A stretch of DNA of 38,454 nt from Microcaldota archaeon (GTDB taxonomy: Archaea > Micrarchaeota > Micrarchaeia > Micrarchaeales > CABMGC01), in assembly GCA_023256515.1 (NCBI GenBank), contig JAGDYD010000017.1, forward strand, positions 1 to 38,454. Reading direction: 5' to 3'. Numbering within the stretch: position 1 is the stretch's first letter; every line of letters begins with the position of its first letter. The notes under the pieces are model-generated. The model saw nothing but the letters and a program-made list of their open reading frames with translations, was not told the origin of the DNA and did no database searches. This document shows, piece by piece, positions 1 through 38,454 of this stretch. A program made the translations under genes and the position numbers.

Positions 1-65
1 TGCCAATGATTGAAACGAACCTTGAAACCGTGAGGAACCCCACGAATTTATTCGTCGGGAAGATG

Positions 66-233
66 TCAGATCTTTGTGAACGCTTCTGCGAACTTCTTGC
101 TGAACTTTATAGAGCCGTAATAGTCATCTGAAAGCTTTATCCCTCTTTCGTTTACTCTCATTGTTGGGCATCCCGCGTTCGGATCGAAATGTGTGAGCAC
201 AACAACTAAACCATTGCTTTTTAGCAGTCTCAT
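66..233 (-). CDS. hypothetical 55-aa protein
   Basis: Minus-strand ORF read by eye: MRLLKSNGLVVVLTHFDPNAGCPTMRVNERGIKLSDDYYGSIKFSKKFAEAFTKI*. Too short for the supplied track. No recognised family. Confidence 0.35.
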   Translation of the reverse strand: MRLLKSNGLVVVLTHFDPNAGCPTMRVNERGIKLSDDYYGSIKFSKKFAEAFTKI

Positions 234-322
234 ATTAATCAATGAATATTAAAAAGCATTTATTTTTATTCTTTTCTTAAAAACATCTTTACTCCTCTGC
301 AAAGACCGTTACTGTGAATATA

Positions 323-1003
323 CTAGCCATCAATTTTAGATTTTATTTGTGCAATTTCCTCTTCCGAAAGCTTGTCCTTGAGCACATTCAGCATTGTGCC
401 AATGTCTGTGATAGCTCTGAGTTTAATGCCAGATTTTTCAATCTCAATCTTTGCGTTTTTGCTTGATCTGTCTATAACCACATATATTCCCTTTATCTCC
501 ACGTTTTTGATCCCAAGAACCTTTGCCTGATACTTTACCTGTTCTATTGCAAGTTCCTTGCTCGCGAAAGATGTCACTACATCATCAAACAGATACAATT
601 TGTCGTTCTCGCATAGCAAGCCTTCGACAAGGGAATGTTGGCCATGGTGTTCTAGGTATGCGGATATTTCGGAAGGTTTGGTTATCTCCTCTGGCAACTT
701 GCGGGTATAGAGCACAGGTATACCGCACTCTAGCCCAACACCGCTTGCTATCGGAACTCCCGCAGTAGCTATGCCCACAATCTTCGTCCCCGCATCTATA
801 TCTTCTTTTCTTAGCATCTCGCAAAAAGCTCTAGAGACATCGGCAAAGAGATCGGGAAAAGAAGGAAGGGGCCTTAGATTTATATAAAAAGGGCTCCAGG
901 AGCCGTCAGCCAAAGTCCATCCCTCCGGCCTGTCTCTTAAAGTAAGAAAAAGTCCGTAGTCATAAATCTTCCTTATTATACTGTTTTCTAGCTTGTTTGG
1001 CAT
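323..1003 (-). CDS. pyrE: orotate phosphoribosyltransferase-like protein
   Basis: 226 aa; phosphoribosyltransferase features such as ADGSWSPFYINLR, KIVGIATAGVPIASGVGLECGIPVLYTRK and YLFDDVVTS. Confidence 0.85.
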   Translation of the reverse strand: MPNKLENSIIRKIYDYGLFLTLRDRPEGWTLADGSWSPFYINLRPLPSFPDLFADVSRAFCEMLRKEDIDAGTKIVGIATAGVPIASGVGLECGIPVLYTRKLPEEITKPSEISAYLEHHGQHSLVEGLLCENDKLYLFDDVVTSFASKELAIEQVKYQAKVLGIKNVEIKGIYVVIDRSSKNAKIEIEKSGIKLRAITDIGTMLNVLKDKLSEEEIAQIKSKIDG

Positions 1004-1117
1004 AGAAATTGTTAATTTGTTGAGCGTAAAGATTATAAAGGTATTTCCTCATATTATTAATGCTTTTTATAATGCTTTTGGCATTATCAGTGAAAATTGC
1101 GTCTCGCAATTGGATTT

Positions 1118-1146
1118 AGTCTTGAGGAGTGCAAAGAGGCTCGCAA
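1118..1146 (+). other. 5' arm of 16S rRNA processing stem
   Basis: AGTCTTGAGGA (1118-1128), GAGGC (1136-1140) and TCGCAA (1141-1146) are complementary to TCCTCAAGACT (3180-3190), GCCTC (3167-3171) and TTGCGA (3159-3164) on the other side of the 16S. Confidence 0.8.
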
Positions 1147-2216
1147 TTGCTTTTCGCGGCAAATCGACTCCAGTCGATGCTGCTGGAGGGCACTGCTATC
1201 AGATTTCGACAGCCATGCAAGTTCGCCCAACGGCTTCGTTGAGCGGCGTACGGCTCAGTAACGCGTAGTCAACCTAATGTAAGGAGGGGGATAACCTCGG
1301 GAAACTGAGGATAATACCCCATAGGCTAGGGATCCTGGAAGGGGCCTTAGCCGAAAGGTACGCAAATTGCAGCGCAACCACCTTACAATGGGACTGCGTC
1401 GGATCAGGCAGATGGCGGGGTAACGGCCCACCATACCTATGACCCGTAGGGGCTATGGAAGTAGGAGCCCCGAGAAGGGCACTGAGACAAGGGCCCTAGC
1501 GCTACGGCGTGCAGCAGGCGCGAAAACTCCACAATGCGCGAAAGCGTGATGGGGGAAGTCTGAGTGATGCACTTCGGTGCATCTTTTGCCAAGTATAGCA
1601 AGCTTGGCGAATAAGTGCTGGGTAAGACGGGTGGCAGCCGCCACGGTAATACCCGCGGCACAAGTGGTGTCCACGATTATTGGGCTTAAAGCGTCCGTAG
1701 CCGGTTGGAAAAGTCTCATGTGAAATATAGGTGCTTAACGCCTATGCTTGCACGAGATACTATCCGACTAGGGAGTGGGTGAGGTTGGGAGTACTTATAG
1801 GGGAGGGGTTAAATCCTGTAATCCTATAAGGACTACCGGTGGCGAAGGCGCCCAACCAGAACACATCCGACGGTGAGTGACGAAGGCTAGGAGAACGAAT
1901 CGGATTAGATACCCGAGTAGCCCTAGCAGTAAATTATGCAGACTCTGGTGTTGCACTTGCTATGAGCTGGTGCAGTACCGTAGGGAAACTGTTAAGTCTG
2001 CCGCCTGGGGAGTACGGCCGCAAGGTTGAAACTTAAAGCAATTGGCGGGGGAGCACACAAGGGGTGGATGCTACGGTTTAATTGAATCCAACGTCGGAAA
2101 CATTACCTGGAGCGACGGCAAGATGAAGGTCAGGCTAAAGACCTTACCAGATGAGCCGAGAGGTGGTGCATGGCGATCGTCAGTTCGTGGTGTGAACTGT
2201 CCGGTTAAGTCCGGTA

Positions 2217-2705
2217 AGCAATTGAGTGATGCAATGAAAGCGAAACTAAGCAAAGAATTTTGCTATCTTGCCGGCCTTTCGAGGCTGAGCAAGGAAGAGA
2301 AGTCTAAGGTAAGCGCAAAGAGCGAGATAAAGGAGATAATAGAGAGATTCGTGGAAATAGCAGTAAAGCTCGGCGTAGAGCCGAGGAAGATAGTCGTGGA
2401 AGAGAATGAAACATTTTTCTACCATTCCAAGATAGCTAGACAGATAAGAAAAATAAGGGAAAATGAGATAAAAGTATTCAGGCACAGAAACGAGTTGTCA
2501 TCTAGCTACATAGCTGGCATATTCGATGCGAGAGGGAGCATAAGGTCAAAGAGCGTGGAGATTTCTTCAATGAAGCCAAGCGAGGCGATAATGCTGGAGA
2601 ATCTTGGCATGCATGTAAGGGGAAACAGGATTGCAAACATAAGCGAGTTTATCATGCTTATAAAAGGCTATAGTCTTCGCATAGAGCTCATTCAATTGCC
2701 CGGTA
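2217..2705 (+). other. archaeal-type (BHB) intron in 16S rRNA
   Basis: Interrupts the conserved GTTAAGTCCGGTAA/CGAACGAGACCC segment (E. coli about 1093-1102). CCGGTAA is repeated at both ends (2211-2217, 2700-2706). CCGG/CCGG core with TAA bulges, closed inside by GCAATTGA/TCAATTGC. Length 489 nt. Confidence 0.9.
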
Positions 2706-2725
2706 ACGAACGAGACCCTCGCTGA
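2234..2725 (+). CDS. LAGLIDADG-type intron-encoded protein (homing endonuclease/maturase-like)
   Basis: Intron ORF MKAKLSKEFCYLAGLSRLSKEEK...SSYIAGIFDARGSI...FIMLIKGYSLRIELI with two LAGLIDADG-like motifs. ATG at 2234 preceded by GTGAT. Frame stays open past the intron end and stops in 16S exon 2. Confidence 0.8.
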   Translation: MKAKLSKEFCYLAGLSRLSKEEKSKVSAKSEIKEIIERFVEIAVKLGVEPRKIVVEENETFFYHSKIARQIRKIRENEIKVFRHRNELSSSYIAGIFDARGSIRSKSVEISSMKPSEAIMLENLGMHVRGNRIANISEFIMLIKGYSLRIELIQLPGNERDPR

Positions 2726-3158
2726 CAGTTGCTACAGGTCTAGCGATAGATCTGGCACTCTGTTGGGACCGCCTCTGTTTAAAGAGGAGGAAGGAGAGGG
2801 CGACGGTACGTCAGTATGCCCCGAATCTCCAGGGCTACACGCGGCATACAAAGGTTGGTACAATGGGTTGCAACTCCGAAAGGAGAAGCTAATCCCCTAA
2901 AACCAACCGAAGTTCGGATTGAGGGCTGGAACTCGCCCTCATGAAGCTGGAATCCCTAGTAATCGCTTGTCACTATCGAGCGGTGAATATGTCCCCGCTC
3001 CTTGCACACACTGCCTGTCAGGTCATCCAAATGGGGTGCTAGTGAGGCGGCATCTTCATGGTGCTGTCGAACTAATATTCCGTGAGGAGGGCCAAGTCAT
3101 AACAAGGTATCCGTAGGGGAACCTGCGGATAGATCACCTCAATTATTAGTGTGCAAAG

Positions 3159-3190
3159 TTGCGAAAGCCTCGCATAATTTCCTCAAGACT
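3159..3190 (+). other. 3' arm of 16S rRNA processing stem
   Basis: TTGCGA-AA-GCCTC...TCCTCAAGACT, complementary to 1118-1146. Confidence 0.8.
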
Positions 3191-3274
3191 ATGTCATTAT
3201 CATAAGGTTTAAATAACCTCTATGATATATATAAACGAGATTATCTCGTTATTTGATGTTTAAAGGTGAAAAAG

Positions 3275-4543
3275 ATGGCAGAAAAACCACACATGAATTT
3301 GATCTTTATAGGCCATATAGACCACGGAAAATCTACAACAGTAGGAAGGCTTCTTTATGAAACAGGGGCTATAAGCGAGCAGGATATAAAGAAGATGAAA
3401 GAAGAAGCTGCAAAATACAACAAGCCAACATTTGAGTTCGCTTTCGTTATGGACCAGCTAAAGGAAGAAAGAGAAAGAGGAATTACAATAGATATAGCCC
3501 ACAAAGAATTTCAGACACCTAAATACTACTTCACAATAATAGATGCCCCTGGACATAGGGACTTTGTAAAGAACATGATTACAGGAGCAAGCCAAGCTGA
3601 TGCTGCAGTATTAGTTGTATCATGCGTAGATGGTGTGCAGGCTCAAACAAGAGAGCATGCCTATCTTGCAAAGGTTTTGGGAATAAATCAGCTTGTAGTT
3701 GGTATAAACAAGATGGATGCTGCAAACTACGATAGAGTAAAATACGAAGAAGCAAAGAATTCAATAATGAATTTGCTTAAGACAATAGGCTATGATACAA
3801 GCAAGATAATGGCAATACCTTATTCTGCTCTTGCTGGAGACAATGTAAAAACAAAGTCAGACAAAATGCCATGGTATAATGGGCCTACACTCCTAGAAGC
3901 ACTTGATACATTCCAAGTCCCTCCAAAGCCGGTTGACAAGCCATTAAGGTTGCCAATACAAGATGTTTACAGCATATCAGGTTTCGGTACAGTGCCTGTA
4001 GGAAGAGTAGAGACAGGAGTGATGAAGCCAGGCGACCAAATAATAATAATGCCTCCTGGTGTAAAGGCAGAGGTTAAAAGTATTGAGATGCACCACCAGC
4101 AGCTTCAGAAGGCAGAGCCTGGTGACAACATAGGATTCAACATAAAAGGTGTAGACAAGAAAGACATAAAGAGAGGCGATGTCGTTGGTCCTGTGAGCAA
4201 TCCACCTACAGTTGCACAAGAGTTTACTGCTCAAATAGTAGTAATAAACCACCCTACAGCAATAGCTCCTGGTTATACCCCTGTATTCCACATACACACA
4301 GCTCAGGTTGCAGCTACAATAACAGAGATCATCGAAAAGAAGGATCCTAAGACTGGCCAGTCATTGCAGAAAAACCCAGAGTTCATAAAGAATGGCGATG
4401 TCGCAATAGTAAAGATAAGGCCAACAAAGCCAGTAGTTGTCGAGAAATACAGCGAATTCCCACAGCTTGGAAGGTTTGCAATAAGAGATATGGGCCAGAC
4501 AGTTGCTGCAGGAGTAGTCCTTGATGTAGTGAAGAAAGAATAA
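3275..4543 (+). CDS. tuf: translation elongation factor EF-1alpha
   Basis: [24 protein letters not shown] and NKMD motifs; start at ATG 3275 after GGTGA (track begins at GTG 3266). Confidence 0.97.
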
Positions 4544-4551
4544 ATGATTGC

Positions 4552-4857
4552 ATGCCAGTAGCCAGGATAAAACTTATAAGCAGAAATGCGAATGACGTCA
4601 AAAGCATAGCCAATCAAATAATAGAAATAGCAAAAGCTTTGAATATTAAGTACAAGGGGCCAATACCCCTCCCAACAAGGGTTCTAAGAATTACTACAAG
4701 GAAAACCCCTTGCGGTGATGGAAGCCATACATTTGAGCACTGGGAAATGCGCATGCACAAATGGATTGTGGAAATAGACGGCAGCGAGCAGGCACTTAGG
4801 CAAGTAACGAGAATACCAGTCCCTGATACAGTTCAAATAGAAATGACCCTTAGCTGA
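4552..4857 (+). CDS. rpsJ: ribosomal protein S10 (uS10)
   Basis: KGPIPLPTRVLRITTRKTPCGDGSHTFEHWEMRMHKW; located just after EF-1alpha as in other archaea. Confidence 0.95.
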   Translation: MPVARIKLISRNANDVKSIANQIIEIAKALNIKYKGPIPLPTRVLRITTRKTPCGDGSHTFEHWEMRMHKWIVEIDGSEQALRQVTRIPVPDTVQIEMTLS

Positions 4858-4959
4858 TCTTTTTTTGCATATCTTTTTAAAGCTTTTTTTGTTTTTCGAC
4901 AATCCTATAAATATCAAAGACTCTTTTTAAATATTTGTGTATAATGATTATTGATTTAT

Positions 4960-5169
4960 ATGAACGCTGTAGAGAAAATAGATAAAGAAACAGATTCGTC
5001 TAATTTCAAAGATGAAATCGGGTACCTTGGTAGTGACCTATTGCCGAGGGCAAAAGGGGTACGTGCAATAGATCAGCAAAATGATCAGCAAAAAGAACAG
5101 CAAGAGAAACAAGATCTTACCAAATTAAGAAGGCGAAGTAAATTTGAAGACGAATTTGATATGTTATAA
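4960..5169 (+). CDS. hypothetical small charged, Gln-rich protein
   Basis: ORF MNAVEKIDKETDSSNFKDEIGYLGSDLLPRAKGVRAIDQQNDQQKEQQEKQ...; no recognised family. Confidence 0.45.
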   Translation: MNAVEKIDKETDSSNFKDEIGYLGSDLLPRAKGVRAIDQQNDQQKEQQEKQDLTKLRRRSKFEDEFDML

Positions 5170-5238
5170 CCTAATTCTGAGATTTTTATTTTTTATTTTT
5201 ATAACCTAAAAGTTTAAAAAGAAAAGAAAAAAGATCTT

Positions 5239-5808
5239 TTATACTTTGGTGGTTATTGGCACAATTGGTAAGTTATTAATAATAGAAAGACGTATAGTAA
5301 TTACTATTATAGCAATTACTATGCTTGTTATCAAAATCACTCCAAAAGCAGCTAGTTTGCTGGTTTTCTGCTGGTTTGACAATGCAAATATAGATATTAC
5401 AAATCCCCATATTTCAAAAATGATTGGCAAGAATGAAATGATGGGTATCAACTCTAGCCATAGAAATATTATTATTGGCATATATCCATAAACTACCGCT
5501 GTAAATGTCTTATTGTAGCCTCCTTTAAATAATTTGAATAGCTTGCCAAATATCTGGTAAAGGAAAGCAGAGACAAAGAACATAATGGGCACAAGCACAA
5601 GAAACGTTAATAAGCTAGACCCAACTAAAAATGCCCCTATAACTCCTCCTACAAAAATAAACACTGTCAGTATGTATATTATAAAAGGTATGGCCAATAC
5701 CTTATAGTAAAACAAGATGGATTGGCTTATGCTCCTTTCTTTCATTGTTGCAGTCTGTGGATGCAACATTATGTTAAGCCCTTCTTTTATTTCTTCTATA
5801 AAGATCAT
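5239..5808 (-). CDS. Yip1-domain-like membrane protein
   Basis: 189 aa with about 5 hydrophobic segments, FKGGYNKTFTAVVYGYMPII and C-terminal FALSNQQKTSKLAAFGVILI, typical of archaeal YIP1-family proteins. Confidence 0.65.
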   Translation of the reverse strand: MIFIEEIKEGLNIMLHPQTATMKERSISQSILFYYKVLAIPFIIYILTVFIFVGGVIGAFLVGSSLLTFLVLVPIMFFVSAFLYQIFGKLFKLFKGGYNKTFTAVVYGYMPIIIFLWLELIPIISFLPIIFEIWGFVISIFALSNQQKTSKLAAFGVILITSIVIAIIVITIRLSIINNLPIVPITTKV

Positions 5809-5888
5809 CTAATCACTGACTTTATTATAGAGTTAATCTTTATATATAATGCCTAAATTAAATATGGCTAAACCAGTCCTTGGTAAAG

Positions 5889-5898
5889 TATAAAAATC
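5889..5898 (+). promoter_or_regulatory. putative TATA box of 5S rRNA
   Basis: TATAAAAATCTTTTT about 28 nt upstream of the 5S 5' end. Confidence 0.5.
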
Positions 5899-5918
5899 TT
5901 TTTGAGCATAAAAATAAG

Positions 5919-6035
5919 TGCCAAACGGCCATAGGAGCAGGGTAACGCCCGATCCCTTACCGAACTCGGAAGCTAAGCCTGCTCACGATATGAAATACTG
6001 CCCAATAGGGTGGGAAAGCATATTGCTGTTTGGCA
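5919..6035 (+). rRNA. rrf: 5S ribosomal RNA
   Basis: Terminal stem TGCCAAAC/GTTTGGCA, internal ACCGAACTCGGAAGCTAAGCC, about 117 nt. Confidence 0.95.
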
Positions 6036-6041
6036 TTTTGT

Positions 6042-7064
6042 CTACTTCTCTCTCACATATAGCTCTTCTATAGCACTTATCAGTATATCTTTATATTCAT
6101 TGTTTGGCAACTGGTCGCTAAACTCTTTTACCTTCTCTTCAGCAGATTGGCCGTATCTCTTTGCAACCTCCTTTGCATAGCCTATGCCATCATATTTTTC
6201 TATAAGCCCTCTAAGATAATCAATCTCATCTTTTGTCTTGTCTTTCCTATCCTTTGCGTATATTGCATCTATTTTCTCTTTCTCTTCATTTGTTGCGTTT
6301 CTATATGTATGCAATATTATCAAAGTAACCTTTCCTTCATAGAGGTCTCCAAAATTCTTTTTGCCAAACTTCTTTTCATCTCCAACCATATCTAATATAT
6401 CATCTGTAATCTGGAAGGCTATTCCTGCATCTTTGCCTATGCTTTTCAATTTTTCTAGTACATTATCGTTTTGATTTGCTGCTATAGCTCCTATCTGCAA
6501 TGGTCCATATACTGTATAATAGCATGTTTTGCTGTCTGCTATCCTATAATATAAGCTCTCATCGACTCCTGCGAGCTTTTTTGTATGGTGTATAAATTCA
6601 TTTTCAATATGCTGGCCTACTACAGTATATTCTAGCATATCATAAAATTTTTCATACATTCTTTTTCCTTTCTGCGGGCCATACTTTATTGTATAATCAT
6701 GAAGCATTCTCCACATTGCCATATGGCCAAGGTTGCTTGCATTCATAGCATGTATCCAGCCATATAGTTTTTGTATTGCTGGCTTCCCTCTCCTTAGATC
6801 AGAGTCATCTTCACAATCATCTTGCATTAGTATCCAGTCTTCAGAAAGCTGCTGTGCTGCTGCAGGTAGCATTAGCTCATCTAAGCTTGCTCCAAAAAGC
6901 TGGCCGCTTAAAAGCACAAGGCCAGGCCTCCTATAGCTGCCTTGCCTATCTATATAATCCCTAGCTATCTGGTAAAAGCTCTTTGGCTCTTTAATTGGCA
7001 CATAATTGCAGATTGTAGAATATATGCTCTGCCTATGCTTTTCTATATACTCTTTAAAGTTCAT
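6042..7064 (-). CDS. idsA: polyprenyl (geranylgeranyl/farnesyl) diphosphate synthase
   Basis: Two Asp-rich motifs: MQDDCEDDSDLRRGKPA and FQITDDILDMVGDEKKFGKK. Confidence 0.92.
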   Translation of the reverse strand: MNFKEYIEKHRQSIYSTICNYVPIKEPKSFYQIARDYIDRQGSYRRPGLVLLSGQLFGASLDELMLPAAAQQLSEDWILMQDDCEDDSDLRRGKPAIQKLYGWIHAMNASNLGHMAMWRMLHDYTIKYGPQKGKRMYEKFYDMLEYTVVGQHIENEFIHHTKKLAGVDESLYYRIADSKTCYYTVYGPLQIGAIAANQNDNVLEKLKSIGKDAGIAFQITDDILDMVGDEKKFGKKNFGDLYEGKVTLIILHTYRNATNEEKEKIDAIYAKDRKDKTKDEIDYLRGLIEKYDGIGYAKEVAKRYGQSAEEKVKEFSDQLPNNEYKDILISAIEELYVREK

Positions 7065-7083
7065 AAAATCAACATTATAGATA

Positions 7084-7839
7084 CTATCTAGCTATTTTTA
7101 TCTTTTTTGATCCATACAGGCAAATGCCTCTTATTGGACATTGAGTGCATAGGGGTTCTTTTTTGCAGTAATTCTTTGCAAGCTCTACAAATTGTGCATG
7201 GAAATCCTTATATAATTCTAGCTCTGGCTTTAAGCTCTTTTCAAAATAAGATTTAAGCTCGTCATAATTAATATCATCATTTATTCCATAAATCCTACTC
7301 ATTATCCTCTTTGTATACGCGTCTATTACAAAAGTTGGCTTTTCTGCTGCATACAATATTATAGAATCTGCCGTTTCTTTTCCTATGCCATTTAAGCTTA
7401 GCAATTCTTCGCGCAGCTCATCTTTGCTTTTATTGAAAAAAGAATCTAAAGAACCATATTTGTCTTTTATATATTTGAAAAGATTTCTTAGCCTATATGC
7501 CTTTTGTTTGTAGAAGCCGCTGGGCTTTATTGCTTCCTCTATTTCTTTCAAGCTAGAATTTGCTATTTTTTCTTCAGAAAGCAAGCCCTTTTCCTTTAGC
7601 CTCTTTATTGCTTTTTCTACATTTTTCCATGCAGTATTCTGTGTAAGTATAGCCCCTACAACTATCTCTGTCTTTGTTTCGCCAGGCCACCAATTCAAAA
7701 ATCCAAAATGTGATCTAAGCCTTCTATAAAGCTCTTTTAGCCCTGGCCCATTCTTCAAAGCTTTATCTCTCCAGAGTTTATTTTTGCTATTATCTCTTTT
7801 GGATCCTTTCCTTCGCATGTTATATTCATACTTTTGCAT
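7084..7839 (-). CDS. endonuclease III-related DNA glycosylase (HhH-GPD)
   Basis: LLSLNGIGKETADSIILYAAEKPTFVIDAYTKR and C-terminal Fe-S cysteines CKKEPLCTQCPIRGIC. The true start is probably internal; the track start overlaps the L11 3' end. Confidence 0.85.
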   Translation of the reverse strand: MQKYEYNMRRKGSKRDNSKNKLWRDKALKNGPGLKELYRRLRSHFGFLNWWPGETKTEIVVGAILTQNTAWKNVEKAIKRLKEKGLLSEEKIANSSLKEIEEAIKPSGFYKQKAYRLRNLFKYIKDKYGSLDSFFNKSKDELREELLSLNGIGKETADSIILYAAEKPTFVIDAYTKRIMSRIYGINDDINYDELKSYFEKSLKPELELYKDFHAQFVELAKNYCKKEPLCTQCPIRGICLYGSKKIKIAR

Positions 7840-8222
7840 GTTCCAAGCACTTGCTTTACTTTTTCAGCAAAACTCTTCCCATATAGCATGCTTTCCTTCG
7901 CTTTGGCTATCTTCTTTACTTGCTCCAATGTTATGTTGCCAGCTACTTCATCTTTGCTTTTTGCCCCGTGCTGTATGCCCAATTCCTTTAAAATAAGCGC
8001 GCTTGTTTGAGGAGAGCCGACTTCTACTCTGTAATTCTTAGTTGCCGGATCTACAATAACCTTTACAGGCACTTTTATGCCTTCAAATGATTTTGTTTTT
8101 TGGTTTATTTCATCAACTATCTTTGCAATGTTTACCCCCAAAGGGCCTAGTGCAGGTCCAAATGGTGGCCCTCCTGTGGCTTTTCCTCCTTCAATCAATC
8201 CATTAATTACAACTTCAGCCAT
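7755..8222 (-). CDS. rplK: ribosomal protein L11 (uL11)
   Basis: GGPPFGPALGPLGVNIAKIVDEIN... classic uL11 N-terminus. Confidence 0.97.
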   Translation of the reverse strand: MAEVVINGLIEGGKATGGPPFGPALGPLGVNIAKIVDEINQKTKSFEGIKVPVKVIVDPATKNYRVEVGSPQTSALILKELGIQHGAKSKDEVAGNITLEQVKKIAKAKESMLYGKSFAEKVKQVLGTCKSMNITCEGKDPKEIIAKINSGEIKL

Positions 8223-8237
8223 AAAAACACCTAAACA

Positions 8238-8681
8238 TCAAGCATTTGCTTTCTCTACCACTCTAGCCGTATTTGATTTTGTTGTAACTGGTATTGGCAC
8301 AGCAACATCCATAAGCTCTACTGTTATCTCATCTTTTGTCTGATCAATCTTTATAACCTTTGCTTTGTAGCCTTTGAAAGGTCCTGAAAGGAATTCGACT
8401 ATATCATTAACACTTATCTCTTGTGCACTCTTCTTGGTCTCTAGCATAGCATTTAGCTCAGCCTCGCTTAGAGGCTTTGGAAGCATTCCCTTTACATGAG
8501 GCTCATTCATTATCAAATCCCTGCATGCAACCTCATTCTCAGCCTCTACTATAATGTAGCCTCTCATTCCTTCTACAAGCACTATTGAGTATATGGGCAG
8601 ATTTGTCTTCATTACCTTGCTTTCTAATATATCTACTGTTATCTTCTCTTGGCTTGATGTAACCCTTATTACAAAATACAT
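8238..8681 (-). CDS. spt5: transcription elongation factor Spt5 (NusG)
   Basis: N-terminal NGN domain and KOW region VNDIVEFLSGPFKGYKAKVIKID. Confidence 0.93.
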   Translation of the reverse strand: MYFVIRVTSSQEKITVDILESKVMKTNLPIYSIVLVEGMRGYIIVEAENEVACRDLIMNEPHVKGMLPKPLSEAELNAMLETKKSAQEISVNDIVEFLSGPFKGYKAKVIKIDQTKDEITVELMDVAVPIPVTTKSNTARVVEKANA

Positions 8682-8737
8682 AATTCCAACCCGTTATATA
8701 TTTTAAACTTCAATTTTTAAAACTATACTATGATTTT

Positions 8738-9751
8738 ATGAAATGCTTAATCGTAAACAAGGAAAGTGCAGAAAAGGCAAGAAAGTACCTTTTAAGGTAC
8801 GGACTGCTCAAAAAAGGATATAAAGTATTTAGTAAAGAATCTTTTATATATTTTCCTATTTCTGGCATTAGCGAAGAGGTTAAGAGGCTTGCCCAGTTTG
8901 GCACTATTGGAGATGCAAAATTTGAGAAGATAAAGACAAATAAAAATTATAAGGAAGAGCTTGAAAAGATTATAAGCTCAAGCGAAAGCGCATCAAAAGG
9001 CTATGACCTGCTAGGGGATATTGCAATAATAGATGCAGATCCAAAGACAGCAAGAAAAATGGCAAAGCTGCTTTTAGAGTCGAACAAGAACATAAAGACA
9101 GTTCTTAGAAAGGCAAGCGCAGTCAAAGGGCTATATAGAAAGAGGAGCTATGCTTATGTTATGGGGAAGAGGAATTATATAGCCCATTATAAAGAAAATG
9201 GCGCAATATTCGAATTTGATGTTAGGAAAGTTTTCTTTTCGCCAAGGCTTTCTTATGAGAGGCAGAGGATAGCTAGCATGGTTAAAAATGGGGAAAATGT
9301 AATGGTGATGTTTGCAGGGGTTGGCCCTTTTGCAATAGAGATAGCAAAGAAAGCCCCTAAATCGAAAGTCGTTGCAATAGAGTTGAACAAATATGGCTAC
9401 AAATATATGCTGAAGAATATAGAATTGAACAAAGTCAAAAACGTAATACCTATACTCGGCGATGTTAAAAAGATGGCTATTAAATACAAGAACTTTGCAG
9501 ATAGAATTGTGATGCCTTTGCCCAAAGAAGCCCATCATTTCTTGGATAGCGCATACATTGTCGCAAAGAAAAAAGCAATAGTGCATTATTACTCTTTTGT
9601 AGATAAAGAAAAAGAATTTGAAGCAGAGCAGATGATAAAAGAATTTTTTGAAAAATACGGGGCTAAGGTTAAAATAATAAATAAAAGGGTTGTAAGACCT
9701 TATTCCGCAAAAGAGGTAGAGGTTGTGATTGATTTCTCAATAGCAAAATAA
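8738..9751 (+). CDS. trm5: tRNA (guanine-N1)-methyltransferase Trm5 / Met-10+-like
   Basis: VMVMFAGVGPFAIEIAKKAPKSKVVAIELNKYGYKYMLKNIELNK. Confidence 0.9.
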   Translation: MKCLIVNKESAEKARKYLLRYGLLKKGYKVFSKESFIYFPISGISEEVKRLAQFGTIGDAKFEKIKTNKNYKEELEKIISSSESASKGYDLLGDIAIIDADPKTARKMAKLLLESNKNIKTVLRKASAVKGLYRKRSYAYVMGKRNYIAHYKENGAIFEFDVRKVFFSPRLSYERQRIASMVKNGENVMVMFAGVGPFAIEIAKKAPKSKVVAIELNKYGYKYMLKNIELNKVKNVIPILGDVKKMAIKYKNFADRIVMPLPKEAHHFLDSAYIVAKKKAIVHYYSFVDKEKEFEAEQMIKEFFEKYGAKVKIINKRVVRPYSAKEVEVVIDFSIAK

Positions 9752-9780
9752 TTTTATATTTAGGTCTCTATGTTTATTGA

Positions 9781-10530
9781 GTGGTCAAATTGAAAGCACA
9801 AAGTGCTGTAGAATTCATGACGACATATGCATGGGCATTCTTAATAATAACCTTGTTTATCTCTATTGTAGTACTTCTTGTTACAATAAAAAATCCACAA
9901 GAATATACTCCATCATCATGCTACATAAGCCCGGAATTGCTATGCACACAATCATTGTTTTCTACTAATTCAACAGCCAGCACATTTGCAATACTTTTCA
10001 TAAATGATCTTGGTGCTCCAATACAGTTCAATAAAACCTCTTTCTATGTTTATTCACCCTATCTAAATACATCTTACCCTGGAAACTGCTTGCCATCTTA
10101 CCTACCTAAAAGGGGCGTTGCCACATGCATATCTAAAATACCCCATAGCTACTCAGTTGGTGTTCAGGTAAATCCAAATTTTGTAGTGCGTTATTCTGTT
10201 TGTCCTCCTCAAGGCATTTGCAGCGCATACCTAAACACAACAGGAGTTGCTTCTGATATAACAGTATTTAGCAAATCTGTCTTTAGCAATGTAACTTTGT
10301 TAACAAATACTGGCTCTGGAAACATCATTCTAGATGGTGTACCATACCAAAGCAATACTGTGCTATTCTTGATAAACAACCTAAAATATAGCATATATGC
10401 ACAGCCTCCACCTGGCAAATCTTTTACAAGCTGGAGTGTATCTAGCGGCATAAATATAGGCAGCACTTCTCAGCAATCCACATTTATATACACCACAACA
10501 AACGGCTATGTTGAAGCAACATTTAGTTAG
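9781..10530 (+). CDS. pilin-like secreted/surface protein with C-terminal beta-repeat-type domain
   Basis: KLKAQSAVEFMTTYAWAFLIITLFISIVVLLV resembles archaeal type IV prepilin-like N-termini; C-terminal SGNIILDGVPYQSNTVLFLINNLKYSIYAQPPPGKSFTSWSVSSG...GYVEATFS. Confidence 0.65.
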   Translation: MVKLKAQSAVEFMTTYAWAFLIITLFISIVVLLVTIKNPQEYTPSSCYISPELLCTQSLFSTNSTASTFAILFINDLGAPIQFNKTSFYVYSPYLNTSYPGNCLPSYLPKRGVATCISKIPHSYSVGVQVNPNFVVRYSVCPPQGICSAYLNTTGVASDITVFSKSVFSNVTLLTNTGSGNIILDGVPYQSNTVLFLINNLKYSIYAQPPPGKSFTSWSVSSGINIGSTSQQSTFIYTTTNGYVEATFS

Positions 10531-10602
10531 CCAATTATTAGCAAGAGTTAAAAATCTTTTTAGTCAAATAATAATACACTCAACGCTTACTGCGTGTTTT
10601 TT

Positions 10603-11034
10603 ATGGCAAAGAAAGAGTTAGAAAATAAACTAATAGCCGCAATTAGAGTAAGAGGCAGGGTAAATGTAAGAGAGGATATATCAAAAACTCTAGAAAGGCT
10701 AAAGCTAAATAGGGTTAATAATCTCTCTCTTATACTCGGCACAAAATCAAATATAGGTATGATACACAAATGCAATGACTATATAACATATGGAGAGATA
10801 AGCAAGGAACATTTGAAAAAGCTTTTTGAGAAAAAGGGGATACAATTAAAGGAAGAAGATATAGATTCTCTATTCAAATGCTCAAAAACCCCGAAACAGT
10901 TGGGGATAAAATTGCCGATACGCATGAGGCCTCCAAAGCATGGGTATGAGGCAATTAAAAAGAGCTTTTCAATAGGAGGTTCTCTTGGATATAGAGGCAG
11001 CAAAATAAATGAACTTATAGAAAGGATGATCTAA
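10603..11034 (+). CDS. rpmD: ribosomal protein L30 (uL30)
   Basis: IAAIRVRGRVNVREDISKTLERLKLNRVNNLSLI...; followed by L15. Confidence 0.92.
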   Translation: MAKKELENKLIAAIRVRGRVNVREDISKTLERLKLNRVNNLSLILGTKSNIGMIHKCNDYITYGEISKEHLKKLFEKKGIQLKEEDIDSLFKCSKTPKQLGIKLPIRMRPPKHGYEAIKKSFSIGGSLGYRGSKINELIERMI

Positions 11035-11447
11035 TGGTAGTTAGACACGAAAAGAAAAATAGGAAATATCATGGCACAAGAAGCTGGGGTGCTGGAAATA
11101 TTAAAAATAGGAGAGGCGCTGGAGATAGGGGAGGAGTAGGAAGGGGAGGCAGAAAACACAAGTATACTTATCTTGTAGTTTATGAAAAAGATAAAATAGG
11201 AAAGAAAGGTTTCCACCCTTGGAAGAAAAAAGAGCTTATGGAAATAGATCTTTATCAGGTAAACAAGCTTGCTCTAGAAAAAAGCGAAGAAAAGCCCACA
11301 ATCGAATTAAAAGGATATAAAGTATTGGGAGATGGTGAGATCCAGAAGCCTATAATTATAAAAGCAGAAGGCTTTTCAAAGAAGGCTTTAGAAAAGATAA
11401 AGGAAAAAGGAGGCGAAGCCATAATTTTTGGAGAAGAAAAAGCTTAA
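11034..11447 (+). CDS. rplO: ribosomal protein L15 (uL15)
   Basis: HGTRSWGAGNIKNRRGAGDRGGVGRGGRKHK...KGFHP. Confidence 0.93.
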   Translation: MVVRHEKKNRKYHGTRSWGAGNIKNRRGAGDRGGVGRGGRKHKYTYLVVYEKDKIGKKGFHPWKKKELMEIDLYQVNKLALEKSEEKPTIELKGYKVLGDGEIQKPIIIKAEGFSKKALEKIKEKGGEAIIFGEEKA

Positions 11448-11486
11448 AATTTGAACTATTATTAGCTAATCAATTAAACTGGTTTC

Positions 11487-12653
11487 ATGGATAAACTGAA
11501 CATTGCTTTCTATTCAGACACTTATCTTCCAGCTGTTGATGGTGTAGTAACCTCTATGCTCAATTTCAAAAAAGAGCTTGAGAGAAGAGGGCATAAGGTG
11601 CTAATAGTTGCAAGCGGGGATCCTAAATACAGCAAAAAACATTCTAATAAGGGTGTGCTTGTTGTTCCTGGAATAAGCTTCAAGCCTTATCCTCAATATA
11701 AGCTTGCATTCTTTCCTTACCATACTGCAATAAACATACAAAAGGAAGATATTGATATATTACATGCGCAAACTCCTTTCTTCATGGGCTTCACAGCTTT
11801 GACAATAGCAAGAATATTAAAGCTGCCTATAGTTGGCTCTTTCCACACATTCATAAACGATAAAAAAGTCTTGGAAACATACTATCCTAAAAATAGATTC
11901 TTAAAGAGCATTACTAGCAAGTACCTTTGGAAGTATACAAAATTCTTTTACAGAAAATGCGACATTACAATAGTTCCAACAAAAACGGTTCAAGAATTTT
12001 TGAATAAGGAAGGCCTTCAAAATATAGAGATAGTGCCAAACAGCGTAGACACTACTAAATTCAATCCAAAAGTGGATGGGAGTTATATAAGGGAGAAGCT
12101 AAAGCTCAAGAAAAAAGTTGTATTGTATGTTGGTCGCATAAGCAAGGAAAAAAGATTGGAGGTTATGCTCAAAGCAGCTAAAATACTTTCCAAGAAGAGG
12201 GACGACATATCTTATCTGATAGTTGGCCATGGCCCTGCATTAGAACAATATAAAGCACTTGTCGCAAAGATGGGCTTGTCAAATGTTGTAAAATTTGCTG
12301 GTTTCGTAAGTGATGAAGAGTTGCCTATGTATTATGCAGCATCAGACATGTTTTGCATGCCTTCCACTTTCGAGACTCAGGGGATAGTAACGTTAGAGGC
12401 AATGGCTTGTGGCAAGCCAGTTGTAGGCGCAGATTATTTAGCTTTAAAGGAAGTAATTAAAAATGGCAAAACTGGTGAAAAGTTCAAACCAGGGGATTAC
12501 CTTTCATGTGCAAGAAAAATAGAAAAGGTTTTAAATAGTTCTGAGAAATATAAAAGAAATGCTGTTGCTTTAGCAAATGAATTTTCAATACCTAAAGCAA
12601 CAGATAAATTATTAGATGTTTATAATAAAGTTTTACAAAAGGCGATTTACTGA
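11487..12653 (+). CDS. GT4-family glycosyltransferase
   Basis: FYSDTYLPAVDGVVTSMLNFKKELERRGHKV and STFETQGIVTLEAMACGKPVVGAD. Confidence 0.9.
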   Translation: MDKLNIAFYSDTYLPAVDGVVTSMLNFKKELERRGHKVLIVASGDPKYSKKHSNKGVLVVPGISFKPYPQYKLAFFPYHTAINIQKEDIDILHAQTPFFMGFTALTIARILKLPIVGSFHTFINDKKVLETYYPKNRFLKSITSKYLWKYTKFFYRKCDITIVPTKTVQEFLNKEGLQNIEIVPNSVDTTKFNPKVDGSYIREKLKLKKKVVLYVGRISKEKRLEVMLKAAKILSKKRDDISYLIVGHGPALEQYKALVAKMGLSNVVKFAGFVSDEELPMYYAASDMFCMPSTFETQGIVTLEAMACGKPVVGADYLALKEVIKNGKTGEKFKPGDYLSCARKIEKVLNSSEKYKRNAVALANEFSIPKATDKLLDVYNKVLQKAIY

Positions 12654-13432
12654 GCAGAGAAGAAAAGATTCAGCATGCAGATGCTAGCAATGAAGGTGCA
12701 AAAAGCATGGAATCAAGCGCAGAGGCTAAAGTAGATGTTAAGGCTAAGCCTAGCCAAATAGAAGAAGCCAAAACGGCCAACGAAAACGCAGAGCCAAAAG
12801 TTTCATCAGAAACAGAAAGCAACGCAGGGAAAGAGAAGCCTTCAGACCCTAGGATAGAAGAGATTAAAAAGAGCATAGAGGAAGAAAGGAAGAAGAGGTT
12901 TGGTATAATAGATGAACTCAAAAAGCTAAGGAAAAGGCTTGGCTTTAAGAAGGCTGAGCAATCTGCTATACTCAAGCTCCTTGAATCTGAAAAGGATGAG
13001 GGCAAGAAAATAGGCTATTTGCTAAGGCTAAAAGAGAAGCTTGAGTTCAAAATAGCTACAGAAGCCTCTACATTAAATGCTGAAAAAGAGCTTATTAGGA
13101 GAATAAACGAAGTGAATGAAGAGCTCGACAAAGCAATAAAGAAGAAGAGGCTCAAAAGGCGTGCAGAAATGCTCTCTGAAGATATAGAAGAGCTAAACAA
13201 ACAGATAGAAGAAAAGGAAAAGCTTGTAAAAGAATCTGAAAAGAAATTAGATGAACTTTATGATAACCTTAGAGGGCTTATGGGCAAGAAGAAGCAGAAG
13301 CCAAAGGAGAGAAGAAGCCCTCCAAAACAGCAAGAGATAAGCCTTGCAGACATAGCTATTATAAAGGATAAGACAAATAAGAGTGGGAATAATTCTAATC
13401 CTGGTCTAAGTGACGATATAGAAAGCAATTAA
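12650..13432 (+). CDS. archaeal coiled-coil protein
   Basis: Charged heptad-rich ORF (ATG at 12707). In-frame extension back to CTG 12650 gives (M)SREEKIQHADASNEGAKSMESS... preceded by GGCGAT with a 3-nt spacer. Confidence 0.7.
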   Translation: MSREEKIQHADASNEGAKSMESSAEAKVDVKAKPSQIEEAKTANENAEPKVSSETESNAGKEKPSDPRIEEIKKSIEEERKKRFGIIDELKKLRKRLGFKKAEQSAILKLLESEKDEGKKIGYLLRLKEKLEFKIATEASTLNAEKELIRRINEVNEELDKAIKKKRLKRRAEMLSEDIEELNKQIEEKEKLVKESEKKLDELYDNLRGLMGKKKQKPKERRSPPKQQEISLADIAIIKDKTNKSGNNSNPGLSDDIESN

Positions 13433-13442
13433 AGGTGTTTTT

Positions 13443-14753
13443 TTGAAATTAAAATTCTACGGTGCTGCCCATGAAGTTGGGCGCAGCTGCATCCTAGTTG
13501 AAAGTGGCAATACAAAAGTTCTTTTGGATTGTGGCGTAAAATTGGGAGAGAAAGAGGAATATCCTCTAATAAGCGATGAAGAGCTAAAGAATATAGATGC
13601 AATAATAATAACGCATGCGCATCTTGACCATGTTGGCTATGTGCCTCATGTTTTTTCTACAGGCTGGACTGGGCATGTATACTCTACAAAGCCAACCTTT
13701 GAATTATCTAATGTGCTTATAAGCGATTATATAAGAATATCTAATCCTAGCAACATAACTAAAGAAGGGCTTGCGCGCATGCAAAGGGGCTTCAAACTCA
13801 TGGAGTACCATAAGGAGTTCCAAATAAAAGACATTAAAGTAAGGCTGATACCTGCTGGACATATACTGGGCAGTGCGCTTATAGAGATAAGTGCAGAAGG
13901 GAAGAAGCTCATATATACTGGAGATATAAACCTAAGGAAAACAAGGCTTCTAGATTCTGCGCATATAGAGCATCTGCATGGAGAGATATTGCTTACAGAG
14001 AGCACATATGGCGGCGACAATGACTCATTTCCTCCAGAAAGGGAGCAGCTTAGCAAGATGCTTCAGAGCATAAAAGAGACAATACAGAAAGGAGGCAAGA
14101 TAATAATACCAAGCTTTGCTGTTGGAAGGGCCCAAGAAGTCCTTTTCATATTAGATGATTATATAAGATCTGGGCTTTTGCCTAAAGTGCCGATATATGT
14201 AGATGGCATGATAAACAAGGCTATGAGGATACACAGGCACAATGTCATATACTGCAGGGATGAGCTCCAAAAGAGGATACTTATGAGCGAAGATGATCCT
14301 TTCAAAAGTAAGAATTTCCATATAATAGATACCAAGAAAAGCAGGAGCAGGGCAATAAACGAGCAGGAAGCAGGAATAATAGTTACAACAAGTGGGATGA
14401 TGACAGGAGGTCCTGTAATGAAATATGTGGAAAGGCTTGGAGGCGATCCAAACAACAAGCTTATACTTGTTGGCTACCAGGCAGAAGGGACCCCAGGAAG
14501 GGCTCTTGCAGAAGGAGCCAAGGAATTAGAGATAAATGGCAAGAAAGTAGAAATAAAGATGGCTGTTGAGCTTTATCATTTATCAGCCCATGCTGATAGG
14601 CCTCAGCTTCAGAAGCTTGTAAGCAGCATAATAGGCTTGAAGAAAGTGTTTGTAATTCACGGAGAAGAGGGCAAAAGCGAGCAGTTTGCACGCTATTTAT
14701 CAAGCAAATATGAAGCATATGTGCCAAAGCTTGAAGAAGAATTTATTGTGTAA
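13443..14753 (+). CDS. beta-CASP metallo-beta-lactamase ribonuclease (CPSF2/RNase J-like)
   Basis: THAHLDHVG, GDINLRKTRLLD, AVGRAQEVLFIL and VELYHLSAHADRPQL; TTG start with GGTG SD. Confidence 0.9.
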   Translation: MKLKFYGAAHEVGRSCILVESGNTKVLLDCGVKLGEKEEYPLISDEELKNIDAIIITHAHLDHVGYVPHVFSTGWTGHVYSTKPTFELSNVLISDYIRISNPSNITKEGLARMQRGFKLMEYHKEFQIKDIKVRLIPAGHILGSALIEISAEGKKLIYTGDINLRKTRLLDSAHIEHLHGEILLTESTYGGDNDSFPPEREQLSKMLQSIKETIQKGGKIIIPSFAVGRAQEVLFILDDYIRSGLLPKVPIYVDGMINKAMRIHRHNVIYCRDELQKRILMSEDDPFKSKNFHIIDTKKSRSRAINEQEAGIIVTTSGMMTGGPVMKYVERLGGDPNNKLILVGYQAEGTPGRALAEGAKELEINGKKVEIKMAVELYHLSAHADRPQLQKLVSSIIGLKKVFVIHGEEGKSEQFARYLSSKYEAYVPKLEEEFIV

Positions 14754-14801
14754 AAGGCTAAGTGATAGGTTTTTATATATTTTCTAATATAATATCTTAA
14801 A

Positions 14802-14838
14802 GCTTGTTTTCCCGCAAGCACTGCAATTTTGCAGGAGG
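14802..14838 (+). promoter_or_regulatory. two small hairpins plus SD in the rplA leader
   Basis: GCTTG-TTTTCCCG-CAAGC followed by CTGCA-ATTT-TGCAG and GGAGGGGTG. Confidence 0.4.
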
Positions 14839-14846
14839 GGTGTTTT

Positions 14847-15482
14847 ATGCTAGAGGATAAGTTTGAGGAATTTTCAAAATTCCTTTCAGAGGAAAAAGGC
14901 AAAAGAAAGTTCAAGCAGAGCGTTGAGCTGGCAATAAACTTCAAAGGAATTGATTTTTCCAAGCAGGATAATAGGCTAAACATGGAGATAATACTGCCAT
15001 ATAGCAAAGGCAAAGTGGGAAAAGCAGCTATATTTGCAACAGATAGGAATTTCATAACAAAAGCTCAGCAGCTTGGAGTAGAGGTTTTAGATGGCACAAA
15101 GATAGATTCTATAGCAAACGACAAGGAAAAGCTAAATTCACTTCTCAATTATGAGCTTCTTTCGCAGCCAAACCTGATGCCTGAGATAGCAAAGAAGCTT
15201 GGTCAATTCTTGGGCCCTAGGAATAAAATGCCAAAGCCAGTATTCAGCCCAGAAGAGCTTGAGAAGTTTGTATCCAACATTTCAAAAAGGATAACAATAA
15301 AGAGCAAAGGAAGGTTCTTGCCTACAGTCCATTGTGTGGTGGGAAGCGAAGACATGAAACCTGAAGAGATATTTGAGAACATAAAAGAAGTAATAAACAA
15401 CATATCAAAGAAAGTAAGTCCAAACCATCTTAAATCAATTTATGTTAAGCTTAGCATGAGCAAGCCTTTGAGGCTATTGTAG
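14847..15482 (+). CDS. rplA: ribosomal protein L1 (uL1)
   Basis: MLEDKFEEFSKFLSEEKGKRKFKQSVELAINFKGIDF...LGPRNKMPKPV; ATG after GGAGGGGTG. Confidence 0.93.
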   Translation: MLEDKFEEFSKFLSEEKGKRKFKQSVELAINFKGIDFSKQDNRLNMEIILPYSKGKVGKAAIFATDRNFITKAQQLGVEVLDGTKIDSIANDKEKLNSLLNYELLSQPNLMPEIAKKLGQFLGPRNKMPKPVFSPEELEKFVSNISKRITIKSKGRFLPTVHCVVGSEDMKPEEIFENIKEVINNISKKVSPNHLKSIYVKLSMSKPLRLL

Positions 15483-15490
15483 TGATTTTT

Positions 15491-16330
15491 ATGCCTATGC
15501 TGAAAAAAGAGAAGATAGAGCTTGTAAATAAGATTAAAGAAGAGCTTAAGGAGTATAAGACAGTAGGCGTTATGCCTATTGACTCAATACCTGACAGGCT
15601 GCTTCAAAAAGTAAGAAATTCAATGAGGGAAGAAACAAAAATAATATTTGCAAGGAAGAATCTTTTGCTAAAGGCTCTTGAATCCTCTCCAGAATTATCA
15701 AAGCTTTCACAATATGTTTCAGGCAATACTGTACTTGTTTTGTCAAATAAGGATCCTATTGAGCTTTATAATGAGATTAAATCAAACAAGCTAAAGTTAG
15801 CTGCTAAGCCAAATCAGATAGCTCCCAATGACATAGTTGTAGAGGCTGGGGAAACAAGCATACCTCCAGGCCAAGGAGTTACAGACCTTAAGGCTGCAGG
15901 AATAGATGTACAGATACAAAAAGGCAAGGTGGTAATATCAAAAAGCAAAGTGCTTGTGCCTAAAGGCTCCAAAATATCTGTAGCTGTTTCAAAGGCTTTA
16001 AGGATGCTTGACATATTGCCTTTTGAGGTTGCTCCAGAGCTTGCAGGAGCAGTATATGAAAATATCTTGTTTACAAAAGAAGTGTTTAGCATAAACAGAG
16101 AAAGCGTAATGAGAGACATAGCAATAGCTTTTGCACAGGCATACAACCTTACAATAGAAGCTGGCTATGTTACAGAATACAATGTAAATGCACTGATAAG
16201 GAAAGCATATCTCTCTGCTTTGGGCCTTGGACTTGCAGCAAACATATATGAGCCTGAAGTGGTGGAGAAGCTTTTAGCAAAAGCTGTTGCAGAAGCCCTT
16301 AATATAAAGCTTAGCGCTAATGTTGAATGA
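15491..16330 (+). CDS. rplJ: ribosomal protein L10 / P0 (uL10)
   Basis: KEEL...VGVMPIDSIPDRLLQKVRNSMREETKIIFARKNLLLKAL; between L1 and L12. Confidence 0.93.
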   Translation: MPMLKKEKIELVNKIKEELKEYKTVGVMPIDSIPDRLLQKVRNSMREETKIIFARKNLLLKALESSPELSKLSQYVSGNTVLVLSNKDPIELYNEIKSNKLKLAAKPNQIAPNDIVVEAGETSIPPGQGVTDLKAAGIDVQIQKGKVVISKSKVLVPKGSKISVAVSKALRMLDILPFEVAPELAGAVYENILFTKEVFSINRESVMRDIAIAFAQAYNLTIEAGYVTEYNVNALIRKAYLSALGLGLAANIYEPEVVEKLLAKAVAEALNIKLSANVE

Positions 16331-16348
16331 TTTAAGAGGTGAAAAGAG

Positions 16349-16651
16349 ATGGAATATATATATGCTGCACTTTTGCTTGATGCAGCTGGAAAAGAGATAA
16401 ACGAGAAAGACCTCATGGAAGTAGTAAAGGCTGCTGGAATACAGCCAGACGAAGCAAGGGCAAAGGCTGTAGTTGCATCATTAAAAGGAGTAAACATAAA
16501 AGAGATAATAAAGAATGCACAGAACATACAAGTAGCTCCTCAAGGTGCACCTCAGCAGCAAGAGGCAAAGAAGGAAGAAAAGAAAGAGGAGAAGGAAGAA
16601 AAGAAGAGTGAAGAAGAAGCTGCTGGCGGACTAGCTAGCCTCTTTGGCTGA
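16349..16651 (+). CDS. rpl12: ribosomal protein P1/L12
   Basis: [19 protein letters not shown]...; acidic hinge and C-terminal GLASLFG. Confidence 0.95.
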
Positions 16652-16654
16652 CCT

Positions 16655-18046
16655 ATGCAAGAATATGAGGGGATTGCAGATTATGCAATCTCCTACGGTC
16701 TCAAGCAAGGCTTTGATTACGTAGAGGCTTATCTAGAGTCTGGAGGGTCTTTTTCCTATTCAAGGAAGCAAGGCAATCCAAATAGTTCTTACAAATCAAA
16801 ATATTCTGGCATAAGGCTAAGGCTAATAAAGAAGGGGAGCCTCTATACTTATTCTACAAACATCATAAGCAAAGAAAGGATAAAAGAAGCCTTCAAATTT
16901 TCAGGATTCAAGGGAGAAAAAGTAGGTCTCTCTGAAGAAAAAGCAGAAAAATACAGCTATAAGGTAAAAGAAAGGATAAAGGTAGAAGATTCTTATGAAA
17001 GCGCAGTAAAGGATGTAGAAGAGCTTGACAAGTCTTTGAATGGATTAGCATATAGATCTATTAGCATAAGCTTGGGAAAATACGAAAACCTTTTTGTAAA
17101 TTCAGAAGGTAGCAGGGTATATAGCGAGATACCTTATATCTCATCTTTTATACTAATTATAGTAAAAGATGCAAATGACAGCAGGCAAAAGCTAATACAG
17201 CTAGGCAATACTGGTGGTTATGAGGTTTTCAAATGGGAAGAGATAAGAGATAATATTGAGGAAGAAATAAATTCTCTCAAAAAGGTTTTGAAAGAAGGAA
17301 TAAGCCTTAGTAAATCTCAAATTAATGGTATAAAGAACGTAGTCGCTTCTTCAGAGATAATTGGTATAGCAGTTCATGAAAGCATTGGGCATCCGCTTGA
17401 AGCAGATAGGGTTTTTGGAAGAGAAGCAGCACAGGCAGGCACAAGCTATCTAATGCCTAGTAATCTAGGCTTGAAGATAGGAAGTAAAGAGGTAAATATA
17501 TTCGATGATCCAACAATAAAAAATTCTTATGGCTTCTTCTTATACGATGAAGAAGGTGTAAAAGCAAGGAAAAAGCAATTAGTAAAAAAAGGCATTCAAA
17601 ATGAGCTTTTGCTGAATAGAGAGTATGCTAAAGCATTAGGCACAAAAAGCAACGCTTCTTCAAGAAGCGATTTTTACTCAAACGAGCCAATAATAAGAAT
17701 GTCGAATACATACCTTGAAAAAGGCAAAGCTGATTTTGAAGAATTGATAAGCGAGGCAAAGAATGGGATTTACATAAAGAGTTTTACTGAATGGAATATA
17801 GATGATACAAGGAGCTTTGCAAGGTATCAGGGCAATGAGGCTTATATAATAAAAAATGGAGATATAGAAAAGCCTGTTAAGAACTACAAGCTTGAAAAGT
17901 CTACCTTTGATTTTTGGAGCTCAGTTTATCTGCTTGGGAATGATTTCAATTTGTATGCAGGCACATGTGGCAAAGGCGAGCCGCAGCAAGGCGTACCAGT
18001 AATGCACGGAGGCCCATCTGCCTTGCTCAAATTCGGTGGTAAATAA
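16655..18046 (+). CDS. tldD: TldD-family metalloprotease
   Basis: GIAVHESIGHPLEADRVFGREAAQAGTSYL (HExxxH). Confidence 0.93.
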   Translation: MQEYEGIADYAISYGLKQGFDYVEAYLESGGSFSYSRKQGNPNSSYKSKYSGIRLRLIKKGSLYTYSTNIISKERIKEAFKFSGFKGEKVGLSEEKAEKYSYKVKERIKVEDSYESAVKDVEELDKSLNGLAYRSISISLGKYENLFVNSEGSRVYSEIPYISSFILIIVKDANDSRQKLIQLGNTGGYEVFKWEEIRDNIEEEINSLKKVLKEGISLSKSQINGIKNVVASSEIIGIAVHESIGHPLEADRVFGREAAQAGTSYLMPSNLGLKIGSKEVNIFDDPTIKNSYGFFLYDEEGVKARKKQLVKKGIQNELLLNREYAKALGTKSNASSRSDFYSNEPIIRMSNTYLEKGKADFEELISEAKNGIYIKSFTEWNIDDTRSFARYQGNEAYIIKNGDIEKPVKNYKLEKSTFDFWSSVYLLGNDFNLYAGTCGKGEPQQGVPVMHGGPSALLKFGGK

Positions 18047-19371
18047 TGGAGCCCTCAGACATATTGAAGATCTTAAAGGATGAAGGCTTTGATGAAGCAG
18101 TGGTCTCAACTTCTTCTACTAGGTCTATATACATCAAGATAGCAAATTCAAAAGTTGATTCAATAGTTGAGAAAAAGAATGAGCGCGGAAGGCTCTTTGT
18201 AAGCAAAGAGAAGAAGGTTGCATTCTCGAATATAGAAAGACCAGACAAGCAAAGCATAAAGCTTGCTATACTAAATTTAAAGCAGGCAATAAATATTGCT
18301 GAGCCTAAGCCTGATTATTATGGGATAGCAGAAGGCCCATTTAAATACAGGTCTAATTTTATTTTTGACAAAAAGATATCAGAGATAAGCATAGAGGAAG
18401 CATCTGAAATAGCGAACCAAGCAATAAGCGAGTTTGATGTAGAAAATATTGCAGGAACTTTGCACCTTTCCAGCTATACTTATTCAATAGCTACTACAAA
18501 AAGAGTTGAAGCCTCTACTATGGGCACAGAGGCGAGGCTCTCTCTAAGAATATTCAAAAACGGCTTCTCGATGCAAGATTATATAGCAAGCAGGCAATTA
18601 AAAGAGATAGATGTATCTAAAATAAAAAACAGCATAAGCATGCTGGAATATACTAATGACACTGGCAAGGTAAAAAGTGGAAAATACGACATAATATATA
18701 TGAGAAGCCCAGCAGGCCTGCTCTTTTCTAATGTAAACGATATGGCTTGCATAGACAGTGTAGAAATGGGTAGCTTTTTGTCTAACAAACTTGGTGATAA
18801 AATTGCAAACAGAGATTTAAGCATATATGATGATGGCTCAATAGAAAGTGGAATAGACTCTTCGCCTTTTGATGAAGAGGGCTACCCCACTCAAAGAACC
18901 CCAATAATAAAAAATGGCATATTGAAAAGCTACCTGCACAATTATTCTACAGCAAAGAAATATAATACAAAGAGCACAGGAAATGCTGGATTGGTTAATC
19001 CTAGCCCGAATACAATGGTGCTCTATCATAGAAAAAAGAAGAGTCTTGAAAAACTAATTTCAAGCATAGACAAAGGTATTATAGTTACAAATACTTGGTA
19101 TACAAGATTCAGCAACTATCTTAAGGGCGATTTCTCCACAGTGCCCAGAGACTTGGCAATATATGTAGAAAAAGGTTCGCCTAAATTTGTTATAAAGAAC
19201 CTCGGTTCAAGTTTTGGCATAGGTATAAGGATAAGTGATAATATTTTAAGGATGCTTGAAAAAACAACTTCTGTTGTTAACGATACTACTCAATCAACAT
19301 CTTGGGATTCTGATAGCTATTATTATACTCCAAGCGTACTTGTGGAAGAAGTAAATATTTCAACAGTATAG
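18046..19371 (+). CDS. pmbA: TldE/PmbA-family protein
   Basis: Follows tldD; PFDEEGYPTQRTPIIKNGILKSYLHNYSTAKKYNTKSTGNAG. Confidence 0.9.
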   Translation: MEPSDILKILKDEGFDEAVVSTSSTRSIYIKIANSKVDSIVEKKNERGRLFVSKEKKVAFSNIERPDKQSIKLAILNLKQAINIAEPKPDYYGIAEGPFKYRSNFIFDKKISEISIEEASEIANQAISEFDVENIAGTLHLSSYTYSIATTKRVEASTMGTEARLSLRIFKNGFSMQDYIASRQLKEIDVSKIKNSISMLEYTNDTGKVKSGKYDIIYMRSPAGLLFSNVNDMACIDSVEMGSFLSNKLGDKIANRDLSIYDDGSIESGIDSSPFDEEGYPTQRTPIIKNGILKSYLHNYSTAKKYNTKSTGNAGLVNPSPNTMVLYHRKKKSLEKLISSIDKGIIVTNTWYTRFSNYLKGDFSTVPRDLAIYVEKGSPKFVIKNLGSSFGIGIRISDNILRMLEKTTSVVNDTTQSTSWDSDSYYYTPSVLVEEVNISTV

Positions 19372-19419
19372 TTTTTATATTTATTATAGCCATTTTTACT
19401 GTAAAATCCTGGTGATTTC

Positions 19420-19776
19420 TTGAAAGTTTGGGTAGATAAGACAAAGTGTACAGGATGCGCTCATTGCCATGATGTATGCCCTGTAGCAGTTTTCGAGATG
19501 AAAGACAGGACTGCAAATGATGTAAATAGTGATGTAGCGCCTCCAGAACAGCAATGGAATGGAAAGATAAACCCAGAAGTATATGCAAAGTGGAAGGATG
19601 TGCAAGACGGGCATCGTCATTTTGCAGATAAATATGAAAACGGGAGCGGTGGCTTGTCAGTCGCGGTAAATGGCGAAGCATGCATACTATGCCAAGCATG
19701 CTTGATAGAATGCGAAGGAGAGTGCATAACAATAGTCGACGATACTGGCTCTGAATATCATTCAATATACAAGTAA
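19420..19776 (+). CDS. 2[4Fe-4S] ferredoxin with long inter-cluster insertion
   Basis: CTGCAHCHDVCP and CILCQACLIEC motifs separated by about 66 aa; TTG start after GGTGAT. Confidence 0.88.
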   Translation: MKVWVDKTKCTGCAHCHDVCPVAVFEMKDRTANDVNSDVAPPEQQWNGKINPEVYAKWKDVQDGHRHFADKYENGSGGLSVAVNGEACILCQACLIECEGECITIVDDTGSEYHSIYK

Positions 19777-19791
19777 TAATTTCTTTTATTT

Positions 19792-20496
19792 TTACTGCTT
19801 CTTGTTTTGTATCAAATTCTTGTTCTGAATGTAGCCATTTATAAATATCTCTGAAGATAGTTTAAATCTAGAGACGCTATGCAAGAAAACCCTGCCTTTC
19901 CCTTCAAATTTTGCAAGGAATAAGCCTACACCTCCAAATAGAGCTGTTCTTATATTATCTACAAATCTTATCTTATAGCTTAGCGTAGAATCGAATCCTG
20001 CTATATGCCCAGGCTCTACCTCCAATGCTTTTGTTCCGTCAAGGTCATATTCTATCATATCTCCAACAGTATGTATGAATACAGTACCAGATCCTTCAAA
20101 CTTCTGTAGTATAAGGCCAGCTCCTCCGAAAAACGCAGCACCTATGCTTACTGTTTGCATTGTGAATTTTACAGAATCTTGCGCAGCTAGAAAAGCATAA
20201 TGCTCTGCTATAAAGGCTTCACCATCGTCAATATCTATAGCCTTTATCTTTCCAGGCATAACGCCAGACATAGAAACTACTCCAGGGGAATCTTTTGCAT
20301 AAAACTCTGTAAGCAGAGCTGTTGCACCAGTTATCTTTCTTTCTATTGCGCCAATAACTCCCCCCACAAGCCTTGGGGTCATCACCACATTCTCGCTTTT
20401 ACTCAAAAGTTTGCCAGAATCTCCATATACTTTTTCTCCTTGGTCAAGCCCTATATCTAAAGACTGCATAGAGTTGCCAATTATGCTATATTTCAT
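19792..20496 (-). CDS. AIM24/TIGR00266-family protein
   Basis: GNSMQSLDIGLDQGEKVYGDSGKLLSKSENV..., C-terminal GGVGLFLAKFEGKGRVFLHS. Confidence 0.85.
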   Translation of the reverse strand: MKYSIIGNSMQSLDIGLDQGEKVYGDSGKLLSKSENVVMTPRLVGGVIGAIERKITGATALLTEFYAKDSPGVVSMSGVMPGKIKAIDIDDGEAFIAEHYAFLAAQDSVKFTMQTVSIGAAFFGGAGLILQKFEGSGTVFIHTVGDMIEYDLDGTKALEVEPGHIAGFDSTLSYKIRFVDNIRTALFGGVGLFLAKFEGKGRVFLHSVSRFKLSSEIFINGYIQNKNLIQNKKQ

Positions 20497-20500
20497 TTAA

Positions 20501-22357
20501 TCACTTTGTTAAAATATCAATCTCTTTATTCATTTCTTCCCCATCTATGTTGAATCTATATCTTGACATTACTCCTGCAATTATCTTGCCTTTATCATTT
20601 CCATACTTGCTTATCTCTTCTTTTAATATTTTTTCCAATTCGCTTCCAGATATGCGTTGGAGACCTTTTTCTTCTATTATCCTCTCGACTTCTTTGCAAT
20701 CTTTTGGAAGTGCTTTCAATATAGGCTCAAAGGCTTGCTTGGTTATCTTTTTGTCCATATATTTTTTGAATATGCATATTAGTGTGTCGTTTCCTATTGA
20801 ATCTACATCAAATCCTTCTCTCTTGAGCTCTTTCATCTTCTGCAACAGTATGCTTGCAATAAGCTGGTGCTCTCCTTTTATCTTCTCAGAAATATACAAA
20901 TAATCATGAAGCTTCTGTGACCTTATCAATTGTTCAACTATCTGCCTGTTGCCTATCTCTTTATTTAATCTCTTTTCAAGCTCATCTATATTTGGAGCTT
21001 CTTTCTTGAGCTTCTCATATAACTCATGGTCTGCCAATATAGGCCTTTCATCAGTTTCTGGATACATTCTAGAGCTGCCAGGAAGGGGCCTCATAAATTT
21101 TGTTATATTCTTCTTAGCATCTATAGATCTTGTCTCCTTTGGAACCCCTTTTATTGCGTATTCTGCCCTATAAATGGCAAGAGGCATAGCCTTCTCCACC
21201 TTCTCTTTTTCTCCTGCTATGAGCATAAATCCATCGTTGGCCTCTAAGCCAAGCTTAATTGACAATTCTCTAATCTCTTTTTCAGAAATGCCATATCCCT
21301 TGAGGTCTTCATCGCTGTGTATTATGCCGCCTATGCCCACAGCCTTTACATAATCGCTTATCTCGCTTCCAAGCCTCCTGTCTGGGTTTATCTCTTTTCC
21401 AATCAGGCCTTTAAATCCTGAGAGCTTGACAGCAAAAACAACTCCATTGTCTTTTATTGCATTTTTAATAATCCTTGATTCTGTATTCAGAAATATTGAA
21501 GTGGCATCTATAGCCTTACCAACCTCTGCATGCCTCTCTCTGAGCTCTTTGCTTATCTCTATCAGTTTTAATTGCCTCTCTACCTCATTTTCAATTACCT
21601 CATCCATAGAATCCAAGTCTTGGAATCCTTTTATCTCTACTCTGGCCCCATCTTTTATGGAAATGTTAACATCTTGCCTTATTGTCCCTATGCCTCTCTG
21701 CACCTTTCCTGTTAGCCTTATGAGAAGGCCTATCCTCATAGCGACCTCTTTTGCTTCAGATGGGTCTTTTATCTCAGGATCTGTATCTATCTCAACAAGT
21801 GGTATGCCGAGCCTGTTAATATTATATACAACCTTCTCGTTGTTTGATTCTTCTATACCGCTTGATTCCTCCTCTAGGAAGATAGAAGGTATATTTATCT
21901 TCCTTCCATTTATATCCAATGAGCCGCCATAGCCAATGAGCATGGTTCTTTGGAAAGCACTTGGGTCGCTGCCATCTACAACCTCTTTTCTCATTACTTC
22001 TATCTCATCAGGTATGTTGCAATTGAAAGTTGCAGCTATAAGATAAGATATGTTAAGCGCTTCTTCGTTTATCTTGTGAGGGGGCTCCTCATCCAGTTCA
22101 ACAAGGCATGAGCTTATGTCGTATACATTGTATATGAACCTCCTTCCTTTCATGCTTTCAAATCCTGTGGCTTTGTCCAATTCCCCTGTTTCGCCTACTA
22201 CTGCCCTTTGCATCCTCTCTACTTTCATTCCTGTCTTTTTACCTTCATTTATGGCATTGCAGGAGCAGAATAGCTTTTCTGTTGTTAATAATCTTTGGTG
22301 TATCTCTAAGCCGCATTTGAAGCCCAATTTTTCATAATATTCTTTTTCGTGCTTCAT
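20501..22357 (-). CDS. gatE: glutamyl-tRNA(Gln) amidotransferase subunit E
   Basis: KCGLEIHQRL, LEEESSGIEE, RLGIPLVEIDTDPEI, GTIRQDVNISI; adjacent to gatD. Confidence 0.96.
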   Translation of the reverse strand: MKHEKEYYEKLGFKCGLEIHQRLLTTEKLFCSCNAINEGKKTGMKVERMQRAVVGETGELDKATGFESMKGRRFIYNVYDISSCLVELDEEPPHKINEEALNISYLIAATFNCNIPDEIEVMRKEVVDGSDPSAFQRTMLIGYGGSLDINGRKINIPSIFLEEESSGIEESNNEKVVYNINRLGIPLVEIDTDPEIKDPSEAKEVAMRIGLLIRLTGKVQRGIGTIRQDVNISIKDGARVEIKGFQDLDSMDEVIENEVERQLKLIEISKELRERHAEVGKAIDATSIFLNTESRIIKNAIKDNGVVFAVKLSGFKGLIGKEINPDRRLGSEISDYVKAVGIGGIIHSDEDLKGYGISEKEIRELSIKLGLEANDGFMLIAGEKEKVEKAMPLAIYRAEYAIKGVPKETRSIDAKKNITKFMRPLPGSSRMYPETDERPILADHELYEKLKKEAPNIDELEKRLNKEIGNRQIVEQLIRSQKLHDYLYISEKIKGEHQLIASILLQKMKELKREGFDVDSIGNDTLICIFKKYMDKKITKQAFEPILKALPKDCKEVERIIEEKGLQRISGSELEKILKEEISKYGNDKGKIIAGVMSRYRFNIDGEEMNKEIDILTK

Positions 22358-23679
22358 ATAAACCAGTCTGCTTCAGATCTTTCTGTTATCTCTCCAGCCA
22401 AGTTGACATTCAGCAGTTTTTCAGCTTCTTCCTTTTTGTAATTTCCAAGTAGGAAGCCAAGCTTTACATATGCAACTTCTGGAAGCATGTCTTCACAGTA
22501 TATTGCACCTGCATTGCTCAATAGCCTTAAGTTTCTATATACATTTGGGTTTACCCTACCATATAAGCACTGCGATGTTATTCCTATAATCATTCCAGAG
22601 TCGACAGCATTTTCAACCCTTTTAAGCCACGAGTAATCTGGATTCTGCGTCGATACTGGAGTGTGCCCAAGGCCTGTGCCCTCTATTATTATTCCTTTGT
22701 ATCCTTTAGACAAGTAATAATCGATTATCAATGGATCTGAATTTGGGTAAGCTTTCACAAGAGCCACTTTAGGCTCATAGCCTATAAGCAGCTTAAGCTC
22801 CTTTTTTTCGCTCTCTACCTTTCTGTAATTGCTTGTATACTCTATACTGCCTTCTCTGCTTATCCTTGCAATAGGCTTGTTGTTTATGGGCTTAAAAGCA
22901 TCTCTTCTTGATGTATGCATTTTCCTTGCCTTCGTGCCTCTTATGGCGCTGCAATATGTATCAGAAGAGCTTTCATGCATGCATATAACTACTTCTGCTA
23001 TATCACTTTTAGAGGCCAAGTGTGCAGAGCATATCAAATTCATAAACGCATCGCTAGAGCCTCTGTCGCTACTCCTTTGTGAACCAGTCATTACTACAGG
23101 CGCATTCAATCCATTGAGCATAAAGCTCAATGCAGCAGAAGTGTAGTGCATGGTATCTGTTCCATGCGTTATTACTACTCCTCTATTCTTTTTCAGTGCA
23201 TCCGCAACAGCCTTTGCAATTTTTTGCCATTCAACAAAAGTCATGTCTTCGCTTGCTACACTCATCAAAGGGTTTAAGTCTATATTGGCTATCCCTTCAA
23301 GCTCTGGAACTTCAGCAAGCAATTCTTCTGGCTTTGTAAGCATGAATACTCCACCACTTTTATAATCTATCTTGCTCCCTATTGTGCCCCCAGTATATAT
23401 TAAGCCGATATCTGGCAACTCTTTTTTGTGCTTTATAGAAATTGTTTTTGGGCTCTCAATGCTCTTGCTTTTTATCTTCTCTATTTTTGAACCTTTTTCG
23501 AACTTTATACCTATATTATAACCATTTTCTAGCTTTATTACTAATATGCTGTTGTCTCCAAGCTCAGGCCTTGGCATAAGCGTTCCTTTGAACTCTCCTT
23601 TTTTAGAAATTAGCTTTATCTCATCTCCTGGTTCTATGTTCTGCTTTTTAAGTTCTTTTTCTATCTCTTCAGAATACAT
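22354..23679 (-). CDS. gatD: glutamyl-tRNA(Gln) amidotransferase subunit D
   Basis: Asparaginase-like GLIYTGGTIGSKID and VVITHGTDTMHYTSAALSF. Confidence 0.96.
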   Translation of the reverse strand: MYSEEIEKELKKQNIEPGDEIKLISKKGEFKGTLMPRPELGDNSILVIKLENGYNIGIKFEKGSKIEKIKSKSIESPKTISIKHKKELPDIGLIYTGGTIGSKIDYKSGGVFMLTKPEELLAEVPELEGIANIDLNPLMSVASEDMTFVEWQKIAKAVADALKKNRGVVITHGTDTMHYTSAALSFMLNGLNAPVVMTGSQRSSDRGSSDAFMNLICSAHLASKSDIAEVVICMHESSSDTYCSAIRGTKARKMHTSRRDAFKPINNKPIARISREGSIEYTSNYRKVESEKKELKLLIGYEPKVALVKAYPNSDPLIIDYYLSKGYKGIIIEGTGLGHTPVSTQNPDYSWLKRVENAVDSGMIIGITSQCLYGRVNPNVYRNLRLLSNAGAIYCEDMLPEVAYVKLGFLLGNYKKEEAEKLLNVNLAGEITERSEADWFI

Positions 23680-23727
23680 AAATTAAAATTGGATAAAGAG
23701 ATTTAAATTACTTCTCTCTTGCTATAA

Positions 23728-25005
23728 TTAATTTGCTTTTGCTTCGCCTATTAGGCATGCGGAAGAATTGCCTGTTAGCTCAACCTCTACAAAATCTCCT
23801 AGCTTGACATTTCCAAAAACAGCTATTTGGTTGTATCTCTCATCTCTTCCTGAAAAAGATTTTTCATTTTTTTCTGTTATAAGCACTTTCCTCATTTCTC
23901 CTATGTGCTTTTCCCTCTCTTTAAATTGAAAATCTCTTACAAACCTTGAAAGCCTTATGCTTCTCCTTTTAATTTCTTTATCATCTAGCTGTTTTAGCTT
24001 GCTTGCAGGTGCATGCGGCCTAGCTCCAAATTTAGATATATTTACTACCTCTGGCTTAATCTCGCCAAGCAACTCTATGCTTTTTTCGAAATCTTCTTCG
24101 CTTTCTGTTGGATAGCCAACTATAACATCTGTAGCTATAGTTGCTGAAAGTTTTTTCCTTATTTCATTCACATATGACTTGAATTCATCTACAGTATACC
24201 TTCTTCCCATATCTTTCAATATTTTGTCGCTGCCAGATTGCACAGGCAGATGGAAGAACTTGTAAACTTTTTTGCTTTTATATGCCTCTATAAGTGAGTC
24301 AAAATACCTGTGTAGGTGCTCTGGGTTAAGCATGCCAACCCTTATCATGAATTCCCCATCCAAATCAGATACCTTTTGCAAAAGCTCTGCTATGTTTGTT
24401 TTTCTGTCTAATCCATAGGCTCCTACATCCTGTGAGGTCAATTCAATCTCCTTTGCGCCATTCGATACTGCATTTTCAACAGCCTTCAGTATAAGCTCTT
24501 CAGAGAAGCTGTTTAATGGGCCTCTTGCAAACTTAGTTTCACAAAAAGTGCAATTGCTAAGGCATCCCTCACTTATTGGTATCCTCGCTATGATTGAATC
24601 ATTATCAATTCCATAAGCAAGCTTTTCTGATCTTTTGTACTTGTCATCGATTACATTTCTTCCTATTTTTATGCTTTCTATAACATCAACTATATCTTGT
24701 ACATTGCTAGTTGTTAATATGCTGGCTTCTGGAACCAATTTGACAACTTTCTCTTTATCTGCGCTTACAAGGCAGCCTGCTACAATAAGCTTTTTGCCTA
24801 AGTTTCTCAACTTACTTAGCCTATAAAGTATTTTATTCTCTGTGGGGGTTTTGACTGTGCATGTGTTTATTATTATATAATCAGCATCTTTTAAGTATCT
24901 ACCATACTCTACCTCATATCCATTCTTCTTTAGAAGGTTTCCCATTATTCTGCTGTCCGCCTGATTTAATGTACAGCCGTATGTTTCTATGACAACCTTT
25001 TCCAT
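23728..25005 (-). CDS. tRNA methylthiotransferase, MiaB/CDKAL1-like radical SAM
   Basis: VIETYGCTLNQADS, NTCTVKTPTENK, ISEGCLSNCTFCETKFARG, C-terminal TRAM region. Confidence 0.92.
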   Translation of the reverse strand: MEKVVIETYGCTLNQADSRIMGNLLKKNGYEVEYGRYLKDADYIIINTCTVKTPTENKILYRLSKLRNLGKKLIVAGCLVSADKEKVVKLVPEASILTTSNVQDIVDVIESIKIGRNVIDDKYKRSEKLAYGIDNDSIIARIPISEGCLSNCTFCETKFARGPLNSFSEELILKAVENAVSNGAKEIELTSQDVGAYGLDRKTNIAELLQKVSDLDGEFMIRVGMLNPEHLHRYFDSLIEAYKSKKVYKFFHLPVQSGSDKILKDMGRRYTVDEFKSYVNEIRKKLSATIATDVIVGYPTESEEDFEKSIELLGEIKPEVVNISKFGARPHAPASKLKQLDDKEIKRRSIRLSRFVRDFQFKEREKHIGEMRKVLITEKNEKSFSGRDERYNQIAVFGNVKLGDFVEVELTGNSSACLIGEAKAN

Positions 25006-25224
25006 TCTCTATACCTCCTTCTAACCTATTATTTTTAATATTCAGTTATAAATTACTTTTTGTATATCATTTTGTTCAAGGGATTTGCTCTAATCTAAAC
25101 TTTTATAAGAATCTAGCTTGACGTATAGTAATTCCAATACCTTACTTTTCAAGAAATGGGAAAGTTTTTATTGATTTATATTACATAATTATATCCATAA
25201 TTTTGTCAATATGCGAGTGATTAT

Positions 25225-25419
25225 ATGATATGTGAGAGATGTGGAGCCGAGATATATAAATACAGTACCTGCAGGTATTGCAAAAGGAAGATTTGCAATG
25301 ATTGTGTTAAAAGTTCCAAAAGGGTAAGCAAGACTGTAAGGATAGTAATATGCAAAGACTGCTGGACAAATGTAAACAATAGGAAGGCTTTCAAAAGCGC
25401 AAATGCCGAAAACTATTGA
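25225..25419 (+). CDS. small zinc-ribbon/zinc-finger protein
   Basis: 64 aa with four CxxC pairs: CERC, CRYC, CNDC, CKDC; start preceded by GTGAT-N3. Confidence 0.75.
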   Translation: MICERCGAEIYKYSTCRYCKRKICNDCVKSSKRVSKTVRIVICKDCWTNVNNRKAFKSANAENY

Positions 25420-28400
25420 TTAGCTTTCTTTTCTATTTCTATTATTATTTCTTCTTCCAGTATATCAAATTTCTTCCCTTTTAAATCATGTGATTCTTCT
25501 ATAGATACTGCATTTGCCTCTTTCATTAGCTCTTTATACTTGGCCTTTATTATCTTCTCAAGGTTTCCTGATGTGCTATATTTTATTGCTATTTTATCTA
25601 CTTTCTTAAGCCCTAGCTCTTTCCTCATGATTTGTATTCTTCTTGCTAGCTCTCTATATATAGCCTCTTCAACGAGTTCATTGCTTAGGTTTGGATCAAC
25701 GTAGGCTATTCCATATTCAAATTTTGCAGCATCTGTATTCTGCTCTTTCTCTATTATCACAAAATGTTCTGGCCTTATATTAAATACTCCTTTTTCTGTG
25801 TGCAATTCGTAATAGCCTTTCTTGCCAATCTCTTCTTCTATTGCATTTGCATCGGAGCTTTTCAAAGCTTCTGCAACAACCTGTGAATTTTCCTTAAACT
25901 CTGGCCCTATTTTCTGGAATATAGGCTTAACAATCTTTTCTATGCCGCTTACTTTCTTTATTTCTAGCTTCTTTATATTTGTATAATCTTCTATAATTGG
26001 CGATAGCTTTTCTATGGCTTCTAAGGCATAATCATCTTTGACCTCTATGGTAGCTTTGCTCAGCGGCCACCTTAGCTTAACTTTCGCCTTTTCCCTGCTA
26101 TTAAGTATAGCTGTCATAGCAGATATAGCTATCTCAAACTGCTGCTCTAGCTCTTTATCTACTAGGCTCTTTCTGTATTTAGGCCATTCATCTAGGAATA
26201 TACTCTCTTTGTATGCAAAGTTTTCAAGATAAAGCTTTTCTGCAGTGAAAGGAGCAAAAGGGGATATAAGTATCAATGTATTGTAGAACACATATTTCAT
26301 AGTGTCTATAGTTTCCTCAGCCTCTTTTTTGCTGCCATATATTACCCTTTTCTTTGCCATCTTTAGGTAGAATCTGCTGAAATCATCCAATATAAATTCT
26401 CTTAGTGCAGAGTTGGCCTTCTCTAAATTGTATCCATCTAAAGATTCATTTATGTAACTTATTAGGTTGTTTAGCCTAGAGATTATCCATTTGTTTATCT
26501 CACTTTTCTTTGATACCTTTATCTTTTCGCTTTTGTAGCCTATTGCATCTGAGTATTCATTTATCAAATTCGCTATGTTGTGCAGTATCATCAATGTTTT
26601 CTCTGCTTCTTTAAGCTCTGATTTTTTGAAAGGTATATCTAGCCACTGTGTATGGCTTGAGAACCAAAGCCTATAAGCATCTGCACTTGTTATCTTTATC
26701 AGCTCAGAGATTGGTATATAGTTGCCAAGGTGCTTGTGCATTTCCCTGCCATCTTCAGCAAGAAGCATGCCATCTACGACAACCTCTTTGTAAGGCGCTT
26801 TTTTATAAAGCATTACACTGCTTCTGAGCATGCTTGAGAACCAGCCCCTAAGTTGGTCTACTCCTTCTAATATCAAGTCAGCAGGGAAAAGCCTTTTGAA
26901 TTCCTCTTCACTCAGGCTTGCTTCAAAAGCTATGCTCGAGTCAAACCATACATCAAAAACATCGCTAATTCTGTGCATCTCTGAGCCGCACTTGTCGCAT
27001 TTTAATGTTACTCTATCAATATACGGCCTGTGCAAATCTTCTAAGCTGTTTACATAATCCTTTTCTAATGCTTTTTCCTTTAGCTCTGCCATGGAGCCTA
27101 TTACTTGTATATTTTCGCATTTATCGCATTTCCATATTGGTATTGGTATGCCCCAGAACCTCTGCCTTGATATGCACCAATCTGGAGAGCTTTCAAGAAC
27201 ATTCGCTTGCCATTCTTTTGCTTCTTTTGGATGCCAGTTTACTTTTTTGTTTGCATTAAGCAAGCCTTTCTTTATCTTAGTTATCTTTAGGAACCACTGG
27301 TCTGTTGCTTTGTAAATAAGCTTGCTTCCGCATCTCCAGCAATGTGGGTAACTATGCACTATTGTGCCTTTGCTTAAAAGCAGGCCCTTTTTCTCAACAT
27401 CTTCCATAACTTTTTGGTTTGCTTCATTAGGCACAAGCAAGCCTTCATATTTGCCTGCCTCTTTTGTATATCTAGAATGCTGGTCGACTGGTGAAAATGC
27501 AGGTATTTTGTTTTCTTTACCAAGCTTGTAATCATCTAATCCATGTCCTGGAGCAATATGCACCAATCCGCTTCCTTCGCTCATCGATACCATGGTTTCA
27601 GAGAATATCACTTTATGATATTTCCTGAAGCTTTTCTGTATTGGAACTTCATCTTCAAGAGGGCTTATGTAATATATACCTTCAAGCTCCTTTCCATAAA
27701 ATTCTTCTTCTATTATTGCACTTTCATTTAGATTAGAAACTACAGAATCTAGCCTATTCTTAGCAAATATCAAATCTTTGCCACCTATTTTTGCTTTTAC
27801 ATATTGTTCATTTGGATTTGCAGCTACGGACATATTTGCAGGTAGAGTCCAAGGGGTTGTGGTCCATATTAGCAAATATGTATTCTCATCTATATTTATC
27901 CTGGCTTTTGATCTTTTGGTATCCACCTTAAAAGCAACAAATATTGAAGGATCGCTTTCATCACTATATTCCACTTCTAAAGTGCCTTGAGCCAATACTG
28001 TTTCGCAGCTAGGGCAATAAGTCAAAGGCTTCCCTTCCTTATACAAAAGCCCCTTTTCACTAAGCCTTTTAAGTATATCCCAAGCTTTTTCTATGTAGCT
28101 TCTTCTATAAGGTATGTATGCATTTTCAAAATCTAGAGACACTCCGAACCTTAAGAAGTCTCTATTCATCTTTGGTATAAGTGAATCTACATATTCCCTG
28201 CACGCCTTTACAAAATTCTCTACGTTTATCTTTGATTCAAGCTCCTTCTTTGATTTTATCCCCATTGACTTTTCTACTGCATGCTCTACTGGCAGCCCGT
28301 GCACATCGTAGCCTGCCCTATCATGCACGTCATACCCTCTCATTCTTTTGTATCTTATAAAAATGTCTTTTGCACCCTTTACCCATATCTGCCCAGGATG

Positions 28401-28541
28401 CAATTCGCCACTTACATATGGTGGCCCATCTAAAAAGTAAAATGGCTTGTTTCCCCTATTTTTTGCACGCCATTTTTCAAGTATGCCATGTTCTTGCCAA
28501 TATTTTAATATCTCTTCTTCGTAATTCTCCATAGAATCCAC
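25413..28541 (-). CDS. ileS: isoleucyl-tRNA synthetase
   Basis: DGPPYVSGELHPGQIWVKGAKDI, WTTTPWTLPANMS, CISRQRFWGIPIP. Confidence 0.97.
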   Translation of the reverse strand: MDSMENYEEEILKYWQEHGILEKWRAKNRGNKPFYFLDGPPYVSGELHPGQIWVKGAKDIFIRYKRMRGYDVHDRAGYDVHGLPVEHAVEKSMGIKSKKELESKINVENFVKACREYVDSLIPKMNRDFLRFGVSLDFENAYIPYRRSYIEKAWDILKRLSEKGLLYKEGKPLTYCPSCETVLAQGTLEVEYSDESDPSIFVAFKVDTKRSKARINIDENTYLLIWTTTPWTLPANMSVAANPNEQYVKAKIGGKDLIFAKNRLDSVVSNLNESAIIEEEFYGKELEGIYYISPLEDEVPIQKSFRKYHKVIFSETMVSMSEGSGLVHIAPGHGLDDYKLGKENKIPAFSPVDQHSRYTKEAGKYEGLLVPNEANQKVMEDVEKKGLLLSKGTIVHSYPHCWRCGSKLIYKATDQWFLKITKIKKGLLNANKKVNWHPKEAKEWQANVLESSPDWCISRQRFWGIPIPIWKCDKCENIQVIGSMAELKEKALEKDYVNSLEDLHRPYIDRVTLKCDKCGSEMHRISDVFDVWFDSSIAFEASLSEEEFKRLFPADLILEGVDQLRGWFSSMLRSSVMLYKKAPYKEVVVDGMLLAEDGREMHKHLGNYIPISELIKITSADAYRLWFSSHTQWLDIPFKKSELKEAEKTLMILHNIANLINEYSDAIGYKSEKIKVSKKSEINKWIISRLNNLISYINESLDGYNLEKANSALREFILDDFSRFYLKMAKKRVIYGSKKEAEETIDTMKYVFYNTLILISPFAPFTAEKLYLENFAYKESIFLDEWPKYRKSLVDKELEQQFEIAISAMTAILNSREKAKVKLRWPLSKATIEVKDDYALEAIEKLSPIIEDYTNIKKLEIKKVSGIEKIVKPIFQKIGPEFKENSQVVAEALKSSDANAIEEEIGKKGYYELHTEKGVFNIRPEHFVIIEKEQNTDAAKFEYGIAYVDPNLSNELVEEAIYRELARRIQIMRKELGLKKVDKIAIKYSTSGNLEKIIKAKYKELMKEANAVSIEESHDLKGKKFDILEEEIIIEIEKKANQ

Positions 28542-28617
28542 TGAAACAAGTGTTTTTACTTTTAGTTCCTAAATATTAAAACTTTCTGTTTAATATATTA
28601 TAAGCTTTTGTGGTTTT

Positions 28618-29253
28618 ATGAGAAGCGCAGATGCAACAACCATATTAAGGACGCTAATGGTTTTTCTAATTGCCTATCTAGTCATAATAAAATTCAGTCC
28701 ATTAATTACTATTCTATTGATACTTGTAATGTATGTGCTTGATGCTGTAGATGGCTACTTTGCCATAAGAAGTGCAAGCAAAGGCTCTGTAGGCTTTATC
28801 GAATATATAAAAGCATCTATAGGAAATAACCAGGAAGTAAAAGAAAAGATGTCTAAATTCAAGCATATAGCAAAGAAGGATTCAAAATTTGGCCCAAGGA
28901 TAGATATTGCAGGAGATAGGGTAATAGAATACACATTTTGGATATTATTTACATACCTAAGGCTCATACCTCTTTTTGTTGTTTTTATAATAATATTTAG
29001 GCATTCGTTTGTTGATGCACTAATGGCTTCTCGAGGAACATCTTCAAAACCAAAAACAAGATTTGCAAGAATAATATATTCTTCTAATATAGGAAGGGGC
29101 GGCATAAATGTGGTAAAATTCCTTGCCTTTGCATATTTTGTACTAGTCTATGTTTCTTCTTATCCGCTTTGGGTCGGCTATATACTTATAGCAGTACTTG
29201 TAATTTACATAGTGCTTAGGGGCATAGCAGAAGCATATGATGTGCTTTCATAA
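28618..29253 (+). CDS. CDP-alcohol phosphatidyltransferase-like membrane protein
   Basis: Split motif DAVDGYFAIR ... FGPRIDIAGDR in a multi-TM protein. Confidence 0.7.
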   Translation: MRSADATTILRTLMVFLIAYLVIIKFSPLITILLILVMYVLDAVDGYFAIRSASKGSVGFIEYIKASIGNNQEVKEKMSKFKHIAKKDSKFGPRIDIAGDRVIEYTFWILFTYLRLIPLFVVFIIIFRHSFVDALMASRGTSSKPKTRFARIIYSSNIGRGGINVVKFLAFAYFVLVYVSSYPLWVGYILIAVLVIYIVLRGIAEAYDVLS

Positions 29254-29322
29254 GCTAACACGTAAAATATTTATTTGTATAATGAATAAATTTGAATGGG
29301 GGCTTAAACTTTAGCTGATTAT

Positions 29323-30285
29323 ATGGATGTTCTCGACCTTTCATGGACTGAAAAATACAGACCTTCAAAGCTCAGTGAGGTGATAGGCCAGAATGCAATA
29401 GTTGAAAGGCTCAAAGCATTTGTAAAAACCAAGAGCTTTCCTAACATGATATTCGCTGGGCCTGCAGGTGTTGGCAAAACCACATCCGCAATAGCAATGG
29501 CAAAAGAGCTATATGGGGATAAAATAAACGAATTCTTCCTAGAGCTAAATGCTAGCGACACAAGGGGCATAGATGTAATAAGAGGAAAGGTGAAGGAGTT
29601 TGCAAGGACTTTGCCGCTAGAAGAAGGTTTGGTTAAAATAATCTTTCTTGATGAAGCTGATGCTCTTACTCCTGAAGCTCAGCATGCTTTAAGAAGAACG
29701 ATGGAGAAGTATGCACCCACAACAAGGTTTATATTGGGTGCAAACTATGCAAGCAAGATAATAGAGCCGATACAAAGCAGGTGCGTTGTGCTCAGGTTCA
29801 AGCCTTTAAATGTAGAAGAAATGAAGAAGTTCATAGAGAGAATTGCAAAAGGGGAATCTCTAGAAATAGATGAAAAGGCAATAGATGCTTTAATCTATGT
29901 AAGTGAAGGTGATCTAAGAAAACTTACCAACATATTGCAAAGTGCAGCAATACTGGACAAGAAGATAACTGAAAGGAGCATATATGATATAGCAGCAAGG
30001 GCAAGGCCAAAAGAGATAATATCAATGCTAAAATATGCAATAAGTGGCGAGTTTTCTAAAGCAAGGGAAGAGCTAAATAATCTTGTTTTTATATACGGCA
30101 TGAGTGGAGAAGATATATTGATGCAGTGCTATAGGGAGATTCAAAATCTGCCTGTAGATGATAAAACAAAGCTGGAAGTGATAGATAAAATAGGAGAATG
30201 TAATTTTAGGATTGTAGAAGGTGCAAATGAGAGGATACAACTTGAGGCTATGCTTGCCAATATAGCTATGATATCAAAAAAGTGA
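29323..30285 (+). CDS. rfcS: replication factor C small subunit
   Basis: WTEKYRPSKLSEVIGQ, GPAGVGKTT, FLDEADALTPEAQHALRRTMEKY. Confidence 0.97.
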   Translation: MDVLDLSWTEKYRPSKLSEVIGQNAIVERLKAFVKTKSFPNMIFAGPAGVGKTTSAIAMAKELYGDKINEFFLELNASDTRGIDVIRGKVKEFARTLPLEEGLVKIIFLDEADALTPEAQHALRRTMEKYAPTTRFILGANYASKIIEPIQSRCVVLRFKPLNVEEMKKFIERIAKGESLEIDEKAIDALIYVSEGDLRKLTNILQSAAILDKKITERSIYDIAARARPKEIISMLKYAISGEFSKAREELNNLVFIYGMSGEDILMQCYREIQNLPVDDKTKLEVIDKIGECNFRIVEGANERIQLEAMLANIAMISKK

Positions 30286-30291
30286 TTTAAA

Positions 30292-30459
30292 ATGGCCCAA
30301 AATTCTATTGCCTCTTTGAATGGAATTGATGTGTATTCTATATTGCTTGGAATGTATAGATCTGAGAATTTTGCAAATTTTTTAAAAGGCAGAGAGTACA
30401 TACTAGATGATTATCTAATCTATTTTTCTTACAAAAACCTACTAGAAATGGAAAGTTGA
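30292..30459 (+). CDS. hypothetical 55-aa protein
   Basis: Read by eye: MAQNSIASLNGIDVYSILLGMYRSENFANFLKGREYILDDYLIYFSYKNLLEMES*, just after rfcS. Confidence 0.4.
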   Translation: MAQNSIASLNGIDVYSILLGMYRSENFANFLKGREYILDDYLIYFSYKNLLEMES

Positions 30460-30499
30460 ATTTCAGCTTTTGCACTTAATTCTCCATATTATAGGCGTT

Positions 30500-30907
30500 A
30501 TGGCTTTCTATTGCGATAAAGAAACCATATTAGAAAACAAAAAGGCTGAGCTTGCTGTATTGGAAAGTTCAGATATAGAATTTATAAAGAAAAATATATA
30601 CAATCCAAAAACACACTACTCACAAGCTTTTGCTATAATAAACAAAAACTTAACAAAAGAAGAGCTTAACAAGATTGCAGATGATGTATTCAAGGATTCT
30701 AAATTCTTCTCATACATTTCAATGGCCATTAGATTTGATGAGCTAAATAAAGAATACAAGGGGAAGGTAAAGTATCTTGGTTTAATTGCCAAAGAAGAAA
30801 TAATACTGCACACTAGTGACATGAGGGAATTGGTTTCTTTAATGAGCGATAATAGCGAGGATGTATCAAGGCTTGCAAGGCTCTTCTATAATTTAAGAAG
30901 GAGGTAG
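30500..30907 (+). CDS. hypothetical protein
   Basis: ORF MAFYCDKETILENKKAELAVLESSDIEFIKKN...; 3' end overlaps the convergent methyltransferase. Confidence 0.6.
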   Translation: MAFYCDKETILENKKAELAVLESSDIEFIKKNIYNPKTHYSQAFAIINKNLTKEELNKIADDVFKDSKFFSYISMAIRFDELNKEYKGKVKYLGLIAKEEIILHTSDMRELVSLMSDNSEDVSRLARLFYNLRRR

Positions 30908-31468
30908 CTTCCTTGCAAAAGTCAAATAACCTGTATGCCAAAGCCCTTTGTTTGTTGGCCTTGTTCCTTCTTCTCTAACTAAATAGTCCCTTATTATAAC
31001 CTCTATTGTATATATTTCTTTGAATCCAAGCTTGTTTAGCTTCTTTACATATTTGTTTACCTGCTCGGCATGTGGCAAAAAGCATGCAACATAGCCGCCT
31101 ATCTTCAAAGCCTTCTTTACATTCTTTAAAGCTTTTTCTGGATTGGGCATATCTAAAGTTACGAGATCTACTTCTTTTTCATATATCTTTTTTGTAATAT
31201 CCTCTTTCCTGAATACTATATTGTTCAATCCTAAAATTTCAGCATTTTTCTTGCCTATCTCAATGAAGTCTTCCCTAACATCATATGAGTATACTTCTTT
31301 TGCAATCCTGGCTAATGAAATTGTTAGCCAACCGCTTCCTGTTCCTGCATCAATGCACACGCTATCTTTGCCTACACATGTATAAGCTACTATTGCCCCT
31401 ATGTCTTTTGGCAGCATAACTTGTGGCCCTCTCTTGAGCTTTCTATAAATATGTGGGTAAATAAACAA
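30893..31468 (-). CDS. trmI: tRNA (adenine-N1)-methyltransferase TrmI-like
   Basis: GPQVMLPKDIGAIVAYT, CIDAGTGSGWLTISLAR, LDMPNPEKAL. Confidence 0.85.
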   Translation of the reverse strand: MFIYPHIYRKLKRGPQVMLPKDIGAIVAYTCVGKDSVCIDAGTGSGWLTISLARIAKEVYSYDVREDFIEIGKKNAEILGLNNIVFRKEDITKKIYEKEVDLVTLDMPNPEKALKNVKKALKIGGYVACFLPHAEQVNKYVKKLNKLGFKEIYTIEVIIRDYLVREEGTRPTNKGLWHTGYLTFARKLPPS

Positions 31469-33580
31469 TCAACCACCTTTCTTCTTTTTAGAAGCTACTT
31501 TGTTTTTAGCTTCTACCTTTCCTTCTTTTCCCCATTCTTTTTTGGTTGGGCATTCGGGATCCAAACACATCTCAAATACGCTTTTTCCCCTCCTAAATAT
31601 TTTTACTATTGGCGTATGGCAATATTCGCATGTTTTTCCGGTGGGCACAATCTTCGCAGCTTGGGGCAAAGGATATGTAACATTGCAATTAGGCCAATTG
31701 GTGCATCCAACAAAGCTTTTTCCATTCTTGGACCTTTTTATTACAAGATCTCCGCCGCATTTGCATTTCCCTAGAACTTCTCCTTTTGAAGTTTCTTGCA
31801 AGCCTTCTTTCAAGCTTTTGCCTATCTCTGCCTCTTTTGCTTTGAATTCTTTTATTATGCTTTCTATTATCTTTTTACCCTCCTCTATAACTTCTTCTTT
31901 TTTCGCTTTGCCGCGCATTATATTGTCCATATCTTCTTCTAGTTTCCTTGTTAGCTCTTCATCCAATATCTCTTTGCAATTTTCCTTAAGTGCATTGTAT
32001 ACGCTCATTCCAAAATCCGTGACCTTTATGCTGCTTCCTTCTATATAATTCCTTTTGAAAAGGGTGTCTATTATCTCTGCTCTTGTAGCCTTTGTGCCCA
32101 AGTTTTTCTTTTCTAAGAGGCTTATCAAGCTTGCTTTAGTGTACCTTTTTGGTGGTGTTGTTTTTGCTTCTTTTTGGAATATCTTTTCTGCTTTTAGCCT
32201 TTCGCCTTCTTCAAACTTTGGGATCTCTACATTCTTCATCTCAACATAAGGAGCATAAAACTTCCTCCATCCTTCCTTCTCTAAAACCTCCCCACTTGCC
32301 TTGTATAATTCATCATTTGCATTTATCACAACATTTGTTCTTTGTATTGTTGCATAATCAGCAAAGCAAGAAAGGAATCTTTTTACTATGAGGTCATAAA
32401 CCTTTTCTTCTTCAGCAGTTAGGCTCTTTGGCTCTATTCCTGTAGGGTATATTGCAGGATGCGCTTCATCCTCTTTTTTGCCTTCAGCAGGCTTAAAGCG
32501 TTTTGCCTTTATTAGTTCATCAGCAAGCGCCTTGTATCTTTCATTTTTGCCAATCTCATAAATAATCCTTGGCAGATTAAGCGAATAAGGCAGCTTCTGT
32601 GATGAAGTTCTTGGATATGATATATATGCTCTTTCATAAAGCGATTGTGCTATTGCTAAAGTTCTAGATGGGTCCATTCCGAAGACTCTGCTGGCCTCTA
32701 CCTGTAAGCTTGTCAAATCAAAAGGAGGCAAAGGCCTTTCTATTACTTCTTTATTCTCTACTTTTTGTACAAAAGCCTCTTTTTGCCTGCTCCTTTCCAA
32801 AGCTTCATCAGCAACTTTCTTTTCGAAAATTTCATTCCTTGAGTTTTCAAAAGTTACTCCTTTAAAAACAGCGAATATCTTCCAATATGGCTTAGGTACA
32901 AAATCCTTTATCTCCAATTCTCTTTTGGCAAGTATTGCCAAAGTTGGGCCTTGAACTCTTCCTATACTCACTATTTTTTTAATACCATTCGCATAAAGAG
33001 AGCGCATAAGCGCCCTGCTCATGTTTATGCCCCACATCCAATCTAGTATATGCCTTGTTTCACCTGCATTGAAGTTGTTTTCATCAAACGGATTTATGTT
33101 TCTGTAGGATTCTAGAAGGTCTTCTTTTGTAGTGGTTGAAAACTTCATCCTCAGCAATTGCCCTTTTTTAACCTCACTATTGACATCGCCATTTTGTATA
33201 AACTTTATTATATTTGTGCCTATGACTGTGCCTTCTATATCATAGTCGCACGCATTTATGAAAAGGCTGCATCTTTTTCCTATCTCTGCTATGGTGTCAA
33301 GGTATTTCTTTGTAAAATATGCATTTTTGTTTGCCTTGTATGATGGCACCCATTCTATTTCGAAAATAGGGAATCCTTTGCTGCCCTCTTTTTGCCTTAT
33401 TGTAAAAAGGTGGCCTGCTGCAGCAACAACATAAATAATGTCTTCTCCGTTTTTAAGCTCATAGTAGCTTACTCCTTCGAATGAAAATCTTTTATAATCC
33501 CCTTCAGCAAGAGAGCTAGCGAGCCTTTGTGCTACACTAGGCTTCTCTGCTATAATCAATTTGTTCATATACAAATTCAC
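31469..33580 (-). CDS. topA: DNA topoisomerase I (type IA)
   Basis: Toprim N-terminus LIIAEKPSVAQRLA, active-site AYISYPRTSSQKLP, C-terminal Cys zinc motifs. Confidence 0.95.
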   Translation of the reverse strand: MNLYMNKLIIAEKPSVAQRLASSLAEGDYKRFSFEGVSYYELKNGEDIIYVVAAAGHLFTIRQKEGSKGFPIFEIEWVPSYKANKNAYFTKKYLDTIAEIGKRCSLFINACDYDIEGTVIGTNIIKFIQNGDVNSEVKKGQLLRMKFSTTTKEDLLESYRNINPFDENNFNAGETRHILDWMWGINMSRALMRSLYANGIKKIVSIGRVQGPTLAILAKRELEIKDFVPKPYWKIFAVFKGVTFENSRNEIFEKKVADEALERSRQKEAFVQKVENKEVIERPLPPFDLTSLQVEASRVFGMDPSRTLAIAQSLYERAYISYPRTSSQKLPYSLNLPRIIYEIGKNERYKALADELIKAKRFKPAEGKKEDEAHPAIYPTGIEPKSLTAEEEKVYDLIVKRFLSCFADYATIQRTNVVINANDELYKASGEVLEKEGWRKFYAPYVEMKNVEIPKFEEGERLKAEKIFQKEAKTTPPKRYTKASLISLLEKKNLGTKATRAEIIDTLFKRNYIEGSSIKVTDFGMSVYNALKENCKEILDEELTRKLEEDMDNIMRGKAKKEEVIEEGKKIIESIIKEFKAKEAEIGKSLKEGLQETSKGEVLGKCKCGGDLVIKRSKNGKSFVGCTNWPNCNVTYPLPQAAKIVPTGKTCEYCHTPIVKIFRRGKSVFEMCLDPECPTKKEWGKEGKVEAKNKVASKKKKGG

Positions 33581-33795
33581 TTGCTTTTCTTGCTTTTTGC
33601 TTTATTTGGTTTATATGTCTCTTCTTTTGATATATATCTAGACATATAGAATCCAAGGATTATTGTTATTACTGCTATGATATAAAATATGTAGCCACTA
33701 CCATACATTATAAATGCGGCTATGGCAATAATTGTGAGTGTAATAACGCTGACCGATAGGTAAAGCGACTTTCTTTCCTTTTCGGAAAGTTCCAT
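33577..33795 (-). CDS. small two-TM membrane protein
   Basis: 72 aa, two hydrophobic segments and a Lys-rich tail; overlaps the topA start. Confidence 0.6.
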   Translation of the reverse strand: MELSEKERKSLYLSVSVITLTIIAIAAFIMYGSGYIFYIIAVITIILGFYMSRYISKEETYKPNKAKSKKSK

Positions 33796-33867
33796 TAAAC
33801 CACATTTTTAGATTAAAATTTAAAGTTTAAATAACCTTACTTCTAATTTATCTTATCTTGTGATTAA

Positions 33868-34227
33868 ATGATAGGCGAAGCAGAAATAATAGCTCTTACA
33901 GTTTTCTCTTCATTTTTAGCATCTTTTGCACAGTATTTATTCAAGAAAAATCTACCAAGGTTTGAAGCGAGCATTAGGGGTTTATTTTCAATAATTAAAA
34001 ACAAGTTTGTAGTAATTGGTCTTCTAATATATATAGTCAGCTTGCCAATATATCTTTTTGCTTTGAAAAATGGGGCTCTTTCTTTTGTTTATCCCACATT
34101 TGCAACTTCTTTCATATTTGTTCTTTTGTTTTCAAAATTCGGAATAGGCGAAAAGATAAGCCTTTCAAGGGTAATTGGTATAATATTGGTAATATTTGGC
34201 ATATCTATAATCGCATTAACATTTTAG
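33868..34227 (+). CDS. 4-TM SMR/EamA-half-like transporter protein
   Basis: LFALKNGALSFVYPTFATSFIFVLLFSKFGIGEKISLSRVIGIILVIFGI; start preceded by GTGAT-N3. Confidence 0.7.
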   Translation: MIGEAEIIALTVFSSFLASFAQYLFKKNLPRFEASIRGLFSIIKNKFVVIGLLIYIVSLPIYLFALKNGALSFVYPTFATSFIFVLLFSKFGIGEKISLSRVIGIILVIFGISIIALTF

Positions 34228-34236
34228 GCTGATGTT

Positions 34237-34581
34237 ATGGAAAAAGAAAGCCAATATAGCAAAAAAATACTTGTTTCAATATTGATAACAAGCACATTCC
34301 TTGGTGGCCTTGGACAATTCCTATTCAAGATAGGATTAAACAACCATAATTCATTCATACTTCTATTATTCGTTTTTCTTGGCTTCTTGTCTTATTCATT
34401 ATCTACTGTTTTTTACTTTTTTGCTTTAAGCAGAGCACACTTGAGCTGGGTTTATGGCTTTGGTGGCTTGTCATATATATTTGCAAGCTTGCTGGCATCT
34501 TTTATAGAGCCAGTACCTCTATTGAGATGGCTTGGCATATTTATAATAGCTGTAGGTACTGCACTTATAGGGATAAGCTAA
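34237..34581 (+). CDS. 4-TM SMR/EamA-half-like transporter protein (paired)
   Basis: 114 aa, 4 hydrophobic helices, FALSRAHLSWVYGFGGLSYIFASLLASFIE; 9 nt after the previous ORF. Confidence 0.65.
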   Translation: MEKESQYSKKILVSILITSTFLGGLGQFLFKIGLNNHNSFILLLFVFLGFLSYSLSTVFYFFALSRAHLSWVYGFGGLSYIFASLLASFIEPVPLLRWLGIFIIAVGTALIGIS

Positions 34582-34908
34582 CTACTTGCTCTCTTTTCTA
34601 GAGCTGCTTCCATTATCTTGGCAATTCATCTTTATTCCCAAGTAGACAAATTTGTAGCCTATATTTGCGAAGAGGAAAAGCAGAATTATCTGTAGGAATA
34701 TAAAACCTGTCTCTTTTGCTGTGTTGCTCAAATTATTTGTCAGCGAATATATTGAGACTGTTATATTTGAATTTTGTGGCGTCTGCGTCATATATTGCTC
34801 TGAGTTCAAGCTTTGATAAAGGCCGTATCCTACCAAGAATGTGAACAATAGTAGTATTATTCCTATAGCAATTAGGACATATCCTATTATAGAAGCCATA
34901 AAGATCAA
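34582..34908 (-). CDS. hypothetical membrane protein
   Basis: 108 aa with two hydrophobic segments. Confidence 0.5.
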   Translation of the reverse strand: MIFMASIIGYVLIAIGIILLLFTFLVGYGLYQSLNSEQYMTQTPQNSNITVSIYSLTNNLSNTAKETGFIFLQIILLFLFANIGYKFVYLGIKMNCQDNGSSSRKESK

Positions 34909-34920
34909 TCATCTTGCTTA

Positions 34921-35700
34921 TTATAACATTATAAACTTTTCCCTGTCAAATAGCTTTTTGCTAAACCATAGCACAAGAATGCTTGTAATAATCAAAGTGG
35001 CAAGCATCAATATAAAAAATTGTAATGTTAACTTCGCAATATTGAAGATAGACATAAAAGGTATTATCAATAGTGGCAATATAAGCAAAGTGCTTATTTG
35101 CTGCGCCTCTTTTATGCCTTTGACCCTTGTAGAAACTAGAACAACCAAGCCTATAGTAGTAAGTGCAAGAAAAGGGGAATTAGCAAGCATCATATACCAG
35201 CTCATATTTGGGAATATCTCTATCCCAAAAGCCTTTAGTGAAAAAAAGTCTGTAATTCCTGCATATATTAAAAATACAATGGTGGTAAGTAAAACAGCAG
35301 GTATCAAAGAAGCAAGTATTTTGCCAACAAGAAGCTCTTCATTTGTTGCAGGAGTCAAGAGCAAAGCCTCTGCAGTTTTCCTTTCTTTTTCTCCAGCAAA
35401 GCTGTCGGCTGCAAGTACAGAAGCAGTTATTATTGGCATGGTCATAAATATAGGCCCTAATATGTTTGTTGAAAAGAATTCTATAAAATAAATGCTTCCA
35501 AAAGAAGATTGCGGCACTTCTACCCCTGCTATCTGTGGCAATATGCTAGTGCCGGCATATTTTGATATATAAAATGTAAATGCTGGAAGCATTATTGCAA
35601 ATATTATTGGTATGCCTACCATTGGCCCCCATATAGAGATGCTGGAAAATGCCTCTTTGATGTCTTTTGCACTTATTGCCCAAACTTTATACCATTCTAT
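34921..35700 (-). CDS. ABC-2 type transporter permease
   Basis: Polytopic ORF; SFAGEKERKTAEALLLTPATNEELLVGK is typical of ABC-2 permeases. In-frame extension upstream of ATG 35622 reads xEWYKVWAISAKDIKEAFSSISIWGP from ATA 35700. Confidence 0.82.
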   Translation of the reverse strand: MEWYKVWAISAKDIKEAFSSISIWGPMVGIPIIFAIMLPAFTFYISKYAGTSILPQIAGVEVPQSSFGSIYFIEFFSTNILGPIFMTMPIITASVLAADSFAGEKERKTAEALLLTPATNEELLVGKILASLIPAVLLTTIVFLIYAGITDFFSLKAFGIEIFPNMSWYMMLANSPFLALTTIGLVVLVSTRVKGIKEAQQISTLLILPLLIIPFMSIFNIAKLTLQFFILMLATLIITSILVLWFSKKLFDREKFIML

Positions 35701-35704
35701 TTAA

Positions 35705-36574
35705 TCACCAATCCCCGCTTATACTTTCATTAAGGTAGCTTACGCTCAATATTTTTCCACCTTTTTCTATTATCTTACTTATGAGCTCTGGTATTTCTTT
35801 TGCGCTATCTAGCTCTGCTTCTATCCTATTTCCTTTCTGCAATATTTTAAACCCATTTATAAGAAGCTTTTTGCTTTCTAAAAGATATACCTCTACTTTT
35901 ACATTTTTTATCTTTGAGAGTATCTTATTTATGTTTCCAAAACCTTCTACTCTGCCTTTCTTAAGTATTAGTACCTTTCCATCTATCTTGTGTATCTCTT
36001 CCAGCCTTTGTGTTGCATAAACTATTGTTGCCTTTGAGCTGTTTATTATTTCATGAACCTCATTTGATGCTTTTGGGTCAAGGAATGCGGTGGGCTCATC
36101 CAAGAGCATTACCTCTGGATTATTAAGCAAAGCTCTGCATATTGCTATTTTTTGTTTTGTTCCTCTACTCAGTTGGCCAACTTTTGTATATTTATAATTT
36201 GCAGCATTTAGCCTTTCCAAATTATATTCTACTTTCTCTTCTATTTCCTCTTTCTCAAGACCATAAAGCCTGCCGAAGAAAATCAAGTTTTCCATAACAG
36301 ACAAATTGTCATATAAAGAATAGTTTTCCCCTACAAAAGAAATTTTCATCCTCATCTCTTTTGGGTTTTCAATAGTATTGCTTCCAAGCACTTTAATAAA
36401 GCCTTTATCTGGCTTCAATATTCCAGATATTAGCCTGAGCAATGTGCTTTTCCCTGCACCATTCGGCCCAAGCACAATGAGCTTTTCTCCTTTCTTTAGC
36501 GGGAAGCTTACCTCTTCTAATGCTTTTGCGCCTTTAAAATATTTTGATACATTGTTTACTTCTATGGCTCTCAT
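35705..36574 (-). CDS. ABC transporter ATP-binding protein
   Basis: Walker A GPNGAGKSTLL, signature LSRGTKQKIAICRALL, Walker B VMLLDEPTAFLD. Confidence 0.95.
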   Translation of the reverse strand: MRAIEVNNVSKYFKGAKALEEVSFPLKKGEKLIVLGPNGAGKSTLLRLISGILKPDKGFIKVLGSNTIENPKEMRMKISFVGENYSLYDNLSVMENLIFFGRLYGLEKEEIEEKVEYNLERLNAANYKYTKVGQLSRGTKQKIAICRALLNNPEVMLLDEPTAFLDPKASNEVHEIINSSKATIVYATQRLEEIHKIDGKVLILKKGRVEGFGNINKILSKIKNVKVEVYLLESKKLLINGFKILQKGNRIEAELDSAKEIPELISKIIEKGGKILSVSYLNESISGDW

Positions 36575-36590
36575 AAAAACCTTATAGATT

Positions 36591-36693
36591 TGCAGGGGGA
36601 GAGATTTGAACTCTCGAAGGCGCTAAGCCACAGGATCTTAAGTCCTGCGCATTTTTCTGTGGCTAATGCCAGACCAGACTCTGCCACCCCTGC
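36591..36693 (-). tRNA. tRNA-Leu(UAA) with predicted 19-nt D-loop intron (36654-36672)
   Basis: Acceptor GCAGGGG/CCCCTGC, anticodon arm CAGGA-CTTAAGA-TCCTG, T arm GAGAG-TTCAAAT-CTCTC, long variable arm; extra sequence in the D-loop folds as a BHB. Confidence 0.9.
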
Positions 36694-37428
36694 CTAAGCA
36701 TACATAGATGGTCCGGTAGCATCGGTCGCCTTTTTGTAGCTTTCATGGGATAGATTTGCCTTCTTTACCATTTGCCTTATCTTTGCTTCTACGAGCTTTG
36801 CTTCTTTGTCCAATTCCTTAAGGTCTATGTTTATATCTATTATCTTGTTAAGGCCTGAGAGAGCTATTTCTGCATATTTTGGATCTGTCATTTCAGGATT
36901 TACTTCAACAAGTAGATTTGCTATTGGTATATCTAATACTGTGCTGTTTGCCAATATTATTGCGCTAACTCCAGCCACTACTCCATCGCCTATAGGCTTT
37001 ATTCCATTGGCCAAAGCCTTTGACAAAAGTGTTTTATCTGTACTTACTATAAATGCATCTTCGCTTGGCTTCTCTACAGGTATGCCGCCTATTGATATAA
37101 TCCTCTTTATTCCCATCTTTCTAACGAAATCCATTATCTCAATTCCAAGCTCATGAACAAGCTCCGTCTGTATTGTAAATTCAGCTATCATTGCAATGAG
37201 CTTGTTCTTCTTGTCAGCATAAATTCTAACAGGGAACATAGGAACTGAATTGTGTATTACTGCTATTGGTGGAAATGACTCGCTGTCTATGTAGCCAATA
37301 TATTCCATATTTAGCTTTTCTATCATGTAGCTGTTGGCCATTGAGCCCACTAGTCCTGCCCCTGGAAATCCTTCTATAAGCGTGTATCCTTCGAGGTCTA
37401 TATCCTTGAATAGTCTTATTTCTATCAT
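36694..37428 (-). CDS. PAC2 (proteasome assembly chaperone-like) family protein
   Basis: LIEGFPGAGLVGSMANSYMIEKL..., IISIGGIPVE; start at ATG 37428 after GTGAT-N3. Confidence 0.88.
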   Translation of the reverse strand: MIEIRLFKDIDLEGYTLIEGFPGAGLVGSMANSYMIEKLNMEYIGYIDSESFPPIAVIHNSVPMFPVRIYADKKNKLIAMIAEFTIQTELVHELGIEIMDFVRKMGIKRIISIGGIPVEKPSEDAFIVSTDKTLLSKALANGIKPIGDGVVAGVSAIILANSTVLDIPIANLLVEVNPEMTDPKYAEIALSGLNKIIDINIDLKELDKEAKLVEAKIRQMVKKANLSHESYKKATDATGPSMYA

Positions 37429-37627
37429 AGAATCACAACTAGTTAGTTGTTGAATTAAAATATTAAATATCTTTGTTTGCATCTGCTGCTTTATTTTTAT
37501 AAAAGCGAGCTGTAAAAATAGGATTTCAATGGGGTAATGCTACATTTCATAGCTATTTATTGTCCTCTCGATTTTTCGACGATTAATTTATAAATCTATG
37601 TACTCTCATTAATATCGGGGTGAATTA

Positions 37628-37852
37628 ATGGCTGAAAGAGTGGGAAAAGAAAAAATTGAAAAAGAAGACGGCTACCTGTACTATCTAGGTAAGGATGGCT
37701 ATGTATGGAGAACCCCTATGAAAACAAATCCAAGGGGTAAGAAGAGCAGAGTAGGAACAGAAAAAATAGAGAGAGAAGAAGGCTACCTATACTTCATAGA
37801 CAAGAACGGATACGTAGCCAGAGCAAAGATGAACAGGAAGGGAAGGAAATAA
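37628..37852 (+). CDS. small tandem-repeat protein
   Basis: Two repeats: VGKEKIEKEDGYLYYLGKDGYVWRTPM and VGTEKIEREEGYLYFIDKNGYVARAKM; GGGGTGA SD. Confidence 0.8.
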   Translation: MAERVGKEKIEKEDGYLYYLGKDGYVWRTPMKTNPRGKKSRVGTEKIEREEGYLYFIDKNGYVARAKMNRKGRK

Positions 37853-37883
37853 TCCTTTCCTATTTTTTATTTTTGCTTCTTTT

Positions 37884-38285
37884 CTAAATTTCTAAATCTA
37901 TTTTTTCGTTTCGCTTTATGCCAAGTTTTTTTGCCATGCCTGCTTTAACCTCGATTACGTATTGAGCTCTGTTTCGTGGCGTGTATGTTTTGCAATCAAG
38001 CAGCTTGCACGGCTTGGCATTTCTTATAAGGTCAACCACGCGCTTTTTCCTGTCAAGCCATATTATGTCTAGCGGAAAAAGCATGTTATGCATCCATATC
38101 CCTGGATAGAATTCGCGGCTAAATTTTATCAGCATGCATTCGTTATCTTTTAACGATGCCCTAAACATAAGGCCTATGGCTCTTTTGATCGGAGTGTCGG
38201 CAAGAATGGCATTAAACGTTCTGCCTTTTATGTCTATGCGCACATGCTCATATTTCTGGTGCTTGTACAATAGCCTGAGCATCAA
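37884..38285 (-). CDS. DUF192-family protein
   Basis: TPIKRAIGLMFRASLKDNECMLIKF...GIWMHNMLFPLDIIWLDRKKRVVDL. Confidence 0.9.
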   Translation of the reverse strand: MMLRLLYKHQKYEHVRIDIKGRTFNAILADTPIKRAIGLMFRASLKDNECMLIKFSREFYPGIWMHNMLFPLDIIWLDRKKRVVDLIRNAKPCKLLDCKTYTPRNRAQYVIEVKAGMAKKLGIKRNEKIDLEI

Positions 38286-38288
38286 GGA

Positions 38289-38454
38289 TCATCTTTTTAT
38301 GGTCCTAGAGATGCTCTGCTCTCTCATGAATTGCTCAAGATAATACTTGCTTCCTGTTCCTTTTCCAGTCAATCCACTACCCTTCCATCCTACAAACGTA
38401 TGTAAGCCTACAATTGCCCCTGTTGTTGCACTTATTGCCCTATTTATGTAAACT
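38289..38454 (-). CDS. aldehyde dehydrogenase C-terminal fragment (1-pyrroline-5-carboxylate dehydrogenase-like), runs off the right edge
   Basis: Read by eye: VYINRAISATTGAIVGLHTFVGWKGSGLTGKGTGSKYYLEQFMREQSISRTIKR*. Confidence 0.8.
   Translation of the reverse strand, partial: VYINRAISATTGAIVGLHTFVGWKGSGLTGKGTGSKYYLEQFMREQSISRTIKR

Follow-up and report, generated by a model that had tools for sequence, protein, structure and literature searches.

A tRNA-Leu(UAA) gene with a probable 17-nt D-loop intron conserved across an order of Micrarchaeota

The D-loop of a tRNA-Leu(UAA) gene in a Micrarchaeota archaeon is interrupted by an extra stem-loop, which raises the question of whether this stem-loop is spliced out, and at which sites, or stays in the mature tRNA. 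The gene lies in the window, the whole stretch of 38,454 nt that was analysed, and belongs to an assembly of 0.68 Mb in 49 contigs (~87% complete). It encodes a class II tRNA with the acceptor stem GCAGGGG/CCCCTGC, anticodon TAA, a long variable arm and discriminator A, and all exonic stems are intact (Table 1). The D-loop contains ...GTCTGGTC TGGC ATTA GCCA CAGA AAAATGCG. From this sequence and from the comparisons below, the gene very probably encodes a precursor with a 17-nt protein-spliced archaeal D-loop intron, which would be cut by EndA and joined by RtcB. Common search tools do not find the gene. ARAGORN called no tRNA in the window and missed it, and the Rfam tRNA model gave only a partial, sub-threshold match of 23 bits. 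This suggests that Micrarchaeota genomes may appear to be without tRNA-Leu(UAA). We also used a Leu model trained on the five Leu tRNAs of the genome, including this gene with 19 nt spliced out. It matched the gene from end to end with 90 bits, a score that is not independent because of that training sequence. The model left an excess of 17 nt between GGUC and UGCG, although the 19-nt-spliced form had been in its training set. Directly upstream, the stop codon of a PAC2-family gene abuts G1 of the tRNA (36693/36694) with no spacer, so that the tRNA promoter must lie inside the PAC2-family gene, or the two are co-transcribed.

Table 1. Positions in the window of the tRNA-Leu(UAA) gene, its parts and its upstream neighbour
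Feature	Position	Strand	Remark
tRNA-Leu(UAA) precursor gene, including intron	36591..36693	(-)	G1 = 36693, discriminator A73 = 36591; no encoded CCA
5' exon, G1 to C20a	36672..36693	(-)	ends ...TCTGGTC; placed against intron-less D-loops GGTCAAAYGCG
Intron, 17 nt, between 20a and 20b	36655..36671	(-)	TGGCATTAGCCACAGAA; best-supported boundaries
3' exon, A20b to A73	36591..36654	(-)	starts AAATGCG...; placed against intron-less D-loops
Anticodon UAA	36638..36640	(-)	uninterrupted 7-nt loop
Core helix, exon strand TCTG (positions 16, 17, 17a, 18)	36675..36678	(-)	pairs with 36656-36659
Core helix, intron strand CAGA	36656..36659	(-)	
Core in the 17-nt register, CTGG/ACAG	36674-36677 / 36657-36660	(-)	G19.A pair
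Inner helix, 5' strand TGGC	36668..36671	(-)	
Inner helix, 3' strand GCCA	36660..36663	(-)	
Intron terminal loop ATTA	36664..36667	(-)	3 to 18 nt and unconserved among relatives
PAC2-family gene, directly upstream of the tRNA	36694..37482	(-)	

Folding of the whole precursor revealed the helices expected of an archaeal intron. The minimum free energy (MFE) structure has the core TCTG/CAGA, a 3-nt 5' bulge and the inner helix TGGC/GCCA capped by ATTA, and the D-stem closes beyond a 3 x 4 nt internal loop (z = -3.4; 0/200 shuffles were equally stable). The preliminary description had drawn this core with 3-nt bulges GTC and AAA and the hairpin TGGC-ATTA-GCCA, and it appears so in the MFE; the letters and coordinates of the gene and the uninterrupted anticodon loop had also been given correctly. 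The gene is on the minus strand, and its anticodon loop has 7 nt (UAA at 36640-36638). When whole precursors of relatives were folded, the exact structure was the MFE in only 56/108. Such folds are too noisy alone, so D-arms were also folded by themselves, with shuffled inserts as the control: 95/107 distinct orthologous D-arms formed the helices, compared with 1/1070 insert-shuffled ones. The D-loop helices are far beyond chance. Among 105 distinct introns of relatives, C17-G, G18-C and the inner G-C pairs are formed in all 105. The third core pair is T-A (62), T-G (39) or C-G (4) and is never broken, and the innermost pair of the inner helix is C-G (95), T-G (7), T-A (2) or C.A (1). Because this variation is mostly one-sided (T-G), it is kept pairing and the shuffle control that carry the case, rather than numerous compensatory changes. 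No sequence is conserved in the terminal loop, whose length varies between 3 and 18 nt. The computed fold loses stability when the insert is taken out; this is expected for an unmodified tRNA, so folding energy is no argument for removal. Two bulges flanking a short helix contain the exon-intron boundaries, in a relaxed, HBh'-like form: core, 5' bulge and inner helix are clear, and the distant D-stem alone serves as outer helix. The strict hBHBh' class has a 4-bp Watson-Crick core and an adjacent outer helix. The adjacent helix is absent here and the outer core pair T16-A (U16-A) is C.A in 30/105 distinct introns, which excludes the strict class but not the relaxed one.

The element is shared widely by relatives. 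The intron is not a one-off: the idea of a form confined to one genome was rejected, as the conserved form occurs in 140/165 genomes of the order (two families). It occurs in 0/137 genomes of 26 other families, and a reversed-pattern control gave 0 matches over the phylum sample. Several of the 25 negatives in the order are incomplete assemblies or pattern variants, such as G042, in which the intron is visible. Direct reading of the closest 60 genomes gave 57 interrupted Leu(UAA) genes and one uninterrupted gene (G040). The uninterrupted form was found in this single genome of the order and in 18 outside it. Species records with the same element are Micrarchaeota, including ARM-1 (AP024486) and Micrarchaeum sp. 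A_DKE, and the intron is also present in genome CP060530 of Ca. Micrarchaeum harzensis (locus L180), which grows in co-culture (PMC8975820); the Marsarchaeota labels on some element-bearing records are taken to be those of mislabelled bins. Gene order is also kept in many relatives, with the PAC2-family gene followed by tRNA-Leu(UAA), and the PAC2-family C-terminal motif lies just upstream of the tRNA in 55/121 distinct cases. Distribution and gene order fit vertical inheritance from the ancestor of the order. Some genomes also contain truncated copies of tRNA-Leu(UAA) that start at the anticodon loop and comprise just the 3' half (L086, G001:C29:11655; L077, G033:C23; L114, G027:C24). The copy in G001 lies 1.5 kb downstream of the complete gene. 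These copies look like attachment sites left by integrated elements.

Outside the order, Leu(UAA) D-loops are mostly uninterrupted, often with an apparent 37/38 intron instead. A pattern with a longer gap, for a further intron between anticodon and T-arm of Leu(UAA), found none in the order. The proposal of D-loop introns restricted to this order was also rejected, since other, longer D-arm introns are present in L300 (G113), L301 (G116) and L315 (G142), and probable ones or breaks in L289 (G089), L291 (G093) and L314 (G140). This suggests repeated insertion into the Leu(UAA) D-arm in other Micrarchaeota families. Judged from these sequences, D-arm introns recur in the phylum, and the conserved one is typical of the order. 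Tiny introns are also found in other tRNA genes of the same genome (loci L020, L021, L019, L014 and L010): 12 nt in the T-loop of Leu(CAA), 13 nt in the T-loop of Arg(UCU), 12 nt at 37/38 of Leu(GAG), and short introns in two genes taken to be Ile(GAU) and Thr(GGU), the latter of which ARAGORN called Tyr. With such a genome-wide habit of tiny introns, one in a D-loop is unsurprising.

Where is the intron cut? We read about 62 intron-less D-loops directly. In other Micrarchaeota, intron-less Leu(UAA) genes mostly carry GGTCAAAYGCG or GGAAAAYGCG, that is, mainly GTCAAAYGCG and in a minority GAAAAYGNG. The length from G19 to G26 in 62 such genes is 10 nt (53 genes), 9 nt (8) or 8 nt (1). The interrupted genes also fall into two classes, one with a GTC/GTT bulge followed by AAA+N and one with a GAA bulge followed by AAA alone, and these match the two intron-less length classes. 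With a cut after the third bulge base and after CRGAA, 102 genes have 10 nt and 22 have 9 nt. This 17-nt-type cut reproduces both intron-less forms; from the rarer GAA-type intron, which lacks one A, it yields GGAAAAYGCG, a sequence that also occurs in intron-less genes. In the gene of the window, removal of 17 nt gives GGTCAAATGCG, identical to intron-less genes, and restores a standard cloverleaf. The outgroup genome G142 provides a further comparison. Its different D-loop intron sits at the same junction and has a fully paired core CTGG/CCAG with the usual +2/+2 spacing, and the same spacing applied to the core CTGG/ACAG of the window leads to 36655-36671. The boundaries are therefore probably at 36655-36671, which places a 17-nt intron between C20a and A20b.

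The preliminary description had proposed excision of 19 nt (36654-36672), with the cut between positions 20 and 21 and the joined D-loop AGUCUGGUAAUGCG. This alternative follows from the NN|N cut rule, which gives exactly these sites on the Watson-Crick core TCTG/CAGA with bulges GTC and AAA of the MFE. Elsewhere in this genome, that rule yields proper loops when it is applied to Leu(GAG), with its 37/38 intron, and to Leu(CAA) and Arg(UCU), with their T-loop introns. However, in the D-loop it leaves 8 and 7 nt between G19 and G26, 2 nt too short against the 10 or 9 nt of 61/62 intron-less genes. The product sequences match in just 6/124 genes, compared with 54/124 for the 17-nt cut, GAA-type introns would keep only 2 nt between G19 and base 23, and the outer core pair T16-A is C.A in 30/105 distinct introns. 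A 19-nt excision is thus unlikely. Of the original proposal, the relaxed bulge-helix-bulge (BHB) intron in the D-loop stands, and its length and position at 20/21 give way to the likelier 17 nt.

The genome encodes enzymes that could remove such an intron. It has one splicing-endonuclease gene of 395 codons, with two PF01974 matches within one frame. The protein aligns over the whole chain (12-394 to 7-387) with the epsilon2 enzyme of ARMAN-2 (PDB 4fz2; E = 1e-151). Counted along this alignment, the catalytic residues Y236, H251 and K282 and the ASL lysine K161 are conserved; the roles of these residues have been described (PMC6379350). EndA therefore has the features of an epsilon2-type endonuclease, with alphaN-alpha-betaC units in a single chain, the catalytic triad and the ASL lysine. 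As a full-length homologue of the endonuclease of ARMAN-2 (Ca. Micrarchaeum acidiphilum; PDB 4fz2, 9w2k), it shares the catalytic and ASL residues, and no function-relevant difference was seen. Enzymes of the epsilon2 class have broad specificity (PMC6379350, PMC12397907), and an RtcB ligase is encoded in the same genome, so that a relaxed-motif endonuclease and RtcB occur together. An endonuclease tolerating relaxed BHBs had been predicted from the DNA, and typing of the enzyme, as then proposed, gave an ARMAN-2-like epsilon2 form. A homologue of this endonuclease is present in 287/302 Micrarchaeota genomes, including outgroup families without this intron, which indicates that the enzyme is older than the intron. 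In the proposed mechanism, the intron would fold a small hairpin of its own and, through its 3' portion, base-pair with exon bases 17-18 (with 16 or 19), forming a relaxed BHB with only the distant D-stem as outer helix. The homodimeric epsilon2 endonuclease would recognise this motif and cut in both bulges, each time two bases past the core helix (after C20a on one strand and after ...CAGAA on the other), and release the 17-nt intron. RtcB would then join the exons to the standard Leu D-loop AGUCUGGUCAAAUGCG. We infer cleavage and ligation from what is established about such enzymes, and the cut sites in vivo are likewise predicted.

Without splicing, the mature tRNA would keep the stem-loop and have a large, structured D-loop. 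Inheritance of the element across an order and its strongly conserved arms speak for such retention. The preliminary description had named an unspliced, equally enlarged D-loop in relatives as evidence against an intron; at the DNA level, relatives do share the element, but the pattern is not that of an unspliced loop. The terminal loop drifts freely in sequence and length, G040 has the uninterrupted form, and the insert is absent from most outgroup Leu(UAA) genes and from the four other Leu isoacceptors of the genome, which carry the ordinary D-loop YTGGTCAAACGCG (GGTCAAACGCG). On excision, the exons would always join to a standard D-loop. These observations point to an intron. Moreover, a competent, broad-specificity EndA and RtcB are encoded in the genome, and the comparable T-loop and 37/38 inserts of other tRNA genes in it are hardly anything but introns. 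Retention in the mature tRNA is therefore very unlikely. That the gene is a decayed pseudogene with a functional copy elsewhere is hardly credible: a second copy could be missing from an incomplete assembly, but all exonic stems are intact, and in nearly all relatives, near-complete genomes included, no full Leu(UAA) gene other than this interrupted one was found.

Conservation of the intron arms exceeds that of the terminal loop and what splicing by itself would plainly demand. Seven bases of complementarity link the 3' arm GCCACRG to the exon sequence CYGTGGC, which belongs to the 3' strand of the anticodon stem and the variable arm. Where the stem has CCCG, the variable intron letter is G in 15/15 cases; A is confined to stems with CCTG or CTTG (Fisher p ~1e-7, uncorrected for shared ancestry). 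An alternative precursor fold through GCCACRG/CYGTGGC could order splicing, modification or maturation. The association may also be due entirely to shared ancestry or base composition. That the intron was kept across the order because of a function besides splicing seems quite improbable.

Descriptions of non-canonical tRNA introns mostly present them as scattered, with rapid gain or loss. The minimal D-loop intron described here has been passed on across an order, of which 165 genomes were sampled; one member has the uninterrupted form, and outgroups show the pre-insertion sequence. This provides a clean natural test of how an epsilon2 endonuclease recognises a relaxed BHB and chooses the cut site. 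The kind of intron is known. Archaeal D-loop introns, relaxed motifs, multiple-intron tRNAs in ARMAN-1/-2 and the epsilon2 enzyme that cuts relaxed motifs have been reviewed (PMC6379350, PMC4033280, PMC12397907). The relaxed-BHB introns of Thermoproteales, Nanoarchaeum and ARMAN-1/2 (hBH, HBh', BHL) are likewise short inserts outside 37/38, in genomes that encode a broad-specificity endonuclease. In contrast to these, we describe one D-loop intron of one tRNA whose helices are nearly unchanged across an order, whose core is short (3 Watson-Crick/wobble pairs plus U-A or G.A), and whose outer helix is set off by a 3 x 4 internal loop. In the literature on Micrarchaeota tRNA introns we found no description of it, and it may have been listed earlier for ARMAN-1/2; order-wide retention with nearly fixed arms was not found described. 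The group I intron of cyanobacterial and plastid tRNA-Leu(UAA) is also an old, vertically inherited intron of the same isoacceptor (PMC4033280), but it is large, self-splicing and in the anticodon loop, whereas the intron here has 17 nt, is presumably protein-spliced and lies in the D-loop.

The window also contains rRNA genes. A 5S rRNA gene stands alone at 5921-6034 and no 23S rRNA gene was found within the window, which suggests that the rRNA genes are unlinked or that 23S lies elsewhere. The 16S rRNA gene (1167-3142) is interrupted by ~490 nt near position 1034 of the archaeal model. This insert, at roughly 2210-2700, overlaps an ORF (2042-2725) with weak homing-endonuclease/LAGLIDADG resemblance below Pfam cut-offs and the motif SYIAGIFDARGSI.
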